A stretch of DNA of 64,000 nt from Rhea pennata (taxonomy: Eukaryota; Chordata; Aves; Rheiformes; Rheidae). Under the pieces are notes generated by a model, which worked only from the letters and a program-made list of their open reading frames with translations, made no database searches and was not told the origin of the DNA. Position 1 is the stretch's first letter. Each line of letters begins with the position of its first letter. The stretch covers positions 5,430,157 to 5,494,156 of the forward strand of contig NC_084687.1 in assembly GCF_028389875.1 (NCBI RefSeq), in the 5' to 3' direction. This document shows, one piece after another, positions 1 to 64,000 of this stretch. The translations under genes were made by a program, and so were the position numbers.

Positions 1-553
1 AAGTGGAGCCGCCGGGATTCCCGCCATGCTGGCGCTGGCCAGTTCCTAAGCACGGGTTTCCCGCGGTGCCGGCTCAGCGGTGCAGCTCAGGCAACAGCAA
101 ACCCTTTCTGCTTCAAAAAAACCCCGTTTTTCTTATCTTTAAGAGCATTGAATCTTGAACGTGCCCATAAAACCTGAGCAGAGAGCTCGGCTTCGCTAGG
201 AGCCGAGGGGGGATGCGGTGATCCAGTGCCGCCTACGGGAACCCCGGAGCGGATCCTACCGCCCCAACCCATACCAGCTTTCACGAGGGATTTAAGCCCA
301 GGTCCGAGCCGACATGCTGAGCATCTCTGTGCAGCGCAACACCCGCGGCAGGATGGGGTCCGCAGCCCCACTCCGCTCCCGTCCGCCCGGAGCGGCGGCT
401 TCCCCAGAGCCTCTCCGCACCGTGCAGGGTGCTGCTGGACCCCCAGGAAGAGCGCTGCAGGGGCGGCGAGGCTGCCGGCCCCGGTACCCGGCTCCGCGGG
501 CGACGGCGTGCCCGGGAAGCTGCTGGGAGAGGAAAGGGGAAGGGAGAACTCAC

Positions 554-674
554 CTTCGTGGACAGCGATGATATGAGGGTGATTGAGGGACGACATGATC
601 TCGATCTCTCTCCGGATATGGACAAGGTCCTGCTCATCCTTGATTTTGTCTTTCCGGATTGACTTGATAGCCAC
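554..674 (-). CDS. NUAK2: NUAK2 coding exon 2
   Basis: Acceptor CTTCTGCAG lies directly upstream of 674 and donor GTGAGT directly downstream of 554. The 121 nt encode [18 protein letters not shown] and continue to HIIAVHE, plus one base of the next codon. The invariant VAIK lysine is here. Confidence 0.93.
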
Positions 675-3600
675 CTGCAGAAGGGGACACGCGCAGAGGG
701 ATCAGCCGGAGCCCAGCATCTGCGCCCAGCACCCAGAAGCATGTTGCAGAGCAAGGAACGTAACCCGCTCCTTCGGGAGGGGGCTCGCGAGCGGCAGGTC
801 AGGGGCCCAGCTTGTCCAAGCCGCTTGCCAGCTCTGCTCGACGGCTGTGCTCCAGTGGGACCCTCCGCTGCAGTAATTCCAGTAAAAAGGAACTTTATCA
901 GTTAGGATTTTTACAGTTTCCAAGCCATTCTGCTGTGCACGAGGGAGGGTCCCACCCCCACAAAGGGAAACCTGCTCCCAGCTCTCGAGAGCAGCTCGCC
1001 AAGCTCCTTGCATGGGCAGCACAGACCTGCTCCTTGCGTGTTTGCTTACAGGAATCGTGTCCTCGGCTAGAGCCGGCTGGATCGCGGCCAGTGAAAGGAA
1101 TGCGACCTACACACATGACTCGGGAGATAACGACAACATCTTCTTGGGGTGGTGAAAATGAAAAAACAGGTTTTGTTTTCCCTGCAAATATTTATTTCAG
1201 GGAGTTGATTATGTAGAGGTAAGAGAAAGTCTGGCATTAAGGAGCAGATTCTGCCTAGGCAGCAAACACAGGACCTTGCTCGGGCCAGCTGGGAGACCCA
1301 GCACCAACCATCCAAGCCGCCTTCAGGCTTTGCTTGGGTTTTCAAGTTATCCTCCACAAGAAAATTGAAAGGGGAGGAGAAAGAAGAGTTAGTGCTGGAG
1401 AATAGACGCCCTCTAATCCTCTTTCAAAGGAGCTGGGGAGAGACAATAACTCCTAGGGCCGAATTTACAACTGAATCCAGCAGAACCCCTTTTTTTTTTT
1501 TTTTTTTTTTTTTTGTATCAGACAAGAATGCGGAACAGCATTAATCCCGTAAAGGGATCCCGGAGGAGACGGAGCACCAGGTCTCCCAGCAACGGGGAGA
1601 GGGGCCGCGGACACCCGCTGGCCCCCCGCTGCCAGCGCCAGCTCAGCGCTGACGCTAGACTCGGCGGAGACCCTCCTCCGCCTTCAGCGGCGCGAGATGC
1701 ACACCCGGCGTCGTCTCCCTCCGATTTTGGGGAGTCGGAAGCCTTGTGCCCTCGAGACCCGGTCACCTTGTGCCCTCGAGACCCGGTCTCTGAAAGGCTC
1801 CGACAGTCATAGCCCTGTCTCCAGCCCTGCTCCTTCTTGGAGCACCGAGACCACAGCTCTGCTCCACTGACCCACTTAGGGCCAGTGCTTGCCAGGCCGC
1901 ATTTGCCTTCTGCACCTCCGAGAAGCGTTACACCCGCGCCAGCCCCGGGCTTGAGCCCAAGGGCAATTGAGCAGAATGGACTCCGGCCCAGGGAGGTTTG
2001 ATAACCCAGGCCCAGGGTGTTGCACAAAGCAGTACTGAGGGCACATAGTAGCTTCTTGAAAGCCAGGAAATCTTTTCCCTGACCTTCGTGCTAGGTTAAC
2101 AAGCTAAAGTTTAACCATTTCTGCTTCAGCCCCCTCTAGAATGCATGCAATGCCTCGAAGCCGTTATGCAGCAAGCCAGCCTGGTCCTGCCCTCCCATAT
2201 TCCCTGCTGACTCACTCCATTCATCGCCCCTCCACCAGAGCTTGACACCTAGCCCACCTTCCGTGTTTTAGGGTCACCAGCTGTACGTAGTACTTCGGCT
2301 TGCTGACCAAGGTGCTATTGCACATATGCCGTGGAGCCTGGTCTCAGAGCAGGACTCTGCTGCCTGCAAACACATGCAGTGGCTCCAGGCTGCCAACACA
2401 GGAAGCCTTCAGAGGCACCCCTGGCCGTAATCAGCAAGGAGAGCACAGGCAAATGCCTTCGCCTGTGAGCCTGGCAGCCGGCATTAGTGACCTCCGAGGC
2501 ACAACGGAGTCGCACTCCGGCCCCAAGCAGGTTAAAGCCCCAGGGCTCTTGCCGAGTGCTCCTCCCCACCTGCCCAATGCAACGCTTCAGGTGCGACTCG
2601 GCAAGGAGAAGCCACCGTTGGGCTCCTCATCTCCTGCCAAGGGGACTGAGCAGGCCACTCAGGGCAGGGTGATCCAGCCACCCGCCAAGCCCTGCCAGGG
2701 AAGTCGATCCGTAGGTTCTCCCTGGGGAAAGGACGGGATACACAGAAGCAGCTTTGTTCCAAAACCTCTCCCCTCTAACCAGGCTGGTTGCAGAGGATCC
2801 CCATGCTGAGGCAGCAACAGCAGTGCTCAGCTGCCCCGGGGATGGGAGAGCAGCTTCAGGCTGAGACGCAGGTACCTGTCAGGACCCTGTGCCCATCCCC
2901 TCTCTCACCGATGCCCGCGAGAAGAACCTCCGGCAGGGGAGAGCCCCAGGAAAACCTGCAGCTGGATCCTGCACAACCCAAAAGTACTTTTCAAGTCAAA
3001 AAAGCTAATTAAAGTTAGAGGGGGAAGAACAGGTATTTTAAGTAGCTGCTGAAAGACACATTAAGTTACAACCCCAGGCAGCACTTTAAAAGTTGTTGCA
3101 GATTGCAAGTGCAGCATTTCATGTTCCATGAAATACTGATTACAACCCACAACGGAAGAGACTGGGGTTCTCCCCTTACTGGAGATCAAGAGAGGCTTCG
3201 CTGCTTTGGAATATTCCAGGTGCTCTCTTCCCCTTGACATCACACAAGCCCAGGAATACATTTCTGACATTGCAAGCAAGTCCCTCAGGAGGTCCCGGTT
3301 TCTATTTGACTTGGCTATGGTCCAAGGCTTGGGAACTAGGCTGGAAGAAACACTAGTCTGGAAGAAAATACGCCAGATGCTGCAATGCAAACAGGTGCAG
3401 GAGCCAGCTTGAACCACCATGGCACATGTTACTGCATCTTCGAAGCAGGAGACACAGCAAGAAAAGCCAGTAACTCTCTCCCCATCAGCCTGCTATTTCA
3501 AAGGCACACCAGTTTTCCAACTGCTGGGAAGGGTGCTCAGCAGAAGTCCCTATTGGAAGGCATGAGCGTCTCTTCACCTAAAGGATTTCTAACCAGAAAA

Positions 3601-5591
3601 CAAGTGGCAATTTTCTGACAATGAACATTCATGGAATCCCCTCAAAAATCCAGCACCTAACAGAGTCCAGTCCTCCTGGGAATCAACTAAGTGGTTAGAC
3701 ATGCTTTGCTTTGAGCTAAGTCCACGTAGTATGGTTAAAATTCAAGCAAAAAGAAAAACAAGCAGTAAAACAAGACAGTTCAATATGTAGTATATCTAAC
3801 AGAGGCAGTTTCTGATTAGCCAGAGGCAAAAAAAAAAAAAACAAACAAACAAAAAAAAAAAAAACACCACATGTGGAACAGTTTCAACTTTACAGCTTCA
3901 GCCAGCAGCGCTGGATCAGCACCCAGCCAGCGAGAGGGGGAACTGGAGGAGGCAGTAGTACCTGCTCTCACACCTCAGTATTTAGGAAGTGAAAGCCACT
4001 TAGCGAACGAGCAAATAACAACCCAGCTCAGGATAAGCCTGAAGATTAAACAGGCCCGGAAATGCTGAGTGGTGCAAGAAAGAATTCGTGGGAAGAGGAG
4101 AGATTTGTGGCTAAGCCTCCTGTTTCTACACGGCCAGTTCTGCGTGGTACCAGTCAGTCAAGCCTTCAGCTATCTTTGGCATTTATTGAAGAGTTATGGG
4201 CCTATTTACTTATTTCACGTTATCACAGCCTGTACTACTAGGCAAACAAGTGCCTGTCCTAAGGGGCTTGCACAGATAGGCAAGCTTTCTGGCAGTTCAG
4301 AGGATCTCTGTACAAGCTTTGTTAGTGGCAGAAAAGCAAAACCAAGTCTTCTCACCCATCCAAGGGGAGGGATCATTCTAGGTCAGTGGGTGGGGGCTGT
4401 ACTGCAAGGCCCTGATTATGCAGGAAAACAGCAGTCTTCAGAATCAGATAGGCTAATGGAAGTGGCAGATCTGAGTTAATTAAGAGCTGGTGTGTTACAC
4501 AAGAAAACCTCCCCGATTTACAGTTGCTTTCCTTGACATGCCTTTGCAGCATGTTAGCAATTCGGCCTCTGCACCCACCTCTGCTGCTGCTGCACCCTGT
4601 TGGGCCAGTTATGCTACTCGCAGGCGGACCCTTGTTGCTCACCCCTATGGTCTCACCAGGGCTGGGGTGTGAGTACCTTTCACAGGTCCCATCCTGCACC
4701 ACAGGGAGCTTGAGACTGCACGGGGACAGGGAAATCCCACGCAAGTTTGTCCTTTGAACATCTGCTGATTGCTAAAGGGCAGAGCTGCTCAGGAGCAGCA
4801 GTAGCCCCCTTTCCCGGGGGGGCTATGCTCCCCCACCTCTCCCTGCACACTTCCAACGCGTTGGGTATCTGTGCCCTGGGTTGAGCTGTGCCTTGCACGC
4901 AGAGGCACTTGCTTCAGCCAGGCTGAGCTATTTGATTCAGAGAGTCACGATTTCACCCAGACACTCGGGGCACTCCAAGGGGCTCGGCTTTGCTTGCACT
5001 CCGCACACCGCTGCTAAGAGTCAACACGTAAAACCAACCAAACTCCAGGGCAAGAGGAAGGGAAAAATCCTTGAGACTCGAGCACAGTGTTTGCTCTGCG
5101 CTGCCGGATATGTGCAAACTCCTTTCACCAGGAAGCTCGAACCAGTCAAGTGTGTGACCGGAGCTGCGATCTCCCGGTGGGCAGGAGCGGACCCGCGTTA
5201 ACTGCTCCGGCTGCCGCTCCGCGGCTCCGGGGGCGGCCAGACCCCCGCGCTGCCCCGGACCCCCGCGCTGCCCCCGGCCCCCCACGCTGCCCCCGCTGCA
5301 AGGGGACGCGCGGAGCCCACGCGCCGGGCTCGGCGCCTTGCCCGGGGGATGCGCCGGGTGGGGGGGGGGGGATGCGCCGCGGACCCTTACCAGCCTGCCG
5401 GAGCGCTCCCGGGCTTTCTTCACCTTCCCGTAGGTGCCTTTGCCCAGCGTCTCCAGGAACTCGTAGCGGTGCTTGAGGTTGTGCTTGTGGTGGTGCCGCT
5501 TCACCGCCTGCTTCTTCATCAGCGGCCGCGGCGACTTGAGGAGCCCCTCGGCCAGCGAGGCGCCCGCCGCCGCCGCCGCCGCCCGCTCCAT
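554..5591 (-). CDS. NUAK2: NUAK2, NUAK family SNF1-like kinase 2 (5' part; gene continues off the left edge)
   Basis: AMPK-related serine/threonine kinase, known to be activated by LKB1 and to act in stress, actomyosin and Hippo/YAP signalling. Two coding exons are visible: 5391-5591 (residues 1-67, starting at the ATG at 5589-5591) and 554-674 (residues 68-107 plus one base). They join in phase 0 across a 4.7-kb intron. Residues 24-67 carry the very basic family stretch [14 protein letters not shown] and the glycine-rich loop GKGTYGKV. Exon 2 begins VAIK, whose lysine (about residue 71) is the ATP-anchoring lysine, and continues through the alpha-C region [15 protein letters not shown]. This N-terminus is shorter than the human one as I remember it and has a poly-alanine run. 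The catalytic loop, DFG motif and C-terminal tail lie before position 1. NUAK1 is the nearest alternative, but the N-terminus and synteny favour NUAK2. Confidence 0.95.
1490..1514. repeat. poly-T homopolymer (25 nt)
   Basis: An uninterrupted run of 25 T in NUAK2 intron 1. On the gene's own strand it is a poly-A. It could be the tail of a decayed retroposon, but the adjoining sequence shows no recognisable element body. Confidence 0.95.
1742..1789. repeat. 24-bp tandem duplication (2 copies)
   Basis: The block CCTTGTGCCCTCGAGACCCG plus four more bases occurs twice head to tail. The copies are nearly identical, so this is a recent local duplication inside NUAK2 intron 1. Confidence 0.9.
3828..3864. 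repeat. A-rich simple repeat with (ACAA) interruptions
   Basis: Two A runs are separated by ACAAACAAAC in NUAK2 intron 1. This may be a poly-A tail remnant. Confidence 0.9.
5391..5591 (-). CDS. NUAK2: NUAK2 coding exon 1
   Basis: This exon holds 67 codons. It begins at the ATG at 5589-5591 and ends at a GTAAGG donor just below 5391, leaving phase 0. A GCC-repeat-encoded run of six alanines follows MER. The exon ends in the kinase glycine-rich loop region ([10 protein letters not shown]). Confidence 0.93.
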
Positions 5592-6110
5592 GCCCCAGCC
5601 CCGGCCCCGCACCGGCGCCGCCGCCGCCCCGCACCGGCGCGGCGCTAAATGCGGCGGCCGCGGCGGCCGCGCCCCCCCGCGCCCATTGGCCGCGCCGCGC
5701 CGCCCGCCCTGCGGGGGGGGGGGGGGTGAAGGAGATCCCACGGCCCCGGCGGCCGGGGGGAGCCCGGGGTGCGGGGTAGCAGCTGGGGTGCAAAGGGAGG
5801 ATCTACGGAGTGAGGGGTGCAAGGGGGGGGGGGCACAGGCACGGCAGGGGGTGTAAAAGGTGCCACGGTGGTGGGGGGGGGGATGCAGGGTGGGAGGCTT
5901 GCAACAGGATGGTGCTGGGGAGGGCCCTGCACCATGCAAAGTGGGGGGGGGTGCAAGGAGACACTCGCACCCCAACGCACAGCGCTGGGATGGAGCCTGG
6001 GGATCGACCGCCGCAAGGGTGCGGGGCGAAGCGCCGGGAGAGGTGCAGGAACGCGGGGGGACAGGCGAGCCGGCAGCCTCGGGTTGCTGCCAGGAGCCAC
6101 AACGCACCCA
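5592..6110 (-). promoter_or_regulatory. NUAK2 CpG-island promoter and 5' UTR region
   Basis: The sequence upstream of the NUAK2 start codon is dense in CpG and G/C runs. An inverted CCAAT box (ATTGG on the plus strand, 5684-5688) lies about 95 bp upstream of the ATG, and GC-box-like sequence surrounds it. No convincing TATA box is visible, so a CpG-type promoter is inferred. The exact start site cannot be placed. Long G runs at 5716-5726, 5824-5833, 5874-5882 and 5943-5950 are typical of GC-rich avian promoters. Confidence 0.6.
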
Positions 6111-9100
6111 GCTTCTCTCAGAAAAAAAACCCCACGTGCTGAGGGCAAAAATCAGCGAGGGAAGAGGCCTGGGCAAGCGCTGTGCGTCTGCGCCAGCCCT
6201 GAGCTGATGCTTTGCCCTCCGGGACAGGGGGCTCTGGGAGGAGCAGCGGAGGGGCAAACACGCAGGGGTGCTTCGGCTGCTGCCACGCTAACGCTCGTCG
6301 CGGCCGCTCCTGGCCCGCTCCGCAGCACCTCCCGTCGTGGTCTCCCCACGGCCATTCTTTGTTTCGAGATATTAAAAGAATGCAATTATTTCCCCAAAGC
6401 AGCCAAAACAAAAGCTCTTGCCCAGCTCCGGGCATGTGTGAGGACGCACCGTATCGATTGAAGAAAGAGATAACTCCAGTATTAGTCAGACTGGGATTTT
6501 CCCAGCACTTCCAAGGGCTCTGGGCGGCTGGCAGGAAGAGGCAGAGCAGGATCTCGTGAGATATTCGAGGGATGATCTCAGCCAGCACTGGCCCCTCCGC
6601 AGGCTTTGGGTCCAGCCCGCAAACCCAAGGACCTCGGTTCAGACCAGAGCCAGACTGGTCCTGCAGCCTTTCCGTCCTCCCCCTCCCGCCCCCACGTCGA
6701 ACGCACGCTCAATTCACTACACAGGGAAATAAGCCATAAGCAAACATCTCCCCCCATTTTATTGTCAAATCAGTCATCTCCCACCAAAATGAGGGGTTTA
6801 GTGCGTCCCAAGAAGATACTGCACTGAAGCAGCATCGCAGCAATGAATTATTCACCGTGCAGTAACAGGAGCTGCATTTCGATCAGAAACTGCCCAGCAG
6901 GGCCCACGGGAAAGATAAACAAGGTGTAGATGAGATTAACTAAACTGCTGTAATTTCAATGTCAAAGTAAACAGATAGGATCCTGTTCGGGCTCAGCCTT
7001 TGGGCTCAGACTGCAGAATAGGCAAAGAGGGAAGAAACAAACCTCCTTAGTGCTAGGAGCAAGGCAAGTCCAGCCGATTAAGACGAAAGGGCCCGGGTCT
7101 CCCGGCCCCGTAAGCCCATCTCCCTGCCTACTTGCAGCTCTACTGAGGTTTGTGGAATCACTCAGGGCTTAGCCCACTGCTCCAAGAAAGCACTTGAGCA
7201 CGCATTTAACTTTAAGCACATGCTTAATACTCCCACTGATTTATAATGATGCTTTCCAGAGGCTTTTGCTAGGATCAAAGGAAATGAGGTCTTCAGTAGC
7301 TTCCCTTTCTGTTTCTGCCAGACAAATTCTTTTCTGCAATTTTCTGCGTTGTCACTGATACATAGGCTTAGGTATGCTTTTGTTCTAGACTAGCTCAGGA
7401 AGCCTTTTTTAATGGAAATGTCGAGGGACGAAGATCTAAGCCCACTGGAATCCACTGATAAGGATCCTCTATTGTAACAGTTGGTATCACTACTGCTGTC
7501 TCAGTAGTGGGGAAATCCACTAAAAATGCTCCTGCCTCCCCCAGCTGTAGCTTTAGAAATCCTAAAAAAGGTTTCTACAGGAGCAGCCCTTTGTAAGGCA
7601 GGGCCGAGCGCATGTCCGCTAAAAATCAACATGAAAGTCAACAAGGAATTTGGCTCTGTGTCAGGTAAACCTGCTCAAAGCTAGTCTAATCAACTCGATG
7701 TTTTGTAATGATGGAAGCCTCATTTACGTCAGGCTCATACTGTGGAGGGTTTTTTTTCCCCCTGTTTCTTCTCCTTTTAGCACTAAGTCAGTTCTGTGGC
7801 ATTTATAAAAACATCCATGGTGTGGTCAAAACCTATGGCTTTGCCGTTGGAGGCAGTGGGAGTAGCCTTTATTCACCCGTTTGTGGACTGATAAAGGAAT
7901 AAACTTTCACCAGAAGACATGTTTATAGAAGTGAGCCCTCCAAAAGGGAAAGGAAGAGTTCTTCTAGGCATTAAAATACCAAAGATGACAAAAAGTTAAA
8001 TGATTGCCTCCCATTAGTGGTCTTCCAAGCTGGCAGCATTCCTTACCTGCCGCTGGGTAGTGCTCAGACAGGTGTGAAACCCATTCTGCCTTTGAAAACA
8101 CTAAAGAAACTGGTTTTACTCTGATCCTCTCAACTGGGTGCCCCATCCATCAGCAGAAGAGGGGAAACACATTAGCACCAATAGGAGTTTTTCGAAAAGT
8201 AATTTATGACCTATCAAATCTAACGACTGCAATGTAGACCACCTCCACGCGGGCCACCTCTACAACCTGCTCCTACCGCGTGGGGTGAACGAGCCTGCAA
8301 ACGCCACCCTGCCGTCCGCGCAGGAGGTACCTCTGCTCTGTGTAATACCCGGGTCACTTTTTTTTTTTCCCTGCAATCCATCTTTTGTGCTCAGGCTGGT
8401 CGTTTTTTAGAACCATTTTGCAAGACTACGCTAGCCTGGTGGGGTTGGCCCTGCTGCACTTGTGCAGACACGTCCCTCCATCCCTCCTCATCGTTGCTAG
8501 TGAAGACAAATGCACAGCAAGGAGAGCAGAAGTGAGCCCCTTGCTGTATGTAGCTACAGAGATAAGCAAACCTGCTGCAGTCAAAGATGGATTAGGACTG
8601 GAGAAAGCACAAACACCGTCTTTTTCAGCTGGACAATGCAGAGTGGGAAAATGCATTACTCTGATTAGTGGAAAAATGATTACTCTGCTCAGCATGCAGA
8701 AATTTGACCAATGAAGCACACTAAGAAGAGAAAAAGAGCAAAGCAGCACTGTAATTAAGAGTGACCTGGTTTCTGCACAGTGTGCAGGCAGTCCCTGCTG
8801 TGACTACAGCCCTCTTGGGAACTGGAGGCTCCCAGATTTGGTTTTCTGCTCCCATAGGACTCCCAACTGCCTCAGTTTCCCTGTCTCCACTAGAGAGAAA
8901 GTCATTTGAGATCAGTGAAACACAGTTGATTTAATCATTAGAATTATAGAATGAGTTCTCTTTAGTCTGAATTGTAGAGAGACCAGGAACCAACCACTTT
9001 AAAATACGAAGTTATCTTTTGGGGCTTTTTTTTTTTTTAAATCACATGATAACATTATCTTTGCTATTATGTGATATTTACCTTAGAAAGCACTATAGAG

Positions 9101-9470
9101 AGATAAGAGACATGTACAGTGGTCTGAATTACACTTTGATTTAGAAGTTTAGAGAATAAAAGCAGAAACTGCAATCCTCATCCAACGCAAGCGCAGTACT
9201 CCAGCCGTTACAGCACGTGCCACCCCCCTGCTGCTGAAGCCCCACTTGCAGCTGGTAAACGCCACACAAGCAGGAGCAAGCAGCGAGTTGTAACTATCAC
9301 GCAGTTTTCTCACGGGCTTGGGAGTTTGGAGCAATTCTTTGGGCTTCGCTCTCCTCTCACCTATGCGCAGATTATTTGCTCTAACGCAGTTAATAGGAGC
9401 CTGGTGCAAACATCAGCAAACACGTAACCCACCAAAGAAAGCCAACAGAGTCCTCCGCGGTGATACATAT
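6111..9470. other. Intergenic, upstream of NUAK2
   Basis: No gene is supported here. Open frames are short and lack recognisable motifs. Composition falls from GC-rich at the NUAK2 promoter to more AT-rich by about 7 kb. Confidence 0.65.
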
Positions 9471-9479
9471 CGTATGCAG

Positions 9480-10085
9480 CGCGTGTCCTTCTCGTCTAGG
9501 GTCCCCCTGCAAGAGGGCGAAGGGGCTGCACGAAACACGGAGCGCGGCGCGGGGCGTGCGGCGCGCGAGCCGAGGAGCCGCGCCGGGCGGTTACGGCAGC
9601 GAGTCCTAGAGCCTGCGGCGGCACACGGAGCCGCGTAAATGCCGAGGCATTTATAAAGGAAAAAAAAAAAAAAAAAGGAAAACTCTCAAGGAAAGCCGGA
9701 GCCTTCACGTTCAGGGCAGGAAGCATCAGCGTTTCGCGGTAGTGACCTGATACCCGGTCCCGCCCGGGGTGGCGTTTACCCCACGCGGAGCCAAGCGGAC
9801 GGGGGCATTGCCCTGCCCGTTAGGGGCCTGTCGCGAGGTGCAGGAGTCTGCGCTGCAACCAGACATCAGAGAGGTTGTTCTAAAGAAGTTTCCTGTTTAC
9901 GCAGACACAGAGTTTGCTGAAGGACGACGAGAAGCGATCCCTAAAGGCAGGAAGGGCGGCAGAGCTGCGCCGCGCCGGAGCGGCCATCGGCGCCGGTCCT
10001 GGAAAGCCCGGCTTCCAGCGAACGCAGCTTCTGCTCTGGGGAGTTCAAACAAGGACACGGCAGCAGCCCGCTACACGGCTTGCTG
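9480..10085. promoter_or_regulatory. Unassigned CpG cluster
   Basis: CpG-dense block about 4 kb upstream of the NUAK2 start, rich in CGCG and GCGC words, with an internal TTTATAAAGG (about 9649-9658) followed by an A17 run at 9660-9676. No coding exon could be attached to it. It may be a distal NUAK2 promoter, an enhancer or a lncRNA start. Confidence 0.4.
9660..9676. repeat. poly-A run (17 nt)
   Basis: A homopolymer A run inside the CpG cluster, directly after a TATA-like word. Confidence 0.95.
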
Positions 10086-10089
10086 AGCC

Positions 10090-13000
10090 CCGTTAGGTAG
10101 CTGGAGACCCACGCGAGCTCAGCCGGGTTCAGATAACGGCAGGCAGAGTTGCGCCCGCGGCAGTCCGCGGCTGCTTAGGAGGCTGTTGGGCATAATAACA
10201 CTTTGATATCTGGGCGGCCGGACAGGCCAGAAGGGCCATCTTCCAGCTCCTTGCAGCTCCCCAAAGACAGGAGGAGCCGGCTGACAGATCTGGGAAAGAG
10301 CAATAACAAACAACACTGCAGCACACAGCTAAAGCTCTTGCTCTATGGAAACGTGATCCCATTCCAATGCCAGTCTCTTTGTGAGAGCTAATACATATTA
10401 AAAAAGTATATAAACATAGTACTGTAGATAATTACCAGTCCTTCTCAGGATTGCTGACAATTCTCCAAGCCAAACCAATTTTACTACTTATTTTGGAAAG
10501 AAAGCTGTTGAAACCCACTTATGTTTATTTGCTTTATTTTTAAAAGATTCCCTTTACATCACCATCTAAAACAGTTACAGCAGTTTAAGGCCCAAGTTCA
10601 GCAAATGCACTTTGACATCAACTAGCTTTCTCCTGCGCTTAAGTCTACGCATGCCCCTTGGCTGCACTACTGAATTGGCATCTAAACTGCTTTTCAGTAT
10701 CAGACACCAGTGATCCTCATGATGTGAGACAAGGTGGACAATTCAGATTTCCTTCCCCTGAACCATAATCACTAAATCTTATCTTCAACTGGCCTTAGGA
10801 AATGCTGCCCAAAATACCAGGGCTGCAGCAGCTGACCGAGGCCAGGAATGACCTCAGCCCCAACGGCTCCTCTGGAATGAAGCAGGGAGGCACAAAGCAA
10901 CCCAAAAATGGTGCTTACAACCAGGTGCGTATCTGTGACTCACCAAGCTGGGGAAGTGTGCGATTTCCAGCAAGTACCTCCCTGAGGTCCCTTCGAGCAG
11001 CTCTGGCACACCTGCAACTCAGGCCGCAGTGCCTAGCGGAGGAGGCAATACCGGACGACAGGTACGCGCAGCGCCCGCGTAGCCCCGCACAAACCTGGAC
11101 GTGGCTGCAGCACACGCAGGGCGCGTCTGCGAGCTGCTCTGTCCCCACGGACCTGATGGCAATTTTGGTGTGCTTGGAAGCATGTCCGCACGTCTCTACC
11201 TCCTGCAGCCTGGCTTTGCAGAGCCAACAGCTTCCTGCCATAGGCAGGCTCTAAATGACCCAAATCCCTGGCATCATTCCGGTCCTTGTGGCAGCCATGA
11301 GCTGCTGCAACAACGGAGGAAAGAGCAGACAAGAGTCCTGCCGTATACAGCAGGGACCTTCAGAGCGGTGCCTGGCCCCCGCTAAGGAGAGCGGCCCAGG
11401 ATGCACGGTGCTCCCACCCGCTCCCAGGCCCGTGAAAAAAGCTGCAGGAACAAACCTGCAGCTTGAAACAACTCCTAGGGCAACTCAACCTTGTCACGCA
11501 GTCACAGCTACAGTTTACGTGCACTTCTAACCAAATATCTGAGCAAAAGGTAAAGAACAAATCCCCAGGCTTTTGGGGAGCAAGGCTCAAGAGCCGGGTG
11601 CAGCTCCGTGGCACAGAGCCCTTCTCAGCACTGAGAGGCCCAGAGGAGCTTCGTGCTTTGGGGTCTCATGTCCACCAGAAACACTCGGCACAGCTACACT
11701 TTATACTGGGGGTGTCCACCCATGTTAGCATATATGAGCCTGGTCCCCCATATCGCCATACACACGTGTCCACCCACACGTGCACTGACAGTGCAGGGTA
11801 TCTGCACATGCACACATACCCATTACTTTTCCTGCTGCACATATGCATGCACACACACTCCCCTTACGGCACAGGGGTATCTCTGTGCCATGTCCTGCTC
11901 TTCTCAGAACAAACTATTTTGGAAAACAGAGCAGTTTATTGGAGCATGTCTCGCTCCAAGAAGCAGCCTTCCGCTGCACACAGCCATGGTGACTAGCCCC
12001 ACCACAGCTGGCAATTACGATCAAAGGCCCCGTTCCAAGGAGCTGGTCTGATCACAGGGCTTGACCTCCTGGCTGATGCTTTACCTTGTCCCTCTAGGCA
12101 CAAGAGAATCCATCAAGTATCAGTTTCAAAGACGGAAGTGCTCTTGGCATCAGCTGCTGAAAAAAAACACGCAACACACATCTGGGGAAGGAAACCACAG
12201 CTCTCTAATCCCTAGAGATTCCTTGGAGAGCTCAGTTACATCCTCAGCATTGCTGTCTTCCAGGGAGCTGCAGTGGTGTTAGCAAGAGCAGGATTCAGCC
12301 ACGCAGACATTTCCTTGATCGACTCTGTGCAGCAGTACTAGAGATGAGCTACTCAGGGGACCTGAGAGCAGGATTCAGCTGTTTCATAGCTGTGACAAAG
12401 CATTTAGACCAAAGACAACACCTGCTCACAGAAACGAAGCACTGGAGGAAACACTTAACATCCCTTTCACAACAGACTGCTGGATCCTTATGGCATTAGC
12501 CAGGATCCCTGCACAACCCAGAATGACGCATCAGAGCCAGCCTCCCATAGCAGCAGCAGCATCCAGCATCATGTGGGCAGGACAGGTCCCCCCAGCTGCA
12601 GCCTCCCCAGCGGGGATGCCTCCTTGGAGATGCTGGTCCCACCTGCACTTGGCCCATTGATGCCATCTGCTGTTCGGAGAGCACTCGAAGGAGAAGAGGA
12701 GCCCGTCCAGCACTGCTGAACTCAAACACTCGTAACACTGCCTTAAACAACCACTCCACACACACGCTGACCTACCTTGCTGCTCCCGAGCCTTCGCTCA
12801 CGGTCGCATCTCCATCACCCAAAGGACAGACACTGTCCTTCTAACAAAAACGTGCTGCCTCCTGCAGCCTATTTCACAGGGCAGGGGGAACGAGGCACAG
12901 AAACACAGGATTCAGGGTGCCAGTGTGAGAATCACCAGCAAAGAGACTTCATCCCCTAGCTCATGTCTGCCAGCATGCTGGAAACAGTGATTTCCACCAT

Positions 13001-16000
13001 CAAACCCATACAAGTAATGGGAAAACTGGAGGCTTTTCTCCTGATCCAGTAGGGAATCTGAGATCTATTTTTCTTTGTGCTGTTCTGTTGTCTTGCCCCG
13101 TTTCTTCCCCTTTAGCTTGGAGGTGGCACCTTAACACTACGCACCCTTCCTTCCCTTGTGCTGTAGCTAACCACAGTTCTCCTCTCTGTCCCTTCCCACC
13201 AAGCTTGCCAGCAGTGGAGGATGAAGAACGGCATTGACCAAGCTGTTCTGGGGATGCACATGCTGTGGATGAGAGGCACGCTTACCTCTTGGCCCTTGCA
13301 ATCAGGTCCTGCTGCTTGGGGATATTCACACAACGTAGGTGGACACCTGGGTTTGGCGAGCCTCTAAAGGGCATAAGGCTGCAATGCACTCTTACTGTGT
13401 CTTGAACTGTGTTAATTTTCCCTGGCCTCTGCAGCAGTCTCATTAAATCACTTATTCTGTGATTAAATAACAGAACTCCTCCAGTCTTACCTTGGGTGCT
13501 CTGCCATGCCAGCAGAGCAGCTCAAAAGAACGCTCCAGAAAAAAGATTTAAACCTTTTCTTGAAATAATTAAAGAAGATTAATCTGAACACACAGCCAGG
13601 TTCCTTCAGCGGGGTCAAGCACAGGCAGAGTCCAGGAGGCCCCTTAACCGCGTCAGGGAACAGGCTGAACTTCAGACACCAAATTTCCACATATTAGAGA
13701 GGCTGTGTTGAGGGCAATGTACTCTAATAAACAGAGCCCAGCACAGGGATCGATCAGACCTGCCTTCTAATCTTAGCTTTGCCACCAATTTACTGTGGCT
13801 ACATCTTTTCTCACCTTCCTGCTGCTTGATTACCCCTCTCTGTGTTTGCAAATCCATTTATAATCTGCTGGTAAAAAGCATGACATTACTAGGGAAAACA
13901 CTCCGGCTCCTTGGATACACACGTCTCCAAATGGGCGTTATGCAAAAATACTGTACAGCAGCATGTGCTAGAAGTGTATGAAGTCTCAGCAGCTCCCTTC
14001 CCCAGAGAGTTTTGGGGAGAGCCCAGCAGGCAAGGCAGGAGCTGCAACTCCGGGGAAATCTGGTCAGGCTGGTAACTAAGCCTGGAAAAGTCCAAACCAG
14101 GTTGAGGTGCTGAGCTCTTGTAGAACATGTGGTTCTGTACACCCACAGCACCACCAGAAAGGAAAGCGCAGCCAGCTGGGACTACGGAGCACCACGACGC
14201 GACGTGCCCCGGCTGCAGAGACAGCGGCCCCACGCCTCATCCTCCGTTTGGTGACGACAGCCTGGATTTCACTGGCAAAGGCAGCTGACCTAGAGCTGGG
14301 TCTCGCCAGCCTGCGCCTCGGAAAGCTCCTCCTCCTCCTCCCCTTCTCGAAATGCTCTGCACATCTCCAATTCCGATTGCCGACCGCCTCCCCCCGTCCT
14401 CATCCCCAGGCCCCGACATCTCTTCATTGAGTCCTGGTGCCTGCTCTGTTCCCACGACACTGCTTTGTCTGTCAATCTCGCCAGCCTTTCTGCGTGCAGA
14501 AAGGAAAGGATCAGCCCCCAGCTGAGCTAGAGCAAGGCAGAGGGACCAGATGCCTCCTCCCTTTCCACCAGCATAACACCAAAGCCAGTGGCGCAGCAGA
14601 ACAAAACCCCGAGCCCCGGCCGGCACAGCTGCCTCGCTGCAATAAACGGGGCCCAGCGCTCATTAGAGAGCAGGAGCATTAGAAAGCAGGAGCAGAGGAG
14701 CATCGGGCTGCGCGCGTGGGGGCAAGGCTCCTTACGGACAAAGGGAAGCACTTCATTCATAGCTAGAGACGCTCAGCTCTGCAGAGGGGTTTGTTCTGGA
14801 AAAGCGTAAGGCGCCCTCCAAGCTCCCCCCATTTTTTTTTTCCCAGCTCAAAGGGATGTTTTCTTACCGTTCTTGGGTCAGGTGGCAGGACTGGAGGCAC
14901 GGAGAGGGGTGTTCTTAGCCTCTTCCCTCAGCTCAGACCTTTAATCACCCCCACGGAGATGGCATCAGCCAGACGTGCCTGGCCACAGCGCCCTGCTCGC
15001 CCTCCAGCAGACCTCCCCACCCCGGGTGGGCGCGCAGCACCGTTTGTCCAAGAGGCTTTCCAAAGCTAGGGAAGGATCGTTCTTGCCCAGGAAAAGGAAA
15101 CTAAGTCACAGATCAGGAGACAAACTGCTTGTCAAAAGACCGTTTGAGCTGGCGCTGTGCTCTTCCAGCCCAGACGGCCGCGTTCCTGCTCCAGGTGCAA
15201 AGCTCCTTTGCTGCAGTTGGATTTTTGCACTTATACAACCTTCCAAAACACGGTGCCTAAACAACTAATGCATCAGAATCCCAGATGGGGACATGACAGG
15301 AGATGGGGACAGACACCGTTATGTCTATTATACTTAGCCAGGGACAAGCAGGTGGGATGTAAATAATTAGGGAGCAGGTTGTTAGCTGCGGAGTCAGTGT
15401 CTTTCCGCTTTCATCTGCTCTGCACAGCACTCTGAGATCAGAGGCAGACGGGACTTGCAGCTGACAGGGCTGCACTTCAAAAGGAGCCACTCGCTTCATT
15501 GCTCCCTAGCAAATACCGAGGGGCAGGAACAGCTCCGGCCACCCACGCGAGGGACAGCGGCTGGCCCAGAGGACAACGGCCGCGGGCCGGGGTCTTGCTG
15601 CAGGAGCGAGGATCTCGTGGGACGCGGGCGCAAGTCCTGCCGCGTGCTCCAGCGCGCCTTGGCCGGCCCGCCTGGTGCAACACGTCCATCTCCAGCCGCT
15701 CGGGGCCGAGCACCACCGGAGCCTGTGCCCCGGGAAGCGGCACAGAGCAAGTCTTGGCCCCCCGGGCCGCTTCCCCGGGGAGCCCCTGCCATTGCCGCGG
15801 CAGCCGCACGGTGTCCTCCGCGCTCCGCAGCGGCGCCCGGCGAGCCCTGGGAAGAGACCCAAGCTGGTTTTATCAGCACTTGCTTGGCCCCACACAGCCT
15901 TTTTCCTCCAGCCATCCCTCTGCCTCCTTCTGCACAGCACAAAGGAAATTTCACTGGAAAAAACCCACTCTTCAAGTCAGGGACTGTTTCAAAATAAGCA

Positions 16001-17314
16001 CATGACGAGTGGGAAGGAAAGAAGAGTGCTGCAGCAGTGAGGCAGTCAGGCTTGCTGACACAGGGACATCACACTGACCCCAGCCATAGCTGCCTACGTT
16101 GACTCCCTCCCTCTTTTTAGTCCAGGTCCCCCCTTTCTCTACAATTGCAACAGAGATGGCCCTGAGGCCACCCTTCGCACAGACAGGGCTTGGCCGAGAG
16201 CTCTTCTGAAGACAGTTGTTAATGGTGCAACTGCTGCAAGCTAGAACTGTAAGCAATAGTTCAGACAGCCCTCAGCTCAAACTGCTCAGGAAGCTGCAAA
16301 CCAAACGAAGAGGAAGCGATGGCCAGGGTCTTTTGCCTTCTCTGCCAAAGCAAAGCTTTAACCAAAGCCACCACCCAGACTCAGGGGATGAGAGAGCTCT
16401 AGAGTCAGAGGCAGGGCTCATATTTGCTCCTTCATCCAAAGACTGGGCAGAGAATTAAAAGGGCTAAGAACTGAGTTGGAGCATCACAGGTTGAGGCCAT
16501 CCATGCATGAAACCCAGCAAAGGCAGTTTCTGTGCTAGTCCTGCACTAAAAGCAAGGTCTTGCTCCGACTGAAACTGTCTGCAGGCTTTCATCCCTCCCG
16601 GTTGCGCTGGCAGCCCCTTGCTCCAGCACCTGGCAAAGCAACAGTCAAATGCTACAGGTTTGCAGCAAAAGTCTTGCTATGAAGGCAAAAGCATGATCCC
16701 CACCCTACCCCCCAAAACGTGGCTGTAGATTCAGAGTTTCCCTTGTTGTAAGCCAAGGGCATCTGTGCAAGGAAGCACACATAGATCACAGGGTGCTCGG
16801 AAAGGGCAACCTCACCTCAGCTCACCCTGAACACCCATTGACCCGTCTGGATACTCCTAGCACTTCTGAACCCTTGTCATTTGACAGTGGGTCAGGACAG
16901 TAGGATGGAGGTGCTTGCCCATGCCCTGAGCTCCAGGGTCCTTCCTGCTGACGTGAGACACGATGTACCAGCTCTGTGAGCAGCTCCTTCATCTGGGTTT
17001 CCCTGTAGAGCTCTGAAGGCTATTGGAGGAGACCCTGGCTAAAGTGCTCCATGGGGGCTGTCTCCTTCCACCATCCCTCTGTAGGGCTGGACCTGCAGCA
17101 GGAGGGAGAGGAACAACTGCCCTGGCTACAGGCTCCTGCTGGCCACAGCTTCAGAGCAAGGCTGGTTTTTAGCTACCAGCAGGCAGAGCAGAGAGCTGCC
17201 AGGCTCCTAGTGCAGCTCAGGCGGTGCTCACGCAGCCTCTGCACTGCCAGGAGCCAGCCCAGCAGCAGCACCTCCACTGCTGCTTGATGCAGCAGGGTCT
17301 TCCACAGGAGCCAC
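10090..17314. other. Intergenic between NUAK2 promoter and KLHDC8A 3' end
   Basis: No gene is supported. The block holds MIR-like fossils (best near 13,757-13,830), a CA/TG-rich patch at about 11,750-11,870 and a GC-rich patch at 15,520-15,860. The part directly left of 17,315 is expected to be KLHDC8A 3' UTR, but I did not find a clear poly-A signal to set its end. Confidence 0.6.
13757..13830 (+). mobile_element. MIR-like (CORE-SINE) fossil
   Basis: It resembles the MIR tRNA-derived head: CTGCCTTCTAATCTTAGCTT, then a TTGCCACC-like segment and the TTACTGTGG equivalent of the MIR 'tagctgtgtgacc' block. It is heavily diverged and recognised by eye only. Confidence 0.4.
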
Positions 17315-17508
17315 CTAGGAATCAGAGACACACAGAGCCTCCACAGCGCTGCTCAGGCCCTGGTTCACCCCACCGACAGTCAGCAGGCAGTTCCTGACCA
17401 CGATGCTGGAACAGGCACAGCGTGGGGTGGGCATGGGGGGCAGGCTCTCCCATTTGCTCTTCTCAGGGTGGAAGGCCTCCACAGACTCCAGGACAGTTGG
17501 CTGGTTTC
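17315..17508 (-). CDS. KLHDC8A: KLHDC8A coding exon 5 (terminal)
   Basis: Acceptor TGCTTCCAG. Encodes NQPTVLESVEAFHPEKSKWE through NQGLSSAVEALCVSDS and a TAG stop at 17315-17317. It is the last kelch blade. Confidence 0.95.
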
Positions 17509-20500
17509 CTGGAAGCACAAAGTGAGGCACCGCATCACCCAGGAAGCACCTGCAAGCATCCCCTGCTTGCCTGTTTTGAGCTAATATTTGTATTCTTAGC
17601 CCCACACTCTTACAGCATCCTTTTTTCCTGCTTCCTTGGGCCAGCAGGACTGAGGTCTCTCTGCTCTGCTCCACTATGCAACACCACCCAACCCACATGT
17701 GCTTTTAAAGCGTTACCGCTGTCTCCAGTGCCTCACCTAGTCCCCCAGCCACAATGACTCTCCCTTTCAGGTAGCCGGCCACAAAGTCTGCTCGCCTTTT
17801 CTTCAAGTAGGAGGAGCGCTCCATCTTCATCCAGCCACCTGAGGAGGGAAAGGACAGACTGCTGGGTGGTTACCATGCCACAGGGATGTGCTGGGTTCAG
17901 GGCAAGTCCCCATTGGTTTTTCTAGGCTGTTTAAGTCCCCTGAACCCAATCTTGGGTCTAATTCCTGAAAGTAAAAAGAGAAACAACTGAAAGCTTGGGA
18001 GCTCTGCTTTCCCAGGTGAGGCTGGGCTGCTCTCCAAAATCCCAGCAAGCTCCTCCCTTGCAAGGAAGTCTCCTACATTTAACACCAGCAGGTGTACTGG
18101 CAGCAAGCGCTGCACCGGTATGGAAAACACTGGAGAATGGGCATTAGAGGAGTATCCAGACTCTTGGGAAACCATCTGCCTCAGCCATCTACTTGCTTGT
18201 GGAAGCGCAGTTTTTCTGCTGGATACCAAAACCTGTGAGAGCAGTCAAGTTTCTTGTCAAAAAATCCAGCAGAGAACAGTTGAACCCTGCTGCCTCACCT
18301 CACTTTCCTTGACTGTAGGCCTTCTTCTAGGCTGGGCTCAATGCACCAGCAACCACAGGACTCAGCAAGTGAGAGCTGGCTGCTCTGCAAGTACAGCAAA
18401 GCTTCTTAGCCCTGAAGCACCCACACCCATACACCCCACAAGGCCACCCTGGACCTTGAACACCACCCGTCCATTCCATCAGGAAAGGAAAGAACCACGA
18501 TAGCCCCCACCTTGTTCAATGTCAAACACATCCACAGTCCTCATGAACTTGGGCTGCCGGTAGAGCCGGCCCTGCCGCAGGCCCCCAAGACTGAAGAGTT
18601 TGTCTTCTGTGGGCACAAAGCTGGAGAAGGCCCTTTTGTTGGGGATGTTGGGAAACTTGGTCCATGATCTGGTCTCTGTGTCAAAGACCTCAAAGGCATT
18701 GATTGCGTACTTGGACTGCCTTCCACCTGGGATAGAGGTGATGGAAAGAACAGGGTTGGTTCGGCTCAAACAAATCAATGGCAACAAAAAACAAAGCAGC
18801 CTCCTGGGGTAAGCTGAGAGCAATAGAGCTGCCACCTGATAAGATGCCCTTAGGTTTCAAATTATCTTCTGTGATCAGGCCCTGCAGAGCCAGGTAGCTT
18901 GTCACCCTCATTCTCCTTTTGTAATTTCCATTTCATGCCATTAAAAGTTTCTTTTAGTGCACCACACCCTCCACTTCCCTCCATCCCAGTAGCAGTGGGT
19001 AGCTAGTGCAGGAAGGTATTTAAAATGCACCAGTTTAATCAAGACAAATTCACAGCAGGGTAGGTACCAGCACTCAGAGAGCCTTTGCAATGCAGGTAAC
19101 AGGTAAGTTCAGCACCAGTGCAACCCAGCAATGGTAGCCCAGGCCTCACTGCAGAAGAGTTCATGAGGGAGCCGAAGAGCCAAAACAGCTGCTGTTACAA
19201 CCGCCAAAGATGTTGTATTATGCAAAATAGATCAAAGAATCTTCTGTGGAAGCCCCCTAAAGACAGCCAACATTGTCTGGTGCTCAGGACTCCTGGGTTC
19301 TGATCGCAGCTTTGCTCCTGGTGTGCCATTTGGCCGTGGGCTAACAGCAGCATTTCTATGCCTCAGTTTCCCCACATACAAGATGCAGCTAATGAAAATT
19401 GCTCCCTGCAAAATGCTTGTCTAGCATTCCCCAACAACTACAAGTCTTTCCTCTGTTAAAAAGCAGATCTTTGGTGTAGGTGTGCAGTACCTTCATGACA
19501 TAAGGTAGATAGAAGTATTTTTACTTCTCAGTCAAGGTCAAGGGCTTCTATCACAGTCTCAGGACCACAAGCTCAGACAACCTGACAAGACCTAGCTGTA
19601 GCTTCAGGCTGCCAGCAGCCGCGGATGGCTCTGGGGTGAGGGAGGCTGTTCCCCTGGCATGAACAACCACATGATCTCCAAGTTCCCAGGCATTTAAGGG
19701 TGCACAAGCTCTTGCAGATGCTTGCTAAGGAGTTCTGAATGGAGATCTGAAGCCCAAGCTAGCCCCACTCAAAACCTATGGCTGCAAGTGCAAGCTCGGT
19801 ATTTCAGACCGCATGAGAAGGCAGGACAGGGGATAGAGGGGAGCATTCCCCAAAACCCCTTCTAGGAAGGCTTCTCAGTGCTCATAGAGGCATGAGATCA
19901 AAGCAGCCACTGCCTGAAAGTGGAGGAAGGAGATGGTAGGTAGGACTGCCTCTTACCCAGCACATAGATCTTGGTGCCTCGCAGGAAGGATGTGGCAGCG
20001 TACCTGGGTGTGGGCATTGCCGCCAGCGACACCCAGATGTCCTTGAGCATATCGTAATGCTGCAGGTAATTGTGTGGCCGCAGGTCAGATCCCATCCCAC
20101 CAGCTGCATAGACTCTGTAGTCTGGACAGGGCCAAGAAGCAAAGAGAACACACTTAAGGGAGGGCATCAGAAACACAGTCATGTGCAAAAATCCCACCAC
20201 GTGCGGTGGGCCAGAACCATCCACTTCCATCTGAGTCGCTGCATGCTAACATGTCCTGGAGATTCTCGACCGCTGCCAGGACCTACCCATCAGCTGCCAG
20301 ATCCCCTCCTTTAGCACAGAGCACTGCTCCAGAACATGGTTTTACATCAACCAGCTATGGCTTCAAAAGGGAGGGGGGCATCAGATCCAAACAGAGAAGT
20401 GATGCCTTCAGGCTTCATGCAACTGCTTTGATGCGCAGGGAAGCTGGGAGCCCCTCTCTCCAGCCTCGGTGATGGCCCTTGCTGGGGCACAGGGATATTC

Positions 20501-23361
20501 ACTCCCAAAGCTTTGAGCAGGACAAGGAAGAGGTTAACATGCCAGTCACGTTCCCCTCCCTTTGGTAACTGAAGTAATTTCTCCCTTTCTTCATTTGCTC
20601 AGCACACCCAGATAGAGAGATATTTACAGCACTGCAGCAATTACAGCACCTTCATGCTCTCCGCTGGAAAAGCAGCTTCCAGCAAAGGGGTGGTCTGCAT
20701 GGCATCAAGCTTGCCTTTGCCACCCTGTCTGGGCCACCAGGATTCATCCCAAGCCACCAAAATAAGGTCACTGCAAATAATGCCCTCATGTCCCTCAGAG
20801 CTGCTCCTGATGATCCACCAGGCCCACAGGGCCTTTGAGCCCAGCTCACAAGGTCTGACAGGGAAAAGGTGCCAGGAGCACCTGTGTGCTGGGAGCAGAA
20901 AGTACCAGACCTCTTGCAGCTCTGCTGATGCTCTCCTCACCCTGAAGCTGCCCTCCTTGGCCTCATCTGCCCCACCACCATCACAGGCTGGGACTCCACC
21001 AAGGAGAGCCAATTCTCCTCTGCATGCCCCCACCATGCAGCAGGACCTGGCCGCCACGATGGCACCACAGCAGGCGGGGGGCACGGCATGCAGCAAGGGG
21101 GGCAGCAGCAGTGGCCCTGGTGACTGTCCTCACAGGGAGCTGAGCTCACAGGACAGCTGGTGCACGTCAGTGACGGGGGATGATGGAGCTCTTCCCATGG
21201 AAGGAGGGAGCTCAGCCCCACTCAGACCTGGCACAGGATGGCAGCTTGGTGACCCACACTGCGAGAGTCAGAGCCAAGAGGGGCACAAAAGCACTGAAGC
21301 TATTTGTTCCTCACTGATTCCATATCAGTTCTACCCATCTTTAGCTAACAATAAACCTTGCTCTCCAAAATAAATCCTTTTCAATCCCAGCACCCAGCGT
21401 TATCTCCTTCAACAAGCACTTCCCTCTAGACACAAGAGTCAGGAGCCCACTGACAGCATCCTTGCCCACAGACCTACAACAAGGCAGCTGGAAGAGCAGA
21501 CTACAGCTGCATTCTTCAAGGATTTGGGCAGCTATTTCTGTTCCTGCCCTGTTGCACCACACTGACCTCTACCCTATCTGTCGGTAGGCAAGATTATATT
21601 CAGAGAGAAAATCATCTCCAAGATGGTAAACATTATTTTTAAACATTCCTTGACAGTAGCTTTTAAACCCACTTAAGCACACAAAGCAAGCAGCTTTCAA
21701 AGAAGCTGCCTGGAGATTAGATTCATAATCCCAGGCACCGCAGGAAGCTGGCTGACCTCCGGCGTGCTGTGCAGAACACCTCCCAGCCCGAGGGCGCTTC
21801 AAAGCATAGCAGAATATGCTAAAGGAAATCAATGCTCCACATCTCTGCTTAGAAATTAAGATGGAGAGATAAGGCAGAGCCTTGCAGGCATTTAACAACA
21901 TCCAGTTAAGGCAGCGCTTTACGTAGAGGAGCTATGCAGGAGTTCTCCACAAGAGCAGGCACTTCCCTTTCTTATATAAGGATTTAAGCCCACAACTATG
22001 AAGCCAGATCTCTTCTGCCTGGTCTTGGGCTTGGACCAGAGCCCTCCAGAGGTCCCTCCCAACCAAAACTGTTCTTTGGTTCCAAGACTGTCACCTCTCT
22101 TCGGCACCATAGCTCAGCCAGGGGTACGCTCAGCTAAGCTACACCAGCCAGCTTCAATATTCCTATTTTTCCAGCAGTTCCAGTGTACAAGAAAAACCCC
22201 ACTGGTGAGTCTCAAGCAGACGAAGCCTTCTTCCTTTGGAAGAAGTTTCCTTTCTCAGCTCTTCCTTCCCCTATTCACAGACCTTTGAGGAAAGCTGCTT
22301 CAATTGTCTCCACCTGCTCACTCTAACCTGCCTCCTCACTCACTCATTTGCAGAGGAGTAGCCTGTTTTCCAGAAGTACCTGGCACTCATTACACTCATT
22401 GACAGCAAGCAGATATGAGCAATCAGCAGGAGCCAGGTAGAGCCATCTGGAAATCTGTCTGGGCAAAACCGTTATAAGGAGTTAGTTCTGTTCTCCAGTA
22501 AATAAAACTATTGGTCATTCCGGAAAAAGATCAAGAATTGCTCCAAATATCTATTCATCCTTCCTTTTCTCCTCAGCATGGGACTCTGGCAGAACTAGAC
22601 CTGAATGGGCTACAAGACCTTGGAGAAGCCTGACTGCAGACCCTGGAGCTTGGGTCTGTGAAATACACCCACATACCAGCACAGCCACTGTCCATATGGT
22701 TCAAAGGCTGAAGTTTCAGAACAAGCCTCTGAGTTTATTTACTTTCAGCAGCCTCAGAGAAGAGTCTTTCTTTAGTAGGCGGATTGTGACAGAGACATAG
22801 GGCTCACCTTGTACAAGCACTGGAAAAGTTTTGGAGAAGACTGACCTTGCCTTAGATTAAGATAGCATTGCTTAGAAAGCTGCTCTGCTTGTGTATCAGG
22901 CAGTACCCAACCCTCCCTGACTATCTCCCCCAAAGGCAACTCCCACAGGCCTAAAAGCGCATAGTAGGAATTGAGTTTTCCTTGCCTTTTGCTGTCACTG
23001 AGATGCCCATGGCTGCTTCTCTCAGCGAGTTCCTCTTCTTCCACTTGCCCTCATCTATGTTGTACATCTCCACTATCTTCAGCGGCATCTGATTCACTCC
23101 GACCCCTCCTATCACCATGATTCGCTTGCCCAAGGTGGCCACAGCCACTCCAGCCCGGGCTGTGGGCATGGGAGGGAGCGAGTTCCACTGGTTGGCCTCA
23201 GGTGAGTAGACCTCGAAGCAGTCCATGGGGATGCCGTTGTCATCGCAGCCCCCGATGGCAAACACCTGGCCGCCAGCTTCCACCAGGGTCGAGTAGACCC
23301 TGCAGCTTGGGAGGGGAGCGAGGGTTTTCCACTGGAAGTCTTTGGTATTAGCTAACTCCAT
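17315..23361 (-). CDS. KLHDC8A: KLHDC8A, kelch domain-containing protein 8A (complete CDS, 5 exons)
   Basis: Five exons join in phase into exactly 350 codons, the length I know for the human protein: 22986-23361, 19957-20121, 18511-18726, 17737-17838 and 17315-17508. The start is the ATG at 23359-23361 (MELANTKDFQWKTLAPLPS) and the product ends VEALCVSDS. The product is almost entirely kelch repeats, with repeated GG doublets and Y/W pairs: AIGGCDDNG, VIGGVGVNQ, AAGGMGSDL, VLGGRQSKY, LGGLRQGRL, AGGLGNQP and VGGVNQG. This predicts a beta-propeller with no BTB or BACK domain, so it is not a cullin adaptor of the usual KLHL kind. Its molecular function is poorly known; human reports link it to glioma. 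The first intron uses a GC donor. A non-coding 5' exon precedes it. KLHDC8B is the paralogue, but synteny with NUAK2 and LEMD1 settles on 8A. Confidence 0.97.
17737..17838 (-). CDS. KLHDC8A: KLHDC8A coding exon 4
   Basis: 102 nt. Acceptor CCTCCTCAG and donor GTGAGG. Encodes GWMKMERSSYLKKRRADFVA followed by GYLKGRVIVAGGL. It was found by splice reasoning because it is too short to stand out as an open frame. Confidence 0.94.
18511..18726 (-). CDS. KLHDC8A: KLHDC8A coding exon 3
   Basis: 216 nt. Acceptor TCTATCCCAG and donor GTGGGG. Encodes GRQSKYAINAFEVFDTETRS through FDIEQG, with kelch Trp at SWTKFPNIP. Phase 1 in and out. Confidence 0.95.
19283..19440 (+). mobile_element. MIR-like (CORE-SINE) fossil
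   Basis: It lies in KLHDC8A intron 3. It runs collinear with the MIR consensus as I remember it: GGACTCCTGGGTTCTGATCG, AGCTTTGCTCCTGG, GCCATTTGGCCGTGGGC, then the hallmark TGCCTCAGTTTCCCCA. It is the clearest SINE fossil in the window and is ancient (amniote age by family). Confidence 0.65.
19957..20121 (-). CDS. KLHDC8A: KLHDC8A coding exon 2
   Basis: 165 nt. Acceptor CTGTCCAG and donor GTAAGA. Encodes DYRVYAAGGMGSDLRPHNYL and on through PRYAATSFLRGTKIYVLG. Phase 1 in, phase 1 out. Confidence 0.95.
22024..22085 (+). mobile_element. CR1 LINE 3'-end fragment
   Basis: The words GGCTTGGACCAGAGCCC and CCAGAGGTCCCTCCCAACC match the conserved CR1 3' region ('ggttggactagatgatct ccagaggtcccttccaacc') with scattered differences. 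It is very short and old, and lies in KLHDC8A intron 1. Confidence 0.55.
22986..23361 (-). CDS. KLHDC8A: KLHDC8A coding exon 1
   Basis: 125 codons plus one base, containing the first two kelch repeats (CDDNGIPMDCFEVYSPEANQ; VEMYNIDEGKWKKR). The coding frame ends GTGACAGCAAAAG and is followed by GCAAGG, not GT. Only this junction restores the family peptide VTAKDYRVYAAGG with exon 2. The exon's 5' edge is near 23420, after a good acceptor (CTGCTTTGCAG). Confidence 0.95.
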
Positions 23362-23633
23362 CGTAGCTCATGGGGCAAGGCAGCATCGGTCCCCTGTCCC
23401 CAGGAAGCAGGCTGACTAGGCTGCAAAGCAGAGCAGAGGAGTATCAGTCACCGGGGGAAAACCAAGAAACATGAAGTACGAAGCCCATCCTCCCCCTGCC
23501 AGGGCTCCCGGCCGCCAGGAGCACAGCGAACCTTCAGTGATCAATGCATCTACAACCAGGCAGCCCCCAGCAGTCGCAAGCCCCGTCTGCCACCCCCCAA
23601 CGCAGAGCAGCAGGGATTGGTACCTTTCATTGC

Positions 23634-23690
23634 GTCTCCATTAATCCTGCAGTTCCAGATCTGCCTTAGAAGCTCTCACAGAGACGGATC
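23634..23690 (-). other. KLHDC8A: Probable non-coding 5' exon of KLHDC8A
   Basis: A 57-nt segment lies about 210 bp upstream of the coding exon's acceptor. It is bounded by a strong acceptor (TGTTTTATTTTTAG) and an AAAG|GTACCA donor. It adds no in-frame start that extends the KLHDC8A frame, so it is read as 5' UTR. Inferred from splice signals only. Confidence 0.5.
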
Positions 23691-26600
23691 CTAAAAATAA
23701 AACATAACAAAAGGGAGGAAAAAAGGCAAGAAAGGTTGGAGTCGGTTTGTTACCGCATTTCCTGAGCATCCCCACCCCCAAGCGACATTCAAACTGAGGA
23801 GGCTGCAAGCTGCCTGCTCGCTTCTCCAGCTCTTGTTTCCTGCCTGCTTAGGAACTTTTCCTTGCTTCCTCCGTCTCTGATCTGATTATTCCTCCTGACC
23901 CTTGTTTACATTTTCGTGCATGCCCCGGGGGGAACCTGATCCAACAAACCCAGCTAGGAAAGGGAAAAGCAACCACTCGCCCCTCAGCCCTGCAACCACA
24001 GCTCTGGCTGTGCCACACTGCTTGACAGCAGATCTGCAGGGGATCCCAAGGGCAGCCCACCAGGAGAGAGACACAAGCTCCTGCCGGAAACCCGGGATCA
24101 TTTTCGCTTCTCTCTCCGAACTGCTGTTAAGCATGCAGATGAGGTTAGTGCAGGAAGGCAGAGAGAGGGCAGAGAGAAGGGAACAAAGGCAGCGGCCCGC
24201 TCACTCGCCCAGCGTGGTGGGGTAAGGTGCACGGTGCAGAGAACGTCTCCACCTTCGCTATGTAACTGGGGGTGTTTAACCGTAGCCCCTAAAGCAAAGT
24301 AAGATTTATCTTTTCCCTTACAGCAGCCGCTCCAAGCATGTGCCACCTGCACACACATCTGGAGAGGGGACTGCAGGGCAGAGGGAGCTTTTGCTAAAAC
24401 AAAGAGCAGGCGCTCCTGGCTGAGCATTTACCTGGGCAAGAATCGTCCCCTCCCCTTCCTCTGACATTTTAATGCTTGTTTTTTACTGTGCTTTCCTGAG
24501 CACAAACCTCCTTCTAGCAGGTACCACAACTGCCACTGCAAAAAGCAAGGCAGGGAGGGGAAGGAACTGGCCCGAGGGCATGCAGAGATCTGGGAACAAC
24601 AGGGAGAAGAGGAGAGCAGATGCCTTAGCCCCAGCAGAGCTGCCCAGCTGAGCAGCCTTTCCCCAAAGCATTGCACCCCAGACTCCCTCCCTGCACTGCT
24701 GGCTGCACATCAGAGCCCCGCGCGCCCGCAGCAACCCACCGCCCTGGCCGCACACCTTCTCCCAGGCCTGTTTCAAGGGATGGCATGGACTAGCCTTCCC
24801 CAACCAAGCAGGCAGAGAGCAGTCACTTGACCCCATCCTGCCAGATCTCCCCATCACCAAACCCTCTGGCAGCAAGGGCAGAAGACTGCAGCCTAGCAAT
24901 AGCCACCAACAGCCACTCACCACTCCTGATATCTCCTGACCCGGCCCGTGTGGAGCTCACTGGGGAGGCCACACATCCCTCCTAAACAGTCATGCCCACT
25001 GTGCAGGGAGAAAGGCAGGACCAGGGCATTTACCCTCCTTTATCCCAGAGAAGTATAACACTGCTGTCACCACAAACTCGTCTCCTACTCTGCCTTGGGG
25101 AGTAGCCTGAAAGGACCATCTGAAGGTGAGAGCAGTCTCCTTGGTCGGGTTAGTCCCCAGTTTATTCTCTGAAAGCGCAGAGCACTAGTGGAAAGGGCAG
25201 GGCATCAGTGAAAGAGGCCTTAGACAACTGCACTGAGATCCATCAAAATCACTTTACGTCAGTCAGAGTTGGCCTAAAATCCAGTCAGTCTAAACAGCAC
25301 TGATCGAGGAAATTCTGTCTATTTTAACTTATTCTCCCAAATAAATTTCAACAGCCAGCTAAACATTACTTATTGCAGAAAGAATATGATTAATAAAGCC
25401 ATAAACACTCCTTTGACTGTAAACCTGCAGCAGCAGGACGCAACATGTGCACATGCGCATGTCACCTGGCACAGCGCAAACAAACCCACACCAACAACAT
25501 AGAGCAGCAGCAAGTCAAACCGCGCTCCACACCTTCACGGCAGCTCAAGGAACAGGGCCAAAGAGCAGAGGAGATCGCTAGCTGCTGTGCTCCGCTCTCC
25601 TTGGCACCTTGCTGGCCGACGTGCATCACCGCCCACAGCCAGATCAGCTCAGGGATTTTTGCCCTGGCAGTTCAGAAGCTTTGGACCAGTGCTTTCATGA
25701 ATAGTTAATTTTCTCTCTGGGTGAATTTTCATGCATTCATCTCAGACAAATTCAGCATGAGCCTGTAAATTAGAAAAGCAGAGCCAGCGCCTGTTTCCAG
25801 GATTATGACAGATTTGCTTTCTGGCCTCTGTACCTCACTTCCCTCTCCTCTGCCTCAGTTTCTTCAGCTGTAAAGTGCAGTCCTGGAATGATACAATCAA
25901 TATTTCTCAAATATCTGACAACAGCAGAACCTCACTGCTGGTGCCAGTTTATCTGCTATCATTATGCTTGAGCTTTGGCTATTCCCTAATTCCTTGGGTT
26001 TTTTTAGTAAGTCATTGGCTGCAAATTCTCTCTGAATATATCAGCACACAAAAATCAATGAGCATGATTCAAAGCTTTTCAAGCGGGGTGAGAATATTTC
26101 TGTCAAGTGCTGGGCAGCTCCTTCATGAGAACACGCAGAGCAAAGACCTGCAAATTCACTACAGCTGTGGTCCTGGACAACTGGAGCCAAAGGATCCCGA
26201 GAACCACTGTGTTCAGCAGTAACACAAACCCTCTCTCAATTCAGCTGCCTTGGCATTAGAAAAAACTGCTGTTTTTCCTTGCAATGCACTTAAAAGAAAG
26301 TCAAGGTCAGTCCGAAGCACTGTGCCAACATCCTTTCTTTTGGTCTCTCCAGGATTACTTGACTTTTCACTAGAAGGCAATACCAAAGCTGTGCTTTAAG
26401 ACTGGGAGTTGTCAAAATGTGCTGACCAACACCCCGGTGCTCTGCAGCCACATTCACCTCCCAGGCAAGTGGAATTATCACCTCGTTATACCAAACAAAT
26501 TGGAAGTATCCCTTAAATGGCTGCACTAAAATAAAAACAAGCAGTAATTGCTTTCCTGTCAGAGGAGACCGCAGGCATCGCGCGGAGCCCACGCCAGAGC

Positions 26601-28890
26601 TGCGCAGCCCTTGCAGCCCGGAAGCCACCGCTCCAAAAGCGCTGCCAGCGGGATGGCAGCCCCGCTCCTCCGGGCGCCGGGCAGGGCTCGCCGGGTGACA
26701 GCACGGAGGGGAGCTTGGCCGGGCAGGGAGAGCCCCACCGCACCCACACAGACAGAGGACATGGGCCAGACGCAGGAGGGGACCCTCCACCCTGCTTGGA
26801 GCCCCCCCATGCTCTAACATTCAGATGCTCTCGCTAAGGAAGAGGTGTTTCCTCACCCCTCAGGTTACATCAGGCTCAGATTTTGAAGAGCTCGGGGTGT
26901 GGTGACATATTACTGAGAGTGATCTGTGATTTGTGAAAGAGAAGCTATCTCAGCACATATTAGTGACAGACCACCTGACCAGAGAGAAAGATCTCATGCC
27001 AGTACCAGGGGCCGCCGAGCGTGGTCGGCCGCCTTTGCTTTCCTTCCCACATTGCCTTCCTCCAGGATTTAGAAGCTTTTGGCTCTGAGCTCCTGAAATT
27101 CCCAGAGCTACAGAGCACCAGCACAAAGCCTAGACAGTTGAAGTCTCCTACCTTTATTCAAAAAGGTTTTTTCTTTTTTTGGCTTATATACTAGCTTGTG
27201 TCAGCTGCTATCTAAACATTGCACTGTAATGCTATTACACGACCAGAGAGTGAGCTGATCGCATTTACAGCCCTCCAAAGCGAAGAAAAGGCAAAAAGGC
27301 CCAGATAGTGAAAAGCCACTGAGATACACCCAAATCTTCTAGCTTGATGTCCATGCTGAGGAAACTCAGTCTAAGACATCACTGTACACACCCCACTGCC
27401 AAACATACATGCACACACACACTTCCTCCTTGGAGGAAGTCAATGGATCATGTAGAGCACATAGAAGAAGTGGCAAGAGACATCTAAGCCTTACCCCAGC
27501 CCCAAGGCAAACGCAACTCTCTATAAATTCATCCAAAAAGATGTGTGTCCTACTGGCTCTGAAAAATCTCCAGCACTTCCACAGCCCCAGAAACAGATCA
27601 CTCCTGAGCCTCCCAGAGCTCATACTGCGGTGCTCACCAGCCCTTGAGCACTGCTCATTTCGGGGACACCATGAACATCCAGGTGACCGTGTTTCTCCTC
27701 TGTTTCTCATTTTAACTTCACACAAGCTGTTCACAGCTGACGCTGCACTTCGCTGACTTCAATAGGGTGACCCTAAATTTACTTTATTAGATCTGCCGTC
27801 ACCAGGAGCGGGTTAAAATAGGAATGCAGACAGCCTGACAGGGAAACCTATTAGGGAAACCACCCCTTTTGAGCGCGCACTCTGGTACTCACCCAGAGGT
27901 TGTGCCACAGTAAGCACCAGGCAGTCCTGCAGCGTGCCAGACAACGTGACAGAGGGGCTGCAAAGCTCGCTGAAGATAACACAGCGCCCAGCCAGTATCA
28001 ACAGCCAGAGCAATAATTATTCTCCATGTACTGAGGACTGGTGTCACAGAAGATGTAGAAACAGGGGCAACAACAGGCTGAGAATAGCACGCGAGCACTG
28101 AAGAGGCACCAGCTCCCACTCCTGAGCACCGCGCAGCAGTGGGCAGCTTCGTTTCAGCTCTCTTGGCTACGAGCACTTTATTAAATAAAGAGCAGGGAGA
28201 GATGACACAGCACAGACTGCAAGGAAGACGGCTAGGAGGAGATGATTCAGTGCTGGGAACCTGCTTCTGTCCCAAGGAATAGTTATGGTACGAGGCCAGG
28301 AGCAGAACAGGAGGAATAATACGGAGCAGAACGAGAGGCTGGTGGAAATGCCAGAAGCTTCACCCAGCGCCAGCACAGGGGTGTCAGACACAGCCCAGGT
28401 CTCCCCTACATGCTTCTTCCCGACTATCTGCCAGATGCACATCCCGGCTACAGCAACGCTCCGGGGCTCTCCTGGCGCTGCTCCAGGCACAGGGACCCAC
28501 AGACCAGCCTGGGGCAGGAACAAGCCCACAGAAGGGTGAGTCGGGCCCTTGTGGAGCGGGTCTTCCGTTCTCCGTGGTACCTGAGAGCACAAACCACCTC
28601 TCACCTGCTCCGAGGGACAGAGACCGAGACCGCGAGAGGTGAACACCGAAGAGCTCTGTCCAGGGGCATCTCCTCTCCTCAAAAACTAAGGCAAAAACGA
28701 ACTACCTGCAGCTGGAGCTGCCTTGAATCCCAGAAGCATCACACACCGGCTAGGATCAGGGATTTTATGGAGCGATGAAAAACGAGACAGGAACAGAAGA
28801 GGAGGGAAAACACCACGATAATTATCTTTATGCTGTTCTCACCGGCCCTGAAAGTTAGTTACGCAGTACCTCAAACACTTGCCACATCCT
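23691..28890. other. Upstream region or 5' intron of KLHDC8A
   Basis: No coding exon is supported. If the transcript starts at the 28.9-30.7 kb CpG cluster, this is a 5' UTR intron. It contains MIR-like scraps (about 25,822-25,890 forward; about 24,545-24,600 reverse) and a small GC-rich patch at 26,560-26,720. Confidence 0.5.
25822..25890 (+). mobile_element. MIR-like fossil
   Basis: CCTCTGCCTCAGTTTCTTCA followed by GCTGTAAAGTGCAG matches the MIR 'tgcctcagtttcctcatctgtaaaatgg' block. It is diverged and truncated. Confidence 0.45.
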
Positions 28891-29695
28891 AAGAAGTTTC
28901 AGATGCGGGTGCAGCACGTAAACCTCAGCCTGAGTCGCTGGCCGACGCGAGCTGCTTTCGCTCTTAGAAGCGCGTAGGTGCCGCGGCGTAACCACCCTCC
29001 GCGCCGGCGGGCGCCGTCCGAACGCGAGCGGCTCGCCCTCCTCCCCGGCTTTGCCCTTCCCCCGTTTCCAAGCCCCCGGAGAGCGTTTTCCGCCTCCTCG
29101 TGCCAAACGCGATTTCCCGACGCCGCTGGCGGGAGGCAGGCAGGGAGGCCGCGGGAGGAAACGCTCCGCGGCTGACAGCAAAGCGGCCGAGAGGCGGCAG
29201 GGCGCCGGGAGCAGGCTGCGGCGTGCTACGGGACGGCAAGAGGAGACGCGTCCGTTTTCGGCGCTTGCTGGCGCAGGGACGAAGAGCAGACTCGCCTTGT
29301 CCCTGGGCGCGCTGCAGGGCCAGCGGAGCAAGGTAGGATTTATTCACGCTGCAGCTTGTCTTGGGAGAGACAGAGGTACGATTTTATCAAGAGAAAAGAA
29401 AATAACCCACCCGCAGGAAGGAGCACTGCCCCTTCCCAGCCCGGCATCGCCCTCGGCGACCGCCCAGCCTCCCTCGGGCACGGCTCAGCCGCACGCGAGC
29501 CCGGCAGTCCCACCGATCGCGTTCGCAAAGCTCCCGTTACTCCGTATTTAGGCCACATGCCTCCGGCGGGAATGCAAAGAGCTTGGGCCAGACTCGCGGC
29601 TGGCGCGCTCGCAGCCGGCACCCCGTCCGGCCCCCGAGGCCGAGCCGCGAAGGAGGCGGAAAACGTTTGATTTGGGGTCGAGCAATAGCACTGCA

Positions 29696-29749
29696 AAAAA
29701 AAAAAAAAAAAAGAAAGAAAAAAAAAAAGAAAGAAAGAAAGAAAAAAAA
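29696..29749. repeat. A/GAAA low-complexity tract
   Basis: Poly-A followed by (GAAA)n and further A runs, inside the CpG cluster. Confidence 0.95.
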
Positions 29750-29955
29750 GCCTCCTCGACCCACTTTTTCTTTTTGAACCTGAGCTCGGCTTTGTGCCCG
29801 GCTGCACATCAGAGCTGGCCCCGCGCTCGGCGCAAGCGCGCGCCCCCCGCGACGCCTCCCCTGCCTCTGCCCCCTGCTTACCGCTGCCCGGCGGCCGCCG
29901 GCTCTGCGGCTCGGACGGCGGGGGGAGGCCGGCCGCCCCCGCCAGGCGCCCGCAC

Positions 29956-30046
29956 GCTCCGGCTCCGGCTCCCTGGAGGCTGCAACGCTCCGGCTCCGGC
30001 TCCCTGGAGGCTGCAACGCTCCGGCTCCGGCTCCCGGGAGGCTGCA
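29956..30046. repeat. 31-bp tandem repeat, about 2.9 copies
   Basis: The unit begins GCTCCGGCTCCGGCTCCC and ends GAGGCTGCAAC. Copies start at 29956, 29987 and 30018. The first two are identical and the third varies near its end. Confidence 0.93.
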
Positions 30047-32128
30047 GCCCTCGCGAGGAGGGAAGCGAGCGGCAGCCGGGAGCAGCCCGGGGTGGGAGGG
30101 GTGCGTGGGAGGGAGGCGAAGGGCTCGGCGCACAGAGAAATAAATAAAAAAAAAAAAACCAGCATAAATCCGGCAGCCCTAATCCCCGCTCCCTACAGGG
30201 GACGCAGGGCGGTTAGAGCGAGAGCGCTCCCGTCCGCCGCGGCGAGCGCTTCCTGCGCGGCGCCCGGAGCCGGAGGGGTGCGCGTGCGTGCACGGGACTG
30301 CCAGACCCGTGCTGGAGCCTTTTATGGCTCCCCACGCTCGCACAGGACGCTCTGCACCAGCGCTCTCCCTCCCTCCCCTGCAAAACCAGAACTAGCAGAA
30401 AAAGGGAGAGAGAGAAAGAGAGACAAAAATAGAGGAGCAGGAGCTGAAAAGCAGGAGCAGCTTCCAAGAGGACGCAGAGAGCCTCCCGCGACGCCGGCGT
30501 TCCCGGGGGCCGAGCGCGGGGACGCCGGCCGGCGGGCTGCCCGGCGGTGCCCGCAGCGCCGTGGGGCAGCCACGCGCCCACCACGCACCTGCACGGAGGG
30601 TCCAGCAGGAACGGTTTTGCTCTCCGCAGCCCCGACCCGAGAGAGCTACAAGAAAATTGCTTCTTCTGAAGCCTCGGACGTGGCATTAGGACCACCTTGG
30701 GCCACAGCCGTATCGCAGCCATCGTAGCCTTCGCAGGAGCAGATGTTTCCCTGCCTCTTGGTCCTTCCGGGCTTATGCCTCCCTGACCCGCCTCTCAATT
30801 CTTCTCGTAAAGGTGACGTGGGATAACTTAGAATCTGGAAAAATCATTTCTGAGCAGGAGACCGAAAAAGAAAGATCCTTTAAACACATCTTCCATCAAG
30901 TTCCAAAGCTCCTTCCCAGAGCTGAATCTGCACTTCAACCCAGCAGATATTTCTAAGCCTTCAGGATACTCCCTTAACTCCAAAAATCCACAACGCTCAG
31001 GGGTTTTTGCTGCTGCTGCATGTCGTGCTCATACAGCTTTCCCCACTGAACAGGGCTGCGACCAGGCGTGGTGCTCAGAGCACCCAACGGCCACCACGCT
31101 CAAGCAGCCGGCAGCGTTTGAACCTGCAGCTTCCGGAGCCGAGAGCACCAGGTTCTTCCATCGCAGAGGGACTCACTCATCTGGTCGCCAGCTCCCAGCA
31201 GCACGGACCAGCCTGGGGAGGGTGATGGTCTCCAGAGCTGGCCTGAGGAGGGGTCACAAGCTCAGCGCTGGCTTGTGAAAGGCCCCCAGGCATTGACCAT
31301 AAGTTCAGCCCTGTAGTGATCCAGACAAGGTTTACTCTTGCTGATAGCTGATGCTGGTCTAGACAGGAAATTATTTTCAAGCAGCTCTAGCCATAAAATA
31401 AGAAAAATGAGGAACTCAACAAGAAGTTGAGTCAATGACTCTACATAAAAGCAAATTCTCGTCCCCTACCAGCTATTTTAATCTCCTGTTAGCTTTCCAG
31501 TGGGAGGATTCAATTTGCATTTAAATAAAAACCTCAAGCACAGGGCCAATCTAACACTAAAATGTTCATTATAGAGGCATTTACCTCTTAAGATATCTAA
31601 AAAGACCCCAAAGTGGATTTTAACGGGGGCTATTAGCAGTCTGGTGTTATTAGACACTTAGTATTTGTAAGTTATTATTTACCAGACTGCTTACAGATCA
31701 GTCCAGATAGCTCTAAACCCAGGGCTCCAGCAAGTCTGCAAGATCCTTGCTTACAAGCACAGAGGTGAAAAACCATCGCAAAAGGTCTTCTCAAACCACA
31801 GAAGACCTGACAGCAGAGAGGTCAGATTTACAGGGGGAACAGAGCCACAGGGAAAGAAAGGAGAGGTCCCAAGCAAAGCCAAGCAGCTGAGGACAGGCCA
31901 GTTAAAGGAGCTGCTGGCCAGCTGCAGGGACGGCAGCTCCAGTCCTTCCCCACGATGGACTGGGCGTTGACTCAGAGCAGCCCCAGCCCCGTTAGCAGCC
32001 AGAGCCCTGCAGCGGGCAACCCTCTGAATGAGGCACCAAGAGGTGAGCCCACTGCCCACCTTCAGCCTTGGATTGAAATCAGATCAATAGAATGGGCAAA
32101 TGGAAACTAAAGTTCGCATTTCGGTATT

Positions 32129-32157
32129 AAAATAATAATAATAATAATAATAATAAA
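32129..32157. repeat. (ATA)n microsatellite
   Basis: About nine trinucleotide units in intergenic DNA. Confidence 0.95.
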
Positions 32158-35100
32158 AGCCTTCTGTTTGGGGGAAGAAGAAAGATCCCTGTCATCCAGA
32201 CAGACCACACACTTTCAGGAGCAAAGACTAACAGGCCTCTTCTGTTTATGCTACTCTGAACAAATGAGGTCCTGAGCCAGGGCTGTCAGTCCAAGCATGA
32301 AGATGCTGATGTTTTATTCCAGTGGCCTGGCCTAGTTGCAATTCGTTTAATAGCAGCATTTCCACCAGTGTTTCCATAGCAAATGTTTTGTTTTCTTTAA
32401 GGATGCGGTAAAAGCTGGCAAGATGCTCTTTGTGAGGGCCTACTTGTAGTCTTTACTTCTTGAATCCTCTGTTATGGAGATTTGGTGTGTTGCAAAGATC
32501 ATGGGTACAGAGGAACATGCAACTAAGGACAAAAGGCAGGAGTCAAGTTTTTATGCCTATTTGTTTCCATGTTTCATATATGAGGTATAATTATCTGCCT
32601 GGGGACTTCACACAAGCTAGTTTCCAGCTTGAAGTGGAAGCAAACAGAGCTGATCCAAAGAGCTTTTTAAGAAACAGAATGCTCTAGATAAAATGCACGA
32701 TTTGCACATCTGACCTGTTTCGCAACAAGTTCCAGCAGTGAAATTCTTAGATCTTTGTCGGTCTCTCCCAGTGATCAAAGTATCCCTCCAAATATCATTA
32801 TACAGCTTATTACAGTCTGTGCTAATGCACTATTGAATAAGTTGCTAGGAATGAGGTTGAACTCAATGGTTTTAAGAGCTGTTCAGAAATATTTCTGAAC
32901 AAATTCTTTTCCATTACTGGGTGGATCTCCAGCACATTGACCACATCAATCTCAAGCTTGCCACAAGACAGACAACCTCCCCATATTGTAAAGATGCTTT
33001 CAGTGATATAAAATTAACTGGAAATCAATTCAAATAAAAAAAATTATATTATTGCAACTCTTAACACAGAGGATCCTGAGCTCACAGCATCGCTAAGGGA
33101 GCGGTGGGCCGCCATGCCCAAGCCGCAGCTGAGCACGCTGCCAAGCTGGGCCACCCTACAGAATGGTCTGCAGCTGGTTCTTGCAGTCATTAAGCAGTGC
33201 TTTCCATTTTAAACGGATAGTCAACTGTGGTTTGAAAAAAAAAAACCCATTAAAACATGACAGCAGGCTGGTGTTTCAAACCATTTGGGAGCTCCTGCTT
33301 TGTGGGCTGGGGTCCAAACAGGGCTTTGGCTCAGGACACTGGATTCTGTTCCAGCTTTTAAACGTTGCTGTTTGATCTTGAGCCCTCCATCTCCCTTTTT
33401 TCTTCCTGCTTTTTGTCTCTTTCACCTGTTTTGTTTTTGCTCCCCCCAATCTGTCCAGCACCTAGTGCAGCGAGGTTCTCGTGCAAGCGGGGGCTCCGGG
33501 TGCTTGCAGGAACACGACTGACTGAATACAGGGAGCAGAAATGGTGCAACACACACCAGGGCACTGGTAGAGCTGTGCCAGGAAGCCTTGATAATCCATC
33601 CCCACACTCCTACGCATCTAATGCTAATAACTTATTAAAGCATATACCCTTTCATCTTTGTAAGCATTTTATTCACCCAAATAAAATGAAGTAAACCCAG
33701 AAGAGCCCCTTGAGACCTTTCACTTGCCACAGAGTCATTCCTTAGATTAATCCAAGCAGGCTTACCTTCCCACGAAGAAAAGGCTGCACCACGTAGACAT
33801 CTGCAAAAGAAATGAGAAACAAAGGCAGGGGAATAAGGTGGGTTTAAATTGGATGAAAGAATTGAGACAGGTACAGCAGCTCGGCCATAAAACCCCAGGT
33901 GCTGGGTCCCCGACTGCTGGCTTGCCTGGTGGATGAGTCAGACCCGACAAGCTGAAAAATAACCAGCTCAGAAGAACTGAGCTTACGTAATATGCTACAG
34001 AGACACGGGAGCCTTCAGACACAGGCACACGCTGGCTTCACTCAGCAGCACTATGCCCCATCTCCGGCGGGTCCTTTCCGCAGCTGGGGACCTGCCGCAG
34101 TGTCCCACCTTGGCGGGGGGCACTGACACTCTCCTACCCGCAAGCCACGATGGAAACAGAGCCACCCGGAAGACGAGAAAGTTCAAACGTGCCGCTACGG
34201 CCACAAGAAAAGCAGCGTTCAGTCCACCAGCACGTGCTGCTGAGCGTCACCTGAACTAGGGAGGCAACGTGAAGCCACCTACGAGGGAGCTGAGGTCTGC
34301 TCCCCTGGGATCGGCTTAGCTGGAGCCTCCTCCAGATAGGAGTCCTTTCACGGCGTTATCCTGCGCAGAGCACAGCACAGAGCACGCGGGACGCTCCGAG
34401 GAACTCGCAGGATGGGGGTGGCCTGGGCAGACTGTAGATTCGTGCTTCAGAAAGGGGAAGGCAACTTTCCAAGCTGCTCAGAAGCGATACAGGAGGAACG
34501 GCTGTTACAGGTTAAAAAAATGCTAATAATCCGGAAAACCTGTAGCAGCTTTCTGCAATTCAACATCAGTTTCCATGGGAACAGCAGGAGAGGAGTTGCT
34601 GGAATTCCTGTAAATTACACAAATAAGCCAAACAGACATTTGTTTTCCCTTTCCCACCTACATGCCTTCCGGTCCAGCCAACTGAGTCAAACGGACACAG
34701 TAGCACGGGCAATTCTTCTCTCAGACTTTTTTTTTCTAGACACAACAGTGATCCGAAGAGAAGCAACTTCCCCCTTCTCCCTGGGCATTCAGGCCAAAGG
34801 CTGGGCTTGGACATGCCCTTGGCCAAGGCTCAGCTTTTAGCTACTGGGTAAGGGGTGAACTTCACAGCACGTGTTGGCTGTGAAGGGGCAGGTTTGTCCC
34901 CAGCATCATGCTGAAGCAGTTCTCCCAGCCCCCCTTCCACTCTTGACCGGGCCCCACTCTTGCATGTTTGGGGAAGGTGGGTTGAACTGCAGCAAGGAGG
35001 CCAGGAGGTAAAAGAAAGGGAAACAAAGAATTATCAGCTCCAGAAACCCACTGAAGGTTTTTCTTTAAGAAAAGATCAGAGTCCTGTAGATAAGGGGGAA

Positions 35101-38100
35101 TAATGTGCAGGGGGGCAAAGCGATGCCTGTGCATACCTCCACGGCCAGCTGTGGCTGAGCTGAAGCACATCACCACTTGGAGCTGGTGAGGACCAAGGTA
35201 GGCCACACTTCAGCAGGAGCAATGGAGGGCAAGGCAGGGGGACTAGAGAAAACACTTAGTCCTCCCCTGCCATTTCTGTCAGAGATTTGGCAGCCTGACA
35301 GTTAATTAACTAGTTAATTAATTAATTCTTCCTCCTGCAGGGCACCAAGCTGGTTGTAGTGCAGATAGTCACCTTAATATGTGGAGACAGAAGGCAAGAG
35401 CTTCAGGATCTCTCAGTCAGAATAGCTAACCCACGGGGAGAAGCCCACCAGCTGCGCCCGCCCGTTTGACGAACGCAGAGAGACATCCTCGCAGCAGAGA
35501 CGGGCACTTCGGAGAGGCAGCTGCCGGGAAAAAAAGATGCACACGGTAACACTCAGAATTAGCTACAGTTCGTAGCATTTCATCAGCAGCACAGAAGCGC
35601 CTTAAGCTGCCTAACTAGTTAGGCTGCGCGTGCACGTGGCTTTGCACACCTTTCGTGAAAAGGCAAAACACAAGTCCGTGTTTATTTTCACTGGAAGAAG
35701 CTGTTTGCTCCTAGGGAGAGGGCTTGTGCAAGAGAGCGGAAACAGCCGATCTCCACGCAGAGTTACCAGAATGTCAGAGTAAACCAGTGGCTTTCTGCTC
35801 TCACAAGCTACACCTTCCCTGCGTTCACTAAGAATGTTTGTTAAAAGGGAAGATATTTGCCGTCCTGAGCAGTCCAACAAGGGTCAGTATACGCCGGGGC
35901 GGAGTACAGGAGCGCCTTGGGTTTTCTGCAAACCGTGCCTAGCCCTGCGAAAGGGCTGAACGCCTAAGCAAGCAAAGGCACTGGGACAGCTGCGTTTTGT
36001 TCTCTAGTCTTCAAAAGAGAATTAATCATTCAGGGCAGAGGCAGCAGTCAGACCAGAGCAGCCTGAGCAAAGAATAGATTTGCAAAGGGTGAGGGGTGCA
36101 GGTAAAGAAAGTATACAATTCTGATTTGCTATAGAAAACAAGTTAGGTTTTGGTGAATTCATACTCTTCTCTGAAATTTCCTTATTCCAAGTTCCCTAAA
36201 CCACTGTATTTAAACTGTAGAGAACACCATTTCCTTTCCTTTGGGTGTTAAGCATTTAAACATGTTGTGCTTTAGAAGGACAAGTTTCCAAAATGAGAGT
36301 GCTTTCAGAAGTCAAGATGCTTTGTTTCAGAGATTGTCGTAACAAAACATTTCCATTTCTCATGACCTGTCTTCCTCCTCCCGTTTCACTGATCCCCAAC
36401 GCTAAGTTTATAGACAAATGTGCTAATCTCTAGAAACTTATTTTTGCCTATTCTCCATTGAGTTTTGGAAATTCTATTCTTGGTTCAATCACTCTTGTAA
36501 TGAGTCACCAAAACCCTTCTGTGTCCATCTAGAAATGGCACAATAATTTGTTCCCCTGCTAGCTTGGCTGGACCTTGACTGCTTTGCCAGCATCTCTGCT
36601 AAGTCTGTCCCTTATATGCTCACACTCCTGACAGTGGCTCCAAAAATGATTCTCCACCTGCAAGATTTTAAGCACATTTGCATGTAGCTAAAGCCCAGAG
36701 TCAGGAAATTCTGAACTAAGATCACTTCAGCAGCAAGAAGAAAAAATTCCCCAAGAACAAGGCAAATGCAGAAGGAAGAAGAGACCATCTCATCTGTCTA
36801 ACCAATTCTTGTCTTTTGCAGTTTCTACTCTCCAGACATCCAGAACCCCAGCTGCTGCCCATCCTGGCGGTGCCTCAGAATACAGAGATACGTTACAGGA
36901 AAGCTGATTATAATTGACCTTATTGCTGCAGCACTCCAGCTATTCCCTATTTAGCAACCGTTTTGCTGTCATTACTCTCCCAGAGCTATTTCTGCCAAGC
37001 ATAGATCCTTGCTGACAGGTCTCTAGTGGAGGAAGCTGCCTTGCATAAAATTAGAGACATGGGGGAGACAGTTTTAGAGAGCAACCTGCCAGCCATCAGT
37101 GGGGGCTCTGAGCGGCAAGGGAAGTGCTGCCCTAGATGCCAGGCATGGGTTAGCTCTTCAAGCGGAGGTGGTGGGTGGTAAAAGGATGTCAGTTCATCAG
37201 TAATCCTGTCCACCCCTTCGAAGGAACTCAACACAGCAGCGTAAAGGGGGCTGGGGAAAACACTGAGAAGTTAAACAGTTCAGGCAAGACAAGACAAGAA
37301 AGTGCAGAACAGCAATCTGAGCAAATACTTTCCCTGCAGCCATCCCAGAGAGGTACCAAGTCCTATTCCTTTAAAACCAAGGGTGCCACACATGAAGGTC
37401 AGACCCCATGACCTACTTTTTGGATCACACCCTACTGAGTTTTGCTTTAGGGGGAAGGATGGAAATACACTTAGATTTTCAGCTTCTACATCCTGGATAG
37501 AGAAGAAAATCTAGATCAAAGCAAAACCCACACGTTCTCTCTCAAGCCATTCAGACCCAGCTTCTGCAGAAGTCAAACCGTGGCACCTCTGTGCGCTGAA
37601 CAACAGCCCACCAGCAGGAGCCACGAGGATGGGGCTGCAACACTGAGCCAGCCCAGCAGCAGACAGTTACCCTCAAAAAATGAGCAAGCATTTGCGCCCA
37701 AGATAAAGGGGCTGGTAGACTTGACATGCAGTGAAGCAGATGCTCTGATGGTTCAGCTGGACCAAGCTGTGGCAGTATTTGGGTTGTCACTCAAGTGTCA
37801 CAGGATGAAGCATGGAGCAGGGCACCAGAGGTAAAACACTGATATAGAGCATCAGTAAAAGGATGAAATGTCCAGAAACATGTCTTCTCCTATGCCTTCT
37901 TTCCAGCTTCACTTTGCTCCTCCAGCTCTGAAGTACTCTACATTTGGATTAAGACTAATAGATCAAAAATGCATAGTAATGAGCTTATGAAACAATTCCT
38001 CCCAGTCTAAATCTACTGGAACACGTGATCAGAGGAGGAAATTGGTTAGTCCCCAAAAGGATTTTTTCATGATGGTAGCCTACAGGACAGCTGAGAGGTT

Positions 38101-38625
38101 TGTCATGATACAGCACCAAGTCTCATGTCCCATAAGACCTCTTACACATCATTCCTCAGCAAGCATCCAGCACTCTGACAGAGGATGCTCAAACATCCTC
38201 ACTGCCACTGCGCTGCATTCGCTTCCCCTCTCCCCAGGGTTTTGGGCATAAGTTGTTACAGGCTTTGGTTTACTGTGATGAGTTAAAAAACTCTTCTTCC
38301 ATTTAAAAGAGATAAAAACAAGATTTTCCTCGAGTTCCTCATCTGATAAGCGAAGGTGCTGTAAGCTTACTGTAATCAAGCTGTCTAGTAGGAGACACTG
38401 CAAGTCAGAACTCATACAGGTGAATTTTCAAATATTTCACAGAAACAGAACAAATGAGGCCTCAACAACAACATTATCTTCAAAGCTGCACCAAGAATAA
38501 AGTTGGCCCAGTCATTTCACACTCTGTACTGAACTCTATTACAGCCCAAGTTTTGCTCTTGCCTGAGCAGGAGATCTGTACACACTCTCGCAAGGACTCC
38601 AAGTGAGGCATGCAGTCTCTAGCAG

Positions 38626-38680
38626 TTTTTTTTTTTTTTTTTTTTTAACAACTGGTCATTAAAAAAAAAAAAAAAAAAAA
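38626..38680. repeat. Inverted homopolymer pair, T21 - 14-nt spacer - A20
   Basis: T at 38626-38646, the spacer AACAACTGGTCATT, then A at 38661-38680. The two arms are perfectly complementary, so they could form a hairpin. Confidence 0.95.
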
Positions 38681-41600
38681 GGCAGGCCACCCTTTCTACA
38701 GCCCAGTGGGAGAAGTATTTCCAAAACATGGACTGAACAGAATGGAGGAGAGATGAAATGGAACAGGCAAGTGATAGATTTACACTGCAGGGGAGAGAAG
38801 AGGTAGATGCTCTGACTGCTTGTAACCCCCTATTCGCTCACAGTGAAGCATTCAGCCCAGAGGGGTGTGAGCACATGTCTAAGCATTTTGCCTGAGCAGG
38901 ACTCCCGAGTAGCCGGGGCTTCCCCTGAAACCAGCAGGAAAAAATAGGTGTCAACAGCTTTGAGAAACCAGACCCCACCACGCACAGGTGCCACTGGCTA
39001 CTCTGATCGAATCACTGCCAGAGTTCAGAGGGGGAAAGCCTTGTCACATCCGTTAAATAGTTTCTCATCAGATATTTAATCACTTCCATAGACAGTTCTC
39101 TATTAAAGAGCCAACTGATGAAACATTTTGATGTAACCCACCACCTCTTTCTACTCAGTCCGACCACGTTGTTCTTCCACTTCGCCTCCCCTTAACACCA
39201 ATCATTCGAGCTGCACACCCTCCGAACTGCACACCTGCATCTCTCCCTCATTCTGCTTCATCACTCCAGAAGACATCTTCCCTTGCTCTCTCCATGCTCT
39301 TTACCTAGTCTCAAGGCTTTGAAACTCCCTAGGACAAACTCCTAATTGATACCATTGCTACTTCAGTGGAGCTGAACCACTGCAGATGTAACCCATCCCT
39401 CCAAAGAAACCTACACTCTCACGTAACAAATTCCTCCTTTAGAATATGTTCTCCTAACTCACTTTTAAGGATCATCATTATCTTTCTATACGTTATGCTA
39501 TATGCAGATTTCATCCTTAGCATCAGCTACAGGTACCAGGTTGTGCAGGCTCAGAAGAGACCCTCTACACACATCCCAGTCTCAGTAGGACACACAGGCT
39601 ATCCAGCAACATTTGACAATATTACTCAAAGTTCTTACTTGCAAATGACTCATTAATGTTCCCTGCATTCATTTCAAGGGCTCACAACTATATCAAACAG
39701 ATTAAAAAAAAAAAAAATCTTATCAGTGCTCTCGAGCACTACCACTTCAATAAATCCAAGCCTTGTATGTTTTACACCTACTGTAATAGCTGAATTTTGG
39801 AGTGCTGATAGCTTCAGAGAGGTACTTAGCTTTCTGCGGAGCGGGTCCATCCATTTCTAGAACAGTCTAACACAACCTTGCTTCCAGAGGAAGTCTGAAA
39901 TCTTCAGCAGCTGTAGACTCAGCACCTTCTTCCCCCATTCCAAGAATGAGGATTCTACCTGACATTTCTGCAGGGTTTAGCTAGATTTGTTCATCAGACT
40001 GGGCTTGAGCTCATATTCCAGACTCAACATTAAACTTTTATAACCCCTGGCATTAAGTAGGACCACCACTAACTGTGATGCTCTGCTTTCAGCCACTCAC
40101 TCCAGGGTAACTAGGGGAAGACAGCTGTACTTGGAAATGCCCGGCCGTGTTATATGGTGATCCATGACTTTATCATTAGCAGTCCCAGTGCAGTTCCGTT
40201 CCTGATACCCCATTTAGTACATAGCATGCAAGAACAGAGTAGCACTGCATCCTTATTTTCTTACCTTGCCTCTTAGCTACCAACATTAGCTAGGAAAACA
40301 AAACTGTAGTTACTGCATACATTAAAGGTATTCCCCCCTGCAAAGTAAATACTCCTTATAGCTATCATTTTCAGGGGCTGAGATTACAGCGGATTGGCAG
40401 GGTATAGGAGTGGGGCACAACTTACCTTCTTGGTGCCTGGCAGTACCTACGTGTTCGTGTTGCTGGTCTGTTCAATAAAGTGAACAAGCACAATAGGTGC
40501 TAAGGGATCTGGGGTGCTCCACTCCCCAGGGAAGAAGGATCAATTCCTATTCTGCTCTGGCAAGATCACTACATTGCCATTTTCATTGCACCGCGCTGGG
40601 AGAGACTTGGCACAAAGTGAACTCGTCTGTGGGTGGAAGAAACTGTCTCCCCATTTTGAGCTGAGAAAAACAGACTTTAGCCCAAATCTGATACTGACAA
40701 CACTTGCAGCTTAGCACAGGCTTCCTTAAAGAAGGTCAGCTGGTGGCAGGGAATCAACACAAGTTGCCACAGACTGGGAGGAAAACTGGGGAGATCTGTC
40801 ATCCTTGCACTCAGCAAGCCTACCTCCTGCACAGAAGAAGAGCTAGACCAAGAGCTGCTTTTCCAAGTGTGCCTTGAGCTGCACAGCTAATGTCTCCATA
40901 AGCCTGGTCTAGTTCTCCCCCACTCTCCTCCTCCCTTTTTTTATTTTAAGAGAATTGATTAGGACCCTTTGCCTTCCAGGTATTTATATAAAAAGAAAAG
41001 ACCCAATAAAATAGTGTTACACATCAGTGTTCATTTTATTAAAATATCAGAACTGCACATGCCCTTCAATACAAGGACACATACCCCCAGCACATTGAAA
41101 AAGAGGAGATTAATATTTTTGATGCCCATTGCCAGAAAAGTTTCAAAAAATATCATCCCTGGAGCTGATGCTTTGTCATTCTCAATTGAAGGGATGAAGC
41201 AGAATAACTCATTAAGTTATGGATAGTAAAACAAAAAGGAAAATACACATAGGCACCTTTCAGTGGCCTCCAGGTAAGTTAGCTAACACAAAGGAGAAGG
41301 TACTCCACTCCATTTTTTACTAGCCTCTAACATGTTCAAATGAGAGGAGCCAATATTAACTTTGCTTCCAGATAAAAACAAACCTCTAAAGTTAGTGTTA
41401 ATTACCTGTCCACAGCGGCTGTCTACAGTGCGCTGTCCTTGCTTTCCCAGAAAGACTAGCATCTAAGTTCCAGGACATAAAAAGGCTTTAAGTTGAGCCT
41501 GTAACCAACAAGGATCATATGTGACAGTCTCAATTGCCTCAGAAGATACTGAACTTCACGCTAGCATGGGCTGTTAGGCAGCAGCAGGCCAGGAAGAATG

Positions 41601-43077
41601 ACATGACCGCACAGCCCTCCTCCTCGACCCTAAATAACCAAATCCAAGCTAATGAGTATCAACTGGATCACTCGAGAGTTTTTGCAGGGGAAACTAAAAA
41701 TAGCTAGAGCAAATAGGCAGAGTCCTAAACTGTGAATTAAAACAAACGTGGTATAATCAATTATTTAGCACCAAAGCAATTGCATCTAATCTCATTAATA
41801 TAGTAATCTGAAACAGCTAAAGATTATTTTCCTATGAACACAAAACCATGCAAAAACATAATACATTCCAGCTTTCATTGCACTTACTAAACCAGAGAAG
41901 GCACTTCATGAAGGAAACATCTGAGAATACAGGGCTAACACCACATCTTAAAAATAACAACCAATTTACCACTAATCCTATAGCCTCAAGAGTGCTATAG
42001 GATTCAAAACCCCTCTCCATTTATTATCATTTGTCCTACTTAGAATAGAGGTAACCCCTTAAGTCACACTAAAGCCATATCCAAGATCTGAGGTAGAGAT
42101 TATGAAGGGCACACATCTTAAAGATAAAGCAAAATGACTTAGAAGAACTAAGGAAGCCACTCAGTATAACACAATAAGCAAGTGGTGTGATATGACTTAT
42201 ACAAGAAGGATTTTCCTCTTAAACCAGAGCATCACACCTAAGGATATCAAATTCTCTTTCCTGGCAAAATATCAAGACTAACAGCAAAAAAACCTAGCAG
42301 TTTTTAAATCAAATGGCTACAGCAGCTTTAGGGTGCTTCTGTATGTTCCTTCAGATTACATGTCAAGCTCAAAGTATTGCATTTCTGCTATGAAAGGAAG
42401 AGACAATAAATGGCCTCAGCTTGATCTTAACCCATGAAATACCCTAATCATTTAAATCTTAAATGTCTGATTTATGAGAACATTACATACAAAATTCAGG
42501 TCACCTTCAGATGAAAGGTGGCATGCCACCACTGAGAGGCTGTCACTGCCACTGTACTCTTTTCAGTAAGATTTTTAGACTTGAAGCAAGAACATGCAAT
42601 GCAGTAAATCCTCCCTTGATCCCTCAGGGCTTGTATCATGCTAGAGGCATTGCCTCTCTTGCCAGGTTGGCAAGCAACTTATTTCCCCTGATCTATAGCT
42701 GGTGTTGCTCAAATACATGATGGCCAAAGCTCAGAGAAGTCAAAGTTCTCAAAGACGGAATGATCCCAGCCACAGGCAACTGAGGAAAAACCCACAACCC
42801 TTCTGAGGGAACAAACTCTAGCTGGGATACAAAGTGTGCATCTACATGTGAACTTGGCTTCAGCAAAGAGAAAAACAGTTTAGCAAGTCACATTTCCAAG
42901 AATGAGCCATTGTATACAACGAACACTAAGCAGAGACAAGTTGCAGAGTTCTTCTCCCTCCTACTGGCCTTTTAATTCACTACCTGAAGAGCATGTTCAT
43001 AAGTAGCAGGGAAAGAAGTGCAGTCTTCATTTTTGTAGTCATTACTAAGCACTGCGTACCACATCAGGACAGTGCTC

Positions 43078-43333
43078 TTATCCTCTTCCCAGGATGAAGT
43101 TTATGAGTGGATTGTTTGGGTCAATCTCCATAGTTACATATACAAAGAGCACAAACACAAAGATGGCGAATATCGCAATCCTTACAGGCATTGGTATCAG
43201 ACTTCGAGAGGTCTCTTCCTGTGCTACTCTTGTTCTGTAACTGTCTTTTTCCAGTACAAACTTCTCCTTTTCCACTTTAAGTGTTTCCATAGCCTGAGCT
43301 GTTGACTGTTCATCCTCCTTCTCTGGTCTTTTC
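43078..43333 (-). CDS. LEMD1: LEMD1 terminal coding exon with membrane anchor
   Basis: Acceptor AATCCCAGCAG. Begins KRPEKEDEQSTAQAMETLKV, continues through a charged helix, then the hydrophobic segment IAIFAIFVFVLFVYV and the tail PNNPLINFILGRG with a TAA stop at 43078-43080. The tail-anchored layout matches LEMD1. Confidence 0.9.
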
Positions 43334-46300
43334 CTGCTGGGATTATGAGAAGAAAGATGTTGTTTCAGATAACTCGGGACTCATCATTAACCCTAGAGAA
43401 CCAACATCTTATCTTCTAGACATACCACACAGGCTCTAACAGAAACCTACCACAGGGTGAAGAAAAGGAATCATTCAGTTTGGACAGAATAAAAAGCCAA
43501 AGCAAGTCCTCTAGTTATAAAACAAAAATATTAGTTTCAAAAGACAAAGAGGAGCTTGCTATTTCTTGCTGTAGATTTGCTAGGAAAGTGGGCACACTGT
43601 TTTGGATGGCTTCTAGCTGAAGCAAAACCTACAGGCAAGGACCCCTTTTGTTTCAGGTGCTCCCAAGCAACAAGACAAGACTTTCATGCTTTTCTAACAG
43701 CAGCAGGAGATGGAGTCCCAATGTTCACTCTCCTGTCTATGCAAAAAAATTTTTTTTTTTTTTTTTTTTTAAACAAAGCTGTAAAAGGGAGCTGAAACCT
43801 GAAAGAGTCCAAAGAGTCCTTGGGGACAGCTCTGATTTCAGTATTTAAGCAGTAAATAGTTAAAGGCCACCTGCATTCACAGTCTACCTAGAGTTAAAGG
43901 AAGCAGGCCTTTTCCCTCCCCACCTCCATGCCAGTTGTGTCTCAATTTAACATGCTCTTGAAACAGGTTGTACTGAAACGGCATCCCTTCAGCCAGCCAC
44001 TGTGTGTTTTTCTCAGCACTGAAGAAAGCACTCTTCTGGCTTGGCCCATCGGCACAGGCATCGTCTTTGCTTTCAAAATCAGAGAAGGGCAGAAGTTGCA
44101 GGATGGGGGAGAGTCAGTTGTGCAGCAGTTTCTTTGCTGTTTATGATCATATTGTAGTGGGCTCTCAGACACCTCAGGTGAAACCAACATTGCACTTAAG
44201 GTGCTCTTCAACTGCAGAGTGCCTTGTCTATCTAGCTGAGAAATTGCTGGAGCTAAAGCTTTCTTTTCTAAGCAAGAACTTCCGTAAGTCCTGTTCTTTC
44301 AGAGATGTTACTTGGCAGGTAACCACGAAGGAGTTTCCCCAAAATGCCAAAACAAGCCAAAGGGAAAAAGCGGCCAACAAAAAGAGGAAGAGACAAGCTA
44401 AATACACATTACCTGATACCTATGGGAGACCAAGGATAAGAAAACCATATCTCATCTGTGTCATCGTTGCCAGTTCCATCACTAGATGTTTCACCTGTCT
44501 GATTAGAGAATAATGTTCATGGTGAGAGATTTAACAGGTTTAAGGCAGAAGTTCTTCATTTCTAGCAAGCAAAGCTACCAAACAAGACACAGACAACTAA
44601 AAGAACAAGGCCACCTTAATTTCAAGGGAAGGATGCTTCTCTTTGCAATCCTGAGGTTATCAGGACAAGACTAATGAGAAACAGTAAATGCATGTCAGCA
44701 ATCGCAGGAGTCTAATAAGAATGGTGCTTCAGAAATAACAAACACCATGTTATTTCTTGATGAGAAGCAAGTCAGTGAATGGAAGCTGCCTTGAAATAAT
44801 CTCATTTAAAGTGGATCTTTCTGCAGACAGAACATAAAACAAACACCAAAAACCCCACACCTTTGTGAAGTACTTAAAGGTTAGTTGCCTGCAGTCTACT
44901 TTGACATGGATGCCTTTGAAATAGTAATTGATGTTCAGTATGTCACTGCATTCTTGTCTGCTGCTTTCTTACACTAGTGGGAAAAAAAATACTATTTTAA
45001 ATAGATCTATTTAGCAAGTAATGCACAATATACAGTACTTTGCCTCCAGACACATCATCTAATCAGAGCAGCTCAACAAGCTCATTTGTATGCAAGAAAA
45101 ATGGTGCTATAATCAACATCCCTTTTACTTTAATGCTCAAGGATCTCCCTCAGGACAGGAGTCCTGTTATGCTGGGTGCCACAGAGACAAAAACACTGTG
45201 CTAAAGTGACTGTCACCAAGCCATGTAAAGATTTACCCATTGTACTTAACATTATGCAGAGTCCATTTTCCGGGATCAAAGCCAAACCAAAACTGCATTA
45301 CAACAAACTATTTATGGTTAACAATATTATAAGAGAGTTCAGACAAAAGATAACCTAGAAAATAAATATTACCTTCTCAGAATCACCTGCTTCAAGATGA
45401 TTCCTTACTGATTTCTAAGCACTACATGGAATTTTATTCCCCAACTACATCAAAAAGTTTCTACTACATATTTTCTTCAAAAAGGCACACCATCTTCTTT
45501 AAGAAGGCTATCTTCCAGTCTACAGACTATGCCGAGAAGGAAATCAAATGCCTCACGAGGAGCATCATGCCGCGCTGACAGAAATCCTCTGATATGCAAA
45601 CTCACTTGCTCAGAGGTAGCTCGGGATCCTTACGCTGCACTGTGAAGTATACCTTAGACAGACTCAGGTAAGATAGAAGACTTCTGAAATTAAGGTAGAG
45701 TAAAAGACCAACAGAGACACATTTGTAATGCTGTATTAGTAGAATCTCATTCTGATCTGTGACTTCTAGTACCATCTGGGCTGGGACCTGGTCTGAGGAT
45801 TGCACGTCGGAGCATTTTGCGGTGAGAGAAAGGGTAGGAGAGGTAATGTTACAAGCTAACAGCACCGTAATACCTTTATCCTGCGAACAGCCTTGGGACT
45901 GCTGGGGGGACTGCCGCCACCTGATCGCTTTTGTTCCTGTGTTCGACGTACTGGCAGCTTATCCTCTGGCAGGATTTGTTCTAGCTGTTAACATTTTTCA
46001 GGACAGACATTTGTTAATGCAGGCTGCAGGTACACAATTAAAGCCTCTCATGGTGAGAGTTGCCACAAAGTACCGAACATCATACAATAAAAATTATGTT
46101 CTTTCCAATTACTTCTATAGATTTAAATAACTTTCTTGCAATTCTTCCACTTGTGACAAGAAGTCTGCATCTATAGTTACAATGCAAAATTGATTTAACA
46201 GAATGTAACTAAGAGCCTGAAATCATTCGCATTCCATAAGTGTGGAGAAAAGCAATCCTCTAGCTATCAGATGACTAATTAATGATAAAGTAGAAGCTAT

Positions 46301-49300
46301 GTACTTTATCCTTCATTAATAATCTTTTATCTACTTGTTTTATATTTAAAAATGTGTGTATGTGTGCACGCATGCACACATGTATAATATATGGACTATT
46401 ACAGAGTGGCACCAATGAAACACTTAATTGCCATTAGCTAGCAGTTTCACAAAGGAATTATTCTTATGAATATTATCAAGTATGCATTGAAAGCTGCAAG
46501 ATCATACAAAGAAACAAAGTACAAGTAAGTAGAGTTTAATGTTCTGTGCCATAAATGGACCTGGCTTCCTGCATTTATCATTGCTACGGAGTCAGAAGTA
46601 TGACATAACAAGCAGTAATGAAAATCCAGAAAAGTTCTCCTCAAAAATTCATGAAATGCTAGATGCAAAGGCACAACAAGATATGTAGCAAGGACAGATA
46701 CTTTCCTCTGCCATTATCTTAGCAAGACTGTGATCTGCATTAGGTGACAGAAATTTCTTGTGGCGTTCAGGCACCTCCAGCTGTGAAGGCTATAAAGCAA
46801 AAGAGAAAGCAGCAAGAAATACCAAGAGAACACTAGTGACTTTGACTATGTTAAAGGTCAATATATTTTCAAATAGCATAACAAGAAAGGTTTTCTCCAG
46901 TATGGATGTGATAGGATAACCAAGTTCAGTAAATACATATTCTTTCTTCCAGCTGTTTCCCAATGCTGTAAGATGCTGAAGAAAACTATTTCCACCCAGA
47001 TTTCCCTTCTAACTCAAGGGGCAACGAAAGAGGTAAAATGAAGCATGGCTCGAAGAGCAGCTACCATACAGGAGAGCCAGCTTAGTTTCCTGAGCTACTG
47101 CAGACTACCTAGGTAACCTTTGGCAAGCCACTTGAAGCTCCATGCTACAGAGCTACTTAAGTCCAAATTGCAGGTCTCCGTTCATAAAACATGGAGAAAA
47201 GCACTTCCCATCACAGAGGTGTTCTGAAGACTAATGTAATAAACTACCCAGTATCCACTTCTGTGTGAGAACTGAAAATACAAGGAGAAGCTATAGATCC
47301 TAGTTTTTATTGGTACTGATTTTTATTACAGTGGTAACTCTTTTAAACCAAGTCATTATTCAACATATACAACACTAAGGACTGCATCAGAATCAACGTT
47401 GTATTTTAAATACACTGCTAAATCTGTATCTGTAGTTACTTGGGTGTCCCAAAAAATAAACTTGACACACACTTAAACACCTTAGCTGGCTCACTGATAG
47501 TATACAAAGCTCAAGAAAGCAGAAGGCAGACCACAGAAGCATGCCATAATTAACTGATTGGATACAATTGCTACATTTGTCATGAGGCTAATACAAAAAG
47601 CATCAGTTTATATTAACTTGCAGTTTCCTTCATTTAGCTGCAGATACATAAAATATTCATGCATTAGTAGATTACTTACTTCACAATAGCCAGAGGCACA
47701 GGCTGCTGTCACTCTGAAGTCTTTTGTTTCAAGGATTACGTGAGTATTTCCCTCTGAATGATAGATGGGAAAAAAAAATAAGCAAGAACTAAAATGGGTG
47801 AATTCCTCCAATATCTATACCAGGTTGCATAATTTGATACTTTTAAAAGCTACAGTTCAGGCCATCTTTACATAGTGCATTGCTTTACTATCCTCTTTGC
47901 ATTCATTGGAACAATGGTTGGTTATGGATGTGGTTTGTGTGCATGTTCAAATGGCTTGCCATCAACCAAGCCAAACTCCAGCAGGGACCTACAGAACACG
48001 GTTACAGAAATGGAGAAACAGCAAAGCCAGCAGCAAGAAGCAGAGCTGTATGTTGAAACACATTCAAGTCTCTAAGCTAAAGAAGTGATTAAGAGCCTGT
48101 TCATCTGGTAGGATCACATACCAAAAACAAGTGAACAGTCAAGTTATCCATCCACAAAGCTTAATACAGTAAAATCAGTAAATAATCTTTTCCTTTAAAT
48201 CATTTTCAATCACAACACAAAGAAGCTGTGTTTGAACCAGCTCTGCTTTTGTTATGACAGCTGCTATACTGTCACATTAGTCCGATGCACAGCTGTTGGC
48301 TCAGTGTTTTTTCAAAACACATCTAAACTGCTCAGGATTTTGGAATTCTTCCTTCAAAGCAGCAACAGAAGTCACCCTACCAAGCTAATTGCTTGAACAA
48401 AGCTAGATATTCATTACAGTCTGTAAAATAAATGGGAAGCTGGCTTCATCTTTCAAGAGAACTTCAAAGGACATCACTAAAGAGAAAAAGGAGGAAAACC
48501 ATTCAGTAAAACTCCCCAAAAAGGATTTGAGTTTAAAATAGCCAGTGTTCTACTTCAGTAAAGAGACTTTTGTTTTCTTCTAAGATTACTTCAAGCACCT
48601 TGATAGTCCCATAGGAATTTCAAGGCAGATCAGAAGCCCATTAGTTTCTGTAGCCAGTGAGAGAGTGGTCACCAGAATTATTTTCAAGAATTTCACTAGT
48701 ATGTAACTTGAATTGGAAGATGCAGATAAATAACAAAGCCAGGTATGAGTAAAGACTCACACTTTTTTACTTTTAGATTCTAAGATTAATATTATACCTT
48801 GTTCTTTTTGATCTTCATTTTCTGAGCCCTGATCAAGGTGTCCGGTTTCATCTGGTTTACCATAGCAGGCTGGTGTGCTTTGATCTATCAACTGCAGAAG
48901 CTTGTTTTCATAAAGTGTCCTTGTGGAAGCTAGAATAGATAATCCAGAAAACACAAACGTATCTGCTAAAGTTGTGGAGGCATCCAAAGTCAGAACTTAA
49001 CAATCCTCATTTAGGAGAATGGCTGAAAACACAACTATTTACTTTAATGGAGCTGATTTTTGGAGTCACACTAGTCTTTCAGTATTAGATCAACATCCTT
49101 TACCTTCTCATTCAGCCTCTCCTCAACCACACCCAATTAATACTTATTCGGTTAGGTCTGATTCGTGCATAAATCCCATCCAACCATAATTGCTATGGTG
49201 CATACGCAGTATTGGTCCAGGTTTGGCTCCATACAAGATGAGCTGTTCCTGCAGTTCGCTGTCACTCAAACGTTGAACATCAAGTTCCTCTGAGTTGTGT

Positions 49301-49353
49301 TGGTCTATGTCTTCTGGTTGTTCTATCAGCATGCCAACCATAACCTGGGCCAT
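43078..49353 (-). CDS. LEMD1: LEMD1, LEM domain-containing protein 1 (six-exon model)
   Basis: LEM-domain membrane protein; LEM domains of this family bind BAF (BANF1) and inner nuclear membrane location is typical of relatives such as emerin and LAP2. The exons 49206-49353, 48771-48929, 47680-47753, 46702-46780, 44413-44494 and 43078-43333 chain in phase to about 265 residues with GT-AG junctions throughout. Residues 24-66 form the LEM domain (VQRLSDSELQEQLILYG, GPILPSTRTLYENKLLQL), split by an intron after GPIL exactly within the conserved GPILPSTR. A middle acidic, low-complexity part follows. The last exon has a charged helix (KVEKEKFVLEKD), a membrane segment at about 233-249 (IAIFAIFVFVLFVYV) and a short tail. 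The start at 49353 has a good Kozak context (GCAATGG), but an upstream coding exon is possible. The domain and synteny are firm; middle exons 47680-47753 and 46702-46780 are inferred. Confidence 0.87.
43750..43770. repeat. poly-T run (21 nt)
   Basis: A homopolymer in the last LEMD1 intron, preceded by a seven-A run. Confidence 0.95.
44413..44494 (-). CDS. LEMD1: LEMD1 coding exon 5 (inferred)
   Basis: 82 nt with acceptor AATCAGACAG and donor GTAATG. Encodes ETSSDGTGNDDTDEIWFSYP and WSPIGI. Using the downstream of two nearby AGs gives the only frame that joins exon 4 and exon 6. Confidence 0.75.
46702..46780 (-). CDS. LEMD1: LEMD1 coding exon 4 (inferred)
   Basis: 79 nt with acceptor TAGCCTTCACAG and donor GTATCT. 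Encodes LEVPERHKKFLSPNADHSLA and KIMAEE in the required frame. It was not visible as a long open frame; found by reading splice signals. Confidence 0.65.
47105..47241 (+). mobile_element. MIR-like fossil
   Basis: CTAGGTAACCTTTGGCAAGC CACTTGAAGC corresponds to the MIR 'gaccttgggcaagtcactt' block, and downstream words (CATAAAACATGGAGAAAAGC, GGTGTTCTGAAGACTAATG) correspond to its 'gtaaaatggggataat' and 'gttgtgaggattaaatg' parts. It is diverged but collinear. Confidence 0.55.
47680..47753 (-). CDS. LEMD1: LEMD1 coding exon 3 (inferred)
   Basis: 74 nt between a long pyrimidine acceptor (TTTTTTTCCCATCTATCATTCAG region) and a perfect GTAAGTAA donor. It is open only in the frame required by its neighbours and encodes GNTHVILETKDFRVTAACAS and GYCE. 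No family motif is recognised. Confidence 0.68.
48771..48929 (-). CDS. LEMD1: LEMD1 coding exon 2
   Basis: Acceptor ATCTATTCTAG. Encodes STRTLYENKLLQLIDQ, completing the LEM domain, then an acidic part (DQGSENEDQKEQG). The donor is taken as AAAA|GTAAAA because it gives the phase needed by the next exon. Alternatives a few bases downstream (GTGTGA, GTGAGT) do not. Confidence 0.85.
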
Positions 49354-49371
49354 TGCTTCCCAGTGCACAGC
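49206..49371 (-). CDS. LEMD1: LEMD1 first recognised coding exon
   Basis: Encodes MAQVMVGMLIEQPEDIDQHN then SEELDVQRLSDSELQEQLIL through GPIL plus one base, with donor GTATGC. A possible acceptor (TGCTTCAAAG) lies at 49372, so the exon may start there and be only partly coding. The coding start is taken at 49353. Confidence 0.85.
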
Positions 49372-50975
49372 CTTTGAAGCAAGAGTTCAGTACAAATATT
49401 TACTACAGTGTGAAAGGCATCTGTCAGCTTCATAAGTCTCATTTGTCTATCAAATATAGAAGTAATTAACAAAATTTTGGGATTCCTGCCACTGTTGGAA
49501 TGGTTTCTAAATGCCTGGCACTTCCATCCAAGGAAGATTTCAACACCTACCTATTCAGTCCTATCATACAAAGCTAGACAGCAAATTGTAGGTAAGAAAT
49601 TGCACTTAATTGATGAATATGGGTAACAGACAGTTATGGTTATGTGTAAATAAAAAATCCACACAAATCAAGAGGAATTCTTCCAAAGCAGAAGTAAAGG
49701 ATTTAAATATGCTAGCCTGTCATATCACATCTACTGGAATGAATCATGCAGCACTATGTTATTGGCACAAATTACCCAGCCAGTGAGATATATATGCCCA
49801 TGTGGAGAAGAACCAAACATCCCTCTCAGCTCAGATTTTTTGAAGCATTTAAGACCTCAGAAACAGTTTGCCCCCTTCTCTGTTCTCTTGGTTCCATCTC
49901 CTTTATTTGTTCACCCAGAGTAAAGGTATCCCATCTAGATACACCAGTCTAAGTGTATACACACAGACCAAACACAGGCAAGTACTGCTATCCGAAATAA
50001 GAGTTAGATTGCCCATGCTCATTTGACATATCACAAAAAGGCATGTAAGAGCTGCAAATCAAAGATCAGCTTTGTTTGGGCTGCTTGAATACAATGTGTT
50101 ATTTTCAGCAATGCTCCTGCAGCACATTTCCATATATATTACACAGATGAAATGAATCATTTCTACCACAGAAATATTGTGCATGACCGCATGCAACAGC
50201 TGCTCTGTCATGCAGTGGTCTCTTGTGACCTGGTTTTGATTATAACATGTGCTATCCCAATTACAAAAAACCCTCCAGAGATCAGAAACTGTGTAAGGAA
50301 GCAAAAGCCTTCCCCCAAAACCACACCTCTCCTTTGCTTCCCCTTCTAAGGCAAAAGACTTCAGATTTGATCTTCATGCCTTTCCAGATTGCTTTCTGAA
50401 ACCATGCTCCTTCCCTGCTCTACTAGGGAGCAATGCAACTGGGACAAGATAAAATGAAAGAACTTCAACACGTTCACTTAGTCTTTGTTTCCACTGCTGG
50501 GTGGCCAGTGGTATCTGTCTCACAGGACACAAAGTCCAAGTCATGGGTCTATACAAATATTAGTAGCAAATACTCAGATGAAAGGTGATGCAGAAAGATG
50601 AGGTTTTATATAAACAGAGCCCAAACAGCATCAGCTCTCTCTTCATTAGCTCCTGTCTGAACATTGGCAGTTTTCCCATTAATTTCTCAACACCTAACCA
50701 ACACCAGAAGAAACCTCAGGAGCAAGGCAGGAAGCCCTGGCAAGCAGCAGCAAAGCTGCTCACCTCTGGGCACCATTTCAGAGACCTAGGTTTACCGGCT
50801 AACAAATACAGAACAAAAAACCCAGACAGGCACTGCCACAGTGGATCACGACTAGAACGGATAACGTAGATCTCCAGGTTGCGTTGGGGTCCATCTAACC
50901 AAGGGCACGGAAACTGTATCAGGAACCTCAGCATCAAACGATCTGGAAAAATCTAACCAATTCTCAAAGTACTTA

Positions 50976-51001
50976 TAAAAATAAATAAATAAATAAATAA
51001 A
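50976..51001. repeat. (ATAA)n microsatellite
   Basis: Five to six tetranucleotide units. Confidence 0.93.
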
Positions 51002-52366
51002 GGCCTTAGTCATCTCTTGAAAGTTTTTATGCAGTTCATTTGATTAAGAAATTACAACTTACCTGAGTTGAGCAAGATACAAGCACTTCATCCTACTGTT
51101 TTTGTAGCACATGGACTGTCACTACAACCCAGTGGCACGTTACAGGATGATCAAAGCCATTTGACCTGTTTAAATGTCTGACAGTGCAGGCCTAAAGTCT
51201 ACATTTAAATTCACATTTTTCTCTAGTGAAATTAAAATAACTACATAATAGTAAATTTGATTTTCCATGGAAATTTTTCTCCCATTAGCACCACTCTCCC
51301 ATAATATACTTTTACCTTACTAAGCTTAAAGCTAACTCCCTAAGAAGACCATTTCAGTTTGAAGCGATGATGAATTTGCCCTGATCAGAAAGGAAAGTCG
51401 CTCTCCACTGCTGCAGCTCAGCTACGCCAGCACAAATTCAGAGGAAGTGGACATTCCCCAAAACGAAGCGGTCTGGTATTTCAGAGGAATCCACTTACCT
51501 CCTCACATGATCAGTAGAGACTCTGGTTGCTAATGAAAGCAGGAACGGATGGCAAGAGGGTGCCCTCTTCCTAAGAGCCCTTACCCCAGGATAAAACCTT
51601 AGCGATCAGTCTGTGAGATCACAGATTTCCACAGCAACCACGTGAGGTCAAGTCAGATTATGACTTCGCTACTGGCTTATCAAAAAAACTTCACTTAGGA
51701 GAAAATCCTTCTACTGGAAGCAGAAGCTGAGAAGTCCTTGGTGTTTAAAAATTTGAAGTAACTTCTTTCATACAACGTAAAAAACCCATACTGTGGAACT
51801 GTGGATAGAGGACAGGTAAGGGACACTGTACAGCAGTTAAGGGAATTCAGAGGAATATGAAAAAATAAGAGACTGGAAGGGTTTTTTAAGGTGGCAAGGT
51901 TACAGGAAATACAGATGCAGAGTAGAAACAGGATGATTATAAATAACAAGTTTGGATGACTATAAATAACAAATTCCTTCAGGCTGATTACACTAAAAAA
52001 GAAAAAAGTCTTCTGAAATAAAGATCAAGAGACCCAAGGCTTGAAGCCTTTAAGAAATAAGGCCAATCCCTGGAGAATACACTAAAGAGGGATGTTTGTA
52101 CTGCAATACTCTCAGATACCATTACTGATTGAAGGTTTGGGAAGAAAATCACAGCATATCCAATTTTAAACACTAAAAGATAGGGCAGCAGAAAGTAAAA
52201 GCCATTTTCAAGTGCTGATATTCCCTCAGCTATTGTACTAACCAAGCTCACTGAAGCTAGCTAACATTAGAGCAGTTTTTGGTGAGTAAAACATAAAAAA
52301 TACCTTCTGCAGAAGGCATTAGAGAGCCTTTTATCCCCAAACAGCCAGAGGTATGTTATTAAAGAT

Positions 52367-52393
52367 AAAAAAAAAAAAAAAAAAAAAAAAAAA
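52367..52393. repeat. poly-A run (27 nt)
   Basis: A homopolymer with no recognisable element body beside it. Confidence 0.95.
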
Positions 52394-54479
52394 GCACTTA
52401 CTAAGCAGCTGGCATTAAAATCCACGTGCACGTAAGAGGCCTTTTGGTTAAGTAGTATTTTTTCTCAAAGCAATGAGCAGATACTCAATAACCTTCACCC
52501 TCCTTCGTATTAAGTCATCCTGTTTGATCAGCATTGAACATTTCAGTAAAGGTATCAAGCAAAAACACAGCTCCCTCCGAATGTTCCTTGTTTCAAAAGC
52601 AGCATGAGAAATAAGCAAACAGGACACAGGTATCTTGGTAGCAAACTTGCTATCTAATTGAGAATAAAAGTGTTAATCATGAAATCCTAAAATCACATTT
52701 TCCTCAGGAAATTCCAATTAAATGCAAAGAGGACTAAGACTGTATACTCACTTCACCTATGAAGATATTCCTTAAACAAAATAGCTGTCCCAGCAAAGAC
52801 ACATATAACTGTCTGAAACCAGGTTTGCTAGGAGCCCTAACTATTGAACAGCAACACAACTTTAAAGAGACATAAGATGAATATTCAAGTTCCATTTTTT
52901 ATGCTTTTAAAGTGTTACATTAACCTGCTTTAAGCACTTCCCACAGAACGGTTAAATCCCAGACCAATTACATACACATTTTAAATCAGCAGCCATACAG
53001 CAAACACACAGTTTGTATTTATTAAAACCTATGAAGTGAGGTTTAGGCATATCTTGCAGTCATCCGCTGAATAGCTTCAATACAGCGTATTTCAGAGAGC
53101 ACACTGCCACAGACAAATGCTTTCAGATATAAGACCTTTTTGCCCAACCGTTTTCTCTTAATTAAAATCCTCTCCATGAAGCTAGTGCAAGGCAGTAAAT
53201 AGAAAACTCCATTTCTATTTTAATCTGGTATGATTTTTTAAATTAAGGATAACCTTTGTGAAAACAGAAGCTCAAAGCATCATTTGTATGTGCCATTATA
53301 AAGCAATGAAATTCTGTGGAAAATCTAGTCAAGACAGATGCAGCCACACAGTGAAAAAGAGACGAAGCCTAAAGGAACTCAGGTGTAAAAAACCCACCAT
53401 CTTCTCAACAGGTTAAAGTAGTCAGGGTTAATGACCACTAAGAAGTTTCATCTAGCCTGTAAATCAGACTTTGTTTTAAACTGCTTTAGATCTGGAGGGA
53501 GCAGTAAAAGCAAAGTGCTGCAAAGCTACAGGTGGCACAGTCCCACCAGGGTAAAGTCAAGAAAGAGTTACCTAAGGGGCATTTGTTATCTGTAATTCGA
53601 AAAACTAGTCCAGCTCACACACGTGCCCCTCTCACCCCACGCTCACCGCGCAGGACTGCCCGGTCGTGCTCCCGTTACCGGCGGTTCAGCCCCGGCATTC
53701 CGAGTCCTGCGTGTCCACGCTCAGGGTTTGGAGGAGACTGGATGCTCTCCAGCGGCACCAGAAGCAGCTGAACTCCAGCAGCTTGGGAAGTTCGCTCCAA
53801 TGTTGTTTCCCTCTGTCCTTGAGAGTAGCAGCTACAGTAAAAAAGAAAAAAAACATAATGAAATAGTTTCTTCTTCCGAAGTTCATTTACTCATGCCCCA
53901 ACAGCAGTACCTAGTCGTTCCTACCGCTTGTCCCAGTAACGGGACAGTTCTCTCCATGCCATAAAACACACTTTAACTGCCTCACCGCCTGGCGAAGGAC
54001 CACCGGGGCAAGAGCACCACCTGAATCCACCTCCGGTTTGTAACGGATTCAATCCCCAGTTACTGTCTGTCCTCAAGTTTCGACTTCTGAGGAAGGAAGC
54101 TATAGCAGTGCTAGCACTGATACAGTCCCCGAAACTTTCAGAAGGTGCCAGTTTGCAAGCATCCCTCCTTCACCAGCAGCCCTGAGGTGCCCCATCACAC
54201 CCACGACCTGGAGCGGCCCAGCTCCAGGCACAGGAGCAGGGAAAAAAAAGGGCTCGGCCTGGTGGAGCTCCCCCGTTTAACCCTTGGTGCAAACGCAGGG
54301 GGTAACTTCCTCTCTTTTCACCTCCCCCCTCCTCAATGCGGTTTTTGCTCCGGCTGCACCCACTTACTTGCTTTCCCGCAGCTGCTAACAGCCACGTTCT
54401 TGGGACGCTCTAGTTTTAGGAGTGCTCAAGCCCCGGCTGAGCATCTGCGGAGATGGGGCTGGGGGCTGTCACCGCCCGA

Positions 54480-55960
54480 GAGAAGCCCCCCGCAGCCACA
54501 CACAGGAGAAAAATAGAGCCAGGAAAAGGGGAGGCTCTTCCCCCACCGCAGCTCAGCAGCGCCCCATTCCCCGGGGCGTTAGGGCACATCCTCCCCCCAA
54601 CACTCCCCGGCCGCGGGGCTCTCTCGGGGGCTCTTGCTGCACCCCCGCAGGGTAAAAGGAACCCCCGCACTGGGGGCGCCGTGACCCCGACGTGATTCGA
54701 ACACGCAGCCTTCTGATCTGGAGTCAGACGCGCTACCGTTGCGCCACGAGGTCTCCGCAACCGCAACCCCAGCCAGCCGCCAAGAGCCTGCGCGCCGCCC
54801 CACGCATGCGCGTCACCGCCCCCGCGCGCGCCCGGCGGCGTCCCGGCCCCCGCGCCCCACGGCCCCCGCGCCCCACAGGCCCCCCTATGCCTCGGCCCGC
54901 CTCGGCCCCCCTCAGCCCTGGCACGGCACGGCACGGGGCAGGGGCACGGCCCCAGCCCCCCTCGTCCCGGCATCAGCGACGGCGGCAGCGGCCGAACACG
55001 CCCCGCCCCCTCACGGCCCCAACGGCTTTCAAGCCGCCCGCCCGCCTCAACTGCCCACGCCCCCCTCGGGCCGTACCACCTCCCGGGAGGGGGGGGGGGG
55101 ACGCGCGCCGCTTCTCCCGCGGGGACCACCTGCCACCTCCCCCCCCGCGCCCTGCTCTCTGGTCTGCCCCAGCCTCCTCACCCCGGATTTAAAGGGGCCC
55201 GGCCCCACGCCGAGCGCCCCGTTGCATGCACTGAGCTGGGCCGCCCCGCCGTTCTCAGCTCAGGCGGAGCCGCTGGAGGCAGAACGAAGCAGGGCGCGTT
55301 TCGCTGTTGCACTGCAACGCGTCGGGGCGTTCCGGCGGCTCCGGCCGGCCCTCGGTTCAGTCCGCGCCTGTCAGCATGCCGCGGCCGTCGCGGCTCGGCA
55401 GCCCGCGCTGGGGAGCGGCGGAGAGCCCGGGGCAGCGCGCTGCAGAGCGGGGGCTGCCGGCGCGGACCCGCTCCGCGCGCGCGGGGCCTGGCCGCGGCGG
55501 GGGGCCGGGGCTCACCCGGGCAAACGCGCCTGCGAGGCCGTCGGCCGCGGCCGCGGCGGGAATGAGGCGCGGCGGGGCGGGCTGGTTTCATGTTTTATTT
55601 CATGTTCTCGCCCGCGCCGGTCTGATCTCGGGCCCCGGCCGGGTTGTAACGCGGGAGCCCTTCTCGGCGCCCCCCGCCCGGAGCGGTATAAACGGTATAA
55701 AAATACGTTCAGGAGCCGCCGGCGGCTGGTTGGGCCCGCCGGGAAAACGCTCCGGCCGCGCTCCGTGGCGCGTCCGCCGCCGCCTGCGGGAACCGGGCGC
55801 TTTCCGCGGAGCGAGAGGATGCAAGCGGGATCGCTGCGGGCGGGGGCGCCCGGGGCCGCGCTCCCCTCGTCCCGCGGGGCGCCGGGAGCACGGGGACGCA
55901 GGCTCGCCGCATCGCCCCGGGCAGCCGCTCCTGCAGTGGAAAAGCAAAAGCCACGTGGAC
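54480..55960. promoter_or_regulatory. CpG island around the tRNA-Trp gene, candidate LEMD1 promoter
   Basis: Dense CpG over about 1.5 kb. It includes an NRF1-like palindrome with adjoining CRE-like GCGTCA (CACGCATGCGCGTCA, about 54801-54815) and two TATA-like words on the plus strand (55687-55692 and 55697-55703). LEMD1, transcribed leftward, has its first recognised exon 5 kb away, so this is a plausible promoter. The plus-strand TATA words could instead start a divergent transcript. Long open frames here are compositional. Confidence 0.5.
54682..54753 (-). tRNA. tRNA-Trp (anticodon CCA)
   Basis: A 72-nt nuclear tRNA. On the minus strand it starts GACCTCGTGGCGCAACGG and ends CACGTCGGGGTCA. 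The acceptor stem pairs GACCTCG with CGGGGTC, with one T-G wobble. The anticodon loop is CTCCAGA with CCA at 54719-54721, and the T-loop has GTTCGAATC (B box). There is no intron. A TTTT terminator lies about 25 nt downstream (plus-strand AAAA at 54654-54657). It looks fully functional and is essentially the vertebrate consensus. Confidence 0.97.
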
Positions 55961-56716
55961 GAGTCGAAGGCAGCGGAGAGGAGCAAATTTTGAACGATAA
56001 GCAAAACCCTCGCTTATAGAAATGCCAGTGGTTGTGCAAACGTGTGTGGGGAGGGGGGAGAGTTTTCACTTCGAGAGCTGTCAGCTTTCCAGCCTTCCCA
56101 GCCTCGGGAGCATACGCTGCCTTATTAAAACGCTTCCCCTGGAAAGAGGAAAAAAAATAATCGTTAGGTGTTTTGCCCGGTGCGGATCTGGCTGGCAGCA
56201 CCGGCGCGCGGGCCGGCAGCGCGGGGCTCTGCCCCGGGGCAGCTCTGCAGCAGGGGGGCCGCAGCCCGGAGCCGGGGGGGAGCGGACGTGCAGGCGAAGG
56301 GGCCTTCGGCCGTAAATCCAGGGGTGCAGTCATCGTGACGGCGGGATCGGAAAGCACCGGCAGCCGTTCGTGAACACAACAGAGGCCAGCACGGGAGCGT
56401 GGTGGGAAGCGTATCGTCGCTCTGCGAGCTGCGTCTACGCAGGGAGGTGGAAAGCGCTCTTTAAAAATAACTGGAGCCTGAATGCTTTAACATTCATGCT
56501 GCACTTGGTTAATTTATTGTGTTTTCAGATGTGGATGTGGCGGGTGTGGGCGCGTGTCTGGCTGTCTCGATTCTACGTGCTGCATTCATTAAACGCCTGA
56601 CTCAGGAACTCTCACTGGAGACGGGGATAGTCCAGGCGGAGGGAGAACCCAGCGGGCTCGGAGCTGCCGGCCGCGTCCGGGGCACGGGTGTCGGCGATGC
56701 ACACCGCGCGCGCTGC

Positions 56717-57195
56717 TTGTGTACGGTGCACGGGGTGCGCGCTCGGGTTGTGCGCGGTGTGTGTGCTGGTTGTGCGTGGTGCAGGTGTGTGTGCACAGTG
56801 TGCGCCCTGGTTGTGCGCGGGGCAGTGGGCGTGTGCACTGGTCGAGCACTAGTTGTGCACAGTGCGGGGGGGGGTGTAGTGGTTGTGCACAGTGTGTGCC
56901 CTGTTGTGCGGGAGGGGTGTGCACTGGTCATGCACCGGTTGTGCACAGTGCAGGGGGTGTGTGTACTGGTCACGCACTGGTTGTGCATGGTGCAGGGGCT
57001 GTGCATACTGGTTATGTACAGTGTGTGTCCTGGTTGTGCAGGGGGGGTGTGCACTGACTGTGCAGGGCGTATGTGTACTGGTTGTGCACAGTGTGTGCCC
57101 TGGTCGTGCAGGGGGTGCGTGCACTGCTTGTGCACAGCGCAGGGGGTGTGTGCAGCGGTTGTGCACTGGTTGTGCACAGCGCGGGTGGTCGTGCG
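56717..57195. repeat. Degenerate minisatellite, about 42-bp unit, GTGCAC-rich
   Basis: GGTTGTGCACAGTG and GGTCATGCAC-type words recur with spacing near 41-42 bp (for example starts at 56926, 56968 and 57010, and 56937 and 56979). Many units contain GCACTG...CAGTGC, which is self-complementary. All frames are open on both strands, so the Cys/Val-rich and His/Thr-rich frames are not taken as genes. Confidence 0.85.
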
Positions 57196-57735
57196 CACAG
57201 CACGAGCACGGCGCCGGTCCAGGCCCCTCGGCAGCTCGCCCCAGCCCACCGCGGGACAAGCAGTGCCGAGGAGGCCCCCGAAGAGCCCGTCCCGTCCCGC
57301 ACGAGCCTCGTTTCGAGGGGTGGTTCATCGCCGCCGTTCCAGCGCCGGCTGCAGCTCTGCGGCCGCCAAACCACGGCGGGTCCGTGACCGCAGAGGTTTA
57401 GCAGGCCAGGCTAGACGGCCACGAGCTGGGCCAGCCTTCCCGCAGCCCCGCGGGGGCCGTGTAGCTTCTGTAAAGTCCGCTCGAGTGACGCTGCCCGCGA
57501 TTTCCCCCACCTCCCTGCCTCGCGGGGTCCCTCGGAGCACGCACCTGCAGCCGGGACGGCCACGGCCTCCACGCCGCATCGAGCGGGGGCCCAGCCTGTG
57601 GGTCCCGACTCACCGGCGGAGCCCCCACCCCGGGGGCTCGGGAGCATCCCCAGCCTCCGGGCGGCCCCGGGTTCCTGCGCCCACGGGACCGGCCGCGCGG
57701 AGCCACGCGCACCTGCCGGAGAGAGACTTCGGCGT

Positions 57736-57797
57736 GAATAAATAAATACAATAAAATAAACAACGACAACAACAACAAAAAAAAACAAATAAATAAG
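57736..57797. repeat. A-rich (AATAA/ACAAC) low-complexity tract
   Basis: AT-rich simple sequence inserted in otherwise GC-rich DNA, just left of the microprotein candidate. Confidence 0.85.
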
Positions 57798-57908
57798 GGA
57801 ATAATGCAGCTTGCTGCTGCGCTCAGCCCCTTCTGCAACTCACCGCCAGGCGCCAGCCCCGCGGGCGCTGCCGCGGCAGGAGCGCCCGGCCCGCGGCGCC
57901 GGCCCCGC

Positions 57909-58010
57909 TCACACCGCCGTCTCCCGCTCCGCGCCGCGCTCGTCCTTCTCCTTCCTCATCGTGCAGAAGCCGTGGAGGCCGCAGAAGCAGGCGAAGGTGA
58001 AGCGGGGCAT
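57909..58010 (-). CDS. Candidate 33-residue microprotein with C-terminal PDZ-ligand motif
   Basis: A short ORF from the ATG at 58008-58010 (context GCGCCATGC, with G at -3) to a TGA at 57909-57911. The product reads MPRFTFACFCGLHGFCTMRK then EKDERGAERETAV. Residues 1-18 are aromatic and cysteine-rich (C8, C10, C16), residues 19-30 are strongly charged, and the end ETAV fits a class I PDZ ligand (S/T-X-hydrophobic). This ordered amphipathic layout differs from the Arg/Pro/Ala shadows around it. It lies between LEMD1 and miR-135b on the same strand, where human has the BLACAT1 'overlapping LEMD1' locus; I cannot verify homology. The upstream frame stays open, so a longer N-terminus or a chance ORF is possible. 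Confidence 0.5.
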   Translation of the reverse strand: MPRFTFACFCGLHGFCTMRKEKDERGAERETAV

Positions 58011-58813
58011 GGCGCGGGGCCGCCGGCGCGGGCAGCGGCGCCCCGGAGCGGAGCCCGCGCCGCGGCCCGGCAGCTGCGGGAGGCAAGCGTGCGAATTAAC
58101 GCCTGTTTGGGGCTTTTTTTCCTCCCCCCCCCGAAAGAAACAAGAGGTATTCACAGAAATAGCGCCTGAAGCGAAACTTTTGTTTTCCTCCCTGCTTTAA
58201 TTTCCACGGTTGGCTCTCCTCTCGCCCCGGGGAAGGGGCCGTGCTGAAAGCGCGTGACAGCAGCGAGCGGAAACGCCGGAGCGTTGCCGGCTGCGCGCCG
58301 GGACTGCGGCCCCGTCCCGTCCGGGGCGTTCGCTTTCGCCGCGTGCGCGGGCCTGGGCCGCGTTTGCCGCTGTGCCGGCGAGAGTCGGGAGCCGCTGCAG
58401 TCGCACGCTCGCCTTCCCAGCGCTGCCCCCGACGCGTCTCTCGGAGCCAGCCTGTTCCCCAGCCCGGCCGTTGCCGGCCTCCCCGGGCTTCGCTCCGCCA
58501 ACGCCGCCGCCGAGAGGGGAAACCTTCCCGCGGCGGCTCGCCCGGGAAGCCAGGAGTGCCCTCGGGGCGGCTGCGGGGCGTCACGGGCTCGGGGCTTTCA
58601 CTGCATTTCAGTGCTTTTTTCTTATTATTATTTTCTTCCATCTTTTATTTTTTCCAAGAAATACAATTGAATCAACTTTCAGCTACCTCATTGGAGGGAA
58701 AAACCTTGCCGTTACATTTTGTGCTTTAAACTCTGAATTTCAAGGCTGTCTTCTGCCGCCAGCATGTTGATTTTTGCTGGGAAATGGGATCATTTGCAAT
58801 GGAAATTGGTCCC

Positions 58814-58834
58814 TTTTTTTTTTTTTTTTTTTTT
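58814..58834. repeat. poly-T run (21 nt)
   Basis: A homopolymer in an AT-richer patch (58.62-58.9 kb). Confidence 0.95.
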
Positions 58835-59284
58835 GCAGGGAGCGAGATTAAATCATTTGTAAAGAAATGTAGAAACGTTCCCAGAAATTTCGTTTAGTTT
58901 GCCTTTCGTGGTAGTAACGCTCTCTACCTCCGCAGCCACAACCTGTCCGAAACGACCGGTGATTCAGGGATCGCCTACGCAAAGCGGGTTTCCCCCAAAG
59001 CGCGGCGCAGCGGCGGGAGGTTCGGCGCCGCTGCGGCCGGGGGCGCAGCCCAGCACGTGCAGCTGCCCGCCGGCGGGACCCTCGCGCCCGCGGGACCCTC
59101 GGGCCCGGGTTCCCGCGCCCCCTCGCTGCTTCCACCCTGCCGAAGGCGAAAAACCACCTTCAAAGCCGTGTCCAGAGTCAGCAGCAAAACCCCAAGGGCA
59201 GAAAGGCGCAAGTGGGATAACGCCAACCGGGACAGGGGCCCCACGCCGTCACGGAGGGATCGCGGACGGGCGAAGCTGCTGCTC

Positions 59285-59465
59285 GGCGAATCGCTAATTA
59301 AAACATCGTTCTGTAAAGTATGCTGATCCCATCGATTCTTCCCCCCACACAGTTAATTTGCTGCTAGGAAGGCAAAGCCGCTAGGGCCCTCATTATAAAA
59401 ATTTCACTGGCTGCAGTTAATGGTTGTAATTAATAGGTGCAATAAATTTCCAGCGGGCAGCCGGG
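59285..59465. promoter_or_regulatory. AT-rich island with homeodomain-type sites, possible enhancer
   Basis: About 180 bp with repeated TAATTA/TTAAT words (GCTAATTAAAAC, AGTTAATTTGC, GTAATTAATAGG) and a CAATAAATTT, set in GC-rich sequence. The contrast in composition suggests constraint. The role is inference. Confidence 0.35.
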
Positions 59466-60599
59466 GTGTTCGTTAGCCGTGGGCTGACTCAGCACCGGTG
59501 GCCCAGCCAGTCACTAAATAACCCATTTTCGAGCAGGCGGGAGGAGGAAGGTGCTCGGTGGCAGCACCAGCGCGTCCGTAATCCTCCCCCGAGATAATTC
59601 CCGGCAAGTCACCGACGGGCCGGTGGCTCTTCGCCCTCCTTGCCCGTTGTCCAAGCAAACCCCGCCAAGCCCTCCACCAGCTGCCCGGCGGCAGGTTCTC
59701 GCGAAAGCTCAGCTTCAGGGTGCCCTGAATTTCGGGCGGGTTCAGCGCTCCGGGAACGGGACTCTCTAAAAGCCTCTCTGCGTCCTGCGCGAGGTCAGAA
59801 GGGCTTTCTCCCAGCTCTGCTTTACTTACCTCGTTACGCTGCAAAGGTGGGGACGCCTCCGAGCCGGTATATCGGCACTTGTTTCTCCATCTGTGCTTCA
59901 GGCAAAAAAAGCCGCGTTCTGGGACCCCCTTTCCGGCCGTGTTTTGGAGCATTAGGGCATGACAGCGATGCAGATGCTGGGTAAACACCTATCGATAATG
60001 TCACGCAGTCAGGCACGGATCGAGCCCCAGGGAAGCCGTCGCGGCAGCGCTCGGGTTCAGGTGACCCGAAAAGGCAGCCGAAGCCCGGGAAACCCAGGCA
60101 ACGCGGTGGCGGCTCCACCTGCGCCCGGCGGCTCCGTCCTCGCATCCCCACCGCCATCGTCTTCCTCATCCCGCGGGTCGGGCCGAGGGATCCCGCTGCT
60201 GGCGGGGAGGGAGGCTCCGAGGGGGGACCGCTGGGATTTTAATCGCTCCCTGATGCTGGCAGCGCGACGGGCCGTTTTCCAGGGGGCCTTTGGCCGAGCG
60301 GCCTTGGCACAGCAGAGTTTTCATCGAAACGTCCCCTGAGGACCACGGCGACCGCAAATCGGGACCGGATCCCGCTCGAGCCTCTGCGTGCTGCCAGCGA
60401 ACGCGGGATCCGGACAGGCAGGGGCGAGGGACCGACGTGCAACTCGGGGCCCTCGGTGCCAATCCGGGTCAGGACGACCAGGAGCGGGCAGGGGGACGCG
60501 CGGGCACCGGCGTTTTCCCGCGCCTTGGGCAGCCCCGGCGCCGGGGCCGAGCCGAGCGTGTCCGGCGCGGCCGCGCGGCTTGAATGGCGCCGGGCGCCT

Positions 60600-60910
60600 T
60601 TGTGATTGGGGAATTTTCTGAATGAGCAAATCCTCATTAAAAAATAATTAAAACAGCCTGGTGAGATTGGCTTAATTCCTTTCATTTTGACTGATGGAGT
60701 TCAGTTTTGATGATTTATGTGCCAGCTCTCACGCTTTCATTGTGGAAACTCATGGGATTTCATGATTTTCTTCTTTCCACACCTCCTTGAGTCATGGGAT
60801 TACAGCTGAATCTCAGCTTTCATTTTTTTCAATGACTATTATTTTTAGAGATGCATTCCAGGCCGGTGAAATAAACTTGAAAGCTTGACACCTAATGACT
60901 CAAAGCTCAG
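60600..60910. promoter_or_regulatory. AT-rich island, likely conserved non-coding element
   Basis: About 300 bp of AT-rich but non-repetitive DNA inside a GC-rich domain, 0.4 kb downstream of the miR-135b hairpin in its transcription direction. It has homeodomain-like (AAATAATTAAAA), AP-1-like (TGAGTCAT, 60788-60795) and TGACTGATGG words. No open frame of note. Confidence 0.4.
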
Positions 60911-61221
60911 GAAGTGAGAGGGGGGGAAAAAAAGAAAGAAAAGAAAAGAAAAAGAAGAATAGCAAAATCACTTGCTTCCTGTTTGCTCCGGCTTGCTCTG
61001 AATCGGAGTTTGCAACAACTCGCTCAGAGCGTTTCGGCGCCCCGCGTCCCTGCTTGGGGATATTGGTGCAAAGAAGTGCAAATCTGGGGCCACACCTGCC
61101 CCCCCGAAGCCCCCCGGCGCTCTGTCCGGTGCCCAGCCAGGCCGCGGCGCCCCGTGCACCCGTCCCCGCGGCGACGCGGCTGAGCGAGGGGCTGCGGAGG
61201 CGCCTGGATGCTGGAGTCCCT

Positions 61222-61307
61222 CCTCCGGGCAGCCCATGGCTTTTCGCCCTACATGAGTTTGGAAAAGCAATCACATAGGAATAAAAAGCCATAGGCCGCA
61301 GCGGAGG
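61222..61307 (-). ncRNA. MIR135B: miR-135b precursor (miR-135 family)
   Basis: A clear hairpin on the minus strand. The 5p arm (61271-61293) contains the family seed ATGGCTTTTTATTCCTATGT. The 3p arm (61233-61254) reads ATGTAGGGCGAAAAGCCATG and two more bases. The arms pair through GGCC(T/C)ATGGCTTTT, and the outer CCTCCG/CGGAGG closes the stem. Loop and 3p arm resemble human mir-135b as I know it, including the ATTGC loop flank and AAACTCATGTAGGGC. The 5p arm, however, has T where mammalian 135b has C, so its mature 5p equals miR-135a. The human locus is also upstream of and co-oriented with LEMD1. Known targets of the family include APC in mammals. Confidence 0.96.
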
Positions 61308-61309
61308 GC

Positions 61310-62860
61310 TCGCGAGGATGTGCCGGTGGTCTGGGGGGGGGGGGAGAAAAGGAAAAAGGGAAAGGGGGGGGAATAAAGTGACGCGACCTCACCCTGGGCA
61401 GCTTTTCAGCTTCCCAGGAACGCCGGGGAGCGCTGCGCCGTCCCGCCGGGCGGTGCGAGCCAGCGGGCCGCAGCGCGGGCTCGCGGCTGCAAACCGAGCG
61501 GCCCTTTCCCGCGCGGCTCGCCGGCGGGCGCTGCTTCCGCTGCCGCCAGTGGATTTCGCAAGCAGGGAGGGAAGGTGTTTGGCAACGGGGGCAAGGAAGG
61601 CAAAGACGCTTCCCCGCGGAGCGTCGCCCCCGCTGCCCGCTCGGAGCAGCCTCCCCTCGCCGGAGCAGCCCCGGAGGAGGCATCTCGGGGCAGCGCAGCA
61701 GGAGCGCCGGGCGCCCGGACACACACCTTCCTCCGGAGCAAAAGCCTCTGCAGCTCCCTCCGGGAGCCGCTCCGGGGCCGCTGGCGCTGCCCAGGTTGTG
61801 CCTGGGAACGGGCTGGCCGCTGCCTTCCTCCTCTCCCCTGGCAGGGCTCCTGCTCGCTCAGCAGCAGCGACCGCTAATTGCAGGGAGCTGATGAGGTCAG
61901 CTCTGCTATTGAGGCTCGGAAATTCCCTTTCTTGTTGCCCTAGCAAGAAGCCTCGGGAAATTCAATGTTTCTGAAAGTACACAGCAGCCAGGTTTGGGAG
62001 CAGGAAGGGTTTTGCACCCTGCAGTCCGTAATTGCAGCGCACACAACTTTGACCCGTAAAGCAAACTTCTGAAGCGCATGGCGAGCTCCGAAATGGCAGC
62101 TCCCCAATTCTTTTCTCTTTTACCCACCATATGTAAGTGGCAGGAGAAAGAAGGTGTCCGTGTGCTGCGCCTTCTCACACGCTCGCACTCGCCCCACAAC
62201 CCTTTTTCTCTGCACCCAGCGGATGGACGGTGTGTCCGGAGGACGGGCTGAACTGCAGAGCCGGGCGAGGAGCCCAGCGAGCCCCGGGGCCCCTGTGGTG
62301 TGTGTGGGGCGCGCGCAGCGTTACGCCGGGGATGGCTCTAGGAGAATACGCCCGCGCACGCCTGCGGACGCTGCCTGCCAGGCTGCCTGCACGCAGGGCC
62401 CTCCGCGCCTGGCTCCCGCGCCGGGGAGCTGCCTCAGCCCGGAGCCGGGCAAAGGGATGCACGAAGGAGAGAGAGCCCCGATACCCCCGCGAGCCTGACG
62501 GCGCTTGCAGAAAGGGCCTCGCGGCTCCGCTTCGGCACCCGAGACCTCTGCAAGGCGGGTGCAGCCAGCGCGGCCCCGCGGGGCGCCGGGCCGGCCCCCC
62601 GCCCCCCTCCCCGAGCAGGGCAGCGCCCGGCGGAGCCAGCCCGGTCCTCACCTGCGGCGCCGCATCCTCCACGCGGGAAGGGCCCGGGCCCGGCGGCCGC
62701 CGGCGCTCCGCCGGGCGCGTAGCCGAGCCGGCTGCGCGCCGCGGGGCCGGAGGAGAGGGGCGGGCGCGGGGGGTCAGGTATTTCTCCATCGCGGCTCCGC
62801 GGAGCCCGTAACAAAGGCGCTATTGAACTGGAGCCTCTCTGGTCTGTGAAGCAGAAACCT
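61310..62860. promoter_or_regulatory. GC-rich region upstream of miR-135b, candidate host-transcript promoter
   Basis: CpG-rich sequence upstream (in minus-strand terms) of the miRNA hairpin. It contains poly-G runs near 61331-61343 and 61363-61370, and a less GC-rich block at 61.88-62.14 kb. A TSS for the pri-miRNA is expected here or further right, but none can be pinned. Confidence 0.35.
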
Positions 62861-62869
62861 CTTGTATCT

Positions 62870-63423
62870 ACTTCACTGCCTTTGATCTGACTCCCCCGGT
62901 GGGATGTGCATTACTCATGTCCTGCTGCTCGGGTATCGCTGCCAGCGTGGGACGGCGGGGGGGGGCGCGGGGGGAGACGCCCCCCTCCCGGCGCCCCGCC
63001 TGGGAAGCATCCCGGCTCCGGGGGCCGCCGAGCCCCGTCCTCGGCGGCCGGTTTGCGCGGCGCGGCGGAGGCGCGGGCGCCCCACGAGCCCCCGCCGCGG
63101 CGGGCGCCCCGCGGGGGAACCTCGCGAAGGGCTTCGCTGGCGGCCGGACAAGGGTCCGACAGCGCAAACGCTTGTCAGGGTGCCCAGATCCCGCGTGTCT
63201 CGGATACGCTCAGAGCCTCCCCCGTGCTGCTTGTCCGGGCTTGCGCTTTTCGGAGGCGGGGGGCGGTTCGGCAGGGCGCGGGGGGGGCGCGGGCGGGCGG
63301 CGGCTGCTCGGTGGCTCCCCCCGGCGAGGCCCTGGGCGCAGCTGGCCGGGAGCGGAGCGGAGCGAAGCAGCAACCCCAGCGCCCCGCGGCCACCGCCGCT
63401 GCCAGGGCAGCCACGGCCCCGGG
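62870..63423. other. GC-rich flank of the minisatellite
   Basis: CpG-dense sequence with poly-G and poly-C runs. The left edge (62.80-62.93 kb) has AACAAAG (SOX-like) and CTTTGATCTG (TCF/LEF-like) words in lower-GC DNA. No gene is supported. Confidence 0.45.
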
Positions 63424-63824
63424 GCCCCGCGGCCGCTCCTGCCGGCCCCACGGCCGCTCCTGCCGGCCCCACAGCCACTCCTGCTAGCCCCATGGCCGCT
63501 CCTACAAACCCTGCGGCTGCTCCTGCCAGCCCCGCGGCCGCTCCTGCCGGCCCCACGGCCGCTCCTACAAACCCTGTGGCCGCTCCTGCCAGCCCCACGG
63601 CCGCTCCTGCCGGCCCCACAGCCATTCCTGCTAGCCCCACGGCCGCTCCTGCAAACCCTGCGGTCGCTCTTGCAAGCCCCGCGGCCACTCCTGCCGGCCC
63701 CGCGGCTGCTCCCGGCAGCCCCACGGCCGCTCCTGCAAGCCCCACAGCTGCTCCTGCCGGCCCCGCGGCCGCTCCTGCAAGCCCCACAGGTGCTCCTGCA
63801 AACCCCATGGCCGCTCCTGCAAAC
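63424..63824. repeat. 21-bp minisatellite, 19 copies without indels
   Basis: The unit is close to CCCCACGGCCGCTCCTGCCG plus one base, with substitutions (AAGC, AAAC and TAGC for CGGC; ACGG, GCGG and ATGG). GCTCC recurs exactly every 21 bp from 63435 to 63813. Because 21 is a multiple of three, frames stay open on both strands (for example PAGPTAA heptads on the plus strand). I treat it as a repeat, not a gene. Confidence 0.92.
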
Positions 63825-64000
63825 TGATCCCAGCAGGATTGCTACCAGCATGTCTAAAATCACAGTCTCATGGGACCCCCCAAAAAATTCCTGGACAAAG
63901 GCATCAAATGCACCTTAGCAGCTCCCATCACTCAGAGCGGTGTCTTGAGAAGCACTTTGCTGCCTTGAGCGAGCCCACTGCCTCGCTCCCGAGGAGCCGG
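63825..64000. other. Unassigned right end
   Basis: Non-repetitive sequence after the minisatellite. Nothing recognisable. Confidence 0.6.

Follow-up and report, generated by a model that had tools for sequence, protein, structure and literature searches.

The described locus closest to the one studied here is human BLACAT1 (linc-UBC1; 'BLACAT1 overlapping LEMD1 locus'), a lncRNA whose name places it in the same neighbourhood as the open reading frame (ORF) reported in this study. In the excerpts of the literature consulted, BLACAT1 is treated as a lncRNA that acts on microRNAs, whereas the ORF of this study is proposed to be coding. Similar to this ORF, SMIM31 and C10orf143 are short coding sequences (CDS) that were spotted by a selection signature in transcripts annotated as non-coding, according to the excerpts consulted of PMC6886504. 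SMIM31 and C10orf143, however, consist of 71 and 108 residues, respectively, compared with 33 residues for the ORF product, and they rest on evidence from multiple species, whereas the ORF rests on one genome.

The window, which is the whole stretch of 64,000 nucleotides that was analyzed, is part of contig NC_084687.1 of Rhea pennata. An original prediction, made from the letters of the window, had placed on the LEMD1 strand, between LEMD1 and miR-135b, a 33-codon ORF with a Phe/Cys-rich head, a charged middle, a C-terminal ETAV and a purine at position -3 of its ATG. Translation reproduced the coordinates, strand and length of this ORF. Its ATG-to-stop frame was intact, shorter than 100 codons and terminated by TGA, and its peptide possessed the Phe/Cys-rich head (4 Phe and 3 Cys), the charged middle and the ETAV end. 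The base at -3 was indeed a purine (G) and that at +4 was C; the start context of the ATG at 58010 was only adequate. Matches to the mir-135 family and to LEMD1-like exons on the minus strand (Table 1) also bore out the predicted location. The LEMD1-like exons, which we take to belong to LEMD1, were located by a LEMD1 probe, and a regular expression for the LEM motif failed to pick up LEMD1 in the window. The microRNA was designated miR-135b because its precursor adjoins LEMD1. miR-135b lay 3.2 kb upstream of the ORF, and the LEM exon and start of LEMD1 followed about 8.6 kb downstream of the ORF, all on the same strand. The layout in this genome, with the ORF on the minus strand like LEMD1 and flanked by miR-135b and the coding exons of LEMD1, would be BLACAT1-like, as human BLACAT1 presumably occupies this place on the same strand as LEMD1. 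A search of the genome for a second copy (1.27 Gb in 180 contigs, with the window on contig C25), in which only the best-scoring candidates were scored, returned one match to the ORF peptide, its own site.

Table 1. Features of the miR-135b/LEMD1 locus, with positions given as those of the window.
Feature	Positions	Strand	Details
miR-135b precursor	61222..61307	minus	full-length match to Rfam RF00246 (mir-135 family), 77 bits; within the intron that would separate both candidate exons
LEMD1, first LEM-domain coding exon	49207..49332	minus	match at 49284-49207; in-frame ATG at 49332, further in-frame ATGs just upstream
LEMD1, second LEM-domain coding part	48760..48951	minus	E 8e-6
LEMD1, transmembrane-segment exon	43126..43236	minus	E 7e-4
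33-codon ORF, proposed microprotein CDS	57909..58010	minus	MPRFTFACFCGLHGFCTMRKEKDERGAERETAV + TGA
Candidate internal exon, 230 bases, enclosing the whole ORF	57844..58073	minus	acceptor ttgcctcccgcag before 58073; donor GGCG/GTGAGT after 57844
Candidate upstream exon (defined at its 3' end; 5' limit set arbitrarily)	62652..62930	minus	donor CGCAG/GTGAGG at 62651, 11.4 bits

The ORF has a coding-type base composition that exceeds chance. Its GC1, GC2 and GC3 were 56, 53 and 100%, respectively. After the ATG, 29 of its 96 bases were A/T, none of which (0/29) was at a third position, and G/C accounted for 32/32 third positions compared with 35/64 first and second positions. Given the composition, the P value for this third-position bias was 4.5e-7, which ranked the ORF first among the window's 532 ATG ORFs with 20 codons or more and was still significant after correction for these 532 ORFs (about 2e-4). 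The runners-up were read by eye as what are presumably kelch (KLHDC8A) and NUAK2 exons. As a control, 57001-59000 was subjected to dinucleotide shuffling in two sets, each of 2,000 shuffles. No shuffle ORF attained the P value of the ORF, either among 28,012 ORFs with a pre-filter (lowest P 9e-5), which scored only ORFs with <15% third-position A/T and >10 A/T and could miss long ORFs, or among 28,046 ORFs without the pre-filter (lowest P 6e-4). Moreover, 69 of the 45,505 open 32-codon segments on both strands held 24 or more A/T, of which no more than one was at a third position. These segments were clustered at three places, each on both strands, which were the NUAK2-like exon, the ORF and, at 63.7 kb, a tandem repeat with a 21-base unit. 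The GC-rich repeat (63424-63820; 18.9 copies) mimics coding periodicity because its period is a multiple of three.

Real sequence from the same contig was also used as a control, for which twenty 10-kb stretches (200 kb) were fetched and all 20 were entered. Thirteen of the 1,796 control ORFs reached the value of the ORF. By eye, six of these 13 appear to be true exons and four to lie antisense to such exons; two are on a tandem array, and one received no assignment. For control ORFs of 20-60 codons, the number reaching the value was 1 of 1,282, and this single ORF, also by eye, is presumably the C-terminal exon of TMCC2. For the most part, the composition signature marks coding DNA; on its own, it leaves the strand undecided, and it can be imitated by tandem repeats. 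We also dropped the notion that periodicity is enough to assign the strand, since antisense shadows passed in the control as well. The expectation that the residue order of the ORF would differ from the noise of GC-rich shadow frames was upheld, as its composition lay beyond that of the shuffles and its value was otherwise reached mostly by true exons and their antisense frames.

The flanks of the ORF within the candidate internal exon were more GC-rich than the ORF itself. The 63 bases 5' of the ATG were 93.7% GC and the 65 bases 3' of the stop were 92.3% GC. At first and second codon positions, A/T was 29/64 compared with 9/128 in the flanks (P 1.3e-9), while at third positions, A/T was 0/32 compared with the same 9/128, which was no difference (P 0.21). 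GC-biased conversion drives the drift to G/C in bird microchromosomes, and the simplest reading of these counts is that free sites drifted to G/C while amino-acid sites were held. When rates were preset near the observed ones, the top A/T segment of the candidate exon was exactly 58010..57909. With free rates inside the exon, 58010-57909 scored 12.55, while the shorter segments 58010-57940 and 58001-57940 scored 12.48 and 12.47, respectively, a margin of <0.1 log unit over both. With limits ~10 bases wider, 58001-57940, which is internal to the ORF, came out best. Every best fit listed places the A/T block within the ORF, to within a base. The proposal that the block ends exactly at the ATG and TGA was dropped, given that a shorter stretch inside the ORF was equal or better with free rates and wider limits. 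The soft edges of the block fit the ATG and TGA loosely and are no proof of the start or stop. Because the free-rate fits weakened the argument from the edges, the odds for a real CDS were lowered slightly, and we regard the ORF as probably a real small coding sequence under selection.

The explanation that we rank as best, and to which we give somewhat better than even chances, is a selected small CDS in an exon of a miR-135b/LEMD1 transcript. Selection on the amino acids would maintain the ORF as a small genuine CDS, and its exon would be part of a transcript that runs from upstream of miR-135b towards LEMD1 (pri-miR-135b/LEMD1 5' leader). The spliced transcript would include 58073-57844 as an exon, and ribosomes would start at the ATG at 58010. 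Judged from its splice signals, 57844-58073 is a plausible candidate exon. In splice-matrix scoring, the donor at 57843 reached 9.3 bits, as high as which only 25 of the 3,406 minus-strand GT sites scored, and the acceptor at 58073 was ordinary with 7.2 bits (204 of 4,633 AG sites scored as high). The donors at 57613 and 57544 were about as strong and may provide alternative exon ends. In mouse, miR-135b is located within the first intron of Lemd1, according to the excerpt consulted of PMC3071727, and an exon 5' of the microRNA in this genome would agree with that arrangement. A block containing A/T (62780-62930) was observed within a very GC-rich region shortly before the strong donor at 62651, and this block may serve the miR-135b/LEMD1 transcript as its promoter or first exon.

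The same signature could also be made by a coding exon on the plus strand, of which the minus-strand ORF would be an antisense shadow. The plus-strand frame over the same bases was open and equally GC3-rich, the periodicity was common to both strands, four of the 13 control ORFs at the threshold were antisense frames, and the block edges do not clearly single out the minus-strand ATG and TGA. In addition, when codon usage in six neighbouring coding stretches (1,259 codons) was used to train a strand score, the ORF received -3.4 bits, which slightly favours the plus strand and was below all 36 training blocks, although the score has low power for a short, Phe/Cys-rich peptide. Of the training blocks, 34/36 were positive and the lowest was -2.5 bits. 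The odd Phe/Cys-rich composition may be the cause of the negative score, which still counts against the minus strand. The plus-strand frame, however, had no ATG ahead of the block, and no plus-strand donor of >9 bits was found from 56785 to the window end, where a weaker donor (AAG/GTGAAG at 57997) lay inside the block. Moreover, the ATG-to-stop frame of the minus strand fits the block, and this strand also carries both neighbours, LEMD1 and miR-135b. We consider an antisense shadow to be quite unlikely.

Similar to the selected small CDS, a regulatory uORF would share its strand with LEMD1 and precede the LEMD1 start, in a candidate 5'-leader exon. Its translation in the LEMD1 5' leader would lower or time the translation of LEMD1, and its peptide would be inert. 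Many deeply conserved Ribo-seq ORFs are without PhyloCSF or proteomics support as proteins, according to the excerpts consulted of the GENCODE 2025 report (PMC11701607), which is in line with such a role. Acting by translation alone, however, requires no specific amino acids, yet A/T was kept at first and second codon positions of the ORF and was absent from third positions, which makes a uORF with an inert peptide improbable.

Instead of a stand-alone microprotein, the 33 residues might also form the end of a longer protein, encoded by its C-terminal exon after splicing. The candidate upstream exon contains an ATG at 62789 (GCCGCGATGG), which is in good context and reads in frame into the ORF, and joining exon 1 at its donor (62651) to the ORF exon gave one open frame of 100 residues. 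Coding periodicity, however, was not found in the upstream extension, which consists of 45 exon-1 codons (P 0.48) and of 21 codons before the inner ATG (P 0.59), the latter of which contain just 4 A/T and hence give low power. The coding signature was confined to the 33 residues in the joined frame. The 100-residue product was ranked lower for this lack of periodicity in its extension, and a longer protein is as improbable as the inert uORF.

If the ORF is a selected small CDS, the features of its peptide suggest a possible function. The mean hydropathy of residues 4-18 was +1.4, while residues 19-33, which contain five basic and five acidic residues, were strongly polar (-2.1). Cysteine residues were found at C8, C10 and C16. 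The hydrophobic part comprised 15 residues, which is below transmembrane length. S-acylation would be the likeliest membrane link for the head, because a usual transmembrane helix needs more than 15 residues. The consensus of class I PDZ ligands is a C-terminal S/T-x-hydrophobic. Similar to these ligands, the ORF peptide has at its very end an ETAV that matches the class I [ST]-x-[VIL] pattern; such an end occurs in 14 of 408 window ORFs of 20-60 codons, this ORF included. Given this frequency, a PDZ-type end alone is a ~3% coincidence and thus weak evidence. The ORF was the only one of the 408 to end in [DE][ST]xV.

According to the proposed mechanism, the Phe/Cys head (C8, C10 and C16) would be held on the membrane via S-acylation. 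A charged linker would follow the head, and the free ETAV end would engage a scaffold protein at a class I PDZ domain. Wherever miR-135b/LEMD1 is expressed, the peptide would then occupy this scaffold or recruit it. Given a real CDS, the chances of this membrane/PDZ mechanism are a little short of even; the whole of membrane attachment by S-acylation, PDZ docking of the ETAV end and scaffold occupancy or recruitment is tentative and rather doubtful.

The Cys/His head (C8, C10, H13 and C16) could, instead of being acylated, bind a metal such as zinc. The CxCxxHxxC spacing can be read directly in the peptide, and a single-sequence AlphaFold model sets two low-confidence strands around that turn. 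That model, however, was a low-confidence hairpin (mean pLDDT 63, pTM 0.23), which was uninformative and too weak to use or to enter into a fold search, and the peptide had neither a Pfam match (residues 2-33) nor a PDB sequence match (all 33 residues). A metal site is about as improbable as the longer protein. Least probable of all, and in our view very unlikely, is a frame without coding function that arose by chance in a CpG island or came with a recently inserted piece of unusual base order; although the ORF was one among many that were looked at and its PDZ tail alone is expected in ~3% of short ORFs, no ORF of the unfiltered shuffles attained its P value, which survived the correction for 532 ORFs.

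The proposed microprotein had been predicted to be undescribed. Its peptide strings had no match in full-text searches of the literature, and a keyword search of the literature for BLACAT1/LEMD1 with coding terms returned no report of a peptide among the matches listed. Similarly, no usable precedent was found among the matches listed for the microprotein, PDZ and palmitoylation literature, as far as the excerpts consulted go. Word finds showed that LEMD1 and BLACAT1 were absent from the main text of PMC10032668, PMC10908861, PMC4568590, PMC6886504 and PMC11701607, and that BLACAT1 was absent from the main text of PMC7779007. As far as the peptide-string, keyword, Pfam and PDB searches go, the proposed microprotein may be undescribed. 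In addition, a degenerate-codon pattern for CFCGLHGFC matched one prokaryote contig (Chitinophaga) and no viral contigs. The Chitinophaga match was not accepted as a relative and was taken as chance, as it was antisense to a 485-residue ORF, which by eye is presumably an aldehyde dehydrogenase.

As a selected small CDS, the ORF would join the known microproteins of supposed lncRNAs. If its frame is conserved, a human cancer-lncRNA and microRNA-host locus would also encode a protein, and the knock-down effects credited to the RNA would need rereading. In its most far-reaching form, which we regard as unlikely, the ORF product would be a vertebrate-conserved, PDZ-ending protein of 33 residues that is anchored via acylated Cys and encoded within the miR-135b/LEMD1 leader, a single primary transcript would give rise to a microRNA, a microprotein that binds a scaffold and a LEM-domain protein, and the cancer lncRNA BLACAT1 would be, or derive from, a coding gene. 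Moreover, a single genome can be enough to suspect short coding frames in GC-saturated exons, where A/T is kept at amino-acid sites only.

Other features were also observed around the ORF. On the plus strand, a 408-codon ORF with a GTG start under the bacterial code (56519-57745) was located partly over degenerate GT-rich tandem repeats. It was not accepted as a gene. A sigma-70 promoter scan of the window is meaningless for a bird. On the 3' side of miR-135b, ~300 bases away, an A/T-rich block of ~300 bases (60600-60900) was found in a GC-rich setting, which, as a guess, is a putative regulatory element. Finally, LEMD1 and the ORF had a tRNA-Trp gene (anticodon CCA; 54681-54753, minus strand) between them, which stood at one edge of a GC-rich block.
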